From: Halarcobacter sp.
GTDB lineage: Bacteria > Campylobacterota > Campylobacteria > Campylobacterales > Arcobacteraceae
Assembly (NCBI RefSeq): GCF_963676935.1
Contig: NZ_OY781470.1
Location: 1,584,680-1,648,679, forward strand
Direction: 5' to 3'
DNA length: 64,000 bases
Shown here piece after piece: positions 1-64,000 of the stretch. Position 1 is the first letter of the stretch. Each line of letters begins with the position of its first letter. The notes below the pieces were generated by a model, which made no database searches, was not told the DNA's origin, and saw only the letters and a program-made list of their open reading frames with translations. Made by a program: the position numbers and the translations under genes.

Positions 1-1105
1 GATCGCAAATATAATTAACCTCTTCATCTGTTAAACCTGGATACATAGGTATCGATAATATTTGTTGATATGAAGTTAATGCTGAACTAAATTCAGTAAT
101 TTTAATAGAATATTTGTGTTTATAATAAGATAAAAGATGAAGTGGAATATAGTTTAATCCTGTTGCAATTCCTCTTTCTCTTAAAGCTCTAGCAAAAGCA
201 TCTCTGTTTCTAGAGATTTTGATTATAAAGTGTGTAAAAATATGCTCATCTTTGTGTGATGGTATAGTTACATGTTTAATTCCAGTTAATCTATCTTTAT
301 AGATTTTTGCAATCTCTTTTCTTCTTTTGATAAACTTGTTTGTTTTTTTAAGTTGAGCTAGTGAAAATGCAGCATCTAACTCTGAAATATCATATTTATG
401 ACCAATATCAACTACATCATAGATATAATCTAAGTTACCAAAATCATCATATGTAGTAGTAATAGCATGTGTTCTAAGTAGTTTTGCTCGTTCTGCTATC
501 TCTTCATTGTTTGTAACAATAACACCAGATCTACTTACTGAGTATTTACCATTTGATGGATTTGTAGAGAAGATTGTCATATCAGCTCTTAAGCTTCCTA
601 CAGTTTCATCATTATAAGTTACACCTAAAGCACAAGTTGCATCTTCTATAAGTATGATTCCATATTTTTCTGCAATATCATAAATTCTATCTAGATCAGG
701 AGTTTGTCCTGCAACGAAAGTAATTATTGCACCTCTTAATTTTTTTGTTTTATTTTCTGCAAGTGCTTTTTCAAACTTATTAACATCAATATTCATATCT
801 TCTGTATTGATATCTATAAAAATTGGCTCTGCATCAAAATGTCTAACAACTTCAGGTACATTTACAAAAGAGTTAACAGACATTAAAATCTTGTCCCCTC
901 TTTTAAGTTTTATTGCACTCAAAGCTAAATGGATTGCAGCAGTAGCATTACAAGTAGCTACAGCATATTTTGCACCTACAAAGTTAGCAATATTGTCTTC
1001 AAACTCAACAACTTTGTTATTATCTTTGTTCAGCTCTAATACTGACTTAATCTGACTTAACTCTTCTTCACCTATTGATGATTGATAAAAAGATATATCT
1101 TTCAT
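1..1105 (-). CDS. DegT/DnrJ/EryC1/StrS-family sugar aminotransferase (3' end beyond window)
   Basis: This is a PLP-dependent aminotransferase of the family that makes amino sugars for surface polysaccharides or glycoproteins. The frame is open from the ATG at 1103-1105 to the window edge, so the C-terminus is missing; about 368 residues are visible. Family marks include CNATAAIHLAL near residue 52 (the usual GTSALHLAL cofactor-binding segment), EDATCALG near 154 and a late PMYPGLTDEEV segment typical of the C-terminal part. The usual FSFHPxK lysine region reads FSTNPSNGKYSVSRSG. Lys187 keeps the family's distance to the following glycine if two residues are inserted before it, so it is the likely PLP lysine. 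The sugar substrate cannot be told from the sequence. Confidence 0.88.
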   Translation of the reverse strand, partial: MKDISFYQSSIGEEELSQIKSVLELNKDNNKVVEFEDNIANFVGAKYAVATCNATAAIHLALSAIKLKRGDKILMSVNSFVNVPEVVRHFDAEPIFIDINTEDMNIDVNKFEKALAENKTKKLRGAIITFVAGQTPDLDRIYDIAEKYGIILIEDATCALGVTYNDETVGSLRADMTIFSTNPSNGKYSVSRSGVIVTNNEEIAERAKLLRTHAITTTYDDFGNLDYIYDVVDIGHKYDISELDAAFSLAQLKKTNKFIKRRKEIAKIYKDRLTGIKHVTIPSHKDEHIFTHFIIKISRNRDAFARALRERGIATGLNYIPLHLLSYYKHKYSIKITEFSSALTSYQQILSIPMYPGLTDEEVNYICD

Positions 1106-1249
1106 TATTAACTCCACTTTATATTTGCAATTACAGTTAATTTTGCTTTTTTCTATATAATTAGCATTTATGCCATAATTTTTTCTTTTAATTTTCCCCA
1201 AATATTAATAAATTTATCTTATTATTGGGCTAAACCATCTTATTATAAT

Positions 1250-1459
1250 TTAATCTTCCTTTGTTTTTTCATAAATTTCATCTAAAAATAACGAAGTAGT
1301 TTCTTTTATTTTGCTTTTTTGTAACAAAAGTTGCTCTTTTATTGAAATTAACTCATCTAACTGAAAATACTCTAAATAATTTGGATTAATCTCAATTGAA
1401 TCTTCACCAGTGGTTGAAATCAAACTTTTTATATCTTCTATAATCTCTTTTTTTTCCAT
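1250..1459 (-). CDS. Small acidic hypothetical protein, 69 aa
   Basis: I do not recognise this family. The product is a charged, helical-looking protein without a signal peptide, membrane segment or cysteine. Its ATG directly follows the stop codon of the upstream BFD-like gene, so it is the last gene of a four-gene operon with the TerB/DnaJ protein and two BFD-like proteins, and is probably translated by coupling. The 144 bases between it and the aminotransferase gene downstream show nothing I can name. Confidence 0.6.
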   Translation of the reverse strand: MEKKEIIEDIKSLISTTGEDSIEINPNYLEYFQLDELISIKEQLLLQKSKIKETTSLFLDEIYEKTKED

Positions 1460-1687
1460 TTACTTTACAAACTTATTTACTATTTGTTCTAAATAAAGTT
1501 CCATTTTTTCTACACCAATGTCTTTATCTGAACTTTGACAACATTTACAACATGTGCCAGCATCTGTTAACTCTCCAATTTTTTCAATTGAATCAGCACC
1601 ATTCTCTTTTATTGAAAAGATTATCTCTCCCAATGTTACACCTCTACATTTGCAAACTTCAAAAGAATGAGGAAAACTCTTAGCCAT
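1460..1687 (-). CDS. BFD-like [2Fe-2S]-binding protein, copy 2
   Basis: This 75-residue protein is essentially one BFD-type [2Fe-2S] domain, the fold found in bacterioferritin-associated ferredoxin and in the middle of NifU and nitrite reductase. The four ligands appear as CKC near residues 13-15 and AGTCCKCC near 43-50, which fits the family's CxC...AGTxCxxC spacing. The protein is cytosolic, with no export signal. It overlaps the preceding paralogue by 8 bases. A role in iron-sulfur or iron-storage traffic is inferred from the fold only. No bacterioferritin or NifU gene is nearby. Confidence 0.8.
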   Translation of the reverse strand: MAKSFPHSFEVCKCRGVTLGEIIFSIKENGADSIEKIGELTDAGTCCKCCQSSDKDIGVEKMELYLEQIVNKFVK

Positions 1688-1910
1688 CTATTACCTCTTT
1701 TAAGATATCTTTTAAATATATCTCTTTTTTTATTTTTCCAAAATCTGTTTCAGGAAAAATACAATGCCTACAATCTGTACCAGCTGTTGTAAAATCTTGT
1801 ATTTGACCTAAAGTCTTGATTTTATTTGTATTGATAGAAGTTATAAGTTCACCTAAAGTTACTTTTTTACAATTGCAAACTTCATAATCATGTTTAAAAT
1901 TTTCTATCAA
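1680..1910 (-). CDS. BFD-like [2Fe-2S]-binding protein, copy 1
   Basis: This is a 76-residue single-domain protein with the BFD [2Fe-2S] ligand pattern CNC near residues 12-14 and AGTDCRHC near 43-50. It is clearly paralogous to the next gene, sharing the VCxC, VTLGE and TxAGT segments. The start is a TTG immediately after the upstream TAA, with an AGAGG ribosome site inside the end of the TerB/DnaJ gene, so translation is probably coupled. Two adjacent near-identical-length copies suggest a tandem duplication, perhaps specialised for different partners. Function beyond cluster binding is not visible. Confidence 0.8.
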   Translation of the reverse strand: MIENFKHDYEVCNCKKVTLGELITSINTNKIKTLGQIQDFTTAGTDCRHCIFPETDFGKIKKEIYLKDILKEVIDG

Positions 1911-2666
1911 TTATATGCCTCTACTTTTTTTGATAAGTTCATAAGCCTCATTTATCTCTTGAAGCTTTTTAGTAGCTTGATTGATAATATCTTCTGAAGC
2001 CCCCTGTCCAGCAACAATATCAGGGTGATGTTTTTTAACCAAAGTTCTATATTTTTTCTTCAAAGTATTATCATCATCATCTTTATTAGCTTCTAAAACT
2101 TCATATGCTTTTTCTAAAGATATTGTTTCATTCTCTTTTTGATTTCTATAGAAATTTTCAAATCTATTTACTAGGTTTTCAAAATCTACTTTTTTTATCT
2201 GTAAAGCATTTGATATATCTTCAGTTATCATAAATTCAGTTTGTGAAAACTCTTTATCAATAAATGCAAGATTTAAAAGATATTCTAATATTTTAACACG
2301 TTTTTGGTAGTCATGTCTTGTTATTTTATATAATTTCTCACATATATTAATAGTATTATCAAAGCTTTCTTTTTCTGTTTTATAGATATCTTTTAGTTTT
2401 TCTCTCACTTCTTCAGAGTTTTCAAAATGTCTAGAAATGTCTGTAAAAGTGTGCTTTAACATCTCCGCTTCAAGTTCACTAACTTGCCCATCTGCTTTAG
2501 CAACTTTTGCCATAAGTGCAACAAGAAGACCTGCTTCATGGTTCATTAAATCACCATTAAATCTCTCTTTTATATCTAATTTAATATTCTCAAATTTTTC
2601 AGTTTTATACCCTCTTGCAATAAAATAAAGTATAACTCCAATTATCAGTAAAACAATAAGTTTCAT
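1911..2666 (-). CDS. DjlA-like membrane-anchored TerB/J-domain protein
   Basis: The protein has one N-terminal membrane segment (about residues 3-19), a TerB-like helical domain (about 40-155, with the acidic KADGQVSELE segment) and a C-terminal J domain carrying the HPD tripeptide near residue 215. This is the DjlA layout: a membrane-bound co-chaperone that stimulates DnaK ATPase. Two ATGs stand in tandem. AAAGGA lies only 2 bases before the first (2669) and 5 before the second (2666), so I chose the second, giving 251 residues. It heads the operon with the two BFD-like genes and is divergent from tatB. Confidence 0.82.
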   Translation of the reverse strand: MKLIVLLIIGVILYFIARGYKTEKFENIKLDIKERFNGDLMNHEAGLLVALMAKVAKADGQVSELEAEMLKHTFTDISRHFENSEEVREKLKDIYKTEKESFDNTINICEKLYKITRHDYQKRVKILEYLLNLAFIDKEFSQTEFMITEDISNALQIKKVDFENLVNRFENFYRNQKENETISLEKAYEVLEANKDDDDNTLKKKYRTLVKKHHPDIVAGQGASEDIINQATKKLQEINEAYELIKKSRGI

Positions 2667-2747
2667 CATAGTCCTTTTAAATTAATGGAAAGATTTTAAC
2701 AAAAATTAGGTAAAATCTCTACTTTTAAAACCAATTTGGAGAAGTAT

Positions 2748-3194
2748 ATGTTTGGAATGGGGTTTATGGAAATACTTCTAATTGCAATAATTGCTATTAT
2801 TGCATTAGGACCTGAAAAACTACCTACAGCAATGGTAGAGATTGCAAAGTTTTTGAAAAAATTTAAATCAGGTGTTGAAGATGCAAAATCTACTTTAGAT
2901 AATGAATTAAACATATCTGAGATGAAAGAAGAAGCTGCTAGATATAAAGCACAAATTGAAGATGCAAAATCTACATTAAATGTAAAAGAAAATTTAAATT
3001 TAGGGCTAAATGATATTATCAATGAAGATGATGAGAAGCCTAAAAAATCAAAAGAAAAAGAAGATAATAAAGAAAAAGTTTCATTAAAAGAGCCTAAGAA
3101 AAAAAATAAAGAAGAGGCTATTGAAGTGGAAAATGAAGCTGACAAATTTAAAGTTAAACTTGAAGATTATGATAATAAAGAGGAAGTTAAATAA
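2748..3194 (+). CDS. tatB: Sec-independent protein translocase subunit TatB
   Basis: TatB forms the twin-arginine signal receptor together with TatC. The protein opens with the family pattern MFGMGFMEILLIAIIAIIALGPEKLP region: a single transmembrane helix, the Gly-Pro hinge, then an amphipathic helix and a long charged, low-complexity tail. A TTG at 2736 is in frame, but GGAGAAG at 2738-2744 is placed correctly for the ATG at 2748, so the shorter 148-residue protein is preferred. The stop overlaps the tatC start (TAATG). No tatA-type gene is adjacent. Confidence 0.93.
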   Translation: MFGMGFMEILLIAIIAIIALGPEKLPTAMVEIAKFLKKFKSGVEDAKSTLDNELNISEMKEEAARYKAQIEDAKSTLNVKENLNLGLNDIINEDDEKPKKSKEKEDNKEKVSLKEPKKKNKEEAIEVENEADKFKVKLEDYDNKEEVK

Positions 3195-3928
3195 TGTTTG
3201 AAGATTTAAAACCACATATAGCAGACCTTAGAAAAAGACTTATTAATTCTGCTATTTGTTTATTTATTGCATTTTTTGCTTGTTTTACTTTTTATGAACC
3301 TATATTAACGTGGATGATGGTTCCTGTAGAAGCAGTACTTCCTCCAAACTCACAAATGGTTGCAGTTGAGATACAAGAAACATTTTTCACAGCATTAAAA
3401 GTTGCTTTTTTTGGTGGTTTTATTCTTTCATTACCAGTTATATTCTGGCAAATGTGGCTATTTTTAGCTCCAGGACTTTATGACCATGAGAAAAAACTAG
3501 TTATCCCTTTTGTATTTTTTGCAACACTTATGTTTTTAAGTGGAGCGGCATTTGCTTATTGGGTAGTTGTGCCATTTGGTTTTGAGTTTTTAATTAACTT
3601 TGGTTCTGCTGTTGTAACTGTATTACCAAGTATTGGTAAATATGTTGGATTTTTCACAAAGCTTTTATTTGGTTTTGGAGTTGCATTTGAACTTCCAGTA
3701 ATAACATTTTTCTTAGCTAAAATTGGACTAGTTGATGACAGAATGTTAAAAGATTTCTTCAAATATGCAGTTGTATTAATTTTCATATTTGCAGCACTTT
3801 TAACTCCACCTGATGTTTTAACGCAATTTTTAATGGCTGGACCACTTATTCTACTATATATTGTTTCAATATATATTGCAAAAATATTTAATCCTGCAAC
3901 AGTGATTGATGAAGATGATGAAGAGTAA
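3194..3928 (+). CDS. tatC: Sec-independent protein translocase subunit TatC
   Basis: This is the polytopic core of the twin-arginine translocase, which moves folded proteins across the inner membrane. The 244-residue protein has six predicted membrane spans and family segments such as HIADLRKRL near the N-terminus, the first periplasmic loop with ETFF, and LSLPVIFWQMWLFLAPGL. The start overlaps the tatB stop by one base, which indicates coupled, stoichiometric synthesis. The C-terminus ends in an acidic tail (DEDDEE), and the queA start lies immediately downstream. Confidence 0.95.
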   Translation: MFEDLKPHIADLRKRLINSAICLFIAFFACFTFYEPILTWMMVPVEAVLPPNSQMVAVEIQETFFTALKVAFFGGFILSLPVIFWQMWLFLAPGLYDHEKKLVIPFVFFATLMFLSGAAFAYWVVVPFGFEFLINFGSAVVTVLPSIGKYVGFFTKLLFGFGVAFELPVITFFLAKIGLVDDRMLKDFFKYAVVLIFIFAALLTPPDVLTQFLMAGPLILLYIVSIYIAKIFNPATVIDEDDEE

Positions 3929-3929
3929 A

Positions 3930-4955
3930 ATGGAGCTTGATCCACTAAAAACTTCTAGCTATGATTATACTTTACCAAAAGAACTCATAGCTACTCATCC
4001 TGTTTATCCAGCTGATAGTGCAAAACTTCTAGTTTTCAATAGAAATGAAGATAAAATCATTCACACTACTTTTAAAGATTTAATGCAATTTATCCCTGAA
4101 GAAACATCTATTTTTTTAAACGATACAAAAGTTATAAAAGCAAGAATTTTTGGAAATAAAGAATCAGGTGGCAAAGTAGAACTTCTATTTAATAAACCTT
4201 TATTTATGGACAGATTTCTAGTGATGATAAGAGGAAAAGTAAAAGTTGGAAATAAACTATTTTTTGATGAAGACTTAAGTGCAGAAGTTTTAGAAGTAAA
4301 CGAAGATGGAAGTAGAGTTGTAAACTTTTTTAAAGGGGATAAAAAACTTGATTTTTTATCTTTAGTTGATATTTTAAATAAAATAGGACACCTTCCTCTT
4401 CCACCTTATATGAATAGAGAAGATGAAGAGAAAGATAATCAAGACTATCAAACACTATTTGCTAAAAAATATGGTGCAGTTGCAGCACCTACTGCATCAC
4501 TACATTTTACAGAAGAATTATTGGAAAATATAAATAAAAAATTTCCAGTAAACTATTTAACTTTACATGTTGGAGCAGGTACGTTTAAACCTGTAGATGT
4601 GGAAGATATACTTTCTCATCCTATGCATAGTGAATACTTTGAAATAGATGCAAAGGCAAAAAAAGCTTTAGATGAATCAAAAAAAGTTTTAGCAATTGGT
4701 ACAACTGTTACTAGAACAACTGAGTATTATGCTAGAACAAATAAAATACAAGGTGAGTGTGACCTTTTTTTAAATCCACTAAATAAACCAATAAAAGTAG
4801 ATCATCTACTAACAAATTTTCATCTACCAAAATCTACTTTAATTATGCTAATAGCATCATTTATAGGTCTTGAAAAGACATTAGAAGTTTATGAAGAAGC
4901 TATTAAAAACAAATATAGATTTTATTCGTATGGTGATGGAATGTTAATTATATAA
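3930..4955 (+). CDS. queA: S-adenosylmethionine:tRNA ribosyltransferase-isomerase
   Basis: QueA transfers and isomerises the ribosyl group of S-adenosylmethionine onto preQ1 at tRNA position 34, giving epoxyqueuosine. The protein has the family N-terminus SYDYTLPKELIATHP, the FLNDTKVIKARIFG segment, AAPTASLHFT and the LHVGAGTFKPV and FHLPKSTLIMLIASF segments near the C-terminus. An in-frame ATG at 3906 inside tatC would add eight lysine- and methionine-rich residues. The ATG at 3930, one base after the tatC stop, gives a normal QueA length of 341 and is preferred. Confidence 0.95.
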   Translation: MELDPLKTSSYDYTLPKELIATHPVYPADSAKLLVFNRNEDKIIHTTFKDLMQFIPEETSIFLNDTKVIKARIFGNKESGGKVELLFNKPLFMDRFLVMIRGKVKVGNKLFFDEDLSAEVLEVNEDGSRVVNFFKGDKKLDFLSLVDILNKIGHLPLPPYMNREDEEKDNQDYQTLFAKKYGAVAAPTASLHFTEELLENINKKFPVNYLTLHVGAGTFKPVDVEDILSHPMHSEYFEIDAKAKKALDESKKVLAIGTTVTRTTEYYARTNKIQGECDLFLNPLNKPIKVDHLLTNFHLPKSTLIMLIASFIGLEKTLEVYEEAIKNKYRFYSYGDGMLII

Positions 4956-4967
4956 AAAGGAGAACAT

Positions 4968-5705
4968 ATGCCATATTACGTATTATTTGATACAGAAACA
5001 ACAGGAAACCAAGAAGAAGATAGAGTGATTCAATTTGGTGCTATGATTGTTGATCAACAAGGAAAAGTTGAAGCACACGATGAATTATGTTCTACTGATG
5101 TTGAAATAAAACTTGAAGCAATGGAAGTACATAATATAACTCCTAATCTACTTGAAGGAAAACCAAAAGCAACAGAAACAACTTTTTACAAAAGATTAGA
5201 AGAGTTGAACTCAAATGAGAATTATCTAATAGCACATAATATTAACTTTGATATGGGAATGATTGAAAAGGAAGGGTTTATTAACTCTTATCAAACTATT
5301 GATACTTTAAGATGTGCAAAACATTTATTTCCTGAAATGCCATACCATAGATTACAATACTTAAGATATGCCTTAGAATTATACAAAAAAGAGGAACAAG
5401 AAGCTGCTAAATATAACATAACTATTAAAGCTCACGATGCAATTGGTGATGTATTAGTTATGAAACTTTTTTTATCAAAATTAGTTGGAAAATGTAGAGA
5501 GATTTATCCTGACTATAACCCAATGGAAAAATTAGTTGACTTAACAAAAACTCCAGTACTTATAAAAACCTTTAGATTTGGTAAATACAAAGGTAGAGAT
5601 ATAGCTGAAGTTGCCCAAGAAGATACAGGATATTTAAACTGGATGAGAACAAATTTAGATTTAGATGAAGATTTAAAATATACTCTTGACAAAGTTTTAG
5701 GATAA
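4968..5705 (+). CDS. DEDDh 3'-5' exonuclease with C-terminal DUF3820-like domain
   Basis: The N-terminal 180 residues form a DnaQ-type exonuclease domain. The acidic motif DTETTG lies near residue 8, IAHNINFD supplies the second motif near 90, and HDAIGD near 156 supplies the His and last Asp, so this is the DEDDh type. The last 45 residues contain FRFGKYKGRDIAEVAQED and LNWM, which is the DUF3820 signature often found after exonuclease domains. A strong AAAAGGAGA ribosome site precedes the ATG. It could act in DNA repair or RNA trimming; it is not the polymerase III epsilon subunit by length and context. Confidence 0.85.
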   Translation: MPYYVLFDTETTGNQEEDRVIQFGAMIVDQQGKVEAHDELCSTDVEIKLEAMEVHNITPNLLEGKPKATETTFYKRLEELNSNENYLIAHNINFDMGMIEKEGFINSYQTIDTLRCAKHLFPEMPYHRLQYLRYALELYKKEEQEAAKYNITIKAHDAIGDVLVMKLFLSKLVGKCREIYPDYNPMEKLVDLTKTPVLIKTFRFGKYKGRDIAEVAQEDTGYLNWMRTNLDLDEDLKYTLDKVLG

Positions 5706-5776
5706 TCAAACCTAGTTACATAAAAGTTTCATTTAAATTCCACTATAATTCCATAAATTTATAAAAAGGTTTGGCA

Positions 5777-7111
5777 TTGAATAAATTTTCACGGATTGGA
5801 TTTATCTTAGCAGCAGCTGGTTCAGCTGTTGGACTGGGTAATATTTGGAAATTTCCTTATATTACAGGAGAATATGGTGGAGGTGCTTTTGTTTTAGTTT
5901 ACCTTATCGCCATTTTATTTATAGGACTTACAGTTTTTTTAGCAGAAGCTGTAATTGGGCAAAATGGGCAAGCAGATGTATCTACATCATTTGTAAACAT
6001 AGCTAAATCAAAAAACCCTAATTGGAAAATTGCGGGGTTTATGGTGGCAACAGGATTAATTATACTTTCTTTTTATTCTGTGGTTCTTGGTTGGATTTTA
6101 GATTATGTGATCTCTTCATTTAGTAGTTTACCTACAAAACCTGAAGTAGCAGGTGCAAAATTTGAAAGTCTTATTTCAAATGATATTGGTTTACTTTTAA
6201 CTTATCATACTTTAATTGCAGCTTCTGTTATTTTTATTGTTTTAAAAGGGATAAAAGAGGGAATTGAAAAAATCAATTTAATATTAATGCCCTTATTAGG
6301 ATTAATTTTAATAGGACTTTTAATTTATGCTTTGACTCTTGATTCTTTTTCACAAGCAGTATCTTTTATGTTTAGACCCGATTTTAGTAAAATAGATGGA
6401 AATGCTTTATTAGCAGCATTGGGACAAGCCTTTTTTACTCTATCACTTGGAGTTGGTACAATTTTAACTTATTCTGCATCTTTACCAAAAGAAACCAATT
6501 TTGTAAAGTCTTCTTTTTATGTTGCAGCAGTAGATACATTAATAGCTATTGTAGCTGGATTAATCATCTTTTCTTTTCTTTTTGAAGCAGGAGCACAAAG
6601 TGCAGCAGGTCCTGGGTTAGTATTTATTTCTCTTCCTGTTATCTTCTCAGGTTGGGGAGTTTTAGGTCATATAATTGCTGTATCATTTTTTATTGCTTTA
6701 ATTTTTGCAGGAATCACTTCTGCTGTTTCAATGATTGAGCCTTCACTTAGATTTTTTATTGAAAGATTTAAAATAACAAGAACAAAAGCTACTATAATTT
6801 GTGGCTCAATATTTTATATTTTAGGTATTGTTGCTTTACTTTCTATGTCAAAAAGTTATAGTTCAGAACTTACGTTTTTTGGAAAAAATGCCTTTGATAT
6901 AATGGATTTTATGACTTCTTCAGTTATGATGCCACTTGCAGCAATTTTAACTTGTGTATTTTTAGGATACTTTGTTGATAAAAAACTATTAGAAGAGAAG
7001 TTCTTAGCACATACTTCAAAAAATGTATTTAATTCTTGGTACTTTTTAATTAGATTTGTTGTTCCTATTGCTATTACAATTTTATTATTAAATAAATTGG
7101 GAGCCATATAA
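5777..7111 (+). CDS. Sodium:neurotransmitter symporter (NSS) family transporter, copy 1
   Basis: This is a sodium-coupled inner-membrane importer of the LeuT fold, most likely for an amino acid. The first helix carries the signature GSAVGLGNIWKFPYITGE, whose unwound Gly-Gly region binds sodium and substrate. About 11 hydrophobic spans fit the short bacterial form. Two in-frame TTG codons exist (5771 and 5777); the AAAAAGG at 5763-5769 is too close to the first and well placed for the second, giving 444 residues. The next gene is a paralogue whose ATG follows this stop without a gap, so the two are one transcription unit and may work as alternative or paired importers. Confidence 0.9.
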   Translation: MNKFSRIGFILAAAGSAVGLGNIWKFPYITGEYGGGAFVLVYLIAILFIGLTVFLAEAVIGQNGQADVSTSFVNIAKSKNPNWKIAGFMVATGLIILSFYSVVLGWILDYVISSFSSLPTKPEVAGAKFESLISNDIGLLLTYHTLIAASVIFIVLKGIKEGIEKINLILMPLLGLILIGLLIYALTLDSFSQAVSFMFRPDFSKIDGNALLAALGQAFFTLSLGVGTILTYSASLPKETNFVKSSFYVAAVDTLIAIVAGLIIFSFLFEAGAQSAAGPGLVFISLPVIFSGWGVLGHIIAVSFFIALIFAGITSAVSMIEPSLRFFIERFKITRTKATIICGSIFYILGIVALLSMSKSYSSELTFFGKNAFDIMDFMTSSVMMPLAAILTCVFLGYFVDKKLLEEKFLAHTSKNVFNSWYFLIRFVVPIAITILLLNKLGAI

Positions 7112-8452
7112 ATGAAAGTAGGATTTTCAAGAATTGGATTTATCTTAGCAGCAGCTGGGTCTGCTGTTGGACTTGGTAATATATGGAAATTTCCTTATGT
7201 AACTGGAGAAAATGGTGGTGGAGCTTTTGTTCTTATATATTTATTAGCAATTGCTTTTATTGGACTTACAATTTTTATTGCTGAATCATATATAGGTAGA
7301 GAATCAAGAGCAAATGCAGCTGCTGCTTATCAGATTGTTTCAAAATCAAAAAACAAAAACTGGAGATGGGCAGGATTTCAAATATTTTCTGGAATTGTAA
7401 TATTATCTTTTTATGCTTTTATTATAGGTTGGATTTTAAACTATATTATTATATCTTTTACAGGACTTCCAACTACTTTAAAAGAAGCCCAAACTGTATT
7501 TACAACATTAATTACAGAAAAGATAGGTTTACAAATTTTATTTCATACTATTGTAACAGCAACTGTAGTTTTTATTATCTTAAAAGGTGTAAAAAATGGT
7601 ATTGAGAAATTAAACTTAATTCTAATGCCTCTACTTGCAATTATCCTTTTTGGTTTATTAGCATACTCTTTTACACTGGATTCTTTTTCACAAGCTTTAG
7701 AGTTTATGTTTTTGCCAGATTGGTCTAAAATAAATGAAAATGCAATATTAGCAGCTGTTGGACAAGCATTTTTTACATTGTCTCTTGGTATGGCTATTAT
7801 TATTACCTACTCTGCTTCTATGGCAAAAGATGGAAACTTTATAAAATCATCTATTATGGTTGCTATAGTTGATACTGCTGTTGCATTAGTTGCTGGAGTA
7901 ATCATATTTTCTTTCCTATTTGCAGCAGGTGCAGAAAGTACAGCAGGACCAGGTCTTGTATTTATATCATTACCTCTAATATTTGGTGGATGGGGAATAT
8001 TTGGACAAATTGTTGCCTTAGCTTTTTTTGTAGCTTTATTATTTGCTGGAATCACTTCAGCTGTATCATTATTGGAACCACCACTAATGTATTTAATGGA
8101 AAAATATAAAATAACAAGAAAAAAAGCAACTGTAATTGCTGGTTCATTTTTTTATATTCTAGGTATTTTTGCTTTATTATCAATGAGCAAAGATTATGGT
8201 ACTTTATTAACATTTTTTGATAAAAGTTTATTTGATTGGTTAGATTATTTGACTTCTTCTATAGCTATGCCAATATCTGGTTTTATAACTTGTATTTTCT
8301 TAGGTTTCTTTACTGATACAAATAAATTAAAACAAATATTTACAAAATATGTTCCCCTAACAGTATTTAATATCTGGTTGATTTTAGTAAGATTTATTGT
8401 TCCAGTTGCAATTGTTTTACTATTTTTAAATAAACTTGGAGTTATTGGTTAG
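7112..8452 (+). CDS. Sodium:neurotransmitter symporter (NSS) family transporter, copy 2
   Basis: This 446-residue LeuT-fold transporter is a tandem paralogue of the preceding gene. It repeats the N-terminal GSAVGLGNIWKFPYVTGE motif, the IEKLNLILMPLL segment and the same pattern of about 11 spans, with many conservative substitutions, so the duplication is old. The ATG directly abuts the upstream TAA. The stop codon lies inside a strong hairpin shared with the convergent helicase gene. The substrate is not determinable by eye; neutral or aromatic amino acids are typical for bacterial members. Confidence 0.9.
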   Translation: MKVGFSRIGFILAAAGSAVGLGNIWKFPYVTGENGGGAFVLIYLLAIAFIGLTIFIAESYIGRESRANAAAAYQIVSKSKNKNWRWAGFQIFSGIVILSFYAFIIGWILNYIIISFTGLPTTLKEAQTVFTTLITEKIGLQILFHTIVTATVVFIILKGVKNGIEKLNLILMPLLAIILFGLLAYSFTLDSFSQALEFMFLPDWSKINENAILAAVGQAFFTLSLGMAIIITYSASMAKDGNFIKSSIMVAIVDTAVALVAGVIIFSFLFAAGAESTAGPGLVFISLPLIFGGWGIFGQIVALAFFVALLFAGITSAVSLLEPPLMYLMEKYKITRKKATVIAGSFFYILGIFALLSMSKDYGTLLTFFDKSLFDWLDYLTSSIAMPISGFITCIFLGFFTDTNKLKQIFTKYVPLTVFNIWLILVRFIVPVAIVLLFLNKLGVIG

Positions 8453-8476
8453 AAGATAGGTTAAGACCTATCTTCT
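8451..8476. terminator. Bidirectional hairpin between convergent transporter and helicase genes
   Basis: A perfect 11-base-pair stem (AGAAGATAGGT / ACCTATCTTCT) encloses a four-base loop. It contains the stop codons of both convergent genes (TAG at 8450-8452 and, on the minus strand, 8468-8470). Flanking T/A runs are short but present, so it probably ends transcription from both sides. Confidence 0.75.
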
Positions 8477-9742
8477 AAAACTTCTATTAGAATCTCTTTT
8501 TGTAGTTTTCTTAGATTTTACAGGTTCTTTTTTTACAGGGGCTTTTCTACCCTTTTTCTCACTTAATTTCTTTTTAGTTTGAACTTTTTGTCTTGGTTGT
8601 CTATCTTTTAAAGGAAACTCTTCATGAACTTCTCTTTTAACATTTAATCTTAAATTTCTTTCTATTTTTGTAAAATGATTATAATCCTCAGTTGTAAGGA
8701 TTGAGATCACTTCACCTTTATTTCCAGCTCTTCCTGTTCTCCCTACTCTATGTGTAAAATCATCTGTATATTCAGGTAAGTTGTAATTTATAACTAAAGG
8801 AAGTTTTTCTATATCTAAACCTCTTCCTGCAATATCAGTAGCAATTAAAACTTGTACTTTTTTATTTTTAAAGTCTTTTATTGATTGAACTCTTTGTTTA
8901 TATTCAATATCCCCATGTATAGCTGCTGCTTTTACTCCATGTGAACTAAAATGTTCAATTGCAGCATCAGCTGCATCTTTTTTATTTACAAAAAGTAATA
9001 TTTGCTCATAAGTAGAATCTTTAATAAGTTTTGTAACTAATTCTTTCTTTTTCTTTTTATCAATTTTAAATGCACGGTGTTTTATTAGATTAACTTTATC
9101 TCTTCTATCATGTACTTGAACAGTAACAGGTTCTTTTAAAAACTCTTTTGCAAGTTTATTAATATTTTGTGAAATTGTTGCAGAACACATAACAATTTGT
9201 CTTCTTGGTGAACACATTGCAAATATCTCTTCAATCTCTTCTAAAAATCCCATTTCAAGCATAGTATCTGCTTCATCTAAAACAATAAAATTAACAGAAC
9301 TTAAATCAAGAATCTCTTCTCTAACTAAATCTAAAAGTCTACCTGCTGTTGCAACTACAATATCCACACCAGTTGATATAACTTGAGTTTGCTTTGTTCT
9401 ACTTGCACCACCCATAACTTTTGTATGTTTCACTTTTAAAAACTTTCCATAATCAGATAAAGATTTTGAAACTTGTTCTACTAACTCTCTTGTTGGGACT
9501 AATATTAGTCCCCTTAAAACTCTATTATTAAAATTTAAATTAGAGTTTATTTTATTTAACATTGGAAGTACATATGAAGCTGTTTTTCCTGTACCTGATT
9601 TAGAAGCAGCAATTACATCAATCCCTTTATTAACAATAGGAATTACTTTTTTTTGAACCTTAGTTGGGTTATCATAATCTTGTAACTCTATTGCTTTTAA
9701 AATAGATGGGTTTAAATTTAATTCAGCAAATTTATTATTTAT
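8468..9742 (-). CDS. DEAD-box RNA helicase (RhlE-like) with apparent AUA start codon
   Basis: The full frame runs from 9745 to 8468 and encodes a complete DEAD-box helicase of about 424 residues. Visible motifs are the Q motif (F5 and PTKVQ at 26-30), Walker A ASKSGTGKT (46-54), PTRELVEQ, VLDEAD, CSAT, and HRVGRTGRAG, followed by a lysine/arginine-rich tail of about 50 residues. No ATG, GTG or TTG occurs before Met61, which lies after Walker A. An in-frame TAA sits at 9746-9748. AAAGGA at 9749-9754 is six bases from an ATA at 9740-9742, so ATA is the best start. The ribosome site overlaps the stop of the upstream gene. It likely acts in RNA decay or ribosome assembly. Confidence 0.85.
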   Translation of the reverse strand: MNNKFAELNLNPSILKAIELQDYDNPTKVQKKVIPIVNKGIDVIAASKSGTGKTASYVLPMLNKINSNLNFNNRVLRGLILVPTRELVEQVSKSLSDYGKFLKVKHTKVMGGASRTKQTQVISTGVDIVVATAGRLLDLVREEILDLSSVNFIVLDEADTMLEMGFLEEIEEIFAMCSPRRQIVMCSATISQNINKLAKEFLKEPVTVQVHDRRDKVNLIKHRAFKIDKKKKKELVTKLIKDSTYEQILLFVNKKDAADAAIEHFSSHGVKAAAIHGDIEYKQRVQSIKDFKNKKVQVLIATDIAGRGLDIEKLPLVINYNLPEYTDDFTHRVGRTGRAGNKGEVISILTTEDYNHFTKIERNLRLNVKREVHEEFPLKDRQPRQKVQTKKKLSEKKGRKAPVKKEPVKSKKTTKRDSNRSFRR

Positions 9743-9752
9743 AACTTATCCT

Positions 9753-10079
9753 TTAGTATATACTAGACATTACTTCATCATCTAAGTATGAATCAATTTT
9801 TTTTGTTAAGTCTTCAAATGATATTGTACCTTTTTTATTGAAAAGTACAATCTCTTCTCCAAAATCATTTTTTATAAAATGTTCTTCATTTTTAACTTTT
9901 TTATAAAAAGCTTTCATCTCTTCAGGTGAATCCATATCATTATATAAAAACCAATTAGCAGTAGTATCTTCAACTCTAATCAAACCATAAGTTTTTGCTT
10001 CATCAACATAATCTTGAATAGTTCCATTATCAAATTTTGCACCAACTACTATATCATTTTCATTTAAAATCATTTCCAT
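9753..10079 (-). CDS. Hypothetical acidic protein, 108 aa
   Basis: I do not recognise this family. The 108-residue protein is soluble, acidic and has no signal peptide or membrane segment; it looks like a compact alpha/beta domain (VVGAKFDNGTIQDYVDEA early, EEIVLFNKKGTISFEDL late). AAGG stands 9 bases before the ATG. Its TAA at 9753-9755 overlaps the AAAGGA ribosome site of the DEAD-box helicase gene, so translation of the two is probably coupled, and this gene could set helicase expression. Confidence 0.6.
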   Translation of the reverse strand: MEMILNENDIVVGAKFDNGTIQDYVDEAKTYGLIRVEDTTANWFLYNDMDSPEEMKAFYKKVKNEEHFIKNDFGEEIVLFNKKGTISFEDLTKKIDSYLDDEVMSSIY

Positions 10080-10223
10080 TTATAAAAACCTTGAACCTTT
10101 GTAATGCGCAATAATAGCAAGATTTTGATTAAATATTGTTTTTCGAGTTTTGAAAATAATATATAATATATTTTTATATTTTTTAAAGTATTTTGATGAT
10201 AATATTTTTAGTAAAGGATAATT

Positions 10224-10766
10224 ATGTCAGTTTTAATAGATGAAAACCAAACTCAAAATTTTGTAAATGCAAACTATACTACAGATAAAGATAAAAAAGA
10301 ATCAAAAGCTGAAAACGATTTTGAAAAAAGTTTAGAGGAGATACAAACAAAAAATAAAATCTCTAAAAATGAAGATAAAGAGGCTGAAAAAAAGTTAATA
10401 CAGGAACTATTAAATAAAATTCGTGAGATAGTTAATTCAGGATTGAATCCAGCAATCAAAGAAAAAATTGATAATTTATTAAAAGAGGTAGAAAACACCA
10501 TAAATAATTCTTCTAAAAATAGTGATTCAGTAAAAAAAATAGAAAATCTTTTATCTCAAATACAAAGCCTAATGGAAGAACAAACAAAAAATTTTAGTGG
10601 AAATATCATAGATAATATAGATATTAAAAACAAACTTAAAGATATATTTTCTCAAACTGAAGAAGACAAACAATCAAATAATCAATATGCACCTATAAAC
10701 AATTATAAAAGAGTAGATATTGATGAGGAGTTAAAAAAGTTTCAGAATATTAAACTTGATATTTAG
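10224..10766 (+). CDS. Coiled-coil hypothetical protein, 180 aa
   Basis: This lysine- and glutamate-rich protein is predicted to be mostly helical, with heptad-like stretches from about residue 60 to 125, and has no signal peptide or membrane span. I do not recognise a domain. A GG-containing ribosome site (AAAGGATAATT) precedes the ATG. The gene is followed after 21 bases by the lytic transglycosylase gene, so they may be co-transcribed. No function is proposed. Confidence 0.6.
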   Translation: MSVLIDENQTQNFVNANYTTDKDKKESKAENDFEKSLEEIQTKNKISKNEDKEAEKKLIQELLNKIREIVNSGLNPAIKEKIDNLLKEVENTINNSSKNSDSVKKIENLLSQIQSLMEEQTKNFSGNIIDNIDIKNKLKDIFSQTEEDKQSNNQYAPINNYKRVDIDEELKKFQNIKLDI

Positions 10767-10787
10767 TTTTTATGATAAAATAACTTT

Positions 10788-11936
10788 ATGAAATTTAAAC
10801 TAATAATTTTTTCAACTCTTTTTTTATTTACTGGATGTACTGTAAATGATGTTTATTCAATTTCAAGGGCTGCTATTAGTAAAGACCCTTCACTAGCTCT
10901 TAAATCTTTAGCGAAATCAAAAGCTATCTCTTATGCACAAAACCCTAATAAACTATCAAAAGATTTAAGTTTTCTAAGTTCATTTGTTAATAAAATAACA
11001 GAAAGTTGGGGAAAAGATAATGTAAAAATACCAAAACAAAAAGAGTATGTAAAGTATCTTCAAAATTATAAAAGTAGAGCCTTGATAGATTTTGATAATG
11101 GTTTAGTAACTGTAGAAACACTTGATACAAAAGAGAGTTTAAAAAATGCAATTGTAACAACCCTACTTCTACCTGATGATCCACGAGCAGCAGACCTTTT
11201 TGGAGCAAAAAAAATAAAACTCGGAGATACTCCTTATCTTTTAGGAGAGGTGAAAGACGACCAAAATAAAGATATAAGATATCAATGGAGAGCAAATAGA
11301 TATGCTGATATACTTATTAAAAGTAGATTAAAAGAAAAAAATATTAAAGATGGAAATAAAAATCTAAAAGTTACCTATGTAACTATACCTATGATAAAAG
11401 ATCATGCCTCAGTAAGAGTAAAAAAATTTAAACCTTTTGTAGAGAAATTTGCTAGAAGATATAATTTAAGTAAAAATCTAGTTTATGCAATAATTAAAAC
11501 AGAAAGTAATTTTAACCAATTTGCTGTTAGTAGTGCAGGAGCCTTTGGTCTTATGCAAATAGTACCAAGTAGTGCAGGACAAGATGCTTATAAATATGTA
11601 AAAGGAAAAAATCATAAACCCTCTTCCTCTTATCTATTTAATGCACAAAACAATATTGAACTTGGTAGTGCCTATATTGATATACTAAATTCAAAATATT
11701 TAAAAGGAATCAATAATAAAATTTCAAAAGAGTATTGTGTAATAAGTGCTTATAATACAGGTAGTGGAAATGTTTTAAAAACCTTTTCAAAAAATAGAAA
11801 TAGTGCAATAAATATTATAAATAAAAAATCTGCTTTAGAAGTTTATAATACTCTCAAAAATAATCTACCCTATAAAGAAACAAGAAGATATCTAAATAAA
11901 GTGATTACTTATAAAAAAGAGTTTGTAAATATTTAA
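10788..11936 (+). CDS. mltC: MltC-like membrane-bound lytic murein transglycosylase (lipoprotein)
   Basis: This enzyme cleaves the glycan strands of peptidoglycan, leaving 1,6-anhydro ends. The first 17 residues form a lipoprotein signal ending in LFLFTGC (Cys17). A middle region of about 150 residues resembles the MltC-specific N-terminal domain. The C-terminal lysozyme-like SLT domain begins near residue 215, with catalytic Glu239 in KTESNFN, then SAGAFGLMQIVPSSAG and AYNTGSGNV. The length of 382 is close to that of E. coli MltC. The stop overlaps the convergent response-regulator gene by 4 bases. Confidence 0.88.
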   Translation: MKFKLIIFSTLFLFTGCTVNDVYSISRAAISKDPSLALKSLAKSKAISYAQNPNKLSKDLSFLSSFVNKITESWGKDNVKIPKQKEYVKYLQNYKSRALIDFDNGLVTVETLDTKESLKNAIVTTLLLPDDPRAADLFGAKKIKLGDTPYLLGEVKDDQNKDIRYQWRANRYADILIKSRLKEKNIKDGNKNLKVTYVTIPMIKDHASVRVKKFKPFVEKFARRYNLSKNLVYAIIKTESNFNQFAVSSAGAFGLMQIVPSSAGQDAYKYVKGKNHKPSSSYLFNAQNNIELGSAYIDILNSKYLKGINNKISKEYCVISAYNTGSGNVLKTFSKNRNSAINIINKKSALEVYNTLKNNLPYKETRRYLNKVITYKKEFVNI

Positions 11937-12994
11937 TTTCCACTTAGTAAACTTATTTGAATCTCTTCAACTCTATCTTCTTGTGTTTTTAGTTTTTCTC
12001 TTAAGATGTTATTCTGTTTTTTAACTTCATAAAGTTCAAATAAAAGCTTTTGGGCATTATTTACATTTTCATCAACTTGTTCTTGGAGACTTTTTGCAAG
12101 TTTAGAATAATACTCTTTCTCCTTTTTTAATTCAGAGTTTGTTTTTAAATTTTCACTCTTTAATAAAAATATATGTTTTCTAAGAGATAAAATTTCATTT
12201 TCATATTTAGAAATCAATGTAGAAAACTCAATAAATTTTTTAATTCTACCATCATTAAAAAAGATTGGAAGAATTGTTGAGTGAGTATAATAAAGTGCAC
12301 CTTTTTTATTTATCTTCTTGCAAAGTCCTGTCCAGGTCTTACCACTTTTTAATAGCTCTATTATTTTTTCCTGAGGTATTTCACAATTATATGAAATCAA
12401 TTTGTCATTAAAATCTAAGCCTATTAATTCATCTATTTCAAAACCTGAGTTTATTAGGAAAGAATCGTTAACTGATGTAATTTTAAAATTTAAATCTATT
12501 TCACATACAATATTACAAGAATCCAAAATAGCCATAAACTGTCTTAATTCATTATTTTTAGTTGCTAATTCTTTCTTTTGATGTTTTCTTTTTATTACTT
12601 CTGAGATGATTTTTAAAGTTGTATTTAATTGAATTGGTTTAACTATATAATTTGTTAAATTAAATTTTATAGCTTTTACTAAAAGATTCATATCTGAAAA
12701 AGTAGTTGTAATCAAAATAGGTATCTCCCAATCGAGTTTCCTGATTTCTGATAAGATTTCTATACCCTTATAGTTTGGAAAATCCATATCAGTTAATACA
12801 ATATCAATAACTGTTCTATTTTCACGGTAAAGTTTTATTGCATCTTGAATATCTTGTGCAACAATAACTTTTTTAAAAAGTGCAGAAAATATTTCATAGT
12901 TTTGAATTCTTACATTTTCATCATTTTCTACAAATAAAATTGTTGAGACAGATAAATAATCTTTATTAAATGAACATTCTTGTAAATTTGACAT
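11933..12994 (-). CDS. Response-regulator receiver / PAS protein with C-terminal coiled coil
   Basis: The order is a receiver domain (about residues 14-130; acidic pair in FVENDEN, phospho-Asp in LTDMDFP, conserved Lys in YIVKPIQ), a PAS domain (about 145-260, CEIDLNFKITSVNDSF, with a likely PAC end YYTHSTILPIF), then a coiled coil of about 80 residues to the end. There is no DNA-binding, kinase, GGDEF or HD domain, so output must come through protein contacts. No cognate histidine kinase is adjacent. The gene is preceded by about 115 very AT-rich bases with no recognisable site. Confidence 0.8.
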   Translation of the reverse strand: MSNLQECSFNKDYLSVSTILFVENDENVRIQNYEIFSALFKKVIVAQDIQDAIKLYRENRTVIDIVLTDMDFPNYKGIEILSEIRKLDWEIPILITTTFSDMNLLVKAIKFNLTNYIVKPIQLNTTLKIISEVIKRKHQKKELATKNNELRQFMAILDSCNIVCEIDLNFKITSVNDSFLINSGFEIDELIGLDFNDKLISYNCEIPQEKIIELLKSGKTWTGLCKKINKKGALYYTHSTILPIFFNDGRIKKFIEFSTLISKYENEILSLRKHIFLLKSENLKTNSELKKEKEYYSKLAKSLQEQVDENVNNAQKLLFELYEVKKQNNILREKLKTQEDRVEEIQISLLSGN

Positions 12995-13111
12995 AATTTT
13001 TCCTAATATTAATAATATTAAATTTATAAAAATAATTTTTATTATAGCATATATTTTAGTTATTTATATTAATTAATTATTATTCTTTAGTTTATTTTAA
13101 TAAAAATAACA

Positions 13112-14350
13112 TTAAATAAACATATTGATACTAAATATCATTAATAATGTATTTAAAATTATAAAATATTTTTTACCAAAAATACTTAAAAAACTGAATA
13201 CTATATAAACAACAAAAAAATAGCTTGAAGTTTCATACTGTTTAATATCTAAACTAAAATTTAATAAATATATCAAATAAGTATCTAATAAATTACCAAA
13301 GTTTATTAGATGTAAAAACAATTCAAAGGGATAAAAAATAGAAAAAATAAGAGTAATAACAGGGGAAAGAAGTTGCTCATAAGAAGTATCAAAAAAGAAA
13401 AAATGGACTATTGGATTAAATGCAAAATATATCCAGAAATTAAAAAATACTATACTTATTAATGTTGGTAAACCTTTAAAATATTGTAAATATAAAAATA
13501 TATAAAATACTCCACTTAATGAAAACCATAAGGATATTGAAAATATATATTGTGGAAATACTGAAATTATAAATAGACAAGTGATTAATAATGTATTATA
13601 AGAAAGTAGTTTAATATTTGAACGAAGAAAGAATATAGCAAAAACAAACATAACAAAACTTCTTAATAGGGAAGGAACCATATCAGTTAGAAATAGATAA
13701 AAAAATAATATAATTATAATTATAAACATAATATCCATCTTTCTATTTCTATATATAAAATATTTTTCCTGAATAATTTTATACGGATAAAAAACTAAAG
13801 CATAAATAATTCCAGAAAGAATAGATAAATGAAATCCCGATATAGCTATTAAATGACTAATTGATAAACCTGTATAAATATCTCTATACTCTTTTGAAAT
13901 AGGTATTGCTAAGAATAAGGCAGAAAACAATTGTTTTAATTCTATTTGTTTATGTTGAGAAACTATTTTTTTATATAAAATCTTTTTTAGATCATCATCT
14001 CTTTTTTCTTGCTCCACATATATTGACTTTGCATAAAAACCTTTTAGATAAGTTAAAAAATTGATTTGTAAAGTTACAAAAGCGATATTTATATAATCTA
14101 ATTTTTCAAATTTTAGTTTTTTGTTTATTGATGTAAAAAAAGTAATATCATCATTTTTTAATTTTAATACATAAAAATCTTTTTTGTCATATATATTTAT
14201 TATTCTAAAACTATCTTCATATATCTCTTCTTGTTTTAGTTTTGAATATTTAAAATACTCATAAGAAAGATTTGTTATCAATATAAATAGTATTATTAAA
14301 AAAAGTACGAAAAAATCTTTTTTGTCTGAAAGTAATTGTAAACTATCCAT
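13112..14350 (-). CDS. comEC: ComEC/Rec2-family DNA uptake channel
   Basis: ComEC is the inner-membrane channel that carries single-stranded DNA into the cytoplasm during natural transformation. The 412-residue protein contains the competence domain with the diagnostic HLIAISGFHLSILSGIIY near residue 165 and about 9 hydrophobic spans. It lacks the C-terminal metallo-beta-lactamase-like domain found in long ComEC proteins, as is usual for the short forms in Campylobacterota. The N-terminal part (about 30-120) may hold a reduced OB-like domain. It lies directly downstream of ovoA with about 30 bases between, on the same strand. Confidence 0.85.
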   Translation of the reverse strand: MDSLQLLSDKKDFFVLFLIILFILITNLSYEYFKYSKLKQEEIYEDSFRIINIYDKKDFYVLKLKNDDITFFTSINKKLKFEKLDYINIAFVTLQINFLTYLKGFYAKSIYVEQEKRDDDLKKILYKKIVSQHKQIELKQLFSALFLAIPISKEYRDIYTGLSISHLIAISGFHLSILSGIIYALVFYPYKIIQEKYFIYRNRKMDIMFIIIIILFFYLFLTDMVPSLLRSFVMFVFAIFFLRSNIKLLSYNTLLITCLFIISVFPQYIFSISLWFSLSGVFYIFLYLQYFKGLPTLISIVFFNFWIYFAFNPIVHFFFFDTSYEQLLSPVITLIFSIFYPFELFLHLINFGNLLDTYLIYLLNFSLDIKQYETSSYFFVVYIVFSFLSIFGKKYFIILNTLLMIFSINMFI

Positions 14351-14382
14351 ACGAATAGTTTACTATAATATAACTATAAATA

Positions 14383-16482
14383 TTATTTAGTTGCTTTTCT
14401 TTTCCAGATACTCATTTGTGAAATAGAGTGTTGAAATTTTCTATTTGTTTCTTTTATTACAAAAGGAACATCGATTGTATCAACAAATTCAAATCTATCT
14501 TCTAAATTTTCTTTTAAAGTATCTAGGGTTTTCACCTCTTTATTATCCCTAATAAAACCACCTAGCCAGTTTTGTTTTGGGGTATAATCTTCAAGCCAAG
14601 TATAAGGACTAAGTAAAACTAATAATCCATTTTCATTTACTCTATTTGGTATATCATCTAAGAATTTTTGAGGATAATATAATCTATCAATTAAGTTTGA
14701 ACAAAAAATCAAATCATAGTCAGTATATATATCTTTTAGATTACAAGCATCACCTTGCATAAATTCAACTTTTTCTTTAATCTCTTCTAAATTTAATTGT
14801 TCTAAAGATACATTTTTTTCATCATATAGTTCACCTTCTGTTGCTAATTTATAAGTTAATGAATCATACTTTTTAAGTTTTACACCTACATTAATAAAAT
14901 TAGCACTAAAATCTATACCTAAAACCTCATCAAATGTTTTAGCCAACTCAAAAGTACTTCTACCTACTGAACAACCTAAATCAAGAGCTTTTTTAGTATC
15001 AATACCTTCTAAATATGGTTTTAATACATCAACAGAATTTTTTGGAAAATTTTTAACTCCATAATACTCATCACCATAATGAAATTCACAATATTGTGAT
15101 ATTTGTTCATCTGTTTCATAAACATTGTTGTTTAGTTTAGTTCTATATTCATTGTCACTTTTTACATATCTAAACCCTGCATGTTGGAAAAAATGTTTTC
15201 TAAAGGCATATCTTGCACTTCTTAAAATCTCATTTCCTAAGCTTATAAAAGAACCCCCTTTCATAAGAGCATGTCTATCATCAAAAGTTGGTGTTGTAAA
15301 ATCATCATAGGCTGGATGGGTTTTAAAACCATCAAAAGGGTATGTAGGAGTTATACTCCATTGCCATACATTTCCAACTACATCATAAAAATCACCCATT
15401 TTGTATTTATCAACTGGTGTTTGATTAAAATATTTTAACCCAATATTTGCTTCACACGCTTGGGCATTTACATAGTCATTTAATCTATAATATTCATCTT
15501 CACTTGGTAATCTTACTTCATAACCTAATTTTTCACTTTTATATTTACAAAAAGCTTCTGCTTCATATACATTTATATCAACTGGATAGTTTAGAGGAAG
15601 GGGTACTATTCTATTAATCTCTCTTAAGAAATACTTTTCATCCTTTTTAATCCAAAAGGTAGGATATTTAGCTTTACTAAAATCTAACCACTTTAATCCA
15701 TCTTTTGTAAAATAGTGTAGTTTTGAATAACCACCCTCTTTTACAAACTCTAAGAATTCTCCATTTGAAACTAAATATTTACTTGCCTTAAAATCTTTTA
15801 TTGTAGCTTTATGAAAAGAGAACTCATTGTCCCAACCATAATATACTGGCTCTTTGTAATCTTTTTCTAATACTACATCTGCACCTTTTACATCAACTAA
15901 CTCATTTTGTGGATAAGTATCACTATATTCATTAGTATATTCAAAAAGTTCATCTTGTTTTAAATACTTTATATCTAATTCCCTTAACAATACAGATGAA
16001 GTTTCAATATGAATATTTTCATGTTCAATCCCCATAAGAATAATCCACATAGGACTCTCCCAATTAATTGGCATTGTAAACTCTAAAGTATCAATTAAAT
16101 TTAAAATCAACTCTTTTACTTCATCTCTATATGCTTTTGTTTGTTGGAAACTAGGCCAAGTATAATTTTCATCATTTAAATCATCCCAGCTCATCTCATC
16201 AACACCAATTGCAAATATTGATTCATAGCTCTTATTTATTCTTTTATTTATAATGTTTGCAACATTTAATTTGTTGATAAAAAAAGTAGCAGTATGTCCA
16301 TAATAAAAAATCAAAGGGTGTCTTAGTCTATTTGGTTGTTCATACAAAAAATCTTTTTTTTCTAACAAATCAAATAGTTTTTCATCTAATTCATAAGTTT
16401 GTAGAAAGTACCTTTTTATCTCTTCTCGTTTCTCTTCAACTGTTCCATCACTTAAGTTTATAGTCTCTTTAATATAATTCAT
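14383..16482 (-). CDS. ovoA: OvoA: 5-histidylcysteine sulfoxide synthase / 4-mercaptohistidine N1-methyltransferase
   Basis: OvoA catalyses the iron-dependent oxidative coupling of histidine and cysteine that starts ovothiol A synthesis, and its C-terminal half supplies an N1-methyltransferase. The N-terminal DinB-like part has the iron ligands His63 (YGHT) and His154-x3-His158 with Glu160 (HENIHIE). A formylglycine-generating-enzyme-like domain follows (about 190-430, ending in HAGFRY). A class I methyltransferase domain starts near 480 with ALDLGCSVGRSTFELA. The length of 699 equals a typical two-domain OvoA. The PLP sulfoxide lyase OvoB is not in the window. Ovothiol is a redox-active thiohistidine that protects against peroxide. 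Confidence 0.93.
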   Translation of the reverse strand: MNYIKETINLSDGTVEEKREEIKRYFLQTYELDEKLFDLLEKKDFLYEQPNRLRHPLIFYYGHTATFFINKLNVANIINKRINKSYESIFAIGVDEMSWDDLNDENYTWPSFQQTKAYRDEVKELILNLIDTLEFTMPINWESPMWIILMGIEHENIHIETSSVLLRELDIKYLKQDELFEYTNEYSDTYPQNELVDVKGADVVLEKDYKEPVYYGWDNEFSFHKATIKDFKASKYLVSNGEFLEFVKEGGYSKLHYFTKDGLKWLDFSKAKYPTFWIKKDEKYFLREINRIVPLPLNYPVDINVYEAEAFCKYKSEKLGYEVRLPSEDEYYRLNDYVNAQACEANIGLKYFNQTPVDKYKMGDFYDVVGNVWQWSITPTYPFDGFKTHPAYDDFTTPTFDDRHALMKGGSFISLGNEILRSARYAFRKHFFQHAGFRYVKSDNEYRTKLNNNVYETDEQISQYCEFHYGDEYYGVKNFPKNSVDVLKPYLEGIDTKKALDLGCSVGRSTFELAKTFDEVLGIDFSANFINVGVKLKKYDSLTYKLATEGELYDEKNVSLEQLNLEEIKEKVEFMQGDACNLKDIYTDYDLIFCSNLIDRLYYPQKFLDDIPNRVNENGLLVLLSPYTWLEDYTPKQNWLGGFIRDNKEVKTLDTLKENLEDRFEFVDTIDVPFVIKETNRKFQHSISQMSIWKRKATK

Positions 16483-16512
16483 AGTTACCTCAAGTTTATT
16501 TTTTATAATATT

Positions 16513-17580
16513 CTATTCAATAATATCTGAAAGTTTTTTAGTTAATTCTAAAATTTCATCTTTTTCATTTAATCCATCAATAAACCTTTTAGGAATATTT
16601 TTTAAACCAACTTGAGCTCCAATTAATGCTCCTGTTAGAATAGATCTTGCCTGATTTTGTCCTCCACCATTTAAAGCATTTAATATACCACTTTCAAAAT
16701 CATCTTTAAATCTTGCTGCTAAATAATAACTTGCAGGAAGAATATGATAAATAGCACAAGGCATACCATAAACTAAAGATACTTTCCATGCTGGTTCAAT
16801 TTTTATATCATTGTCATTTGCAGCTTGTGCCATATATGAGGGAGATAACAAAGCATCTGGTGATGCAAATAAACCTACATTTGAAGGATCTTTTGAACCA
16901 GGTTTTGGAGGCTGTAAATTATCAGATGTAACTGCATGAAAAGGTAAGTCTCCATTTTTTACAAGTTTCATTAACTTATTTGAAATATCTTTATCTAACT
17001 TTTCCCCTTGTATCAATTGGGCTAATACAGCTCCATAAGCAACACTCATTGACCCTACAACATCATCCACTTGCGTTAAAAATGTATTGAAAGATATACT
17101 TTTTGCCAATTTTTGTGGAGTTAATGCATATTTTACAGCTAAAGCTAAAGTTCTTTCTATAGCTTCTGTAGTATCAGCCCTACTTCCAACTTCCTCCCAT
17201 GAAAGTTTTTGTTCTACCCTTTGTCTATACACTTCCCTTATTGATTGTGAAGTATAACCGCCTGGACCATTTGTTGGAGTTCCATCAAGTTTTTTAAATA
17301 GGTCCTCATCAAGTTTTTTACAAAAATCTTCTTGTTTATACCCATTGTTATCAAGAATAGATTTAATCATAAGTTTTAAAATATATCCAGCTTGGGATTG
17401 ATTTCCAGCCTTTTCATGCTCATGATATCTACCCTTTTTAGGATTTTTATAAGTTGTAATCCATTCACCATAATCTTTATATTGTTCATCTAAATCATAA
17501 TACCAATGAGGTCCTAAAGCAAGTGCATCACCAATAAAAGCTCCTACAATTGCCCCTTGTGCTCTATCTTTCATATCCAT
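16513..17580 (-). CDS. ADP-ribosylglycohydrolase-family protein with altered metal-site motifs
   Basis: The fold is recognised from GAIVGAFIGDALALGPHWYYD at the N-terminus and the C-terminal SILTGALIGAQVG segment of the DraG/ARH family, which removes ADP-ribose from targets. The metal-binding motifs are unusual. The position of the family's TDDT reads GNQSQAG (about residue 60), and the position of GGDTDT reads GGQNQARS (about 306). The magnesium-binding aspartates are therefore replaced by Gln/Asn/Ser. The protein may be an inactive binder or act on a different substrate. AAAAGGA lies 7 bases before the ATG. The promoter carries two TACTA/TAGTA palindromes, and the upstream rraA-like gene has the same motif. 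Confidence 0.8.
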   Translation of the reverse strand: MDMKDRAQGAIVGAFIGDALALGPHWYYDLDEQYKDYGEWITTYKNPKKGRYHEHEKAGNQSQAGYILKLMIKSILDNNGYKQEDFCKKLDEDLFKKLDGTPTNGPGGYTSQSIREVYRQRVEQKLSWEEVGSRADTTEAIERTLALAVKYALTPQKLAKSISFNTFLTQVDDVVGSMSVAYGAVLAQLIQGEKLDKDISNKLMKLVKNGDLPFHAVTSDNLQPPKPGSKDPSNVGLFASPDALLSPSYMAQAANDNDIKIEPAWKVSLVYGMPCAIYHILPASYYLAARFKDDFESGILNALNGGGQNQARSILTGALIGAQVGLKNIPKRFIDGLNEKDEILELTKKLSDIIE

Positions 17581-17596
17581 AACTTATTCCTTTTAA

Positions 17597-17643
17597 TACT
17601 AGTTAGTAATATTTATTTAGAATTATAGTACTAATTAGTACTA
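17597..17643. promoter_or_regulatory. Two palindromic operator-like sites upstream of the ADP-ribosylglycohydrolase gene
   Basis: TACTAGTTAGTA at 17597-17608 has 5-base perfect arms around two bases. At 17626-17643 lies an 18-base perfect palindrome, TAGTACTAATTAGTACTA. The two are about one to three helical turns apart and lie 17-63 bases upstream of the start codon. The 11-mer TAGTTAGTAAT at 17600-17610 recurs at 18205-18215. Such GTACTA-type palindromes resemble sites of HxlR or MarR-type repressors. The regulator itself is not in the window. Confidence 0.6.
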
Positions 17644-17704
17644 ATGTCAATAAAAACTTGTTTAAATAATTTATATAAAAATTACGAACAAGCTTTCTAT
17701 TTAA

Positions 17705-18184
17705 TTATATGATTTTCTCTTTTGTAAGGATTATTCCATCATTGTCTGCATATATATAATCCCCTTCACAAAACTTAACACCACCAAAAGAGAGTTCAAT
17801 TCCCCTTTCACCTTGTGTCATTGGAATATATTTTCTAGGACAAGTTCCCTTAGCAAATAGTGCCACAGAGATATCTTTTATTTGTTCAGTATCTCTAACA
17901 TACCCATTAACTATGATAGCTTCATAATTGTTTTTTTCTGCAAATTTCATTAGATTTTCTCCAACTACAGCAAAATATTCATCTTCAGCATCAACAACAA
18001 CTATTTTCCCTGTGCCATCTTCATCTCTTAGTATCTTTATTAGTTCAATATTATTTCTGTCTAACTTTACAGTTAATACAGTACCTTGCACTTTTTCTTT
18101 TGCACCATAATTTTTAAAACTTCCATCTAATACATAAACTTTATCTGGATGTTCATCACAGATATCAGCAGTAAAAAAATCCAT
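17705..18184 (-). CDS. RraA-family protein (RraA-like / HMG-aldolase fold)
   Basis: The 159-residue protein matches the RraA family: TADICDEHPDKVYVLDGSFKNYG at the N-terminus, VVVDAEDEYFAVVGENLM, NGYVRDTEQIKDI with the conserved Arg-Asp, GTCPRKYIP and a final YADNDGIIL. In gamma-proteobacteria RraA binds and inhibits RNase E, but close relatives are 4-hydroxy-4-methyl-2-oxoglutarate aldolases and oxaloacetate decarboxylases. Because Campylobacterota are known to lack RNase E, I do not assign the regulator function. It precedes the ADP-ribosylglycohydrolase gene on the same strand and shares an 11-base operator-like motif with it. Confidence 0.82.
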   Translation of the reverse strand: MDFFTADICDEHPDKVYVLDGSFKNYGAKEKVQGTVLTVKLDRNNIELIKILRDEDGTGKIVVVDAEDEYFAVVGENLMKFAEKNNYEAIIVNGYVRDTEQIKDISVALFAKGTCPRKYIPMTQGERGIELSFGGVKFCEGDYIYADNDGIILTKEKII

Positions 18185-18200
18185 TTACTATCCTTATATT

Positions 18201-18217
18201 TCATTAGTTAGTAATTA
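18201..18217. promoter_or_regulatory. Operator-like motif upstream of the RraA-like gene
   Basis: TAGTTAGTAAT at 18205-18215 is identical to the 11-mer at 17600-17610 upstream of the neighbouring gene. It lies about 20 bases upstream of the rraA-like ATG, within ATTAGTTAGTAAT, which has ATTA/TAAT arms. I read it as a shared binding site for one repressor acting on both genes. Confidence 0.5.
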
Positions 18218-18299
18218 TCTCAAAAAAGTTTTAATATTGACTTATTATCACATTTTTTATACAAAATAATTGTAAAATATTATAATAAAAGGATAATAA

Positions 18300-19271
18300 A
18301 TGAAAAAATGGCTATTTTTAATCGTTCCCTTACTTTTTATTGGGTGCTCAACTAAACTAAAAGTTAAAACTTTACAAACATCAAATATAGCAAAAGAGAA
18401 TATTCATAATATTTTTCTCGAACAATTTACAAATGATAATATAAATCAAACAAACTATCTTGAAGATGAAATTGTTAATGCCACATGGAATAATAAAAAA
18501 ATTTTTACAATAAAACCCTCTTTTGAAGATATAGATGGTGTTATTTCAGGGGAAGTGTTAGAATCCAAATTTAATTTTTATACCTATTATGATGAAGATC
18601 TTACGTCAAGATGTGCTAGATATGAAGTATCAAATGGTATAAAAAGTTGTGTGGAGTACAGATATAGAAGAATTCCTTGTCAAAGAAAAGATTTTAGAGT
18701 TAAAACCCAAGTTAAAATTTTAAATACAAATCATGAAATTGTTTTTTCTAAAATATATACAAAATCTAAAATTGAAGATAAATGTTATAGATATTCAAGA
18801 CCGTTAAGTAGTCTTTTTTTATACAATACACACTACTATAATCAAGAGGTTCAAAGGATAAACCCTAGACTTGCAAGAGAGATAGCAAAAGATATTATAA
18901 AAGATATTGCCCCACATTATAGAGTTTTAAAAATTGATGTGATTGATTCTATTAATAGTAATAATAATGTAATAAAAAAAGAGTTTGAGGATATTATAAA
19001 TGAAATAAAAAAAGAAAATATAGATAGTGCTGAATATAAATTAGAAAAACTAAATAATAAGCTTTATTCAAATAGTTATGAAGTATTATACAATTTAGGC
19101 TTAATTAATGAAAATAAAAACAGATTACACAAAGCTATATATTACTACGAACAAGCCTCTAAGTTATGCAATGATGATAAAGATTCAATACTAATATATG
19201 ATGCTATTGATAGAGTAGAAATGACCTTAAGAAATATAGATGAGACTAAGGCTCAATTAGATAACATATAA
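18300..19271 (+). CDS. Lipoprotein with C-terminal tetratricopeptide-like repeat
   Basis: The signal peptide ends in LLFIGC (Cys16), so the product is a lipoprotein. The central part (about 60-190) contains several cysteines (SRCARYE, SCVEYRYRRIPCQ, DKCYRY) that could form periplasmic disulfides. The last 90 residues read as a TPR-like unit (VLYNLGLINENKNRLHKAIYYYEQASKLCND). I do not recognise the whole family. It is followed after about 23 bases by a second lipoprotein gene with an NlpC/P60 domain on the same strand, suggesting a shared envelope role. Confidence 0.7.
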   Translation: MKKWLFLIVPLLFIGCSTKLKVKTLQTSNIAKENIHNIFLEQFTNDNINQTNYLEDEIVNATWNNKKIFTIKPSFEDIDGVISGEVLESKFNFYTYYDEDLTSRCARYEVSNGIKSCVEYRYRRIPCQRKDFRVKTQVKILNTNHEIVFSKIYTKSKIEDKCYRYSRPLSSLFLYNTHYYNQEVQRINPRLAREIAKDIIKDIAPHYRVLKIDVIDSINSNNNVIKKEFEDIINEIKKENIDSAEYKLEKLNNKLYSNSYEVLYNLGLINENKNRLHKAIYYYEQASKLCNDDKDSILIYDAIDRVEMTLRNIDETKAQLDNI

Positions 19272-19294
19272 AACATCACAGAAAAGGTTATATT

Positions 19295-20563
19295 TTGAAA
19301 CTATTAAATTTTTTATTATTAATTATATCTTTTCTTGTTTTTCAAGGTTGTACAGTAAAACAAATAAAAATTGCTGATGTAAAAAAATATCCTCAAAATC
19401 CAAGTTTTTATATAAAAAATTTAAAACAAAATAGTATTGACACTAAAAAGCTAAGTCAATCTTATATAAAAAAGTATTTTTCACCTTGGGATTTAGAAAA
19501 AGCAAGTTACTCAAAAAAAGAGGCTATGTGGGGTAATGTTTATTCTAAAAGAACAGTATACTTAGAAAACTATAGAAAAATAGAACAAAATTGGTTTAAA
19601 GAACTAATAACAAATGCAAATTATGAAGAGTATAATAAAGCAAAATTAAAAGCTATAACAACAAAAAATGTTGATTTTAGAGTATTACCTACAAATAGTG
19701 CTATATTTTATAATCCCAAAAAAGCTGGAGAAGGTTTCCCTTTTGATTATAACCAAAATTCAAGGGTTAAAATTAATACTCCTGTTTTTGTATCTCACTT
19801 CTCAAAGGATAAGGCTTGGGCTTTAGTTCAATCCCATTATGTTTTAGGATGGGTAAGAGTAGATAGTTTATTTTTTGTAGATGATGAAGATATTAAAAAT
19901 TTTAAAAAATATCCTTTAGAAGTTATAGTTAAAGAGGGATATCAAACTTTTAATATAAATACTACTGAAAACTTAAAAGTTGGAACATTTTTCCCAAAAA
20001 TAGATGATAAATACCTTTTAGCAACAAACTCGGGAATAAAAAAAGTTAAGATTAAAGAAAATACTATTGAGGCTTTTCCTTTAAAATTTTCTGCAAATAA
20101 TATCAATAAACTATTACAAGAGTTTATTGGTGAACCATATGGTTGGGGTGGATTAAACAACCATAGGGATTGTTCTAGTTTTACCCAAGATTTCTTTACC
20201 CCCTTTGCAATATATCTAAATAGAAACTCAAAAGCTCAAACAAAAGGTTACAAATATATAGATATTTACAAGATGTCAAACAAAAAGAAAAAAGAGTTTA
20301 TTGTAAACAATGCAATACCTTTTTTAACGCTTATCTATCTAAGAGGTCATATTATGCTATATATTGGAGATATAAACAAAGAACCACTTGCTATGCATAA
20401 TATGTGGGGGATAAGAACTTGGGATACTCTTTTTTCAAGGGGAAGAAATATTGTAGGAAAAACTGTAATCACCTCTTTAGAACCAGGAATAGAACTAAGA
20501 AATGTGGATAAAAAAAGTACTATATTAAGTAAAATTAGAGGGATAGTTATATTAGAAAAATAA
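19295..20563 (+). CDS. SH3-domain NlpC/P60-type peptidoglycan endopeptidase, lipoprotein
   Basis: This is a cell-wall endopeptidase that probably cuts stem peptides of peptidoglycan. It starts with a TTG behind an AAGG site and has a lipobox FLVFQGC (Cys19). Bacterial SH3-like domains occupy about residues 110-260 (DFRVLPTNSAIFYNP, WALVQSHYVLGWVRVDSLFF). The C-terminal NlpC/P60 domain carries the catalytic Cys in GGLNNHRDCSSFTQDFF near 290 and the His in RGHIMLYIGD near 350. The layout matches the SH3b1/SH3b2-NlpC family common in epsilon- and delta-proteobacteria. Confidence 0.88.
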   Translation: MKLLNFLLLIISFLVFQGCTVKQIKIADVKKYPQNPSFYIKNLKQNSIDTKKLSQSYIKKYFSPWDLEKASYSKKEAMWGNVYSKRTVYLENYRKIEQNWFKELITNANYEEYNKAKLKAITTKNVDFRVLPTNSAIFYNPKKAGEGFPFDYNQNSRVKINTPVFVSHFSKDKAWALVQSHYVLGWVRVDSLFFVDDEDIKNFKKYPLEVIVKEGYQTFNINTTENLKVGTFFPKIDDKYLLATNSGIKKVKIKENTIEAFPLKFSANNINKLLQEFIGEPYGWGGLNNHRDCSSFTQDFFTPFAIYLNRNSKAQTKGYKYIDIYKMSNKKKKEFIVNNAIPFLTLIYLRGHIMLYIGDINKEPLAMHNMWGIRTWDTLFSRGRNIVGKTVITSLEPGIELRNVDKKSTILSKIRGIVILEK

Positions 20564-20633
20564 GATTAACCCCATAGAAAACACCTATTAATTTTCATTT
20601 ATTCATGATAATATAAGAAAAAAAGGAAGAGTC

Positions 20634-22055
20634 ATGAGAGTATTACTTACGGGTTCTTCAGGATACATAGGAAGAAGACTCAAACAAAAACTTTTGGAAG
20701 ATAAAAATATCAAATTAAGATTGTTTGTTAGAAATAAAAATACTTTATCAACAGAACTATCTTCTGATATTGAAGTTATTGAAGGTAATACTTTTGATAA
20801 AGAGAGTTTGAAAAAAGCTTTAAAAGATGTGGATATCGCTTATTATCTAATACATTCTTTAAGTAGTGAAGATTATAAAAACCTAGATAAAATTTCAGCT
20901 CAAAACTTTATAGATATAGCCCAAGAGTGCAATGTAAAAAAAGTTATATATTTAGGTGGTCTTGGGGTGAAAAATGAGGATACAAGTGAGCACCTTTTAA
21001 GTAGAATAGAAACAGGTGAGATCCTTAGTTCATCTAAAAAGGTACAAACAATCTGGTTAAGGGCAGGAGTAATAATAGGCTCAGGAAGTACAAGTTTTGA
21101 GATTATTAGAAATCTAATAGAAAAACTTCCAATAATGACAACTCCTAAATGGGTTAATACAAAAGCCCAACCAATTGCAGTTGAAGATGTAATAAAATAT
21201 TTAACAGCTTCACTTTATTTAGAAGAAAAAGAAAATCTTATTGTAGATATAGGATCAGAGCAATTACAATACAAAGAGATGATGCTTCAAACAGCTAAAG
21301 CTTTAGGTCTAAAAAGGATACTAATTCCCCTTCCTTTTTTATCAATAAATCTATCCTCATATTGGTTAAATCTATTTACTCCCGTTCCTTTTAATGTAGC
21401 AAAAGCATTGATAGAGGGACTAAAATCTGAGGTAATAATACAAAATGAAAATGCAAAAAAATATTTTCCAAATATTCAAGCAATAGATTTTATGTCAAGT
21501 GTAAAAAAAGCCATTAAAGAGATAGAAACAAACCAAGTTATTAGTAGATGGAGTGACCATTCAGGACAAATTTGGGACAAAAATCATACAGAACAATTAG
21601 CTGATGCAGTATTTGTTGATAGAAGAATAAAAGATATAAGCCATTTATCAAAGAAAAAAGTATATGAAACTTTTATTAGTATAGGTGGAAATAATGGTTG
21701 GTTTGCCTTTGATTATCTATGGAAACTAAGAGGTTTTATCGATAAAGCTTTAGGTGGAGTGGGATTAAGAAGAGGACGAAGGGATCCATTTAAACTAAGA
21801 ATTGGAGAAAGCTTAGATTTTTGGAGAGTTGTAGATGTACAAAAAGATGAAAGACTTCTTCTTTATGCACAAATGAAGTTACCAGGTGTTGCTTGGTTAG
21901 AGTTTAAAATAGAAGATAACAAACTTATTCAATCTGCTTACTTTTATCCAAAAGGTGTATTTGGGCGATTATACTGGTATTGTTTAGTACCTTTACACTA
22001 TTTTGTATTTAATGATATGATTGGTGGTATTATAAAAAGAGCTTCCAATGAATAG
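20634..22055 (+). CDS. NAD(P)-binding SDR-family protein with C-terminal DUF2867 domain
   Basis: The N-terminal half is an atypical SDR/NmrA-like Rossmann domain with the nucleotide motif TGSSGYIGRRL at residues 6-16 and the VDIAYYLIHSL segment. The C-terminal half (about 310-473) matches DUF2867, with GNNGWFAFDYLWKLRGFIDKALGG and GLRRGRRDP. This two-domain layout is widespread, but its substrate is not established; electron-transfer quinone or ubiquinone-related roles are sometimes proposed. The 3' end overlaps the convergent gene at 22030 by 26 bases. Confidence 0.82.
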   Translation: MRVLLTGSSGYIGRRLKQKLLEDKNIKLRLFVRNKNTLSTELSSDIEVIEGNTFDKESLKKALKDVDIAYYLIHSLSSEDYKNLDKISAQNFIDIAQECNVKKVIYLGGLGVKNEDTSEHLLSRIETGEILSSSKKVQTIWLRAGVIIGSGSTSFEIIRNLIEKLPIMTTPKWVNTKAQPIAVEDVIKYLTASLYLEEKENLIVDIGSEQLQYKEMMLQTAKALGLKRILIPLPFLSINLSSYWLNLFTPVPFNVAKALIEGLKSEVIIQNENAKKYFPNIQAIDFMSSVKKAIKEIETNQVISRWSDHSGQIWDKNHTEQLADAVFVDRRIKDISHLSKKKVYETFISIGGNNGWFAFDYLWKLRGFIDKALGGVGLRRGRRDPFKLRIGESLDFWRVVDVQKDERLLLYAQMKLPGVAWLEFKIEDNKLIQSAYFYPKGVFGRLYWYCLVPLHYFVFNDMIGGIIKRASNE

Positions 22056-22773
22056 AATATTTACTTTCAAACTCTTTTAGTCTTGAGAAAAACATATTGT
22101 AATGCAGCTCTTCTTTAATTAGAAAAAAATATACTCTTGGAGAATATGGTTTATGTTTAATTGCTAAAACTTTATTAAATCTATTTTTCAAGTTTTCAAG
22201 TAAAATTTCTATTTGTTCATCATGGGAGAAACATCTATTTAAATGATGATAAACTATTAGTGTTTCACTTATATCAAAAAGCATTTCTATCTCATCAAAA
22301 AAGATATATTTTCCACTTTTTAATTTTTTTTCTAGAAAGTTATAATCTAAAATCTCAATATCTTTTTTAGTCTTATCACATTTTGTTGCTATACCATTAT
22401 CAGAATCAGTTAGTATTATTTGTTTATTTTTTGAAAACTCATAAGCTTTTTGAAACCAATTTTTTCTATATTTAAGATTACAATCTTTTTCTAATATATC
22501 TCTAAAATAGCTAATATTATTAATTAAGCTAGCATCTTCTAAAGCTTTAACACTTCGTTTGTTTTCAATAATATATCTAAAATTTTCTTCTAAGTCTTTA
22601 TCAAAGCCCTTTACTTTTTCAAAATAACTAATATGTCTTCCATCACTATTATGTGTTTCATCAGGATACATAAACCAAAGTTGAGATAATGAAAAAGAAG
22701 TGTTTGAAAAAAGATATCGAAGAAGTTGAAACTTTCCAAAATCTCCAATATCAGCGGCATACCTATTTTGCAA
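22030..22773 (-). CDS. Conserved hypothetical protein (NRYxxDIGDFGK family), 247 aa
   Basis: I recognise the N-terminal pattern NRYAADIGDFGKFQLLRYL and the ILTDSDNGIA segment near residue 120 as features of a widespread bacterial hypothetical family, but I know no proven function. The protein is soluble with mixed alpha/beta character. An acidic DxDNG core and a later FDEIEML could hint at a nuclease or nucleotide-binding enzyme, which is only a guess. Its TTG start directly follows the stop of the RND pump gene, so it is translated from the same message. Its 3' end overlaps the convergent SDR gene. Confidence 0.6.
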   Translation of the reverse strand: MQNRYAADIGDFGKFQLLRYLFSNTSFSLSQLWFMYPDETHNSDGRHISYFEKVKGFDKDLEENFRYIIENKRSVKALEDASLINNISYFRDILEKDCNLKYRKNWFQKAYEFSKNKQIILTDSDNGIATKCDKTKKDIEILDYNFLEKKLKSGKYIFFDEIEMLFDISETLIVYHHLNRCFSHDEQIEILLENLKNRFNKVLAIKHKPYSPRVYFFLIKEELHYNMFFSRLKEFESKYSIHWKLFL

Positions 22774-25700
22774 TTATTTATCCACTTTTCTTAAGTATAT
22801 AATTCTATAAAGCATTGGTACATAATAAAGATTTAATATAGTAGCCCAAAGGATTCCAAAACCTAAAGCCAATGCCATTGGTTGTAAAATCAAAGCTTGT
22901 CCTGAAGGGAAAAATATCAAACTACTTAAACCTAAAACTGTAGTGATTGAGGTTAATAAAATAGGTCTCAATCTTAAAACTGCATACTCTTTTAACTCTT
23001 CTAAATTTTTAGACTTTTTAATAAAATCCATCATAATAATTCCATCATTTACAATAACACCAGCAAGTCCAACCATTCCAATTAAACTTGGCATAGTGAT
23101 ATTTACACCCATGATAAAATGTCCAAAGTAAACACCAAAAATAGATAAAGGTATTGTTGAGATTATAATTAATGATTTAACAATAGAATCAAACATCCAT
23201 ACAAGAGCAATAAAAATTAAAATAACAGCCATCACTGCTGCTTGTCCCATCTCCCTTTGAACCTTTTCATTCTCTTCTTGTTCACCTTTAATATCAATAG
23301 TTACACTTGTTTTTAAACTATCAAGAGTTGGTTTTAACTTTTCAAAAACTTCATTTGATGTGGTATTTGTTATAGAAGCAGTTACACTTGTGATTCTTTT
23401 ATTATTTTCTTTAAATATTTGCGAATACGCAGGTATTTTTATAAAATCGACTACATTTGATAATAAAACTTTTTGTTCACTATTTGGTACACTAATTTCA
23501 AGACTATCCAATGAAGCTAAAATATCTTTATTTTCACTTTTAAAGACAATATCAATAATACCTTTATCATCAAACATTTTAGAATATGTACCTTTTAAAT
23601 ACATTGGTCTAAGTTGGGATAAAATCTGTTCCTCACTAAAACCTAAATCATAACCATAAGGATTAACCTTAAATTTTAGCTCATAATTACCAATTAAAGC
23701 ATCATCAGAAATATTTGAAACACCTTTAATATTTGCTAATTGACTTTTTAAAGTATTTACAGCTTTTTGTACATTTCTTGTATCACCTGAAACAGATAGT
23801 TCTATATCATTTTTTACAATTCCTGCTTTTGGTACAAAAACTTTTAATTCATCAAAACTTTTCATATCTATTGCTTTATCAAAACTACGTTTTATTTGAT
23901 TTTCTATATCTTGTGCACTACTATTTCTAATCATATTTTCATCATCATATTTAGGAGATAAATAGGGATTAATATATTTATCAAATATATTTTGAGGTGC
24001 TCTTTCATATAGATTTACAAATATTTGAAAATAAAACTCTTCATATTCTGGTTGATTTTTTCCATCTAGTTTCATTCCTGTTACGGAACTTATAGATTGT
24101 ATTTCACTTTTAAAATCTAATTTTTTTAAAATTAATTTTTCTAATTCAAAAACACTTTGTTCTGTTTGTTCAATCTTCTTTCCAACTCCAACCGAACCTG
24201 TAATATATACTTGTGTAGAATCAAAATCAGGTATAAATTTAAATTTGGATGATTTCATTAAAACCATTGTTCCAAATATAATAGAACCAATTAAAAGTGC
24301 TAAAGAGATATATTTACCCTTTAGAAGGAAATTTAAAATATCGTGATACAATTTTTTATTAAAATCCCATACCTTGTGAGATTTTCTATCTTCATGACTA
24401 ACTTTTAATAACTCTTTTGCATGGAGAGGTAAAAAGAAAAAAGCTTCAAGTAAGGAACTTAAAAGAAGTATAGATATCATTATTGGTAAAATTCTCATAA
24501 ACTTACCTGTTTCACCACTCATCATAAGAATTGGTAAAAAAGCAAATATTGTTGTTGCTGTTGCTGTAAGTACAGCAGGATACATCTCCAATGCTCCATC
24601 TCTTGCAGCAGCAAATTTATCTTTTCCCATCTCTAAATGACGATAAATATTCTCAGCAACAACAATAGCCTCATCAACTAACATCCCAAGGGCAATTAAA
24701 GCCCCTAGAAGGGATAACATATTTAAACTGTACCCTAAGGCGTCAGCTGAGATTAAACCAATCATAAAGGAAGTTGGTATCCCTATAGCAATAACTAATG
24801 CAATTCTCATATTTATGAAAAGTAATAAAGCAACAAATAGAAGCATCAAACCAAAAAGGATATTTGAAACAACAGTATTTAGTCTATTTTTAATCCAAAT
24901 AGATGTATCAATATATGTATCGAAATCAATATTTGTGTATTTTGTTTCAAACTCTTTTGTTATCTCTTTAATCTTTTTAACTAACTCAATAGAATCACCC
25001 TCTTCACTTTTACTAATACTAATAGCAACATTAGGTTTAGCATTGAAATGTGATTTATCACTTACATCGGCAAAAGTGTATTCTATATTTGCAATATCTT
25101 TTAGATATAAAGTTTTATCCCCTACTCTTATTTTTGTATTTTTTATATCTTCAATATCTTTCTCACCATTGAAAGTACTTAGATAATAGTGTCTTGAAGT
25201 ATCTTTTATAATCCCAACAGGGAAAATAGAACTTAGATTTTGTACCACTGAAACAACTTGAACATTGGAAAGTCCAAAAGCTTCTATTTTATCCTCATTA
25301 AAAGATATAAGTAACTCTTTATCACTTTTCCCTAGTACACTTACATTTTCTAGATCTTTTAGTTGTTGAATTCTAGATTTTACATCATCTGCAATATCCA
25401 ATAACTCTTCTTTTGTAGCTTCAGTTTTTGAGTAAACAGCAACCGTTATCAAAGGGAAGTTTTGGGTTACAGATTTTACTGTAGGATCATCCATATCTGA
25501 AGGGAGATTTGTTTTTACTTTAGTAATAATATCTTTAATATCATCTACTACAAGGTTTGATTCCTCTCCACTTTTAAGTTCTGCTGTTATAGAAAAACTT
25601 CCATTTTTTATAATTGAAGTTATTTTTTCCACTTCACTTACACTTAAAAGTTCATCTTCTATCTCTTCCACTGCAATTTTATCCAAGATATCAGAACTAG

Positions 25701-25866
25701 CCCCAGCATAAGAACCCGAGATTAAAACTGCATCCATTGATGAAGGAGGAAATATCTCTTTTGGTATTTTTAAATAAGCAAATACTGAAAGGATAAATAT
25801 AAAAACTAAAAAAAGATGATTAAGAATATTTTTCTTTAAAGCAAATTCAATTATTGTTTGGATCAT
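22774..25866 (-). CDS. RND-family (AcrB/HAE1-like) efflux transporter
   Basis: This 1030-residue inner-membrane proton-driven pump has the RND layout of twelve spans and two large periplasmic loops. Seen are IPKEIFPP after the first helix, GMLVDEAIVVAEN in helix 4 (Asp kept, the usual second Asp replaced by Glu), and GLAGVIVNDGIIMMDF in the second half. No membrane-fusion protein or TolC-like gene is adjacent, so its partners must be encoded elsewhere or it works differently. Its 5' end overlaps the FtsL-like gene by 20 bases, tying it to the rsmH operon. Confidence 0.88.
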   Translation of the reverse strand: MIQTIIEFALKKNILNHLFLVFIFILSVFAYLKIPKEIFPPSSMDAVLISGSYAGASSDILDKIAVEEIEDELLSVSEVEKITSIIKNGSFSITAELKSGEESNLVVDDIKDIITKVKTNLPSDMDDPTVKSVTQNFPLITVAVYSKTEATKEELLDIADDVKSRIQQLKDLENVSVLGKSDKELLISFNEDKIEAFGLSNVQVVSVVQNLSSIFPVGIIKDTSRHYYLSTFNGEKDIEDIKNTKIRVGDKTLYLKDIANIEYTFADVSDKSHFNAKPNVAISISKSEEGDSIELVKKIKEITKEFETKYTNIDFDTYIDTSIWIKNRLNTVVSNILFGLMLLFVALLLFINMRIALVIAIGIPTSFMIGLISADALGYSLNMLSLLGALIALGMLVDEAIVVAENIYRHLEMGKDKFAAARDGALEMYPAVLTATATTIFAFLPILMMSGETGKFMRILPIMISILLLSSLLEAFFFLPLHAKELLKVSHEDRKSHKVWDFNKKLYHDILNFLLKGKYISLALLIGSIIFGTMVLMKSSKFKFIPDFDSTQVYITGSVGVGKKIEQTEQSVFELEKLILKKLDFKSEIQSISSVTGMKLDGKNQPEYEEFYFQIFVNLYERAPQNIFDKYINPYLSPKYDDENMIRNSSAQDIENQIKRSFDKAIDMKSFDELKVFVPKAGIVKNDIELSVSGDTRNVQKAVNTLKSQLANIKGVSNISDDALIGNYELKFKVNPYGYDLGFSEEQILSQLRPMYLKGTYSKMFDDKGIIDIVFKSENKDILASLDSLEISVPNSEQKVLLSNVVDFIKIPAYSQIFKENNKRITSVTASITNTTSNEVFEKLKPTLDSLKTSVTIDIKGEQEENEKVQREMGQAAVMAVILIFIALVWMFDSIVKSLIIISTIPLSIFGVYFGHFIMGVNITMPSLIGMVGLAGVIVNDGIIMMDFIKKSKNLEELKEYAVLRLRPILLTSITTVLGLSSLIFFPSGQALILQPMALALGFGILWATILNLYYVPMLYRIIYLRKVDK

Positions 25867-26116
25867 ATTTTCCCTCTATACTAAATATTATAAGTGAATC
25901 TTCAATTTGATTTTTAAACTTCATATCTTCTAACTGTTGGGCAAGAAATTTATTCTCTTCTTTTAATGATGTATAGTGTGCATAAAGTTTATTTATATCT
26001 TTACTTACATAGTAAATATTATTTACTAAATAGATTTTAGGAAAATAAAGAGTTAAAACAACTAATAATGCTGAAAAAACAATAATTATTGAGTTTTTAG
26101 AATTAAGTCTAATCAA
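25847..26116 (-). CDS. ftsL: FtsL-like cell-division protein (probable)
   Basis: The 89-residue product has a short cytoplasmic N-terminus, one membrane helix (about residues 9-29) and a periplasmic helical stretch (YAHYTSLKEENKFLAQQLEDM) with leucine-zipper-like spacing. That is the FtsL layout; FtsL bridges FtsB and FtsQ and activates septal peptidoglycan synthesis. Position supports this: it starts (TTG) 8 bases inside the end of rsmH, exactly where ftsL lies in most bacteria. FtsL sequences diverge strongly, so the call rests on topology and synteny. No ftsI or mur gene follows; an RND pump does. Confidence 0.7.
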   Translation of the reverse strand: MIRLNSKNSIIIVFSALLVVLTLYFPKIYLVNNIYYVSKDINKLYAHYTSLKEENKFLAQQLEDMKFKNQIEDSLIIFSIEGKYDPNNN

Positions 26117-27011
26117 ATTTGAAAATCCTTAACTTTGAACTTCTACTTCTTGGATTTTGTTTGATTTCCTCTTTTGTTGGAATAATTGGTTTTTTTGTAA
26201 TAATTTTTCCTAAAGCATGATTATTCCCGCAAGTACATTTAAAAGATTCAGGGGGACATATACAAGACTTTTTCCATTTTTTAAAATAGTTTTTAACTAT
26301 TCTATCTTCTAAAGAGTGAAAAGAGATTATAGCAATAATGCAGTTTTTAGGTTTTGATTCTTCAATGGAATCAAATAATCTTTCTAAAACCCCTAATTCA
26401 TCATTTACTTCAATTCGAATACCTTGAAAAGGAAGTGTAGCAGGATGAATTTTCCCTTTACTCATATTCTTAGATAAAAAGTCAGCTAACTCTTTTGCAG
26501 AATTAAAAGGTCTATTGTTTACTATTAAAGAAGCTACTTTTTTATATTCTCTTACTTCTCCATACTCTTTAAATACTCTTTCTAATTCATTTTGAGAATA
26601 AGTGTTTACTACTACAGAAGCATCTAAACTTTTTGTTTGGTCCATTCTCATATCAAGAGTATCACCATCAAAACCAAACCCTCTTTCACTTTTATCTAAT
26701 TGTAAAGATGAAACTCCAATATCAGCTAAAATACCTCTTACTTGAAAACCTTTAAAAGTTTCTATGACATGTTCAAAATTTCCTTGGTTGAATAGTACTC
26801 TTTCTTTATAATCTTTCAATCTCTTTTTTGAAAAGATTAATGCTTCTTCATCTTGGTCATTACATATAAGTTGAATATTTTCATTTTGTTTCAATAAACC
26901 TAAACTGTGACCAGCATATCCAGTAGTACAATCAATAATATACCCACTATCAATATCTTTAAATGCTTCTAGAACCTCTTCATATAGTACTGGAATATGG
27001 GGAACTTCCAT
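26109..27011 (-). CDS. rsmH: 16S rRNA (cytosine1402-N4)-methyltransferase
   Basis: RsmH (MraW) methylates N4 of C1402 in the ribosomal P site using S-adenosylmethionine. The 300-residue protein begins HIPVLYEEVLEAF, continues with YIIDCTTGYAGHSLGLL, then ILADIGVSSLQLD, ERGFGF, LPFQGIRIEVNDEL, AIISFHSLEDRIVKNYF and ends in the basic RSRSSKLRIF. All of these are family marks. It is divergent from the class II aldolase gene and overlaps the ftsL-like gene. Confidence 0.96.
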   Translation of the reverse strand: MEVPHIPVLYEEVLEAFKDIDSGYIIDCTTGYAGHSLGLLKQNENIQLICNDQDEEALIFSKKRLKDYKERVLFNQGNFEHVIETFKGFQVRGILADIGVSSLQLDKSERGFGFDGDTLDMRMDQTKSLDASVVVNTYSQNELERVFKEYGEVREYKKVASLIVNNRPFNSAKELADFLSKNMSKGKIHPATLPFQGIRIEVNDELGVLERLFDSIEESKPKNCIIAIISFHSLEDRIVKNYFKKWKKSCICPPESFKCTCGNNHALGKIITKKPIIPTKEEIKQNPRSRSSKLRIFKFD

Positions 27012-27084
27012 AATCTATCCTTAATAACAATCTTTTATTTGTGATTGGTTATAATACCCAAAATAATATTTAAGGCTTTTTAAA

Positions 27085-27666
27085 ATGATTGACGCAAATA
27101 TAGTAAAGCTTTTAAGTGACCTATCATTAACAATGTTTAGAAAAAACTTTTTTGGTATATATCATGGTGCAATCTCTGCAAAACTCGATTATAATTCATT
27201 TATCATAAACTCTGCTGATGCAATTTTTGATGAGATGAATGATAACTCTTTTTGTGAATTAAATATGACAAAAAAAGATTATCGATGGAAAATTGCAAGT
27301 ATAGAATCAGATATTCATTCAACTATATATACAAATATCCATGAAGCAAAATATATCGCTTTTGGTGTACCTATTTATACAACTGCTTATACATTTGAAC
27401 ATGATGAGATTGTATTAGATGATTTTTTTGGAAAAACAACATTAGGTGGTAAAGTTCCAATTTACGATCCAGGAGATTTCAATACTTGGTATGATAGAAA
27501 TGCTTTAGAAATTACAAAATATCTAAAAGAAAGCAATGAAAGAATTATGGTAATTAGAGGAATTGGTACATATGTTTATGATAGAGACATCAATAATTTA
27601 GTAAAAAGAGTAGCAATTTTAGAGAACTCTTGTAGACTTTTGAGCCTAAAATCATCATATCAATAA
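27085..27666 (+). CDS. Class II aldolase/adducin-family protein
   Basis: The 193-residue protein has a class II aldolase/adducin fold, seen in LSLTMFRKNFFGIYHGAISAKLDYNSFIIN at the N-terminus and HEAKYIAFGVPIYTTAYTFEH in the middle. The usual zinc-binding His pattern is only partly visible (SDIHSTIYTNIHEAKY holds two His). Classic members are fuculose-phosphate aldolases or methylthioribulose-phosphate dehydratases, but this short version is typical of Campylobacterota and its substrate is unknown. It lies alone between divergent rsmH and the HU gene. Confidence 0.75.
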   Translation: MIDANIVKLLSDLSLTMFRKNFFGIYHGAISAKLDYNSFIINSADAIFDEMNDNSFCELNMTKKDYRWKIASIESDIHSTIYTNIHEAKYIAFGVPIYTTAYTFEHDEIVLDDFFGKTTLGGKVPIYDPGDFNTWYDRNALEITKYLKESNERIMVIRGIGTYVYDRDINNLVKRVAILENSCRLLSLKSSYQ

Positions 27667-27782
27667 TAAAAATGTACATTTTTGTGTAATAATTTGACTT
27701 AGGAGCCTCATTTTTAGCTATTTTAAAGCTTAAATACTATAAAGTTTTTAAATATTTTAAATCTTACACAAGGAGTTCTTCT

Positions 27783-28058
27783 ATGAACAAAGCTGAATTT
27801 ATTGACGCAGTTGCAGCAAAGGCTGGATTATCTAAAAAAGATGCTAAAGGTGCAGTTGATGCAGTATTAGATACAATTACTGAGACTTTAGTAAAAAAAG
27901 AAACTGTAAGTTTCATCGGATTCGGTACTTTTAGTACAGCTGATAGAGCTGAGAGAACTGCAAAAGTTCCTGGAACAGATAAAACTGTTAAAGTTCCAGC
28001 TACAACTGTTGCAAAATTCAAAGTTGGAAAAGCGTTAAAAGAAGCAGTTGCTAAATAA
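27783..28058 (+). CDS. hup: HU-family DNA-binding protein
   Basis: HU is a small dimeric nucleoid protein that bends DNA. The 91-residue sequence shows MNKAEFIDAVAAKAGLSKKDAK, the dimer core VSFIGFGTFSTADRAER, a beta-arm containing PGTDKTVKVPATT and the closing VAKFKVGKALKEAV. A strong AAGGAG ribosome site and a strong UUCG-loop terminator frame the gene, which fits a highly expressed single-gene transcript. The arm carries PATT where many HU proteins have PAxxxP, a mild variation. Confidence 0.95.
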   Translation: MNKAEFIDAVAAKAGLSKKDAKGAVDAVLDTITETLVKKETVSFIGFGTFSTADRAERTAKVPGTDKTVKVPATTVAKFKVGKALKEAVAK

Positions 28059-28080
28059 TTACTTCTTTTTATTTTTCTAA

Positions 28081-28110
28081 AAGGGAAACCTTCGGGTTTC
28101 CCTTTTTTTT
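28081..28110 (+). terminator. Rho-independent terminator of the HU gene
   Basis: A 10-base-pair stem (AAGGGAAACC / GGTTTCCCTT) closes a TTCG tetraloop and runs directly into a T run. It begins 22 bases after the HU stop and is the strongest terminator in the window. Confidence 0.95.
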
Positions 28111-28145
28111 ACTCTAATTTAAATAACTTATTAAGAATTATTTAG

Positions 28146-28151
28146 TATAAT
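28146..28151 (+). promoter_or_regulatory. Minus-10 element of the tRNA-Leu promoter
   Basis: A perfect TATAAT stands 18 bases before the mature tRNA 5' end. No convincing minus-35 box precedes it, as is common in Campylobacterota. The element lies downstream of the HU terminator, so the tRNA has its own transcript. Confidence 0.6.
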
Positions 28152-28169
28152 TCTTTCCTCTTTTAAAGT

Positions 28170-28256
28170 GCCCGTGTGGTGAAACTGGTAAACACGTCGG
28201 ATTCAAAATCCGATGACTTCACGGTCTTGTCGGTTCGAGTCCGACCACGGGTACCA
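28170..28256 (+). tRNA. tRNA-Leu (CAA)
   Basis: The acceptor arms GCCCGTG (28170-28176) and CACGGGT (28246-28252) pair with one G-U. The anticodon stem TCGGA/TCCGA holds the loop TTCAAAA, so the anticodon is CAA. A long variable arm marks a class II tRNA, the T arm reads TCGGTTCGAGTCCGA, and CCA is encoded at 28254-28256. It reads leucine UUG codons. Confidence 0.97.
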
Positions 28257-28348
28257 CTTAAAATAAATTAAAAAATATCAACTAATTAAATTATATCTTT
28301 ACTTTTTTATTATAATTGATAATATAAATAAAAATATAAAGGCAATTT

Positions 28349-28912
28349 ATGAGATATATTAAACTTTTTACAATTATTACAACTATAATAATTCTTTTTT
28401 CTGGTTTTTGGTCTGGAGATTCTAAAGAAGAACAAAGACAAGATAGAATTAAAATGGCACAGAAAACTTTAAATGACTTATACAAATATGATTCAAAAGC
28501 AAAAAATATAATTAAAAAATCATATGGATATGCTGTATTTAGTAATGTAGGGGTTAATCTTGTTTTATTATCAGCTGAAGGTGGTACAGGGATAGCACAT
28601 AATAATCAAACTGGTAAAAATATTTATATGAATATGGCTTCAGGTGGAGTAGGATTTGGATTAGGAATTAAAGATTTTAGAGCAGTATTTTTATTCGAAA
28701 ACAAAAAAGTATTTGATAATTTTGTTGAATATGGTTGGGAAGCAAATGCCCAAGCAGATGCAGCTGCAAAAGCAGGGAAAAAAGGTGGTGCCTTTGGGGC
28801 TGCAATTACTGTAGCACCAGGGATTAGACTTTATAAGATGACTAAAAATGGTCTTGCTTTACAAGCAACAATTCAAGGTACTAAATACTGGAAAGATACA
28901 GATTTAAATTAA
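28349..28912 (+). CDS. SYLF-domain (YSC84-like) lipid-binding protein
   Basis: The SYLF domain binds phospholipids. After an N-terminal hydrophobic signal (residues 4-21), the 187-residue protein shows the family order: YGYAVFSNVGVNLVLLSAEGGTGIAHN, MNMASGGVGFGLGIKDFRAVFLFE and a C-terminal ITVAPGIRLYKMTKNGLALQ. Bacterial members are probably periplasmic or outer-membrane associated. It is a single gene with its own ribosome site (AAAGGCAATTT). Confidence 0.88.
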   Translation: MRYIKLFTIITTIIILFSGFWSGDSKEEQRQDRIKMAQKTLNDLYKYDSKAKNIIKKSYGYAVFSNVGVNLVLLSAEGGTGIAHNNQTGKNIYMNMASGGVGFGLGIKDFRAVFLFENKKVFDNFVEYGWEANAQADAAAKAGKKGGAFGAAITVAPGIRLYKMTKNGLALQATIQGTKYWKDTDLN

Positions 28913-28981
28913 TAGTATCATTAACCACTTTTGCCAATTTGTATCTTTTTATAGTTTGTAGTATTTGAACTAAAATAAAAC

Positions 28982-30013
28982 TTATTCTAATATATCTTCA
29001 ATAAGTTTATTAATTCTCTCTTTTGTGGTATTCCATGAAAATACGAATCTACCACCACCTAAACCAATAAAACTGTAAAATAGCCAATTTTTAGATCTAA
29101 GTTTATTTATAATCTCTTCAGACATCTCTATAAAAACGCTATTTGACTCTACTGGGAACTTTATATTTATATTATCTATCTCATTTATTCTTTTTTCAAA
29201 ATATTTAGCCATACTATTGGCATGTTCTGCATTTTTTCTCCATAGACTATTTTCTAATAATCCAATCCATTGAGCAGAAATAAATCTCATCTTTGAAGCT
29301 AATTGTCCTGCTTGTTTACATCTATAATCAAAGTCTTCAGATAAATCTTTATTAAAAAAGATTACAACCTCTCCCATAGCCATACCATTTTTTGTTCCAG
29401 AAAAGCATAAAACATCTATCCCAACTTTCCAAGTTATATCTGCTGGTTTACAACCTAAACTTACAACTGCATTAGCAAATCTTGCACCATCCATTTGTAT
29501 ATGAAGATTATGTTCATTTGCTACTTTCTTAATCTCTTTTAACTCTTCTATTGTATAAACTGTTCCTAATTCAGTTGATTGTGTAATAGAAATCACTTTT
29601 GGTTTTGGATAATGTATATCATCTCTTTTAGTTGCTAAATAACTTATCTCTTTAGGGGTTAATTTTCCATTATTTGAATTAGCAACAAGTAATTTTGCAC
29701 CATTTGAAAAAAATTCTGGTGCACCACATTCATCTGTTTCAATATGTGCTACATCACTACAAATAATACTATGATAAGAGTTGCATAATGATGCCAAACT
29801 TAAAGAGTTTGCAGCTGTCCCATTAAATACAAAAAAAACTTCACAATCTATTTCAAATAGTTCTCTTAATTTATCTGCTGCAAATTTCGTATAAAAATCA
29901 TTTCCATAAGCTGGAGCATAATCATTATTTAATTCTATTATTTTTTCAAGTACTTCAGGACAAATTTGCGAATAATTATCACTAGCAAATTGTTCCTCTA
30001 TCTTTTCGTACAT
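28982..30013 (-). CDS. ltaE: Low-specificity L-threonine aldolase
   Basis: This PLP enzyme splits L-threonine or allo-threonine into glycine and acetaldehyde. The 343-residue protein contains FASDNYSQICPEV at the start, the cofactor-binding VFNGTAANSLSL, HIETDECGAPE, the aspartate in HIQMDGARFANA and the PLP lysine in CFSGTKNGMAMGE. The ATG at 30013 has a plausible AAAGGATAA site. It is divergent from the feo cluster, across a 266-base AT-rich region. Confidence 0.92.
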   Translation of the reverse strand: MYEKIEEQFASDNYSQICPEVLEKIIELNNDYAPAYGNDFYTKFAADKLRELFEIDCEVFFVFNGTAANSLSLASLCNSYHSIICSDVAHIETDECGAPEFFSNGAKLLVANSNNGKLTPKEISYLATKRDDIHYPKPKVISITQSTELGTVYTIEELKEIKKVANEHNLHIQMDGARFANAVVSLGCKPADITWKVGIDVLCFSGTKNGMAMGEVVIFFNKDLSEDFDYRCKQAGQLASKMRFISAQWIGLLENSLWRKNAEHANSMAKYFEKRINEIDNINIKFPVESNSVFIEMSEEIINKLRSKNWLFYSFIGLGGGRFVFSWNTTKERINKLIEDILE

Positions 30014-30176
30014 ATTTATCCTTTCTTTTTATACTATTTAACTTATGCAATATTAAAAATAAGAATAATTATAACATTATAAAAAAGTATATTTTATTTC
30101 TATATGATATAAAATATACTTATATTCACAATTATAAAAACCATACAAGTATCTTTAATTTAACTTAATATTGAAT

Positions 30177-30182
30177 TATAAT
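30177..30182 (+). promoter_or_regulatory. Candidate minus-10 box upstream of the feo cluster
   Basis: A TATAAT hexamer lies about 50 bases upstream of the Fur-box-like palindrome and 98 bases before the first feo-cluster start codon. AT-rich context makes chance matches likely, so this is a weak call. The rest of 30014-30279 holds nothing else I can name. Confidence 0.3.
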
Positions 30183-30228
30183 TTAACTTTTATATAAAAA
30201 TTTCAAAATTTTAAGCTTTTAACAAGTT

Positions 30229-30247
30229 AATAATGATTATCATATTG
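30229..30247. promoter_or_regulatory. Fur-box-like palindrome upstream of the feo cluster
   Basis: The 19 bases match the classical Fur consensus GATAATGATAATCATTATC at 14 positions by my count and contain the perfect 5-1-5 palindrome ATGATTATCAT (30234-30244). It lies 33 bases upstream of the first iron gene. Iron-dependent repression by Fur is the expected control of ferrous iron uptake. Confidence 0.72.
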
Positions 30248-30279
30248 ATTATGAATTACATATAAAAAAAGGCAACAAA

Positions 30280-30405
30280 TTGGAAGAGATATTTTTAATA
30301 TTAATTGCTTTACTTTCAGCATATTATCTTTATAAAAAAACATTCAAAAATAATGGTTGCAATTGTGGTAACAAAAGCTGTTCTACACACAAAAAAGATA
30401 ATTAA
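30280..30405 (+). CDS. FeoB-associated Cys-rich membrane protein, 41 aa
   Basis: This tiny gene starts at a TTG seven bases after AAAAAAAGG. The 41-residue product has one N-terminal membrane helix (about residues 3-19, IFLILIALLSAYYLY), a short basic linker and the cysteine cluster NGCNCGNKSC, ending in a basic tail. This is the pattern of the FeoB-associated Cys-rich membrane family found next to feoB in many bacteria, thought to help ferrous iron transport, perhaps by metal handling at the membrane. It directly follows the Fur-box-like site and precedes feoA by 110 bases. Confidence 0.8.
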   Translation: MEEIFLILIALLSAYYLYKKTFKNNGCNCGNKSCSTHKKDN

Positions 30406-30515
30406 CTGATTTTACTATAGATTATCAAACAATGTTGATATTTATTATTCCGTTGTGTTTGACAAAATTTTTAATAAATTAGATAAAGAAGTATTTGAGT
30501 AAGAAGGAATATAGA

Positions 30516-30758
30516 ATGAATGCAAAAATGAAAACTTTGGCATGCTTAAATAAAGGGCAAAGAGCCAAAATAAGTAAGCTAAATGCAAAAGGTAAACTTT
30601 TACATAAACTTTTAGATATGGGATTTGTAAACAATGTAGAGATTGAAGTTATTAGAGAAGCTCCACTTTTTGATCCAATGGAACTTAGACTTCAAAACTA
30701 CCTTTTAACAGTTAGAAAAAGTGAAGCAGAACTTATAGAAGTAGAGGAAAATAAATAG
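30516..30758 (+). CDS. feoA: Ferrous iron transport protein FeoA
   Basis: FeoA is a small SH3-fold cytosolic partner of FeoB. The sequence shows CLNKGQRAKISKLNAKGKLLHKLLDMGF, then a strand-rich C-terminus ending VRKSEAELIEV, which are family marks. An in-frame TTG lies at 30495, but AAGGA at 30504-30508 is placed for the ATG at 30516, giving 80 residues. The stop is immediately followed by the feoB ATG. Confidence 0.9.
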   Translation: MNAKMKTLACLNKGQRAKISKLNAKGKLLHKLLDMGFVNNVEIEVIREAPLFDPMELRLQNYLLTVRKSEAELIEVEENK

Positions 30759-33233
30759 ATGAATAAAATAAAAGTAGCACTTGCAGGTCAACCAAATTGT
30801 GGTAAATCCACAATTTTCAACCTTGTAAGTGGAATAGAACAACACATTGCAAATTATCCTGGAGTAACTGTTGATAAAAAAACAGGTTTTTTTAATTATG
30901 CAAACAATAGAATTGAAATGGTTGACTTACCAGGTACTTATTCATTTAGCTCTTATTCATTAGAAGAAAGGGTTGCAAAAGATTTTATAATAGATGAAAA
31001 CCCAGATGTTATTGTAAATGTAATTGATGCTTCAAATATAAAAAGGAACTTATATTTAACTTTTCAACTTTTAGAAATAGGTCTCCCTGTTGTTGTAATT
31101 TTAAATATGATGGATGTTGCTAAAAGAAGAGATATAGAGATTGACTCAAAAAAAATCTCACAAATGCTTAATTGCCCAGTTGTAGAAGCAAGTGGTGCAA
31201 AAGGGATAGGTGGGGAAGAGATCATGAAAAATATTGTTCATACTGCATCTTCTAAAGATGAGTATGAAGAGTTTGTAATAAACTATGAAGAACTTGAACC
31301 ACATATAAAAAATATTGAAGATAAACTTCAAAAAATAGATTTAAACCAAAGCACAAGATGGCTTGCTATAAAAGCTTTAGAGGGTGACCAACCTATTATT
31401 GATAGATTAAAAAATCATGTACCGGATATAGAAGAGTTTTCAAAAACACAAATTGATGCTTTTCATGAAAAATATGATAAAGATACTGTTTCATTTTTAG
31501 CCTCATTTAGATATGACTCTGCTGATATTATTCATCATAAAGCTATTAAAGAAAAACATAAAGGTGAGCTAACTCTCACAGATAAAGTAGACAAGATAAT
31601 ATTAAATAGATTTTTAGCTATTCCTATTTTAATATTTTTAATGTTTATGGTTTATCAAATATCTATTGTATGGGGTTATAAACTAACAGATTATACTTGG
31701 CCTCTTTTAGCTGCTGTAAAAAACTTTGTAATTGATATAGTTCCTGAAGCAAACTTTACCGATGTTCCAATGATAACAGATTTTGCAGTATGGATGGTAA
31801 ATAGTGCAAATGCCTTGATGAATTATATTCCAATTTTCTTTATTCTTTTTGCTTTAATTGCAATTATGGAAGATGTAGGTTATATGCCACGTATGGCTTT
31901 TATATTGGATAGAGTATTTAAAAGATTTGGACTTCATGGACAATCAACTCTACCTTTAGTATTAGGTGGTGCAATGGTAGGAGGATGTGCGGTTCCAGGA
32001 GTAATGTCCACAAAAGGTATTGCTGATGATAGAGCAAGAATGGCAACAATATTTGCTGTTCCTTATATGAATTGCTTAGCAAAGGTTCCATTTTATACCC
32101 TTATTTTAGGTGCATTTTTCAAACCTGATATGGCTTTAATGATGTTCTTTATCTCTACAATTACTGTATTTATAGCAATGATTGTATCAAAATTTATCAC
32201 ATCTACAATTTTAAAGACAAGGGAAACAGCTCCTTTTTTAATGGAACTTCCACCTTATCATATGCCAACATTCAAAGGTGTAATTATTAGAGCATCACAA
32301 AGAGTTTGGTTATATATTAAGAAAGTTGTAACTATTGTACTTGCTGTGGCTATTATACTTTTTGCTATGCTTCAATTTCCAGGATTAAGTGAAGAATCAC
32401 AAGCTAAATATGATGTAGATTCAAACAAAGCTTTAGCTAGTTTTGATAAGAAAGTTAAAAAATCAAAATATTATGAAGAGGTTGACACAAAAGAAGAAGT
32501 GTCAAAATTGTTAAATTTCTATGATGGTTATAGAGCAAAAAAAATGTCAGGTTCTAGTTCTGTTGATGAAGACTACAAACAAATGAGTGCTTCTATGTAC
32601 AAATATATTAGAACAGGAAAAGATAAAGATGCAAAACTTATAAATAGGGAACTTAGAAAATTATCTAAAAAAAGAAAAAGAATTCTAAGAAATATGAAAA
32701 ATGAAAAAGTTGAAAACTCTATACTTGGTATGGCAGGAAGATCAATTGAACCATTAACTCAATATGCAGGCTTTGATTGGAAAATCAATGTTGCCTTTTT
32801 AAGTTCTTTTGCTGCAAGAGAAAGTGCTGTTGCAACTTTGGGAAGTTTATACGAGAACAATAAGGCAGATAATATGAGAGCTGAAGAAGCGATGGCTCAA
32901 AATAGTGGATATACCCCACTTCATGCAGTTGCAATTATTATTTTCATGATTTTAACGCCACCTTGTATTGCAACAATGATAGTTGTTAAAATACAAACAG
33001 ATAGCTACAAATGGATGATGTTTGCAATATTTTTCCCAGTATTTTTAGGATTAATACTATCCTCTTTAGTATTTACACTAGGTCTTAACTTTGGTTGGAG
33101 TGGTCTTGATGCAATGACTTACTTTTATATAACGATAGTTGTAATTGCTTTAATAATAGGATTATTCCCAAATAAAAATATAAATTGGAAGGGTGGATTA
33201 AAACCCAAAATCAATAAACAAATTCAATCTTAA
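30759..33233 (+). CDS. feoB: Ferrous iron transporter FeoB
   Basis: FeoB imports Fe(II) across the inner membrane. The N-terminal G domain has the P-loop GQPNCGKST (10-18), the DLPGTYSF switch segment and NMMD for guanine recognition. The membrane part begins near residue 280, with two gate repeats (LVLGGAMVGGCAVPGVMS and the VAFLSSFAARES region). A charged loop of about 100 residues (about 545-650) separates the spans and is unusually lysine-rich. The length of 824 is above the common 700-780 because of this insertion. It directly abuts feoA and is followed by two secreted-protein genes. Confidence 0.95.
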   Translation: MNKIKVALAGQPNCGKSTIFNLVSGIEQHIANYPGVTVDKKTGFFNYANNRIEMVDLPGTYSFSSYSLEERVAKDFIIDENPDVIVNVIDASNIKRNLYLTFQLLEIGLPVVVILNMMDVAKRRDIEIDSKKISQMLNCPVVEASGAKGIGGEEIMKNIVHTASSKDEYEEFVINYEELEPHIKNIEDKLQKIDLNQSTRWLAIKALEGDQPIIDRLKNHVPDIEEFSKTQIDAFHEKYDKDTVSFLASFRYDSADIIHHKAIKEKHKGELTLTDKVDKIILNRFLAIPILIFLMFMVYQISIVWGYKLTDYTWPLLAAVKNFVIDIVPEANFTDVPMITDFAVWMVNSANALMNYIPIFFILFALIAIMEDVGYMPRMAFILDRVFKRFGLHGQSTLPLVLGGAMVGGCAVPGVMSTKGIADDRARMATIFAVPYMNCLAKVPFYTLILGAFFKPDMALMMFFISTITVFIAMIVSKFITSTILKTRETAPFLMELPPYHMPTFKGVIIRASQRVWLYIKKVVTIVLAVAIILFAMLQFPGLSEESQAKYDVDSNKALASFDKKVKKSKYYEEVDTKEEVSKLLNFYDGYRAKKMSGSSSVDEDYKQMSASMYKYIRTGKDKDAKLINRELRKLSKKRKRILRNMKNEKVENSILGMAGRSIEPLTQYAGFDWKINVAFLSSFAARESAVATLGSLYENNKADNMRAEEAMAQNSGYTPLHAVAIIIFMILTPPCIATMIVVKIQTDSYKWMMFAIFFPVFLGLILSSLVFTLGLNFGWSGLDAMTYFYITIVVIALIIGLFPNKNINWKGGLKPKINKQIQS

Positions 33234-33250
33234 AATAAAGGAGACAAAAG

Positions 33251-33550
33251 ATGAAAAAAATTTTATTAGGTCTTGCATTTGTTGCAAGTTCAATGTTTGC
33301 TCATACAGCGATTATGAGTTGTTTTGATAATGGAGATGAAACAATCACTTGCGAAGGTGGTTTTTCTGATGGTAGTAGTGCAAGTGGTGTAAAATTTCAT
33401 GTTTTAAAAGATGGAAAAATCATTTATGAAGCAAAAATGAATGAAGATAGCGAAGTTACTTTTAAAAAGCCTTCAGGTACTTATACTGCTGTATTTGATG
33501 CAGGTGAAGGACATCAAGTTCATGTAAAAGGTTCAGATATTACTGAATAA
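33251..33550 (+). CDS. Small periplasmic protein with predicted N-terminal His after signal cleavage
   Basis: The signal peptide (residues 1-17, ending SMFA) is followed directly by HTAIMSCFDNGDETITCEGG. Cleavage would leave His1 as the mature N-terminus, with two cysteines about 10 residues apart that may form a disulfide. The rest is strand-rich with an Ig/Fn3-like look (GVKFHVLKDGKIIYEAKM) and a C-terminal GHQVHVKG. I do not recognise a named family. It sits 17 bases after feoB and has a GGAGA ribosome site, so it belongs to the iron-uptake transcript. A metal-binding role is inferred. Confidence 0.65.
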   Translation: MKKILLGLAFVASSMFAHTAIMSCFDNGDETITCEGGFSDGSSASGVKFHVLKDGKIIYEAKMNEDSEVTFKKPSGTYTAVFDAGEGHQVHVKGSDITE

Positions 33551-33570
33551 GTAAAAAAATATAATATTTG

Positions 33571-33613
33571 TAAGTGTTATTTTAGATCTAAAAAAGTCTA
33601 AAGTTAACACTTA
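33571..33613 (+). terminator. Stem-loop between the two secreted-protein genes of the feo cluster
   Basis: TAAGTGTTA and TAACACTTA form a 9-base arm, extended inward by TTTAGA/TCTAAA with one unpaired base and an A-rich loop. It is not followed by a T run, so it may weaken read-through or protect the upstream mRNA end rather than fully terminate. Confidence 0.5.
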
Positions 33614-33648
33614 ATTATAACTATAAATTAGAAAAAATTGGAGAAGAA

Positions 33649-34440
33649 ATGAAAAAGACAATCGTAGGATTAGCCGCGGCAACAGTTTTAGCAACAGGAG
33701 CATTAGCACACTTTCAAATGGTATATACACCAAATACAGCATTAGAAAAAGGTAAAACAATAGAGTTTAAACATGTATTTACTCACCCATTTGCAGATGA
33801 ACATACAATGGATATGGCAGGAGTAGAAGAGTTTTATGTAATTAATAAAGGTAAAAAGAAAGATTTAATAGATAGTTTAAAACCTATCACTTGGAAAGGT
33901 AAACATAACTCAGGAAAAGCTTTTGAATCATCATATAAAGCTAGAAGAATGGGGGATCATGTATTTGTTATGAAACCAGTTCCATATTTTGAAGCAGGTG
34001 AAGGGATTTATATCCAACAAATTACAAAAACAGTAATCAATGTAGCAGGAACACCAACAGATTGGGATGCGCAATTAGGATTAAAAGCTGAGATTGTACC
34101 ATTAACAAAACCTTATTCAATTTGGGAAGGTGGAAGTTTTACAGGTATAGTAAAATCAAATGGAAAACCTGTACCTTTTGCAGAAATAGAAGTTGAATAT
34201 ATAAATAATACACCGGATATGAAAAACAATGCAATGGGACCAAATAAATACGAAGCACCACAAGATTCATTTGTAACAATGGGAATCAAAGCAAATAAAG
34301 ATGGTGAGTTTACATTCTCAATTCCTAAAGCTGGATTTTGGGGATTTTGCGCGCTTGGTGCTGGTCCTGACAAAGAATACAAAGGTAAAGAACTAAGTCA
34401 AGATGCTGTTATTTGGGTTGAAGCTAAACCTATGAAATAA
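33649..34440 (+). CDS. DUF4198-family periplasmic metal-uptake-associated protein
   Basis: The protein carries a signal peptide (1-20, ending GALA) and then begins HFQMVYTPNTALEKG, so the predicted mature N-terminus is histidine, as in many DUF4198/NikK-like proteins linked to nickel, cobalt or iron transporters. Later His are in KHVFTHPFADEHTMDM (about residues 42-57). The C-terminal region (about 155-262) is a carboxypeptidase-regulatory-like beta domain (GSFTGIVKSNGKPVPFAEIEVEY). It lies downstream of feoB and a related secreted protein, separated by a stem-loop. A role in delivering or sensing metal in the periplasm is inferred. Confidence 0.78.
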   Translation: MKKTIVGLAAATVLATGALAHFQMVYTPNTALEKGKTIEFKHVFTHPFADEHTMDMAGVEEFYVINKGKKKDLIDSLKPITWKGKHNSGKAFESSYKARRMGDHVFVMKPVPYFEAGEGIYIQQITKTVINVAGTPTDWDAQLGLKAEIVPLTKPYSIWEGGSFTGIVKSNGKPVPFAEIEVEYINNTPDMKNNAMGPNKYEAPQDSFVTMGIKANKDGEFTFSIPKAGFWGFCALGAGPDKEYKGKELSQDAVIWVEAKPMK

Positions 34441-34441
34441 A

Positions 34442-34473
34442 AACAATAAAAGAGAATTTTCTCTTTTATTGTT
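34442..34473 (+). terminator. Terminator after the feo cluster
   Basis: A perfect 15-base-pair inverted repeat (AACAATAAAAGAGAA / TTCTCTTTTATTGTT) with a two-base centre starts one base after the DUF4198 stop. The 3' arm is U-rich and itself supplies the T stretch. The following 225 bases up to the flagellin gene are AT-rich, with no site I can name. Confidence 0.8.
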
Positions 34474-34698
34474 ATATATAAATAAATTCTAAATTTTAAA
34501 ATCACTTTTATAAAAATTGAGCCATCATATTCAAATAATAACTAAAATTCTAAATATTGCAGAATACTGAAATATTATCCTAAAAAAAGAAAATAAGCAT
34601 TAAAATACATAGTTAGAAAAATAACTAATATTTCTACTTAATAATTTTTTAAAAAAGAAAGTACTAAAATTGATTAAATACTCTAGAAAGGAGTCATT

Positions 34699-35526
34699 AT
34701 GCAAATAGGAAATAATGTACAATATGACCCATCAGTATATGTTAACTTAAATCAGTCTTTGAATAGAATTTCAGCTGGTGCACAAACATCTGCTGCAGAA
34801 GATCCTGCTGCATTAAGTATAGCAGAACAGTTAAAAGCGGATAATTCTGGTGTAGCACAAGCTGTTGAAAACACTTCTAATGCTATAGCAGCTGTTCAAA
34901 TTGGTGATCAAGCTTTAGGTGAACAATCAAGTATATTAAATCAAGTAAGAGAAAATCTTTTACAAGCATCAACTGATACAACTTCAGATGAAGGTAGACA
35001 AGCACTATTAAATGAGACACAAGATTTATTGAAAAATCTAAATAATATTGCTAGTAGTACAAACTATAATGGTCAAACTTTACTACAAAATTCACAAAGT
35101 GATACATCAGGTTCTGAAGTTTTACAATTTCAAGCAGGAGAAAATTCTAACGATATAATAGAGACAGATGCAGTCCAATCAAATACAGAAGGTTTAGGAT
35201 TAGATGGTTTATTAAGTCAAGATGCTTCAACATTTAATGCTGAAACTGCCAGAGGTTTTTTAGATACAATTGATTCAGCAATAGATACAGTAAATAGCTA
35301 TAGATCAGATTTAGGTTCTACACAAAACCAATTACAAAGTTCTATGGGAAGTCTTATGACACAATATACTGAAACAAGTAGTGCTACTTCTATTATTCAA
35401 GATGTTGATTATGCACAAGAAGTTGCAAATTTCAGTAAACAAAATATATTAGCTCAAGTTGGCGCTTATGCAGCTGCTCAATCTAATAATATTAATCAAA
35501 ATATTGTAAATAGATTACTTACATAA
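34699..35526 (+). CDS. fla: Flagellin, short form
   Basis: The 275-residue protein has both conserved flagellin ends: an N-terminal D0/D1 helix region (LNQSLNRISAGAQTSAAEDPAALSIAEQL) and a C-terminal one (YAQEVANFSKQNILAQVGAYAAAQSNNINQNIVNRLL). The middle is reduced to about 70 residues, so little surface-exposed D2/D3 is left. The start has an AAAGGAG site. I see neither a sigma-28 nor a sigma-54 promoter upstream, which agrees with reports that arcobacters lack both flagellar sigma factors. The gene stands alone here; other flagellar genes are not in the window. Confidence 0.9.
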   Translation: MQIGNNVQYDPSVYVNLNQSLNRISAGAQTSAAEDPAALSIAEQLKADNSGVAQAVENTSNAIAAVQIGDQALGEQSSILNQVRENLLQASTDTTSDEGRQALLNETQDLLKNLNNIASSTNYNGQTLLQNSQSDTSGSEVLQFQAGENSNDIIETDAVQSNTEGLGLDGLLSQDASTFNAETARGFLDTIDSAIDTVNSYRSDLGSTQNQLQSSMGSLMTQYTETSSATSIIQDVDYAQEVANFSKQNILAQVGAYAAAQSNNINQNIVNRLLT

Positions 35527-35555
35527 TTAAACCTAAGTTTAAAACTTAGGTTTAA
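35527..35555. terminator. Bidirectional terminator after the flagellin gene
   Basis: TTAAACCTAAGTTT and AAACTTAGGTTTAA form a perfect 14-base inverted repeat around one central base. It begins one base after the flagellin stop and includes the stop codon of the convergent glycine-zipper gene (35552-35554). Confidence 0.8.
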
Positions 35556-36124
35556 AAACTTATTGTGTGGTTAATTTTAACCCTTTTAATGGGTCTATTA
35601 GTTATTTTAAAATGTTTATTTCCATTGTAAACAAAATAATTTTTATATCCTGTTAACATTTTTCTTTCTACTCTTTGAGGTCTATCATAACACTCAGTTT
35701 TTGTTTCATATCTATAATTTCTATTATTGTACGAATTAGGTTTATAATTATTTCTTATTTCATGTGCAACTTTTGCACCCAATAATCCACCAACTATTTG
35801 TGCAGCAACTCTACCATTCCCTTTTCCAACTTGACTTCCAAGTACGGCACCTGCAGCTGTACCAATTAAAGTATCAACACCTAGACTATCATCATAGCCT
35901 GAAGAGTAATATCTATTATCATAATTATCTCTTACTTTATATCTTACTTCTTCGCAAACTTGATTTGGTACATTCTCATACACATATTCATAGATCGGCT
36001 CAGAATATGTCACTCTTGCAAAATCGTGATATCTATCACTACCTGCATATGCTGCTGAAGTTAAAATAACTCCAGCTAAAAAAGTTTTTTTCAAAATACT
36101 TGATATATTGTTTAGTTTAATCAT
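35552..36124 (-). CDS. Glycine-zipper envelope protein
   Basis: A signal peptide (about residues 10-27, ending AAYAG) leads to a tyrosine-rich region and then a glycine-zipper 2TM segment (TLIGTAAGAVLGSQVGKGNGRVAAQIVGGLLGAKVAHEI, about 85-122). This resembles the 17-kDa-antigen/SlyB-type outer-membrane-associated family. Three cysteines (one near 57, two late) could pair in the periplasm. It faces the flagellin gene with a shared terminator and precedes nothing functionally linked that I can see. Confidence 0.78.
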   Translation of the reverse strand: MIKLNNISSILKKTFLAGVILTSAAYAGSDRYHDFARVTYSEPIYEYVYENVPNQVCEEVRYKVRDNYDNRYYSSGYDDSLGVDTLIGTAAGAVLGSQVGKGNGRVAAQIVGGLLGAKVAHEIRNNYKPNSYNNRNYRYETKTECYDRPQRVERKMLTGYKNYFVYNGNKHFKITNRPIKRVKINHTISF

Positions 36125-36159
36125 GATAAATCCTTTTTAAACTGCTCTTATGTCAGTTA

Positions 36160-36462
36160 CTATTTCATTGCTGAAATATATCCTGCAAGTGCTTTAATAT
36201 CCGCATCAGATAATCTTGCTACTTGACCTTTCATTACACCTTTCATAGCTCCACCATATGAACCATCTTTATAACCATGTAAAGCTGCTTCAATTTTTGC
36301 TGCATCCCAACCTTTAATTACTTGAGATTTATTTAATGCTGATTTTTCAGCATTTGCACCATGACATGTAGCACATGCTTTAAATAATGTTGCTCCATCT
36401 GCTGCAAATAAAGATGTTACTCCTAAGATTGCCATTGTTGCTAAAATTTTTGTTAGTTTCAT
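36160..36462 (-). CDS. Periplasmic cytochrome c (c-553 type)
   Basis: The signal peptide ends near residue 20 (SLFAAD). The mature protein is a class I cytochrome c with heme motif CATCH (about 29-33) and the axial Met in GVMKGQVARL, followed by the typical ADIKALAGYISAMK C-terminal helix. The length of 100 matches the small c-553 electron carriers of Campylobacterota, which shuttle electrons to terminal oxidases or peroxidases. A good AAGGAG ribosome site precedes the ATG. Confidence 0.92.
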   Translation of the reverse strand: MKLTKILATMAILGVTSLFAADGATLFKACATCHGANAEKSALNKSQVIKGWDAAKIEAALHGYKDGSYGGAMKGVMKGQVARLSDADIKALAGYISAMK

Positions 36463-36534
36463 TTTGTACTCCTTAATTTTTATATAAGAAGTATAAAATC
36501 TAATTGTGGATTGATTGTGAATGTTAATATATTG

Positions 36535-36864
36535 TTATTTCAGTTTTCCAAATACTTTGTATTTTTCCCAATATATATCTAATGATTTCTTTAACTCTTC
36601 ATCAGATAGTTTAGTTTTCTTTTTTACTCCAAACCTATTTATAAAAGCTTTTGGCATTATTGTCGTATCTTCTGTAGGATTTTTTAAGTATGTAGCCATA
36701 GCTCTTTTTACTTCCCTTTCACTACTATATTTAAGTAAATATCTATAAAAATATTTATCTATAGATACAGGTAGTTTATTATGACATTTTAAACAATTAC
36801 TTTCATATATATTTGAATAAGCAAAATTAAGAAAAAGTGCCAATACTAATATGTTTTTTACCAT
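36535..36864 (-). CDS. Small monoheme c-type cytochrome-like protein
   Basis: A signal peptide (1-17) is followed by a single heme-attachment motif CLKCH near residue 24. A later Met in TTIMPKAF may be the sixth ligand. The remaining sequence is basic and helical, unlike the usual c-553 fold. It overlaps the 3' end of the sensor kinase gene by 7 bases, so it is co-transcribed with the two-component system and may be its output target or a redox input. The family is not one I can name exactly. Confidence 0.72.
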   Translation of the reverse strand: MVKNILVLALFLNFAYSNIYESNCLKCHNKLPVSIDKYFYRYLLKYSSEREVKRAMATYLKNPTEDTTIMPKAFINRFGVKKKTKLSDEELKKSLDIYWEKYKVFGKLK

Positions 36865-38045
36865 CTTATCTCCATTTTTGTACCTTCACCCAATTTTGAA
36901 ATTACATCTATTTTAAAGTTATACTCTTTTGCAATAAGAGAAACAATATTTAAACCTATCCCAAAACCACCTACACTATTATCAAATCTAACATATCTTT
37001 GAAAAAGATTTTCAATTTGTTCTTGAGACATACCCTTCCCTGTATCTTCAATACTCATATGATTTTCATAAAGTGTAACTAAAATTTTACCTTTGACCTT
37101 ATTGTATTTTATAGCATTTGATAAAAAGTTATCAATAAGTTTTGCTAATTTCTTCTTATCACAGAAAATTGAAATATCTTTTTTAATATCTAGTATAAAT
37201 TCAATTTTTTTAACTTCAGCTAATGTTTTAAAATACTCTACTCTTTGTTTTAAAATTGTTGATAAATCTAAAATTTCATTTTGTGATATTATTTTATTGT
37301 CTAAAGTTAAAAAAGTTAAATCCTCATATATATTAGATATAGTTTTAGCTCCAATATCTATTCTTTTGATTTTTCTAGCAAGTTTTTCATCTAAAGATTG
37401 AATATCAATCATCTCAACATTTGAGATAATTGCACTAACAGGAGTATTTAATTCATGAGTAGTATCTTTTATAAACCTATCTAAAAGATGTAAAGCATCT
37501 CGCATAGGTCTTAAAAATATTTTTAGAAGGAAATATCCTAAAAGTGTCATAAAGAAAAATGCAATTAATACAAATAAAGTAATCTCTTTTTCTAATAAAA
37601 TTAACCATTCTTCATCATCAGGAATTTCAAGAACAATATATTTAGCTCCTAAATAATAAGACTCAGGTTCCTCAATAAAATGTATTTTTCCTCCTGATCT
37701 ATAGGCCACATCATCTAAATGGACTTTGTTTGATTCTAAAGTTGAGAAAATAAGTTTTCTATCACTATCATATATTGCTGAATTAAACTTTTCATCTCTT
37801 GGATAATATTTGTATTTATCAAAATTTACATGCAAATCTTTTAATCTAAATACAAAATCGTTTGCATACTCTTGCATTAAGATTCTTTTTTGTTGTAACA
37901 TTAAGTCTTTTTGAAATGAAAAATATAAAAATGAAATAAAAAATAAGATTACAATAGTAAAAAATGAGTATAATGACAAAAACCCTAAAAGTGTTTTTTT
38001 CTCACTTTGAGTTAAATCTATATCCAAGCTTTTTAAGACTAACAA
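36858..38045 (-). CDS. Membrane sensor histidine kinase
   Basis: The order is a first membrane helix (about 22-45), a periplasmic sensor region of about 100 residues, a second membrane helix (about 150-170), a HisKA domain with the phospho-His in FIKDTTHELNTPVSAI (about 190-205) and a HATPase domain with NFLSNAIKYN, DTGKGM and GGFGIGLNIV. It starts at a TTG that overlaps the response-regulator gene by 44 bases. The partner is the adjacent OmpR-type regulator. The stimulus is not evident. Confidence 0.9.
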   Translation of the reverse strand: MLVLKSLDIDLTQSEKKTLLGFLSLYSFFTIVILFFISFLYFSFQKDLMLQQKRILMQEYANDFVFRLKDLHVNFDKYKYYPRDEKFNSAIYDSDRKLIFSTLESNKVHLDDVAYRSGGKIHFIEEPESYYLGAKYIVLEIPDDEEWLILLEKEITLFVLIAFFFMTLLGYFLLKIFLRPMRDALHLLDRFIKDTTHELNTPVSAIISNVEMIDIQSLDEKLARKIKRIDIGAKTISNIYEDLTFLTLDNKIISQNEILDLSTILKQRVEYFKTLAEVKKIEFILDIKKDISIFCDKKKLAKLIDNFLSNAIKYNKVKGKILVTLYENHMSIEDTGKGMSQEQIENLFQRYVRFDNSVGGFGIGLNIVSLIAKEYNFKIDVISKLGEGTKMEIRW

Positions 38046-38673
38046 TTCTATCTTTTCCTAAAACTTTTCTCAAGTTTTTTATATATGTACGTAAAGAGTT
38101 ATCACTATATTGTTCATCATAATCCCAAACATAATCATAAATTCTATCATGAACTAAAAGTTCATCACTATTTTGTAGAAAAAATTTTAATAATTTTTGT
38201 TCTTTAAAATTTAATTGTACAACTTCACCATCTTTTGTAAGTTCATTTGAAGACGAATCAAATATAATATTTTCATCTATTTGAATTTTTGTATCTTTAT
38301 TTTTAGAAAATTCTCTTTTTACTATTGTTTGTACTCTTAACAACAGTTCTTTTAACTCAAAAGGTTTTCTTATATAATCGTCACAACCACTATCAAACCC
38401 CTCTTCTAAAGAGTTCATAGAGTTTAAAGAAGTAATAAATATAGCAGGTGTAGTATTACCCTCTTGCCTTACTTTTTTTAATAATTCAAAACCATTTATT
38501 AAAGGTACATTTACATCTAATAAAAATATATCAAACTTTTCTTCATATATAATCTCTTGAGCTTCTTCCCCATCATAAACAGCTTTAACTTCAAAACCTT
38601 GTTCTTCAAAATAGTCAATAACTGTTTCACTAAGAGTTAAATCATCTTCCAAAAGCAAAAGTTTAGTTTTCAT
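38002..38673 (-). CDS. OmpR/PhoB-family response regulator
   Basis: The receiver domain (1-115) has the acidic pair in LLEDDLTL, the phospho-Asp in IFLLDVNVPLINGFELL (about residue 52) and the Lys in YIRKPFELKELL. The C-terminal winged-helix domain (about 125-223) ends with DNSLRTYIKNLRKVLGKDRIVSLKKLGYRF. It is translationally coupled to the downstream kinase by a 44-base overlap and follows the DUF1104 gene with one intervening base, suggesting it controls this operon. Confidence 0.92.
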   Translation of the reverse strand: MKTKLLLLEDDLTLSETVIDYFEEQGFEVKAVYDGEEAQEIIYEEKFDIFLLDVNVPLINGFELLKKVRQEGNTTPAIFITSLNSMNSLEEGFDSGCDDYIRKPFELKELLLRVQTIVKREFSKNKDTKIQIDENIIFDSSSNELTKDGEVVQLNFKEQKLLKFFLQNSDELLVHDRIYDYVWDYDEQYSDNSLRTYIKNLRKVLGKDRIVSLKKLGYRFNSK

Positions 38674-38674
38674 T

Positions 38675-38896
38675 TTATTTCTCTAACTTTTTTAGATTTT
38701 TTTTATATTTTGCTTTTTCTTTTGTATTCATTGTAGGAACCCTACTTTTCAACTCTTTATTAAACTTATTAAGGTTCTTTTTTTCAACATAACCCATTAT
38801 TTCAATTAATTCTTGAGTACTCATCTCAGAATAATCTACAGCAAATAAAGGAATAGTTAATATAAAAAATAAAAAAGTAGTTATAATTCTTTTCAT
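38675..38896 (-). CDS. DUF1104-family periplasmic protein
   Basis: A signal peptide (KRIITTFLFFILTIPLFA) leads to a short mature helical domain of about 55 residues: DYSEMSTQELIEIMGYV, LNKFNKELKSRVPTM and KAKYKKNLKKLE. This fits DUF1104, a small periplasmic family of Campylobacterota. An in-frame ATG at 38935 would add 13 residues before the signal, but no ribosome site supports it, so I chose 38896. It is the first gene of the two-component operon. In several relatives such proteins sit next to two-component genes, so a signal or target role is possible. Confidence 0.72.
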   Translation of the reverse strand: MKRIITTFLFFILTIPLFAVDYSEMSTQELIEIMGYVEKKNLNKFNKELKSRVPTMNTKEKAKYKKNLKKLEK

Positions 38897-39023
38897 CTTG
38901 TCACTTTTGATAAATAATTTTTGTAATGATAACATAAAATTGTAGAAAAAAAGTAAATCACCCCAAGTTTTATAATGAATAAATTTGATTTATAATAAAA
39001 TCTTGAAAAAATAAAGAGAGAAT

Positions 39024-39311
39024 ATGAAAAAAGCTATTTTAATTTCAATTTTAAGTGTTTTTGTTCTAGGTGGTTGTTTTGGACAAGGTAGTTCAGAACA
39101 AGAGTGGACTTCACTAATATATCCAGATAAAAACAATACTAAAAGAAGTAAAAAACATGGGGTGTTTAAAACAATAGAAGAGTGTAGAAAAAGCTCTTTA
39201 GCAGAATTAAAAAACCTGAACCTTGAAATAGTAGGTGATTATCAATGTGGATTAAACTGCAAATATCATGAAGGAATGAAAGTAGATATTTGTGAAAAAT
39301 TGAGTAAATAA
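39024..39311 (+). CDS. Small Cys-rich lipoprotein, 95 aa
   Basis: The signal peptide ends in the lipobox VLGGC (Cys18). The mature domain of about 75 residues carries four cysteines (EECRKS, YQCGLNCKYH, DICEKL), likely forming two disulfides. The family is not one I recognise. The stop is two bases before the TTG start of the ABC exporter gene, so the two are co-transcribed. Confidence 0.65.
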   Translation: MKKAILISILSVFVLGGCFGQGSSEQEWTSLIYPDKNNTKRSKKHGVFKTIEECRKSSLAELKNLNLEIVGDYQCGLNCKYHEGMKVDICEKLSK

Positions 39312-39313
39312 AA

Positions 39314-41095
39314 TTGTCCGATAAAAAAGAAAAAATTGATCTAAAATATATATGGAAACTTTTATTAAAAAATAAAAGAAACTTGATTTTAGGTCAATTT
39401 GTCACTATACTAGCCATACTTCTTAGTGTACCTATACCATTAATGCTTCCTGCATTAGTAGATGAAGTATTATTGGATAAACCTGACTTTTTTGTTAACA
39501 CTATAAATAGTTATTTTGGGGCTGGAGATACTTTTTATTATATAGCTATTGTTACTTTGTGTGTAATATTTCTAAGATTTATACATTTTATAACAACAGT
39601 AATAAATACAAAAATATTTACTTCAATCTCAAAATTTGTAACGTTTAAAATAAGAGAAAAACTAATTACTCATTTAAAAAATGTTTCTATGAACGAATAT
39701 GAAAGTATAGGAAGCGGTGCAGTAGCTGCAAACCTAATAACAGATGTAAACACCCTTGATAATTTTATTGTTACTAGTGCTAGTAAATTTATAGCTTCAA
39801 TATTAACTTTAATTGCTGTTTCTATTGTAATGATAGCTATTCATCCAATTCTAGGTTTAATGATTCTATTTATTCAACCTATTATAATGATATTATCAAA
39901 AAAAATTTCAAAACAAGTTGGTACTTTAAAAAAAATTGAAAACCAAGCTATTGAAGAGTTTCAAGATAATATTGGAGAATCACTAGAATTATTTGGTCAA
40001 ATAAAAGCAAGTAACAAAGAAGCTTATTTTTTTGATGATGCTATAAAAAAAGCTGAAAAAATAAAAGAGACTTCAAATGATTATAGTTACAAAAGTGTTG
40101 CTTATGAAAGATTTTCTTTTACTATATTTCTCATAGCTTTTGAAATATTAAGAGCAAGTGGACTTGTAATGGTTGCATATTCTGATTTATCAATTGGTAT
40201 GATGTTTGCAATGTTTGGATATATCTGGTTTATTATGACACCTGTACAAGATATTTTATCAATGCAATACTCTTATACTACTGCAAATGCTGCAATAAAA
40301 AGGATAAATAAAATACTTGATTTATCAACAGAAAATAGTGGTAATAGAAAATTAGAAAAAAGTAGTAATGGCATTGAGATAAAAATAGATAATTTAAACT
40401 TCTCATATAATAAAGACAAAAAGATATTAAAAGATATCTCTTTAGAAATAAAGAATAAAGATAAAGTTGCCCTAATAGGAGCTAGCGGAAGTGGGAAAAC
40501 AACACTAGCACAAATAATTGCAGGTTTTTATACAAAAGATGAGGGAAAAATACAATACAATAATATAGATATTGAAAATATTGATAAACATTCATTAAGA
40601 GAAAATATTTTTTTAGTTTTACAAATGCCTATATTATTTAATAATACACTTAGATTTAATATCACTATGGGAAAAAATGATATTGAGGATAAAAAGATAC
40701 TAAAAGCACTTGAAATTGCACAATTAAAAGATAGTATAGATAATATGACTGAAGGTTTAGACACAATAGTGGGTAGACATGGTATTCGACTTAGTGGAGG
40801 GCAAAGACAAAGATTATCAATAGCAAGAATGATTATTGCAAATCCTGCTATTGTTATTTTTGATGAGTCAACATCTGCTCTTGATGTACACACAGAAGCA
40901 AAACTATTTAATGACTTAAAACCAATATTAGAAAATAAAACTGTAATTACAATTGCACATAGACTAAGTACAGTAAAAAATGCAAATATGATTTATGTAC
41001 TAGATGATGGGAAAGTTGTCCAAAGAGGAACTCATCAAGAACTAGAAGATGAAGAGGGACATTATTTAGAGTTTATAAAAAATCAATTGATATAA
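39314..41095 (+). CDS. ABC exporter (fused permease and ATPase)
   Basis: This is an MsbA/LmrA-type half-transporter of 593 residues. The six-span membrane domain covers about residues 1-320. The ATPase domain has Walker A GASGSGKT (near 395), the signature LSGGQRQRLSIARM, Walker B IFDESTSALD and the switch His in IAHRLS. It starts at a TTG two bases after the lipoprotein stop and is followed within 10-14 bases by an Aat-like gene. Substrate is unknown; the neighbours suggest a peptide or lipid substrate, but that is inference. Confidence 0.88.
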   Translation: MSDKKEKIDLKYIWKLLLKNKRNLILGQFVTILAILLSVPIPLMLPALVDEVLLDKPDFFVNTINSYFGAGDTFYYIAIVTLCVIFLRFIHFITTVINTKIFTSISKFVTFKIREKLITHLKNVSMNEYESIGSGAVAANLITDVNTLDNFIVTSASKFIASILTLIAVSIVMIAIHPILGLMILFIQPIIMILSKKISKQVGTLKKIENQAIEEFQDNIGESLELFGQIKASNKEAYFFDDAIKKAEKIKETSNDYSYKSVAYERFSFTIFLIAFEILRASGLVMVAYSDLSIGMMFAMFGYIWFIMTPVQDILSMQYSYTTANAAIKRINKILDLSTENSGNRKLEKSSNGIEIKIDNLNFSYNKDKKILKDISLEIKNKDKVALIGASGSGKTTLAQIIAGFYTKDEGKIQYNNIDIENIDKHSLRENIFLVLQMPILFNNTLRFNITMGKNDIEDKKILKALEIAQLKDSIDNMTEGLDTIVGRHGIRLSGGQRQRLSIARMIIANPAIVIFDESTSALDVHTEAKLFNDLKPILENKTVITIAHRLSTVKNANMIYVLDDGKVVQRGTHQELEDEEGHYLEFIKNQLI

Positions 41096-41108
41096 GGGAT
41101 TAAAAATC

Positions 41109-41801
41109 ATTTACTATCTAACACTTGAAGATTTAAATAACAAACATATATTAGAACATGAAATATATGCAAATATGAATGAAAATTACTATTGGACTGA
41201 AGATTGTTCAACTGAATTTTATATAAAAGCTGCACAATGTGGATTTATTACAACTTCATTTCATACAAAGAAAAAACAATTTGTTCTTTTACCTGAAATT
41301 CAATTTGAATATGCAGTTTTAGAGTTTTCTGAAATCAAAATCAATAAAAAAGTACAAAAACTATTAAGTGAAAATATGTATGAATTCTCCATAAATAACC
41401 GATTTGATGAAGTTATTAATAACATAAATACTTATCATGATGATTCTTGGTTAAAACCAGAGTATATCACTATACTTAAAAATATTAAAAATAATGAATT
41501 AGATAAAGACTTTAAGCTTATGACAGTAGAAGTGTGTGAAAAAGAAACAAAAAGACTCATTTCAGGTGAAATTGGTTATAAAATTGGAAAAACATACACA
41601 TCTTTGACAGGATTCACTACAAGAGAAAAAAAATATAATAATTGGGGTAAGTTACAACTTGTACTACTTAACAAGTATTTATACAAAAATGGCTATAAGC
41701 TCTGGAATCTAGGGCATCCCCAACTTCAATATAAGATTGATTTAGGTGCAAAAATATATAATCGTCATGATTTTTTAAATATGTGGAATCAGCATATTTA
41801 A
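41109..41801 (+). CDS. Leucyl/phenylalanyl-tRNA-protein transferase-like protein, probable non-AUG start
   Basis: The C-terminal two thirds resemble Aat, which attaches Leu or Phe from tRNA to protein N-termini: FSINNRFDEVINN, SWLKPEYITIL, GEIGYKIGKTYTSLTGFTT, then LQYKIDLGAKIYNRHDFL. The first ATG at 41175 has no ribosome site and cuts off a coding-like segment (YYLTLEDLNNKHILEHEIY). AAGGGA at 41094-41099 is 6 bases before an ATC (41106) and 9 before an ATT (41109). The frame is closed upstream by TGA at 41088. I give the ATT as start with low certainty. Divergence from true Aat is high, so another aminoacyl-tRNA-dependent or GNAT-type role is possible. Confidence 0.6.
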   Translation: MYYLTLEDLNNKHILEHEIYANMNENYYWTEDCSTEFYIKAAQCGFITTSFHTKKKQFVLLPEIQFEYAVLEFSEIKINKKVQKLLSENMYEFSINNRFDEVINNINTYHDDSWLKPEYITILKNIKNNELDKDFKLMTVEVCEKETKRLISGEIGYKIGKTYTSLTGFTTREKKYNNWGKLQLVLLNKYLYKNGYKLWNLGHPQLQYKIDLGAKIYNRHDFLNMWNQHI

Positions 41802-41828
41802 TAATCAAAAAGTTAAATTTTGATTATT
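41800..41828 (+). terminator. Hairpin terminator after the Aat-like gene
   Basis: AATAATCAAAA pairs with TTTTGATTATT around a seven-base loop, and T/A-rich sequence follows. It overlaps the stop codon and separates this unit from the regulator gene. Confidence 0.65.
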
Positions 41829-41848
41829 TATTAAAATTTAATAAGATT

Positions 41849-41866
41849 TGTCTCAAAAATGTCTCA
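41849..41866 (+). promoter_or_regulatory. Direct repeat TGTCTCA, 11-base period, upstream of winged-helix gene
   Basis: TGTCTCA occurs at 41849-41855 and again at 41860-41866, exactly one helical turn apart. OmpR/PhoB-type winged-helix proteins classically bind such head-to-tail repeats with 11-base spacing. The sites are about 61-78 bases upstream of the start of a gene encoding exactly this DNA-binding fold, so they may be its own binding site. Confidence 0.55.
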
Positions 41867-41881
41867 TTTTTAAGTTTTATC

Positions 41882-41901
41882 ATAACATAATGTGTTATAA
41901 T
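41882..41901 (+). promoter_or_regulatory. Promoter minus-10 box overlapped by ATAACA/TGTTAT palindrome
   Basis: A perfect TATAAT (41896-41901) overlaps the right arm of an inverted repeat ATAACA-N5-TGTTAT (41882-41898). The start codon lies 26 bases further on. A protein bound to the palindrome would block the promoter. Confidence 0.55.
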
Positions 41902-41926
41902 CAAAATAAAAAAAGTGAGATATAAC

Positions 41927-42340
41927 ATGAGTAGTAATATTTTAACAATTGATTTAACAAAAGAAATGGAAAGATTTCTAAAAAGTAAATCAAAAGAATT
42001 TAACTTATCTGTAGAAGATACATTAAAAGAGATTTTAAATCAACAAATTGATAGTAGAATTGATTTAGGTAAAGGTTTTTATTACGATAAAGTATTAAAA
42101 AAAGTATTTGATAGAAAAAATCAAGATGTTGGTTTAACTAAAACTCAAATGTCAATTTTTAATACTATATTAAAAAGTAGAGGAACTATAGTTGATGTTG
42201 ATGTAATCAAAAAAAGTGCATGGAAAGATAAAAACACTTCAATATTTACATTAAGAAATATGATCAAACAAATTAGAGATAAAACTTATTATGGTCTAAT
42301 TAAAAGTCACTCAAGTAGAGGTTATTCTGCAGGATTTTAA
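41927..42340 (+). CDS. Stand-alone winged-helix regulator with N-terminal ribbon-helix-helix-like segment
   Basis: The C-terminal 75 residues (VGLTKTQMSIFNTILKSRG, FTLRNMIKQIRDKTYYGLIKSHSSRGYSAGF) match the OmpR/PhoB DNA-binding winged helix, including the final recognition-wing glycines. There is no receiver domain. The first 45 residues (ILTIDLTKEMERFLKSKSKEFNLSVEDTLKEILNQQ) look like a ribbon-helix-helix or helical dimerisation unit. A GTG at 41915 is in frame, but AGTGAGA fits the ATG at 41927, giving 137 residues. The promoter carries a direct repeat and a palindrome that suggest self-regulation. Target genes are unknown. Confidence 0.72.
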   Translation: MSSNILTIDLTKEMERFLKSKSKEFNLSVEDTLKEILNQQIDSRIDLGKGFYYDKVLKKVFDRKNQDVGLTKTQMSIFNTILKSRGTIVDVDVIKKSAWKDKNTSIFTLRNMIKQIRDKTYYGLIKSHSSRGYSAGF

Positions 42341-42374
42341 TAGAAAAGTTAGCAAAAGCTAACTTTCTATTATT
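42341..42374 (+). terminator. Terminator of the winged-helix regulator gene
   Basis: TAGAAAAGTTAGC pairs with GCTAACTTTCTA (one bulged A) around AAAA, directly after the stop, and is followed by TTATTTTAATT. The remaining sequence up to 42544 is AT-rich; on the opposite strand it holds a candidate rnpB terminator. Confidence 0.8.
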
Positions 42375-42496
42375 TTAATTATTCAACTATCAAACAATTC
42401 TTTACATTATTCTTTTATATATTTTCAAAATTCTTTATAACTTATTTTTATATTAATAGTAGATTTAAATTGTAATTTGTAGAAAAAAGAACATCA

Positions 42497-42515
42497 GAGA
42501 AAATAAACTTCTCTA
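42497..42515 (-). terminator. Candidate terminator of rnpB
   Basis: On the minus strand AGAGAA and TTCTCT form a six-base-pair hairpin, and a T run follows about 8 bases later (TTCTTTTTTCT). It is located about 30 bases after the RNase P RNA 3' end. The short stem makes it a moderate call. Confidence 0.4.
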
Positions 42516-42544
42516 AAGCCCTATAAACTGTAATGTTTATAATT

Positions 42545-42900
42545 AGGCACATCTGTAAGCTGGGTTATGTATATGACAATAATTTATCTAGTTGTTAAAT
42601 TACTTTAACAATCCTGCGAAGAACAATTATGTGAAGTTTATTACCACGCTCTTCTTGCTGCTGGTTGGGTTTACATAGCCATTAAGATTACTCAAAATGC
42701 TGGTAGGCTCTTACTCTACCGTTTCACCCTTACCAAAATTATCTAATAAAATAGTCATTAACTACTTAGATAGATAATAATGGCGGTCTACTCTCTGTTG
42801 CACTGTCCCTTAGATTACTCTAGCCATCCGTTAGATGGAACCATACTTCACTGCAGCCCAGACTTTCCTCTTGTAAAACAAGCTATTGTCTGATGTACCT
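42545..42900 (-). ncRNA. rnpB: RNase P RNA (class A)
   Basis: This is the catalytic RNA that trims tRNA 5' leaders. On the minus strand it shows GAGGAAAGTCTGGGCTGCA (CR-I), ACAGAGAGTAGACCGCC, GGTAAGGGTGAAACGGTAGAG with GTAAGAGCCTACCAGC, and a 3' terminal GATGTGCCT that pairs with the 5' terminal AGGTACATC to form helix P1. These are the conserved bacterial RNase P RNA blocks in the right order. Ends are set from P1 and may shift by a few bases. It lies between lolA and the winged-helix regulator. Confidence 0.96.
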
Positions 42901-42932
42901 AAAAGTGTATTATATTCAAAGTAAACTAAAAA

Positions 42933-43460
42933 TTACTTTTCAATAACATCATAACCTTCTGGAGCATTAAACAAAAACATAGAATCATCTATATCAATGT
43001 TTTCTTGATTGTTTTTAAACTCAATTAAAACTTTATTTGATAATTCATCTTTAAAATATATTTGTTTAACACTATTATCTATTATTTCAATATAGTATAT
43101 ATTGTCATATAATCGTGCTTCATAAAGATTTTCTCTTAACTTCTTTGCGTCTTTAATAAGTTGTAAGATATCTATATTCTTCTCTAAAGAGGTAAAAATA
43201 GCTTGTTCTAATTCCGGTTCATCAATAATTACACTTTGTCCAATAATATAAACATCTTTTTTTATTGGATCACTATATTCCCACAAAACTTTTCCTGAAT
43301 TTTTTACAAAAATCTTTCCTTTGTAAGTGATTTCTTTACCTGATTCGTTAGTAATCGTTTGTACAAAATCAGCTTTAAAAGTTTTTATTTTTTCAAAATC
43401 TATACTAGCTGAGGCTGATATCAAAAATAGTACACAAAAAAGAAACATACGATAAAACAT
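42933..43460 (-). CDS. lolA: Outer-membrane lipoprotein carrier protein LolA
   Basis: LolA carries lipoproteins through the periplasm from the LolCDE complex to the outer membrane. The 175-residue protein has a signal peptide (1-18), then FEKIKTFKADFVQTI, GKIFVKNSGKVLWEYSDP, VYIIGQSVIIDEPELEQA and FKNNQENIDIDDSMFLFNAPEGYDVI, typical of the half-barrel family. Start ATG at 43460. It is divergent from secA, with a 97-base shared promoter region, and transcribed towards rnpB. A LolC/E-like permease lies just beyond secA. Confidence 0.88.
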   Translation of the reverse strand: MFYRMFLFCVLFLISASASIDFEKIKTFKADFVQTITNESGKEITYKGKIFVKNSGKVLWEYSDPIKKDVYIIGQSVIIDEPELEQAIFTSLEKNIDILQLIKDAKKLRENLYEARLYDNIYYIEIIDNSVKQIYFKDELSNKVLIEFKNNQENIDIDDSMFLFNAPEGYDVIEK

Positions 43461-43557
43461 ACTTTAACCTTATTTTTTATATAATCTTGCGATTATAACT
43501 AATACCAAATTAAAGTAAATCAATAGTGAGTCATTTGGTATAAAAGGAATTTGTTTT

Positions 43558-46176
43558 ATGGTTAATATATTTTCAAAAGTTTTTGGTACATCTAATGATA
43601 GAGAAGTAAAAAAATATAGAAAGAAAGCTGAACAAATAACAGCTTTAGAAAAAAATTATGAATCACTAAGTGATGAAGAATTACAAGATGTGTTTAGTAA
43701 GTTAAAAGATGAAGTACAAAATGGCGAAAAACAATTAAATGATGTACTATTCGACTCTTTTGCTATTACTAGAGAAGCTAGTAAAAGAGTTTTAAAGATG
43801 AGACATTATGATGTTCAGTTAATTGGTGGTATGGTTCTAAATGAAGGTAGAATAGCTGAGATGAAAACAGGGGAAGGTAAAACTTTGGTTGCTACACTTC
43901 CTGTAGTATTAAATGCTATGACTGGAAAAGGTGTACATGTTGTTACAGTAAATGACTATCTTGCAAAAAGAGATGCAACAGAATTAGAACCTTTATATAA
44001 TTTTCTTGGATTTACTGTTGGAGCTATTATTGGAGAAATTAGAGATGATGGACTAAGAAGAGAACAATATGCTGCTGATATAACTTATGGAACAAACAAT
44101 GAATTTGGTTTTGATTATCTAAGAGATAATATGGGATATGATTTATCAGAAAAAGTTCAAAGAGAACATTTCTTTGTAATCGTAGATGAAGTTGACTCGA
44201 TATTAATTGATGAAGCAAGAACTCCTTTAATTATATCAGGACCAACAAACCATAAAAGCGTTAATTACGCAAAAGCAAATGAAATAGCAATGAAACTAGA
44301 AAAAGGTGAATTAATTCAACCTAAATCTGCTGATCAAAAACCTTATTCAACTGGTGATTTCACTGTAGATGAAAAAAATAGAGCTGTATTAATTACAGAA
44401 AAAGGTATTGAAAAAGCTGAACAAATGTTTGAAGTTGATAACCTTTACTCTTTAGAAAATGCAATCCTTTCTCACCATTTAGACCAAGCTTTAAAAGCAA
44501 ACTATATCTTTGAAAAAGATGTTGACTATGTTGTAAAAGATAACGAAGTAATCATTGTAGATGAGTTTACAGGAAGACTTAGTGAAGGTAGAAGATTTAG
44601 TGAAGGTTTACACCAAGCTTTAGAAGCTAAAGAGGGTGTAACTATTCAAGATGAATCTCAAACTTTAGCAGATATCACATTCCAAAACTATTTTAGAATG
44701 TATGATAAACTTGCAGGTATGACTGGTACTGCACAAACAGAAGCAACAGAATTTGCAGAGATTTATAATTTAGATGTTGTTTCTATTCCAACAAATGTAC
44801 CTGTACAAAGAATAGATAGAAATGACCTAATTTTTAAAAGTGAAAGAGAAAAATTTGAAGCTGTAAGTAAAAAAATCAAAGAATATCATGAGAAAGGTCA
44901 ACCAGTATTGGTTGGTACTGCGTCAATTGAAAAATCAGAACATTTAAACAAATTATTAACAAAATTAAAAATCCCACATACAGTTTTAAATGCAAAACAA
45001 CATGAAAAAGAGGGAAAAATCATCTCAGATGCTGGACAAAAAGGTGCAGTTACAATTGCAACAAATATGGCAGGTCGTGGTGTTGATATTAAACTTACTA
45101 AAGAAACGCTTGAACTTGGTGGTTTAGCAATTATTGGTACAGAAAGACATGAGTCAAGAAGAATTGACAACCAATTAAGAGGAAGATCAGGAAGACAAGG
45201 AGATATTGGGGAATCTCAATTTTATTTATCATTAGAAGATAACCTATTAAGAATCTTTGGTAGTGATAAGATAAAAGGTATCATGGAGAGAATTGGTATT
45301 GAAGAGGGTGAACACATTGAATCTAAAATGGTAACAAGAGCAGTAGAAAATGCTCAGAAAAAAGTAGAATCAATGCACTTTGAAAGTAGAAAACACTTAC
45401 TTGAATATGATGATGTTGCAAACCAACAAAGAAAAGTTATCTATAACTTTAGAAATGATTTATTAAATCCAGAATATGACATTATGTCAAAACTTGATGA
45501 ACACAGATATGAATATATTGTAAATTTACTTGCTGATGCTGAGATTATAGATGGTATGCCTTCAGAAGATTATAATTACGAATATATCATGGCAAAATTT
45601 AAAGAAGAACTTAATCTAGTTGTAGAGTTAGATGATATAAAAACTGATAATTACCATGATTTAGAAGAAAAACTTGTTTCAATTATTAAAGAAGTTTATG
45701 AAGAAAAAATGAGTATTGCTGCACCTGAGCAAAAAAGTGAAATTGAAAGAGTATTATATTTACAAATTCTTGACAATGCTTGGAGAGAACATTTATATGC
45801 AATGGATACATTAAAAACAGGTATTGGACTAAGAGGTTATAACCAAAAAGATCCATTAGTTGAATATAAAAAAGAATCATACAATATGTTTGTAGAACTT
45901 GTAAGCACAATAAAACTTGAAATTATAAAAGTTTTATTTACAGTTCAACTTCAAAGTAAAGAGGATGCTCAAAGAGAACAAGAAGCCTTAGAAAGAATGA
46001 AAGAAAAAATGGAAGAGGCAACTGAAAATTTAGTTACAAATTTTGAACAAGAAAGAGTAGCTCAAAGTGATAAAAAAATTGCTAGAAATGAACCTTGCCC
46101 TTGTGGTTCTGGGAAAAAATATAAACAATGTTGTGGGAAAAGTGGACCTAAAAGAGGTTTAGCAGCAGGAAACTAA
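43558..46176 (+). CDS. secA: Preprotein translocase ATPase SecA
   Basis: SecA drives post-translational export through SecYEG. The 872-residue protein has Walker [12 protein letters not shown] (about 100-110), the [23 protein letters not shown]-like motif, [16 protein letters not shown], the MTGTAQTEA segment, [12 protein letters not shown] and the [11 protein letters not shown] helicase motif. The C-terminus ends in the zinc-binding [14 protein letters not shown] that contacts SecB and ribosomes. It is followed after one base by a lipoprotein-release permease gene. Confidence 0.97.
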
Positions 46177-46177
46177 T

Positions 46178-47383
46178 TTGAATAAAAAATTAGTAAACTT
46201 TATTGTCAAAAAATACTTAAAATTTGACAAAAAAAATCCTTTTATATCAATAAGTGCCATTTTGGCATTTCTTGGTGTAGCTATTGGTGTAATGGTATTA
46301 ATTATATCAATGGCTATTATGAATGGTACTGCAAAAGAGTTTGAGAGTAAACTCTTTACAATGAATTATCCTTTATCAATCTATCCAAAGTTTCAAAAAA
46401 GTATTAATAAAAAACTACTTCAAGATTTACAAAAAGAATTTCCAAATTTGCAATTTTCAGCTTATTTAAGTTCTCAAGTTATTTTACAAAGTGGTGAGAA
46501 TATGAATGGTGGGATTATCTTTGGTGTAAATCCAGAAGATGAATCAAAAATAAATTCTATCTATAAAAAAGCAGCTGAAAATCAAAACCTAAATAAATAT
46601 GACATTATAATAGGTAAAGGTATTGAAGAAAACCTTTATGTACAACAAGGTGATAAAGTCACTTTGTATTTTACATCTTTAAATCCTACTGGTTTATCAA
46701 TGCTTCCAAAAATGAAAAGATTTACTTTTAAAAACTCTTTTGAATCTGGCTTACATGCTTATGATAAAGCATACGTTTATACCTCTATAGAAGCTTTACA
46801 AACTATATTGCGTAAAGATAAAGATAGTTTTGATGGGATACATGTTTACTCAAAAAATGCAATGAAAGATATTAAAAAACTAGATGAATATTTATTACCT
46901 TATGGTGTAGGAATTGTTGGTTGGTGGCAACAAAATGGTAACTTCTTTGCAGCTATGGAGATGGAAAAAAGAGCTTTATTTATAGTATTAATGCTTATTA
47001 TTTTAGTTGCATCTTTAAATATCATCTCTTCACTTCTAATGACTGTTATGAGTAGAAGAAAAGAGATTGCCCTACTTTTATCTATGGGTGCCACAACAAA
47101 AGAGATAAAATATATTTTCCTAAAACTTGGGACTATTATTGGATTTTCAGGGATTATAAGTGGTATTGTACTTGGTTTTACTGGGATGTGGTTATTGGAT
47201 ACTTTTAATATAATATCTTTACCTGCTGATGTTTATGGCACATCAAAACTACCTTTAGATTTATCAACAATTGATTTTATATCAATTGTTATTGGTGCTA
47301 TAGTTATTGTTTTCCTTTCATCATATTATCCTGCAAAAAAAGCAACTAATATAGATGTAATAGATGTACTAAGAAACGAATAA
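46178..47383 (+). CDS. LolC/LolE-like lipoprotein-releasing permease
   Basis: This 401-residue permease belongs to the FtsX/MacB-type membrane family. It has one N-terminal span (about 22-45, FLGVAIGVMVLIISMAIMNGTAKEFE, a LolC/E signature), a periplasmic domain and three C-terminal spans with SRRKEIALLLSMGATTKEI. It probably extracts outer-membrane lipoproteins and hands them to LolA. The TTG start lies one base after the secA stop. The cognate ATPase LolD is not adjacent. A single permease suggests a homodimer (LolF-like), as in many Campylobacterota. Confidence 0.88.
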   Translation: MNKKLVNFIVKKYLKFDKKNPFISISAILAFLGVAIGVMVLIISMAIMNGTAKEFESKLFTMNYPLSIYPKFQKSINKKLLQDLQKEFPNLQFSAYLSSQVILQSGENMNGGIIFGVNPEDESKINSIYKKAAENQNLNKYDIIIGKGIEENLYVQQGDKVTLYFTSLNPTGLSMLPKMKRFTFKNSFESGLHAYDKAYVYTSIEALQTILRKDKDSFDGIHVYSKNAMKDIKKLDEYLLPYGVGIVGWWQQNGNFFAAMEMEKRALFIVLMLIILVASLNIISSLLMTVMSRRKEIALLLSMGATTKEIKYIFLKLGTIIGFSGIISGIVLGFTGMWLLDTFNIISLPADVYGTSKLPLDLSTIDFISIVIGAIVIVFLSSYYPAKKATNIDVIDVLRNE

Positions 47384-50308
47384 CTACTTTTCTTTATCTT
47401 TATCACTTCCAATAGATTTTAATAAATCTATTGGCGTTGTAATAAGTCTTTTTATAAAATTAACTGGAGCAGTTACTCCCTCATTTATTAAATTGGTTTT
47501 GTATTCTGGTTCATCTAAAGTGCCTGATATTATAACCTCTGTATCAACTCTCTTTTCATCTCCTAAAAGTACATAGTTTACTACCGGAATATAACCTACT
47601 AATTTAGAATAATCTTTAAAAAATATAAGTTTTAATATTGCATCAACATTTGAAGTTTGGAAATCTATAGTCATATTACCATCAAAATCAATACCATTAC
47701 CTTTTGTTTCTATATGATTCATATTTAAATATTTATTTTTAAAATCATATGAAAAATCAACTCTACCCTCTATTATTCTATAACCATTTAAATTAAATCC
47801 ACCATTTGTAGCCATACCTACGACAGATGGTATTGCTAAAAAAGGATTAATTATTGCAGGTGACGTATTTATTAAAATAATTAAATTATTTAAAATAGCT
47901 AAATCAATAATTTTTGTTTCATTTAGATTTGCATATCCAATAACTTTATCATCCTTCCCACTTGCAGTTAAATTAACATTTCCATCTTTTATTAAATTTT
48001 TTCCAAGTAATGAATTTAAAAAAGAATCATTCATATTTTGAGCATCAAAATTTATATTACCATCAATATCTTTTTTGTAATAAAAAGAGGTAAGATTATA
48101 TTTTAATTCTATTTCTGTGCTATCTTTTTGGAATTTAAAATTATAAGAATTTGCTTTTGCAATATGTTCTTTATTTATTATAATATTTGAATCAACCCCT
48201 TTTATATCATATGAGATTGAATTATCAGTTTTAGAATCTTCATTAGTATTATAAATAACATCATAATCTACAACATTCATGTTAATTTTTTCATTTTCCA
48301 AATTATAATTTAAAGATATTTTTTTATCAGTTGTTTCAAGTTTTAATTGTTTATCTTTAAACTCTCCATTTACTTCTAAACTTGTGACCTTTTCCCCATT
48401 TTTTGAGATTGGAAAGTCTAAATTTAAAGCTTCACCTTTAAATTTAATGTTTGAGTCTTTAATATTTAAATTTATCCATGAAGTATCATATTTATGTTCC
48501 TGATCTAAAATAATAGTTGAGTTTTTCAATTCTATATCTATATCAGGATATGAAGTTGAAGAGTTGACCTCATTATCTGATAAAACTAAATCAATATTAT
48601 TTAATTTGATTAATGGAGACTTATTCTTTTTCAATATAATATTAATATCACTATCTGCAGTTTTAATAAAAGTAGAACCATTTTTTATTACACCAGTTGC
48701 ATTTAAATCTTTTATTAGTTGTGCATTTTTTTTGAAAGGAAAATCTAAATTTTTTGCATCAATATCAAAATTTATATTATTTTCATCAATAATATTTATT
48801 TTTAATTTACCCTCTTTTACTTTTATATTTTTTAATAAATCAGAATATAAGTAAACTTTTTGTAATTCTGGTATATTTATCTCCACATTATCTTCATTAA
48901 TAAGTAATTGAGTATTTAGTTTAGCAATATTTAAAATTGTCTTTTCATTAAAATCAATATTTATGTCAGTATCAAAATCTTTTAAAGAAATTATATTATC
49001 ATTATCTTTTTTTATTTCAAAACTATTAATATTTGTCTTTCCTGTTGCCGTTTTATTTTTTGTGTCAATAGTTAAATTTAAATTTGCATCTAATATATCT
49101 TTATGTTTTACATGAGCTTTGTTAATTGTCACAATAGTATCTTTTAAAGTTACATCCGCTTTATTTGCATAAAATTCAAATGAACCTAATCTAAAAATTG
49201 CATTTTGTGCTTTAAACTCACCAAAGGCATGCATTTTTCTTGAAGCTAAATAAGGTATTTCCAATAATAATTTTGAGCTTAATTCACCACTAAATTGTTT
49301 AACAGGTAAGGAGATTTTATAAGCATTTAGTATCTCTAAAATATCTTTATTTAGTATTGAATCAGATTTCAAATCAACATGTACAACACCTTTTTTCAAA
49401 CTTGTCAAATCTGTAATATATACCCTACTTCCATATAATTTACTTTTATCATACATAGGTTTTTCTAAATCAAATGAAAGAGTATTATTTTCATAATTAA
49501 CTACTAATTTAGGAGTATTCACAGTCTTTGCATTTTTGTGAAACCTAATTTTTGCATTATCAATTACAGCTTGTCCTTTTATAGAATCAATTATAGGTTT
49601 TTTATTTTTTAAATCAATTTTACCAAGTAAATAGTTTAATTTGATTTTTCCCTCAACATTATCATACATCCAAGCTTCAGCAACTTTATCAAGTCTAAAA
49701 AAGTCTTTTAAAAAAATCAAAGAATCAATTTGTTTCTCAGCACTTAAATAAAAATCAAATATATCATTTGATAATTTTGTATTAATATCTCCCTCAACAT
49801 ATTTATAAATATATTTTCCAAAAAAACTTGCTACATTTTTTTCCAAATCAATTTTAATATTCCCAAATAAAGTTAAGGTATTATCCTTAAAATAGATAGA
49901 ATTAATATTTAAATCAATAAAATTATTATCCATTTTTATTTCAGATGAGATGTTAACATACTTATTATCTACATATAATTGATTTTTGTCTAAAAAAACT
50001 GTTACTTTATTATCTCCAATATATAAATTTTTCACACTAATTCTTTCAAATATATTCAATACATAATTAAGATTTGAAATTAAATTTAAAGTATCTTTAA
50101 ATGAGCTTCTATCACTGTTTTTTTGTAAATTTATTTTTACATTTTGAGTCTCTAAAATGAGTTTTTTATCCAATTTTAAATAGAATTTCGAAACTGAAAA
50201 GTTTCCTAATGTAAATGAATCAATTTTAATACCAGAAAAGAGTGAAAATCCTAATAGAATGAAAAAAATTAAAAAAAATAAACTTATAACTTTAACAGTT
50301 TTTAACAT
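47384..50308 (-). CDS. AsmA/YhdP-like large envelope protein
   Basis: The 974-residue protein has one N-terminal membrane anchor (about 5-28) followed by a long periplasmic, strand-rich region of repeating DUF3971/AsmA-like type, and a C-terminal AsmA_2-like segment with INTSPAIINPFLAIPSVVGMATNGGFNLNGYRIIEGRVDFSYDF. Proteins of this architecture form bridge-like lipid channels between the two membranes. The start ATG at 50308 has AAGGA 11 bases upstream. It is convergent with the lipoprotein permease gene, meeting it end to end, and its first 50 bases overlap mltG head to head. Confidence 0.85.
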   Translation of the reverse strand: MLKTVKVISLFFLIFFILLGFSLFSGIKIDSFTLGNFSVSKFYLKLDKKLILETQNVKINLQKNSDRSSFKDTLNLISNLNYVLNIFERISVKNLYIGDNKVTVFLDKNQLYVDNKYVNISSEIKMDNNFIDLNINSIYFKDNTLTLFGNIKIDLEKNVASFFGKYIYKYVEGDINTKLSNDIFDFYLSAEKQIDSLIFLKDFFRLDKVAEAWMYDNVEGKIKLNYLLGKIDLKNKKPIIDSIKGQAVIDNAKIRFHKNAKTVNTPKLVVNYENNTLSFDLEKPMYDKSKLYGSRVYITDLTSLKKGVVHVDLKSDSILNKDILEILNAYKISLPVKQFSGELSSKLLLEIPYLASRKMHAFGEFKAQNAIFRLGSFEFYANKADVTLKDTIVTINKAHVKHKDILDANLNLTIDTKNKTATGKTNINSFEIKKDNDNIISLKDFDTDINIDFNEKTILNIAKLNTQLLINEDNVEINIPELQKVYLYSDLLKNIKVKEGKLKINIIDENNINFDIDAKNLDFPFKKNAQLIKDLNATGVIKNGSTFIKTADSDINIILKKNKSPLIKLNNIDLVLSDNEVNSSTSYPDIDIELKNSTIILDQEHKYDTSWINLNIKDSNIKFKGEALNLDFPISKNGEKVTSLEVNGEFKDKQLKLETTDKKISLNYNLENEKINMNVVDYDVIYNTNEDSKTDNSISYDIKGVDSNIIINKEHIAKANSYNFKFQKDSTEIELKYNLTSFYYKKDIDGNINFDAQNMNDSFLNSLLGKNLIKDGNVNLTASGKDDKVIGYANLNETKIIDLAILNNLIILINTSPAIINPFLAIPSVVGMATNGGFNLNGYRIIEGRVDFSYDFKNKYLNMNHIETKGNGIDFDGNMTIDFQTSNVDAILKLIFFKDYSKLVGYIPVVNYVLLGDEKRVDTEVIISGTLDEPEYKTNLINEGVTAPVNFIKRLITTPIDLLKSIGSDKDKEK

Positions 50309-51350
50309 AATCGAATTATTCCTTATTGCAACGATTGCAGTACTTTTTTATTTAAATATTCCAGTAAGTTCAACAAAAGTAATATATATCCCTAAGGGTA
50401 GTACTAATAGTATTATAACTCATTTAAATAAAAATGGTTATGAAACTAATACACTAGATAAACTTGTTGTACGAAGTTTTGGCTACCCTCAAAATGGTTG
50501 GATAGATTTAAAAACTCAATATATGACTAAAGGGGATTTTCTTTATAAAATTACAAAATCTAAAGCAGCTCTAAAAACAATCACTTTAATCCCAGGTGAA
50601 ACTTCTTATATATTTTTAGAACAATTAGCCAAAAAATTTAATTTATCATTAAAAAAACTTCAAAAAATCTATTATGAACATGCATATAAAGAAGACGGAA
50701 ACATTTTAGCAGAAACATATTCATTACCTTATGGAATGAAAGAGGATCATCTTTTGTTTTATTTATTTTCCCATACAAATAAACAATATGAAGAATTTTC
50801 AAGAAAAATATTTGGATATTATGATAAAAAGAAATGGTACTTTTATCTAACCATTGCCTCAATAATCCAAAAAGAAGCAGCAAATGAAGATGAGATGCCT
50901 TTAGTCTCTAGCGTTATATATAATAGATTAAGAAAGGGCATGGCGTTGCAAATGGATGGAACTCTAAACTATGGAAAATACTCCCATGTAAGAGTAACTG
51001 CAAGAAGAATTAAAGAGGATACCACTTCATACAATACTTATAAAAACAAAGGTTTACCAACAAGCCCTATTTGTGCTGTAAGTTTAAATGCAATAAAAGC
51101 AGCTATTTTCCCGGTAAAAAGTGATTATCTATATTTTGTAAAAGACAATAAAACAGGACTTCACAAATTTTCTAACTCATATGCTAAACATGTAAACAAT
51201 ATAAATGCAAATAGAGGTGTTAAGAAAAGTTACACTAAAGTTAAAGAAAAAGTGACAAAAATAGATAAACAAGCAAAAAAGATTATGAATACGGATGTTT
51301 CTAAGCAAAAACCTAGCTCAATTAAAGATTTATGGAATAATGTACAATAA
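50259..51350 (+). CDS. mltG: Endolytic murein transglycosylase MltG
   Basis: MltG cuts nascent glycan strands near the inner membrane and limits strand length. The protein has one N-terminal membrane helix (about 9-33), a LysM-like region (VIYIPKGSTNSIITHLNKNG), and the YceG catalytic core with IASIIQKEAANEDEMPLVSSVIYNRLRKGMALQMDGTLNYG (catalytic Glu about 207) and GLPTSPICAVSLNAIKAAIFP. The start is fixed by the membrane helix; no later start codon would keep it. The first 50 bases overlap the AsmA-like gene on the opposite strand. A basic tail extends past the usual end. Confidence 0.92.
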   Translation: MKKIKKNKLITLTVFNIIELFLIATIAVLFYLNIPVSSTKVIYIPKGSTNSIITHLNKNGYETNTLDKLVVRSFGYPQNGWIDLKTQYMTKGDFLYKITKSKAALKTITLIPGETSYIFLEQLAKKFNLSLKKLQKIYYEHAYKEDGNILAETYSLPYGMKEDHLLFYLFSHTNKQYEEFSRKIFGYYDKKKWYFYLTIASIIQKEAANEDEMPLVSSVIYNRLRKGMALQMDGTLNYGKYSHVRVTARRIKEDTTSYNTYKNKGLPTSPICAVSLNAIKAAIFPVKSDYLYFVKDNKTGLHKFSNSYAKHVNNINANRGVKKSYTKVKEKVTKIDKQAKKIMNTDVSKQKPSSIKDLWNNVQ

Positions 51351-51456
51351 TTTAATGTGAAATATTGAAACAGTAATCTTTTTGTAACTAATTATTATAA
51401 AAAATTCAATAAGCATAAACTCAAATACTGCTATTATATCACTATTCAAAATTTAA

Positions 51457-53664
<2,208 letters not shown>

Positions 53665-53681
53665 TTGATAAATAAAAATTT

Positions 53682-53716
53682 AAAAAGGTAAGGGTAACAC
53701 CTTACCTTTTTTTTTA
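53682..53716 (+). terminator. Rho-independent terminator of icd
   Basis: AAAAAGGTAAGG and CCTTACCTTTTT form a 12-base-pair stem around GTAACA, ending in a run of nine Ts. It starts 17 bases after the icd stop. Confidence 0.95.
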
Positions 53717-53794
53717 TAAAAAATATACAATTATTTTAATTTTACTAAATTTTTTTTGATATAATTAAAATATATTAAAAATAAAGGCTATATT

Positions 53795-54736
53795 TTGATT
53801 AATAAAAAAGTAGGAATTATAGGTGTAGGAAATGTGGGTTCCACACTTGCTTATACATTAGCTCACAAAGGCATATGTTCTTCTATAGTATTAAAAGATA
53901 TTAGAGAAAACATTGTTGAAGCTATGGCTTTAGATATTTCACAATCTGCAAATGCAGCAAAATCACATACAGTTGTACATCCAGCAAAATCTGGAGAAGA
54001 CTTAAAAGATTGTGATGTTGTTGTGATAACTGCTGGCATTCCAAGAAAGCCTGGAATGAGTAGAGATGATTTACTTTTAACAAATGCAAAAATTATGAAA
54101 AGTGTAATCGAAGATATAAAAAACTATGCACCAAATGCAATTGTAATTATTGTTTCAAATCCATTAGATGCTATGGTTTATACTGCAATTAAAACTTCAG
54201 GATTTAAAAAAGAGCAAATTGTTGGGATGGCAGGAATCTTAGATAGTGCAAGAATGAGTCACTTTATATTGGAGAAAGTAGGTTTTGGTGCAGGACAAAT
54301 AGAATCATCAGTTATGGGTGGACATGGTGATGATATGGTTCCCCTTCCTAAACATTCAACTGTTGCAGGAGTTGCAATAACTGAAATTTTAGAGGAAGAA
54401 GAGATAAATGAGATTGTTGAAAAAACTAAAAACGGTGGTCTACAAATAGTAAAACTTCTTGAAACAGGTTCTGCATATTATGCACCAGCTCATGCAACTT
54501 CACTTATGGTTGAAGCTATTTTAGATAACAAAAAGAAAATATACCCTTGTGCAGTGATGTTAGATGGAGAGTATGGATATGAAAACATTGTTGCTGGAGT
54601 TCCTGTGATGTTAGGAAATAAAGGTGTAGAAAAAATTATGGAACTAAAACTTGATGAAAATCAAACAAAACAATTTGCTAATTCAATAGATTCAGTAAAA
54701 TCATTAGTTGATGTTTTAGAAGAAAGGTTTTTCTAA
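53795..54736 (+). CDS. mdh: Malate dehydrogenase (lactate/malate dehydrogenase family)
   Basis: The enzyme interconverts malate and oxaloacetate with NAD. It shows the nucleotide-binding GVGNVGSTLAYTL (9-21), the Asp in VLKDIREN that favours NAD, ITAGIPRKPGMSRDDLLLTN with the substrate-binding arginines typical of malate dehydrogenase, IVSNPLDAMVY, and the catalytic His in VMGGHGDDMVPLP. The start is a TTG with AAGG 8 bases upstream. The length of 313 matches the bacterial LDH-like MDH group. Confidence 0.95.
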   Translation: MINKKVGIIGVGNVGSTLAYTLAHKGICSSIVLKDIRENIVEAMALDISQSANAAKSHTVVHPAKSGEDLKDCDVVVITAGIPRKPGMSRDDLLLTNAKIMKSVIEDIKNYAPNAIVIIVSNPLDAMVYTAIKTSGFKKEQIVGMAGILDSARMSHFILEKVGFGAGQIESSVMGGHGDDMVPLPKHSTVAGVAITEILEEEEINEIVEKTKNGGLQIVKLLETGSAYYAPAHATSLMVEAILDNKKKIYPCAVMLDGEYGYENIVAGVPVMLGNKGVEKIMELKLDENQTKQFANSIDSVKSLVDVLEERFF

Positions 54737-54821
54737 AATAACTATTTATCACTTTTAAATTATTCTCCTTAAGTTATATAGTATTAAAATAAAAATATAA
54801 AATATACTTAAGGAGATTATC

Positions 54822-55202
54822 ATGAAACTTAAAAAACATGGATTATCTATTGGAATAGAAAGAATTGAAGATAAATTTTATCTTACTTTAAAAGCCATAG
54901 GTACATTAACTCACGAAGATTATGAAACAATAATTCCTATAATTAACTCTACGCTTAATGGTGTAAAAGAACCTAAAATAAAAGCTTTAATAGACTGTAG
55001 CCAATTAGAAGGCTGGGAATTACAAGCAGCATGGGATGATTTAAAATTAGGTTTACAACATGGTAATGAATTTGAAAAAATCGCTATTTTGAAAAGTAAA
55101 GAATGGATTAAAATAGGTGCAAAAATTAGTTCTTGGTTTATGTCAGGAGAGATAAAAAGTTTTGAGGATGAAAACGAAGCTTATTCTTGGTTAAATGAAT
55201 AA
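54822..55202 (+). CDS. SpoIIAA-like (STAS-type) protein
   Basis: This 126-residue cytosolic protein matches the SpoIIAA-like family, a STAS-related fold: GTLTHEDYETIIPIINSTL, KALIDCSQLEGWELQAAWDDLKLG and IKSFEDENEAYSWL. A lipid-binding or regulatory role has been proposed for the family, and no target is visible here. The strong AAGGAG site and the shared terminator with sodB mark a single-gene unit. Confidence 0.82.
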   Translation: MKLKKHGLSIGIERIEDKFYLTLKAIGTLTHEDYETIIPIINSTLNGVKEPKIKALIDCSQLEGWELQAAWDDLKLGLQHGNEFEKIAILKSKEWIKIGAKISSWFMSGEIKSFEDENEAYSWLNE

Positions 55203-55223
55203 AAAGAGGAAAACCTCTTTTTA
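55200..55223. terminator. Bidirectional terminator between the STAS-like gene and sodB
   Basis: AAAAAGAGG and CCTCTTTTT pair around a short A-rich loop immediately after the STAS-like stop, with A and T runs on both sides. It serves both convergent genes. Confidence 0.88.
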
Positions 55224-55802
55224 TTATTTAGCTAAATTTTTAGCTACAAAATCCCAGTTTACAAGATTCCAAAAGTTTTCTAAATATTTTGGTCTTGCAT
55301 TTCTAGTATCAATATAATATGCATGTTCCCACACATCACATGTAAGTAATGGAGTTAAACCTTCAGTTATAGGAGTAGCAGCATTAGCAGTTGCTACAAT
55401 TTCTAATTTACCTGTAATATCTTTAACTAACCAAGCCCAACCTGAACCAAAATGGTTTACTGCTGTATTTGTAAAATCTTCTTTAAATTTTTCTACAGAA
55501 CCAAATGCTTCAGTTAATGCAGTTTCAACTTCTTGTGGAATTATTGAACCCCCAGGAGTTAATCCATGCCAGAAGAAATCGTGGTTAAAAACTTGTGCAG
55601 AATTATTAAATATACCACCCTCTGAATTTTTTATAATATCTTCTAAAGAAGAATCTTCATATTTTGTACCCTCAATTAATCCATTCAATTTTGTTACATA
55701 TGTTTGATGATGTTTTCCATAGTGGAATTCTAAAGTCTCTTTCGACATATATGGTTCTAAAGCATCCATCTCATAAGGTAGTTTCATTAATTCATGTTTC
55801 AT
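55224..55802 (-). CDS. sodB: Iron superoxide dismutase
   Basis: SodB converts superoxide to oxygen and hydrogen peroxide. Metal ligands are His27 ([11 protein letters not shown]), the His in [11 protein letters not shown] (about 74), and Asp and His in [12 protein letters not shown] (about 157-161). The [10 protein letters not shown] version and the 192-residue length favour the iron enzyme over manganese. It has a good AAAGGA site upstream of the ATG. Together with ovoA and the iron cluster it indicates life with regular oxygen exposure. Confidence 0.95.
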
Positions 55803-55910
55803 ATTTAATCCTTTCGTAAATTCAAATTACAAAATAATCTTACTCCTTTTTCTTTAATGAAAAATAAGAGATATATGTTAATTTTTTATTTAAGACAAAT
55901 TTTGTCCTAT

Positions 55911-56483
55911 TTAAATTTTTATCCCATATTCTTTTGATAATGAGTAAGCACTATTCCCAAATACATCTTGTTTGTACTTATCTGCTTTATTTTTTGAAAA
56001 AAATTCTATTAAGTTTTTATGTTTATATAACACTGCATAAAGAAAAGGATTTGCTTCAAGATGATCACACAAATTTATATCAATTGATCTTTTTTTAATT
56101 AAAGATTTTACAAAATCAAGTCTTCCTTTATACACACTGTAGTGCAAGGCATGAAGTTTATCTTTAAAAAAAACATTTAGACTTATTCCTTTTGTTAATA
56201 AAAGATTAAAAGCAGTAATATTTCCTGAATAAATTGCCCAAAAAAGACCATTTTTTGTACTTTTGTCTCGTTGGTTTACATCTGCACCTAATTCTATAAT
56301 ATTTTTTAATCTTTTGTTCTCTTTTGATACAATGGCTTGAAACATTGCAGACCAACCATTATTTGTTTGGTAATTTATATTTGCACCATTTAATAATAAG
56401 TATTCAAATTTTGCATCATCATCAATACTATAAATTAATAGTTTAGATAAATCTTCTTTTAGTCTAATATCATTTTTACTCAT
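55911..56483 (-). CDS. Ankyrin-repeat protein, 190 aa
   Basis: The whole protein is built of about five ankyrin-like units (NGWSAMFQAIVSKENKRLKNIIELGADVNQRDKSTKNGLFWAIYSGN and following), with no signal peptide or membrane anchor. It probably mediates protein contacts in the cytosol. It has no neighbours on the same strand that suggest a partner, and it is not obviously a close copy of the ankyrin proteins at the window end. Confidence 0.8.
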   Translation of the reverse strand: MSKNDIRLKEDLSKLLIYSIDDDAKFEYLLLNGANINYQTNNGWSAMFQAIVSKENKRLKNIIELGADVNQRDKSTKNGLFWAIYSGNITAFNLLLTKGISLNVFFKDKLHALHYSVYKGRLDFVKSLIKKRSIDINLCDHLEANPFLYAVLYKHKNLIEFFSKNKADKYKQDVFGNSAYSLSKEYGIKI

Positions 56484-56581
56484 CTTAAATCCTTAAAAAA
56501 ATAATTATAACAAAGTACTCTTAAAGATATTTGATAATTGCTATCGATATAATAATTTTGTGTATATTTTTTAATCAAAGT

Positions 56582-56605
56582 AACAGTAGAATTTAAAATT
56601 CTACT
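56582..56605 (-). terminator. Hairpin at the end of the thioredoxin-like gene
   Basis: CAGTAGAATTT and AAATTCTACTG form an 11-base-pair stem. It includes the TAG stop of the gene on the minus strand, and T-rich sequence follows on both sides. Confidence 0.7.
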
Positions 56606-57194
56606 GTTTTTGTAAAAGTTCGTATAATGGTTTTAAAGTATTTTTTATCTCTTCTTTGTTCATTGTACCATCTAAAGCACCCTCTTTGACAGTTCCTTCA
56701 TATATTTTAGAGATAGTACCAACTTCAGTTAAAATATATGCAAAGAATTTTGTCTTTGAATTGTCTGTAACTTTTAAAGCATTAACCATACTTCCATCCA
56801 TATCAAATATCATTGGAATATTTGTACCCTCATTTAACTCCTCAAGTTTTCCTGGAATAAACATCTTTTTTACAAACCAAGGAGCTGCAGAAATATTCGC
56901 AACCATTATATAAGGAGTTTCTATTTTATATAATTTTGGTAAATCTTTTACCACTGCTAATGAGTCATGATTTCCTACTATGATTAAATATTTTTTATTT
57001 TTTTCAAATAATGATTCTTTTTTTATTTCGTTATCTTTTCCTACTAATTCAAATTTTGCAGGTAAAGAATCATATTTAATAATATTTAATACATTATCAT
57101 TTGCTACCACTTGTTTAGGCTTCTCAGCTGTAAAATAAACTAATAAACCAAATCCAACTAGACCTAAAAAAACTATTTTTAATAAGTTTGCCAT
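56601..57194 (-). CDS. Membrane-anchored thioredoxin-fold-like protein lacking CxxC
   Basis: The 197-residue protein has one N-terminal membrane helix (about 5-23) and then a periplasmic domain with a thioredoxin-like order of segments (YLIIVGNHDSLAVVKDLPKLYKI, PYIMVANISAAPWFVKKMF, NIPMIFDMDGSMVNAL). No cysteine is present, so it is not a redox enzyme of the usual kind. It could be a binding or scaffold domain. I do not recognise a named family. Confidence 0.55.
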   Translation of the reverse strand: MANLLKIVFLGLVGFGLLVYFTAEKPKQVVANDNVLNIIKYDSLPAKFELVGKDNEIKKESLFEKNKKYLIIVGNHDSLAVVKDLPKLYKIETPYIMVANISAAPWFVKKMFIPGKLEELNEGTNIPMIFDMDGSMVNALKVTDNSKTKFFAYILTEVGTISKIYEGTVKEGALDGTMNKEEIKNTLKPLYELLQKQ

Positions 57195-57291
57195 AATTAT
57201 CCTCTATTTAAATTTGAATCTATTCTATCTTATAAAAGTTAACTTTTTATTAATAAAAACTTTAATATAAATAAATAATAAAAACTATATA

Positions 57292-58455
57292 TTATTTAGT
57301 TATTTTAGATTTTTTCACCCACCTTTTAAACATTCTATGGACTTTTATTTCTGCTTTAATTTCACTATTATTTATAATATTTTCAACTAAGTTTTTTGCT
57401 AAGTAAGGAGATAAAACATAACCTCTTCCCCCTACTCCATTTAATACATATAAATTATCAAAGTTTATTAACATTTCATCTTTTACATGGGATCCATTTA
57501 CCAAATGTGGATATTTTTCAATTGTAGTTTTTGAATCTATTAACTGTCCAATCATAGGAAAATAATCTAAACTAGAAGCTCTAGGTCCAATTTTTATATC
57601 ACAAACTTCCACATCTTCTAATACTTTTATATCATTTGCAAGAGAAATTAATTTTTCACAATCCTCTTTGGCTCTTTGTTTACTATAAGAACTCTCATTT
57701 TTAAAAGAATTAAGGCAATGATTACAGATTTTTAAATCTTCATCTATTCTATGGTGTGTTGCTCCAATGGAAGTTAAGTTTATATTTTTTTCATCTATAT
57801 AAGTTGAATGGGATAAAGAACACTCTTTATGATAATTTTTTGTAGTTTTAGTTGAAGTATAAATATCTATTTTTTGTCCCCAAACAGCTCTTATGTTAAA
57901 ATAGTCTTCATCAATCAATGAAATATCTGCACCTGTAGTTAAGATTAGATTTTTTGCTTTAAATTCATTGTTTACTATCCAAGAATCATCTTTTTTTTCA
58001 ATATTTGTTACTTCATATTTAAAAAGCTTTTCAACATCTTTTGCCAAAACTTTACAAATATTGTAAGAGTTTACTTGTGAACCTATATCAAAATAATATC
58101 CACCCTCCATTTGCTCATACTCAAAATCCATATAAGGTTTATAAGATTGGAACTTATCTTCATCTTCTTGATTTTTAGGAATTCTAACAACTCCACAATT
58201 AGTAATATCTTTGGGTGTATTTTCTAAATAAAACTTTGTAGAAAATTTAATTGCCTCAGTTACTAAATCTTTAAACTTATTTGGCTTACCTAAAAGTGGA
58301 GAGAGAAAAGCACCAGCAGCACCACTAGCACCTTGAGCTAAATCACAGTTTCTATCAATAAGTAATATAGAATCACTGTATTTAGACAAAAAATAGGCTG
58401 TACTACACCCAGCAATACCAGCTCCAACTATAATATATTCATACTCTTTTAACAT
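57292..58455 (-). CDS. FAD-dependent oxidoreductase of the MnmC C-terminal (DAO) type
   Basis: The DAO-fold enzyme begins with the FAD motif YIIVGAGIAGCSTAYFLSK (residues 6-24). Later it has GASGAAGAFLSPLLGKPNK, which matches the MnmC oxidoreductase domain, and DIKIGPRASSLDYFPMIG and GVGGRGYVLSPYLAKNL near the end. MnmC oxidises cmnm5(s2)U34 in tRNA; in many bacteria it is fused to a methyltransferase that is absent here. This gene is therefore either a stand-alone tRNA-modification enzyme or an amino-acid oxidase-like relative. A CxxC-like NHCLNSF segment is unusual. Confidence 0.75.
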   Translation of the reverse strand: MLKEYEYIIVGAGIAGCSTAYFLSKYSDSILLIDRNCDLAQGASGAAGAFLSPLLGKPNKFKDLVTEAIKFSTKFYLENTPKDITNCGVVRIPKNQEDEDKFQSYKPYMDFEYEQMEGGYYFDIGSQVNSYNICKVLAKDVEKLFKYEVTNIEKKDDSWIVNNEFKAKNLILTTGADISLIDEDYFNIRAVWGQKIDIYTSTKTTKNYHKECSLSHSTYIDEKNINLTSIGATHHRIDEDLKICNHCLNSFKNESSYSKQRAKEDCEKLISLANDIKVLEDVEVCDIKIGPRASSLDYFPMIGQLIDSKTTIEKYPHLVNGSHVKDEMLINFDNLYVLNGVGGRGYVLSPYLAKNLVENIINNSEIKAEIKVHRMFKRWVKKSKITK

Positions 58456-58553
58456 CTTTATCCAATCTATTTAATTAATTGGATATTTTATCGTAAAGTG
58501 TTTTCTATTATTATGAAAATAACAGAAAACATCCTTATAGTTTTTGTTTTTCT

Positions 58554-59009
58554 TTATACATCTTTTATATCTAAAATATGATTTCCTAATATATAATAAT
58601 AAAATATTATATACAGAAGCTCTATAAAACCTAAACTTTCTTCTAATATATCATCAGAAAAAAAAGCAATTAAAATAAATCCAATAAAAATAGAAAATAA
58701 AATAAAATAAATAGAAGTTCTAATAAGAACAACCAAACCTATTGTAAAAAATTTATTTGCAAAATTATTTCCATTTTCCATTCCATTCTTTTTATAAATA
58801 TATATAGTCCCTAAAATACTTAATATAAGTACTAAAGCAGTATAAAAATACTCATATATTGAACCCTCTTCAACTCCTGTATATCTTAATATCTCAATTG
58901 AGAATGTAGTAATTATTACATATACCAAAATATATGGAAAAACAAATCTATCATTAAAGCCATTATCTCTTATATCATTTTTCAATGAATTAATATTCCA
59001 AAAATACAT
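58554..59009 (-). CDS. Hypothetical integral membrane protein, 151 aa
   Basis: Four hydrophobic spans are visible (about 23-42, 52-71, 88-113 and 125-145) after a hydrophilic N-terminus (MYFWNINSLKNDIRDNGF). I do not recognise the family. It is the last gene of the minus-strand series that follows the fused peptide ABC ATPase, 32 bases downstream of it, so it may share that transcript. Confidence 0.6.
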   Translation of the reverse strand: MYFWNINSLKNDIRDNGFNDRFVFPYILVYVIITTFSIEILRYTGVEEGSIYEYFYTALVLILSILGTIYIYKKNGMENGNNFANKFFTIGLVVLIRTSIYFILFSIFIGFILIAFFSDDILEESLGFIELLYIIFYYYILGNHILDIKDV

Positions 59010-59041
59010 TTTAAATCCTTAAAGTTTTTTATTTATAATTT

Positions 59042-60628
59042 TTAAGATGCCTCTATAAGCTCTTTTGTATATTTATGTTTAGGGCTTGAAAAAATTTCAT
59101 TTGTATAATTGTTTTCAACTATAATCCCCTCTTTCATAACTGCAACCCTATTTGAAATAGCTTGTATAACTTCTAAATCATGGGATATAAAAATATATGT
59201 TAAATTATATTTTTTTTGTATCTGTTTTAAAAGTTTTAATAAAGCAAATTGAATTTGTCTATCTAAAGCTGATGTTGGTTCATCAAGTATTAATAACTTT
59301 GGTTTAAGTATTAAAGCTCTTGCTATTGCTATTCTTTGCCTCTGCCCTCCACTAAATTCATGGGGATATCTATATATTGAATCTTTTGGTAATCCTACAA
59401 CTTCAAGTATTTTTTCCACTTCATTTTTTTTCTCTTCTTTTGTAAGATTTGTATGGATATCTAAACCTTCACTTACTATTGAAAAGATACTCATTCTTGG
59501 ATTTAAACTATTAAAAGGGTCTTGAAATACAATTTGCATATTTATTCTAAGCTTTTGTAAGGATTTTTTATCAAGATTAGTTAAATCATTTCCTAAAAAA
59601 CTAATTTTTCCTTCTGAATTAACAAGTTTTAGAATTGCTTGGGAAAGTGTGGACTTACCACTTCCACTTTCTCCAATAATACCTAAACACTCCCCTTCAA
59701 ATATATTAAAACTCACATTATTTACCGCTATAAAGTTATCAACTACTCTTTTAAATATCCCTTTTGTAATTGGAAATTTTACATTCAGATTTTTTATATC
59801 TAAAATTGTTTTTTTATCTTTATATTCAAAGCTATTTGGAGTGATATCATTTTTTAATAAAAGCTTTGTATATTGATTTTGAGGATTTTCAAATAATTCT
59901 TCTGTAGTATTTTGTTCAACTATTTTCCCTTGATTTATTACATAAATATAATCTGAATACTCTTTAACAACTGCTAAATCATGAGTTATCAAAAGTATAG
60001 ACATTTTATACTCTTTTTGAAGTTTTTTTAGTAGCTGTAAAATCTGATATTGTATAGTTAAATCCAAAGCCGTGGTTGGTTCATCAGCTATTAAAAGCTT
60101 TGGATTGTTTGCAATAGCCATTGCTATCATAACTCTTTGCCTTTGTCCTCCACTTAACTCATGGGGATAAGATTTCGATATTTTTTCTAAGTTTCCATAT
60201 TTTTGTAATTCAACTTTTTCTAATAACTCATATACTTTTTCTTTTAATTCTTTTTTAGAAATTGGATTATGTATTGTGATTATCTCTGCAATTTGAACAA
60301 AAACTGTATGTAAAGGGTTTAATGCACTCATTGGTTCTTGAAATATCATTGAGATTTGATTTCCTCTAAGACTTAGAAGCTCTTTTTTTGAATATTCTAA
60401 AATATTTTTATCTTCAAAATAAATATTTCCATTTATTTTAAAATTTGATTCTTTAGGAAGTAGTTGTAAAATTGAGTATGCAGTCATTGATTTACCACTA
60501 CCACTCTCACCAACCAATGCTACAGTTTGAGCTTGATTTATCTGTAATTGCATCCCTTGTACAATAGTCTTTTCCTCTTTTGATTTTATAAATATATCTA
60601 GGTTTTTTATATCTAATATTTTGCTCAT
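59042..60628 (-). CDS. yejF: Fused two-domain peptide ABC transporter ATPase (YejF-like)
   Basis: Two complete ABC ATPase domains lie in one 528-residue chain: the first with Walker A GESGSGKS (about 36-43) and signature LSGGQRQRVMIAMAI, the second with GESGSGKS (about 320) and FSGGQRQRIAIARAL. Both have oligopeptide-type C-terminal extensions. This is the YejF/DppDF fusion that powers YejABE-type oligopeptide (microcin C-like) import. Its permease partners are not intact in the window; only a 37-codon YejE-like fragment is found 2 kb upstream, beyond an ankyrin cassette. The start lies two bases after the preceding 70-residue gene. Confidence 0.88.
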   Translation of the reverse strand: MSKILDIKNLDIFIKSKEEKTIVQGMQLQINQAQTVALVGESGSGKSMTAYSILQLLPKESNFKINGNIYFEDKNILEYSKKELLSLRGNQISMIFQEPMSALNPLHTVFVQIAEIITIHNPISKKELKEKVYELLEKVELQKYGNLEKISKSYPHELSGGQRQRVMIAMAIANNPKLLIADEPTTALDLTIQYQILQLLKKLQKEYKMSILLITHDLAVVKEYSDYIYVINQGKIVEQNTTEELFENPQNQYTKLLLKNDITPNSFEYKDKKTILDIKNLNVKFPITKGIFKRVVDNFIAVNNVSFNIFEGECLGIIGESGSGKSTLSQAILKLVNSEGKISFLGNDLTNLDKKSLQKLRINMQIVFQDPFNSLNPRMSIFSIVSEGLDIHTNLTKEEKKNEVEKILEVVGLPKDSIYRYPHEFSGGQRQRIAIARALILKPKLLILDEPTSALDRQIQFALLKLLKQIQKKYNLTYIFISHDLEVIQAISNRVAVMKEGIIVENNYTNEIFSSPKHKYTKELIEAS

Positions 60629-60630
60629 AT

Positions 60631-60843
60631 TTAATCTCTCTTGTTATCATCAAATTTTTTTTCTAATAATTCTATTCTTTTTTCAAGCTCATCTATTTTT
60701 GAGTATTCTTTATTTCTAGCAATTGAGTCCAACCATCGGTTGATAGCTTTAGCTATTTTTTCAGACCTTTCTTTATTTATCCAAAAAAACCAAATAAACA
60801 ATACTAAAAACAATAAGCCTATCATACTAAAAAATTCATCCAT
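60631..60843 (-). CDS. Small membrane-anchored coiled-coil protein, 70 aa
   Basis: One N-terminal membrane helix (about residues 5-21, with aromatic WFFWINKERSEK edge) is followed by a basic linker and a C-terminal coiled coil (IDELEKRIELLEKKFDD). I do not recognise the family. Its stop is two bases from the start of the yejF-like gene, so both are on one message. It may belong either to the peptide transporter unit or to the inserted ankyrin module. Confidence 0.6.
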   Translation of the reverse strand: MDEFFSMIGLLFLVLFIWFFWINKERSEKIAKAINRWLDSIARNKEYSKIDELEKRIELLEKKFDDNKRD

Positions 60844-60902
60844 TTTTTATCTCCTATCTAAATATATAAATTAGCACATCATCTTCTTATAAGTCATATC
60901 AT

Positions 60903-61208
60903 CTAAAAGTAATTTGATTTGAAATATCCATAAACTAAATTAAACAATAATACATAAAAAATAAGCCAAATAAAATTTATATATTTTTTATATTTTTTTT
61001 CAAATAAGTATGATTTATTATTTATCTTTTCAAATAATGTTCTTGGATTCTTTTTATATTTAAACTTTGAAAAATATTTCATAGTAACTACACATATAAA
61101 CCCTGTAAAGATAATTAATTTATATTCTAATTCTATGTCATTACCCAAATAAAATAAAACAATAAATATTATCGTATAGATAAACACATAAAAAAGGTAA
61201 GCAATCAA
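60903..61208 (-). CDS. Small membrane protein of the ankyrin cassette, copy 1
   Basis: This 101-residue protein has two N-terminal spans, a basic middle stretch (YFSKFKYKKNPRTLFEKINNKSYLFEKKYKKY) and one or two C-terminal spans. It overlaps the end of the upstream ankyrin gene by 4 bases (ATGA type), so it is made with it. The second ankyrin gene in this region is followed by a similarly sized membrane protein of the same layout. Pairing with an ankyrin protein suggests a membrane complex; the function is unknown. Confidence 0.65.
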   Translation of the reverse strand: MIAYLFYVFIYTIIFIVLFYLGNDIELEYKLIIFTGFICVVTMKYFSKFKYKKNPRTLFEKINNKSYLFEKKYKKYINFIWLIFYVLLFNLVYGYFKSNYF

Positions 61209-62335
61209 TTTATCTCTTTAAAATTATTTTTATATTTTTCTAAAATTTTGATTATATTTTCTTTCTCTTTAACTATTTTTTCTGCATATGAAAATGAATT
61301 ATTACCTTTATAATCCTGTATATAAGGATTTGCACCTTTTTTTAAAAGTAATTCTATAGTTTCATAATCTCCCTTAAAAATATTGGCTTGTAGAGGGGTC
61401 ATTCCCAAGTCTAAAAAATCAGAATTTGCATTTACATTTAAATTTAATTCTAAAATACTTTTAATATTTTTTTTAGATACTTGATCACTTTGTGCTATTT
61501 TATGTAATAAATTTGTACCTTCATAAGAATAATCGATATTAGAATCATTTTTTAAAATTTCTGATATTTCATCTGAATTAAGTTTTGTAAACAAATATTC
61601 AAAACTATTTTCATCTTTAGTTATTTTTGTACTCATATCTATATTTTCTATAATTTGTTTTTTAAATTTTTCATTTATAAACACTGCTTGAATATATTTA
61701 GAAGGATTATTTCTTACGCTCATACCATTTTCTGAAAGGATATCTAAAACTTTATTCCTAACATCTGCATTTTTATTAGCTAGCGCATAATTAAGAATAT
61801 CCATTTTACCATTAAATCCATTCATTAAAACATCTATATCTGAAGTTACATTGATATTTGCACCTAATTTAATTAATTCATCAATTAAATACACATTTTC
61901 AATATTTTTTAGATTTTTTACTAATAGTTGTAAATATGTCTCTCCCCTCTCATTTGTTCTATTTATATCATATCCTAATTTTATAAGCTCTCTTATTTTG
62001 TCTATGTCAACATTACCTTTTAATGCTGATCCAAAAAGTATATTATTTTTTTCATATTCACTTTTAATATTTTCTTTTTTTAAAATATTTTTAAATTTTT
62101 CCCAATTATTTTTATCAAAACTAGTTGACTCAAAACCATATTTTTCTAAATCTTCTGCTATATAATTGGGAATAATACTTATAATTTCATTTTTAATTTC
62201 CCCATTATAAGTATTTGTTTGTATAGATTCTTTTTCTATCACATTTTTGTCATTATTTTTACTATAATTTAAACCGATATAGTACATAAGAATCATTCCA
62301 ATAATTGAAATAACTAATAATATTTTTTCTCTCAT
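61205..62335 (-). CDS. Membrane-anchored ankyrin-repeat protein, cassette copy 1
   Basis: An N-terminal membrane helix (residues 5-24) places the rest, about 350 residues, most likely on the periplasmic side. After a specific N-terminal segment (IPNYIAEDLEKYGFE...NNWEKFKNIL), ankyrin units run from about 115 to 370 (IRELIKLGYDINRTNERGETYLQLLVKN, GTNLLHKIAQSD, MTPLQANIFKGDYETIELLLKKGANPYIQDYKGN). The partial gene at the window end is a clear paralogue. It is overlapped by a small membrane-protein gene. Such proteins can act as immunity or binding partners of secreted proteins, which is inference. Confidence 0.75.
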   Translation of the reverse strand: MREKILLVISIIGMILMYYIGLNYSKNNDKNVIEKESIQTNTYNGEIKNEIISIIPNYIAEDLEKYGFESTSFDKNNWEKFKNILKKENIKSEYEKNNILFGSALKGNVDIDKIRELIKLGYDINRTNERGETYLQLLVKNLKNIENVYLIDELIKLGANINVTSDIDVLMNGFNGKMDILNYALANKNADVRNKVLDILSENGMSVRNNPSKYIQAVFINEKFKKQIIENIDMSTKITKDENSFEYLFTKLNSDEISEILKNDSNIDYSYEGTNLLHKIAQSDQVSKKNIKSILELNLNVNANSDFLDLGMTPLQANIFKGDYETIELLLKKGANPYIQDYKGNNSFSYAEKIVKEKENIIKILEKYKNNFKEIN

Positions 62336-62347
62336 ATTTAATGCCCT

Positions 62348-62523
62348 TTAATTTTTTTCTGTACAAATATAAAATGCTCCTGAAGGATCACTTTTTATAA
62401 TTGCATCTATCATCACTGGAGTATAATCTTCTGCATAAGCTTTATCATTAAAAGAAAAAGTATTAAAGTTTTTTTAATATTTTTATTATTCCAATATCTA
62501 TATCTGTAAGAAAAATTTTCCAT
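62348..62523 (-). pseudogene. Frameshifted small gene, about 58 codons
   Basis: An ATG at 62521-62523 opens a frame beginning MENFSYRYRYWNNKNIKK. A run of seven A bases (minus strand; 62469-62475) then puts the remaining coding-like sequence out of frame; with eight A bases the frame would continue through NTFSFNDKAYAEDY and end SGAFYICTEKN with a TAA at 62348-62350. The composition of the second part is clearly protein-like. It could be a decayed gene, a phase-variable gene switched by the homopolymer, or a sequencing error. No family is recognised. Confidence 0.5.
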
Positions 62524-62617
62524 ATTTTTAATTTATAATAATGAATATCAATATTATATATCCAGTAAAATAAATTATTCCTTAATATTATAATGAATTT
62601 AAATATTTATTATAAAA

Positions 62618-62731
62618 CTACTTCTGTGCAATTTTTGGATCCATCGCATCTCTAAAAGCTTCCCCTATAAACACAAGTAATGTTAAAAGCAAAGACAACA
62701 CTACAAATGCTGTAATTCGAAGCCTAAGATT
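62618..62731 (-). pseudogene. yejE: C-terminal remnant of a YejE-type peptide ABC permease
   Basis: Directly after the stop codon of the small membrane gene, the frame reads 37 codons rich in leucine and valine and closing with LLVFIGEAFRDAMDPKIAQK and a TAG. The GEAxRDAxDPK ending is the classic C-terminus of YejE/OppC-type permeases. No start codon and no upstream permease sequence is present in the window, so this is a fragment: either the stump of an interrupted gene or a duplicated 3' end. It belongs with the YejF-like ATPase 2 kb downstream. Confidence 0.75.
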
Positions 62732-63052
62732 CTAATCACTTAAAAAACTTATAAGTGAAAAAATATAACTAGGTAAAGGAAAAGCTAATATAAATATTAT
62801 TTTTCTTTTCATAATATAAAGATACAATTTTTCAAGATAATATATAATCTTTAAGTTCTTATAATCTTTAGACTCAAAAATATAAAAAAATATAGTTCCT
62901 AGTATTAATAATATAAAAAAGTTGAATTGATACAAATTTTCTATATAAGAATCTAAAATTGACTTAAAAGTAAAAGACCAACAAACAAGTATAAATAAAA
63001 TTAAAAATGATCTTACTAAACTAGCTAAACTATTTTTATTTTTATTTTCCAT
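62732..63052 (-). CDS. Small membrane protein of the ankyrin cassette, copy 2
   Basis: The 106-residue protein has two N-terminal spans (about 12-30 and 42-58), a charged middle (ESKDYKNLKIIYYLEKLYLYIMKRK) and a C-terminal span with PLPSY. It overlaps the upstream ankyrin gene by 11 bases. The layout matches the 101-residue protein at 60903-61208, though residue identity is low by eye. Its stop codon forms the junction with the permease remnant. Confidence 0.65.
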   Translation of the reverse strand: MENKNKNSLASLVRSFLILFILVCWSFTFKSILDSYIENLYQFNFFILLILGTIFFYIFESKDYKNLKIIYYLEKLYLYIMKRKIIFILAFPLPSYIFSLISFLSD

Positions 63053-64000
63053 ATTTATCCAACATTTTTTTTACTTCAATCTTTTCTTCATCGCTTTTGT
63101 AAAATTTTGAACGTTCCAAATAATCATAAACATTTTTACCTAACCAATCTATTTTTGAAGTATCTGCACCATTTTCAAGATAAAGCTTGATTTTTTTTAT
63201 ATTTGCTCTAAATACAGCATACATAATTGGAGTTTGTTGTGATTTTTCACTTGCAACTGCATTTATATCAACTCCTGCATTAATAATTCTTTGAAGGTTT
63301 TCTATAGTAATATTTTGATTCATTGTTGCAGAATGTAAAGCATTATACCCTTTAGAATCATTTTCTAAATCTAAATTATTATCCAACATATATTCAATAA
63401 CATCATTGCTTGTATTATTTTTTAATAATTGTTCAAAATAACTTCTACCTTCACTTACTTGGGGATTAATTCCTATAGTTTGTAAATGTTCATATAAATA
63501 CTCTTTATTATAATCATAAGTTAATTCATTCAAGTGTTTTTTCTTAAATTCTAAACCTTGTTCTTTCAAATAAGAGACAAGTTCAGTATTCCATTTTCCA
63601 GATCTTAATGCATTTGTTAATACATCAGGACTCTTGTTATAATAGTTTGTAAATATATCTGCTCCATTATTTATAAGTTCTTTTATTAGATTTAAATTAT
63701 TAGAATCTTTAGAAGCATATATCAAAGGAGTATTCCCATACTTATCTTTTACATTTACATCATAGCCTAAATCAAGGAGTTTCTTAGTCATTGTCATAGA
63801 ACCACTTTTTACTGCAATATGTAATAAATTTAAGCCATTAACATCTTCATCTAAAAGAGTATTTAAATTGTCTTTTTTTAGTTGTAAAAGAAAATTATTC
63901 CAATCTTCTTCACTAAGATTTTCTGAATCAATACCATAACTTTTAATAGTATTTTTGATAAAAATTGGTAAATTAACTTTATTATTGTCAACTATTTTAA
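63042..64000 (-). CDS. Ankyrin-repeat protein, cassette copy 2 (5' end beyond window)
   Basis: The frame is open to the window edge; an internal ATG at 63797 lies inside a repeat and is not the start. About 319 residues are visible. Near the edge, LPIFIKNTIKSYGIDSENLSEEDWNNF aligns with IPNYIAEDLEKYGFE...NNWEKF of the gene at 61205, proving paralogy outside the repeats. Ankyrin units follow (GLNLLHIAVKSGSMTMTKKLLDLGYDVNVKDKYGNTPLIYASK, NALHSATMNQN, TPIMYAVFRANIKKIKLYLENGAD). A membrane anchor is expected beyond the edge. It pairs with the overlapping small membrane-protein gene. Confidence 0.75.
   Translation of the reverse strand, partial: KIVDNNKVNLPIFIKNTIKSYGIDSENLSEEDWNNFLLQLKKDNLNTLLDEDVNGLNLLHIAVKSGSMTMTKKLLDLGYDVNVKDKYGNTPLIYASKDSNNLNLIKELINNGADIFTNYYNKSPDVLTNALRSGKWNTELVSYLKEQGLEFKKKHLNELTYDYNKEYLYEHLQTIGINPQVSEGRSYFEQLLKNNTSNDVIEYMLDNNLDLENDSKGYNALHSATMNQNITIENLQRIINAGVDINAVASEKSQQTPIMYAVFRANIKKIKLYLENGADTSKIDWLGKNVYDYLERSKFYKSDEEKIEVKKMLDKYGK

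Follow-up and report, generated by a model that had tools for sequence, protein, structure and literature searches.

The window, that is, the whole stretch of 64,000 nucleotides analysed here, comes from the 3.1-Mb single-contig genome of a Halarcobacter species and carries on its minus strand a gene for a DEAD-box RNA helicase of 424 amino acids (positions 8468 to 9742). The product was assigned from Pfam and NCBIfam profiles: it matches the DEAD (PF00270, 3.7e-44) and Helicase_C (PF00271, 2.6e-30) domains, and its translation contains GTGKT, DEAD, SAT and HRVGRTGR, which we take to be the motifs, the P-loop (Walker A) included, of a DEAD-box (superfamily 2) enzyme. The nearest models are those of RhlE, with RhlE1 as the best NCBIfam match, and the protein scores below the cut-offs of the RhlE1 and RhlE equivalogs (NF053711, 375.6 versus 750 bits; NF007882, 359.5 versus 743). 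Along the minus strand, the gene's frame reads AAA GGA TAA GTT ATA AAT AAT AAA TTT GCT and onward. It opens after an in-frame TAA (9748-9746), which a single codon, GTT (9745-9743), separates from the putative ATA start codon (9742-9740), assigned from its position, its Shine-Dalgarno (SD) spacing and the codons at the homologous place in related genes. The SD sequence AAAGGA (9754-9749) lies six bases ahead of ATA. With ATA counted as codon 1, the first canonical start codon of the frame (ATG, GTG or TTG) is the ATG of codon 61 (9562-9560), which has no SD ahead and lies behind the P-loop, since the P-loop region (SGTGKT) occupies codons 46-54 (9607-9581). Stops flank ATA on both sides in each of the two other reading frames. 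Directly upstream on the same strand is a 108-amino-acid ORF (9753 to 10079), for which Pfam and NCBIfam gave no match at E 0.001. An initial sequence-only reading had described the lack of ATG, GTG or TTG until past the P-loop, the six-base spacing of AAAGGA and an upstream stop overlapping the ribosome site; all of these hold, the overlapping stop being the TAA (9755-9753) of the 108-amino-acid ORF. Its extent for the coding sequence, 8468-9754, has to be corrected, as the coding sequence proper spans 8468-9742. The start region showed no RNA structure beyond that of shuffled sequences in the four stretches folded (z-scores +0.98, +1.01, +0.43 and -1.17).

Orthologues were drawn from three overlapping sets, namely 150 relatives, 248 genomes of the order and 397 of the phylum, and AUA, AUU and AUC were scored together as AUH. 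In 73 of the 76 members of the orthologous clade, AAGG is followed after 6-8 bases by an AUH codon. The clade, made up of 72 Arcobacteraceae genomes and 4 from two other families, is split off by a single branch (support 99) in a tree of 146 helicases; in an earlier FastTree the long row L149 fell outside the clade, beside L246. Clade members came from 72 of the family's 91 listed genomes, and none was found in the other 19. A further search of the genome collection for related loci gave six, three of which (L078-L080) were close relatives already included. We excluded L146-L159 except L149 as coming from genomes already counted, L078-L080 (on contigs matching G002:C2, G005:C37 and G013:C75 in length), L077 (the same as L160) and L206 (the same as L137) as duplicates, and L347 as a fragment. 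L246 had been filed under a paralogous group, P2, and was moved into the helicase clade by the trees; without this move and two genomes added afterwards, the count would be 73 of 73. The four members from the two other families of the order (L144 and L149 in f14, L145 and L369 in f6) all have an AUH start; in the trees they are nested within Arcobacteraceae sequences, which looks like transfer or mis-binning.

In the 72-locus set, AUH was found at every start (ATC 37, ATA 24, ATT 11), always 6-8 bases after AAGG and at 7 bases in 63 loci; the SD is AAGGA or TAAGGA in 70 loci and AAGG in 2. One extra orthologue, L369, has ATC after AAGGA and 6 bases. Counting back from the Q motif's conserved Phe, the AUH codon stands at three codons, except for four in the species of the window and in a 95%-identical relative and six in L024. 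Comparison of the start codon among relatives, which the first reading had proposed as a check, gave ATT in that 95%-identical relative alongside the near-general AUH of the clade. From the in-frame stop up to the second codon past the start, 68 of the 72 loci are free of canonical codons, and the four exceptions have one each upstream (L031 ATG, L032 TTG, L037 GTG, L059 TTG); in 10 loci the in-frame stop leaves just one codon ahead of AUH. An AUH codon at an SD-spaced place without ATG, GTG or TTG is thus kept across species, as in a conserved non-canonical start.

The related paralogues, from the same genomes and from the order, served as a control, and in all 70 loci read a canonical codon occupies the start place: ATG in all 20 of the L002-like group P2 (L246 excluded), 19 ATG, 1 GTG and 1 TTG in the 21 L004-like genes (P4), and 28 ATG and 1 GTG in 29 other helicases of the order (C40). 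In the paralogue L166, an ATC immediately precedes its GTG. This contrast with AUH in 73 of 76 clade members supports, at the level of sequence comparison, a genuine AUA start of the kind first suggested for the window. The helicase shares with RhlE-type DEAD-box helicases its domain make-up and its best family scores, and differs from them in falling below the equivalog cut-offs and in forming a separate clade, while the related helicases start canonically. The five DEAD-box genes of the window's genome start with ATA (the window's helicase), ATG (L002), TTG (L003), ATG (L004) and ATT (L005). SD matches of 5 or 6 bases occur in 70 of 72 loci of the window's clade, 4/20 in P2, 10/21 in P4 and 16/29 in C40; because matches of this length are also found in P4 and C40, P2 is the only group against which the SD is clearly stronger. 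The AUH codons at the start differ in usage from the Ile codons in gene bodies, ATC making up 51% of the former versus 11% of the latter, in a count that ignores relatedness.

Three clade members start with ATG: L246 (G022), L307 (G039) and L308 (G060), all of them fast-evolving helicase genes from one small-genome genus of Arcobacteraceae. In L308, AAGGA and 6 bases are followed by ATG precisely at the place of AUH in the other members; L246 has its ATG without a visible SD. These exceptions lend support to the AUH place as the apparent start place. Furthermore, the third base of the start codon underwent at least 15 changes in a 75-row tree, of which one was to G. The probability of so few changes to G is about 0.02, 0.08 or 0.17 if 1/3, 1/4 or 1/5 of the changes go to G, respectively. 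This makes for a modest argument, with a null that is generous because selection on an ordinary start codon favours G. The kept feature of the start codon, as read from the alignments, is 'not AUG'.

The weak start is not a lone oddity, since a second gene of the window and a second helicase show AUH as well. The former, on the plus strand (41106 to 41801), is a Leu/Phe-tRNA-protein-transferase-like coding sequence (PF03588, 1.7e-13) with an ATC start; 13 of its 15 full-length congeneric orthologues carry AUH and the other 2 have ATG in that codon's place, and 14 other full-length loci outside the genus have mixed starts. The latter is a DbpA-like paralogue (PF03880; L005/L114, G000:C1:968602-969966) that starts at ATT in the window's genome. 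Its 67 orthologues show AUH only in 29, a canonical start in 36 (12 with and 24 without an SD), both in 1 and an unclear start in 1, and the tree of these 67 sequences requires no fewer than 9 switches from AUH to a canonical start or back. When 124 conserved genes were surveyed in the 164 kb that comprise the window and its surroundings, the helicase and the transferase-like gene were the only two flagged, by a rule that misses AUH genes having a chance SD-preceded canonical codon. As the window was chosen for one flagged gene, the AUH rate without the helicase is 1 in 123.

These data bear on whether the AUH start is real yet merely tolerated by drift, with no regulatory role, the strong SD sufficing and AUG never being reselected. 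The recurrence of AUH in the DbpA-like helicase, with its repeated switches, and in the transferase-like gene looks as if the lineage tolerates such starts, and the three clade members with ATG have retained the helicase gene. Drift is nevertheless rather improbable in our judgement: over at least 15 codon changes G was reached once, 73 of 76 members keep AUH and the related paralogues nearly all have ATG. Moreover, with only two of the 124 surveyed genes flagged, AUH does not look generally tolerated. We conclude that the helicase start is a real, conserved and probably selected weak start; genes limited by AUH are already known, and it is the depth of conservation that is unusual.

A truncated protein made from a canonical codon further in, the ATG of codon 61, is the start that an ORF list restricted to ATG, GTG and TTG gives. 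As the first reading had warned, annotation of ATG 9562 would truncate the enzyme, with loss of the Q motif and the P-loop. Codon differences were counted in ten hand-picked orthologue pairs, aligned without gaps. From the conserved Phe to +55 there were 76 synonymous and 44 nonsynonymous differences and from +56 to +200 there were 241 and 81, while the in-frame codons 16 to 7 ahead of Phe gave 1 and 33. Hence there is constraint at the protein level from the start region onward, including the first 56 codons from Phe, and none just upstream. The first canonical codon downstream of AUH lies past the P-loop in 45 of the 72 loci and before it in 27. Thirteen of these 27 codons are an ATG at codon 7 and none has an SD ahead; a start at such a codon is conceivable in those 27 loci and counts against the AUH reading. 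Given the constrained codons upstream of ATG 9562 and the lack of an SD ahead of it, we rejected an internal start at codon 61, which we hold to be very improbable.

A frameshifting or read-through route to the helicase, beginning in the upstream ORF, could be entertained within the genus, where a homologue of the 108-amino-acid ORF ends 9-20 bases ahead of the helicase start in 15 of 15 loci. It is likewise in L030, with 11 bases between. The homologue lies further up in L031, L032, L035 and L045, and none turned up in the remaining 52 of the 72 loci within the 500-700 bases upstream that were examined (many about 500, and less at contig ends). Frameshift or read-through was rejected as hardly credible, since all three frames are closed by stops around ATA and AUH is present in most other genera, where the upstream homologue was not found directly upstream. 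The first reading had also proposed that translational coupling supplies ribosomes to the weak start. An adjoining upstream gene in the genus and in L030 speaks for this part of the proposal, which does not extend to the family at large, as the gene was not found directly upstream elsewhere; nor does it stand directly before the start in all its carriers, as the partner in a coupled pair would. Of the 72 loci, 45 have an exact TATAAT at 15-62 bases ahead of the start, against about 17 expected from shuffled stretches, and these matches are probably promoters by their consensus. With the upstream homologue not found in most loci over the bases examined and TATAAT present upstream of the start in 45, AUH appears independent of coupling, and coupling as its general cause was rejected, the homologue being mostly not found outside the genus. 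Finally, a sequencing or assembly error at 9740-9742, for which nothing speaks except the oddity itself, is refuted by the relatives, of which the 95%-identical one has ATT and 71 other clade members have AUH; it has a negligible probability, short of an error common to 73 genomes.

The AUA codon, its conservation, the coding conservation from the start region on and the lack of alternatives are directly established. We consider it likely that translation genuinely starts at AUA 9742 and that this weak start throttles helicase synthesis, probably via discrimination by the initiation factor IF3. According to this model, the ordinary initiator tRNA, with anticodon CAU, would decode AUA as fMet despite a mismatch at the third base, and the good SD would position the 30S subunit at AUA. 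IF3 would then reject most of the mismatched codon-anticodon pairs, so that output would be a small fraction of the AUG level, and helicase output would rise as discrimination drops, either at low IF3 or with immature or poorly discriminating 30S subunits. Selection would retain any AUH and not AUG, GUG or UUG. Since AUH is kept and canonical codons are avoided, a low, IF3-sensitive helicase level would be the likely trait. We infer low helicase output and selection for it from the conserved codon and, by analogy, dependence on IF3 and feedback to the state of the ribosome. AUH codons could also be translated efficiently in these bacteria, which would mean no throttle. In agreement with decoding by the ordinary initiator, both tRNA sequences of the genome that we take to be of the initiator type have the anticodon CAU, and no dedicated initiator tRNA with another anticodon was found among the 31 distinct tRNA sequences in the stretches holding the genome's 48 listed tRNA places.

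The AUU start of E. coli pcnB limits the synthesis of poly(A) polymerase, a product of RNA metabolism. The helicase resembles it as an RNA-metabolism gene with an AUH start and differs in its product, a helicase and not a poly(A) polymerase. A poly(A)-polymerase-like frame (pcnB-like, L348) was noticed at G000:C1:430269 of the window's genome. The start of infC is AUU in E. coli, AUA in S. aureus and AUC in Streptomyces (PMC13009471, PMC5472188). infC shares with the helicase an AUH start, a good SD and a translation-related product. It differs in that its product is IF3 itself and that infC uses UUG in this order: among 41 genomes searched, the first canonical codon of infC (L084-L113) was UUG in 30 of 30 loci read, from many families. 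Classic AUH feedback on IF3 thus seems absent in the order, and no direct autoregulation by the product is expected here, as the product is a helicase and not IF3. With these differences, the comparison with infC and pcnB as genes whose expression is limited by the start codon, already drawn in the sequence-only reading, appears sound as an analogy.

Several precedents suggest how such a start could behave. In a reconstituted system, more IF3 lowered the share of full-length product from AUU/CAU (PMC10158994), and a Listeria reporter gave the order ATG > ATA > ATT (PMC13068326). In S. aureus and related species, ccpN (AUA) and cvfC1 (AUU) combine a weak start with a strong SD, conserved between species, and conserved AUA and AUU starts of S. 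aureus give about 10% of AUG in poor-medium reporters, with ccpN at up to 30% in rich medium (PMC13009471). The helicase is alike in its weak start codon, strong SD and cross-species conservation; those genes have other functions, whereas the third base of the helicase start varies between A, U and C across the whole family. In Streptomyces, the SigR level is set by a GUC start repressed by IF3 and the sigR start is conserved (32 of 34 GTC, 2 GTT; PMC5472188). The likeness there is the conserved non-canonical start; the codon class (GUC) and the product differ, and IF3 repression of the helicase is suggested by analogy. On the strength of these precedents for weak starts disfavoured by IF3, the helicase start is taken as a probable IF3-enforced throttle. 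It is also possible, if doubtful, that Arcobacteraceae have a small set of AUH genes, comprising at least this helicase, the DbpA-like helicase and the Leu/Phe-transferase-like gene, whose output would be set by start-codon discrimination on the 30S subunit; helicase synthesis would go up under a shortage of IF3 or with immature 30S subunits and would help to restore normal ribosome assembly or mRNA unwinding, in a feedback sensing the fidelity of initiation.

Among the matches listed in a search of titles and abstract openings of the open-access literature, there was no report of an AUH start, be it in Arcobacter or in a DEAD-box gene of any bacterium. Weak non-canonical starts that are conserved, and presumably functional, are known from few bacterial genes, and the helicase adds a family-wide case, with the reversal to ATG as a natural control and with two other genes at the least sharing the AUH habit. 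Gene-finding programs restricted to ATG, GTG and TTG are expected to truncate or miss AUH genes. Furthermore, the helicase lets start-codon stringency as a signal outside infC be tested directly. For the Arcobacteraceae, the near-universal weak start suggests that the cell deliberately holds helicase production low and, by analogy with the known systems, perhaps ties it to the state of its ribosomes.
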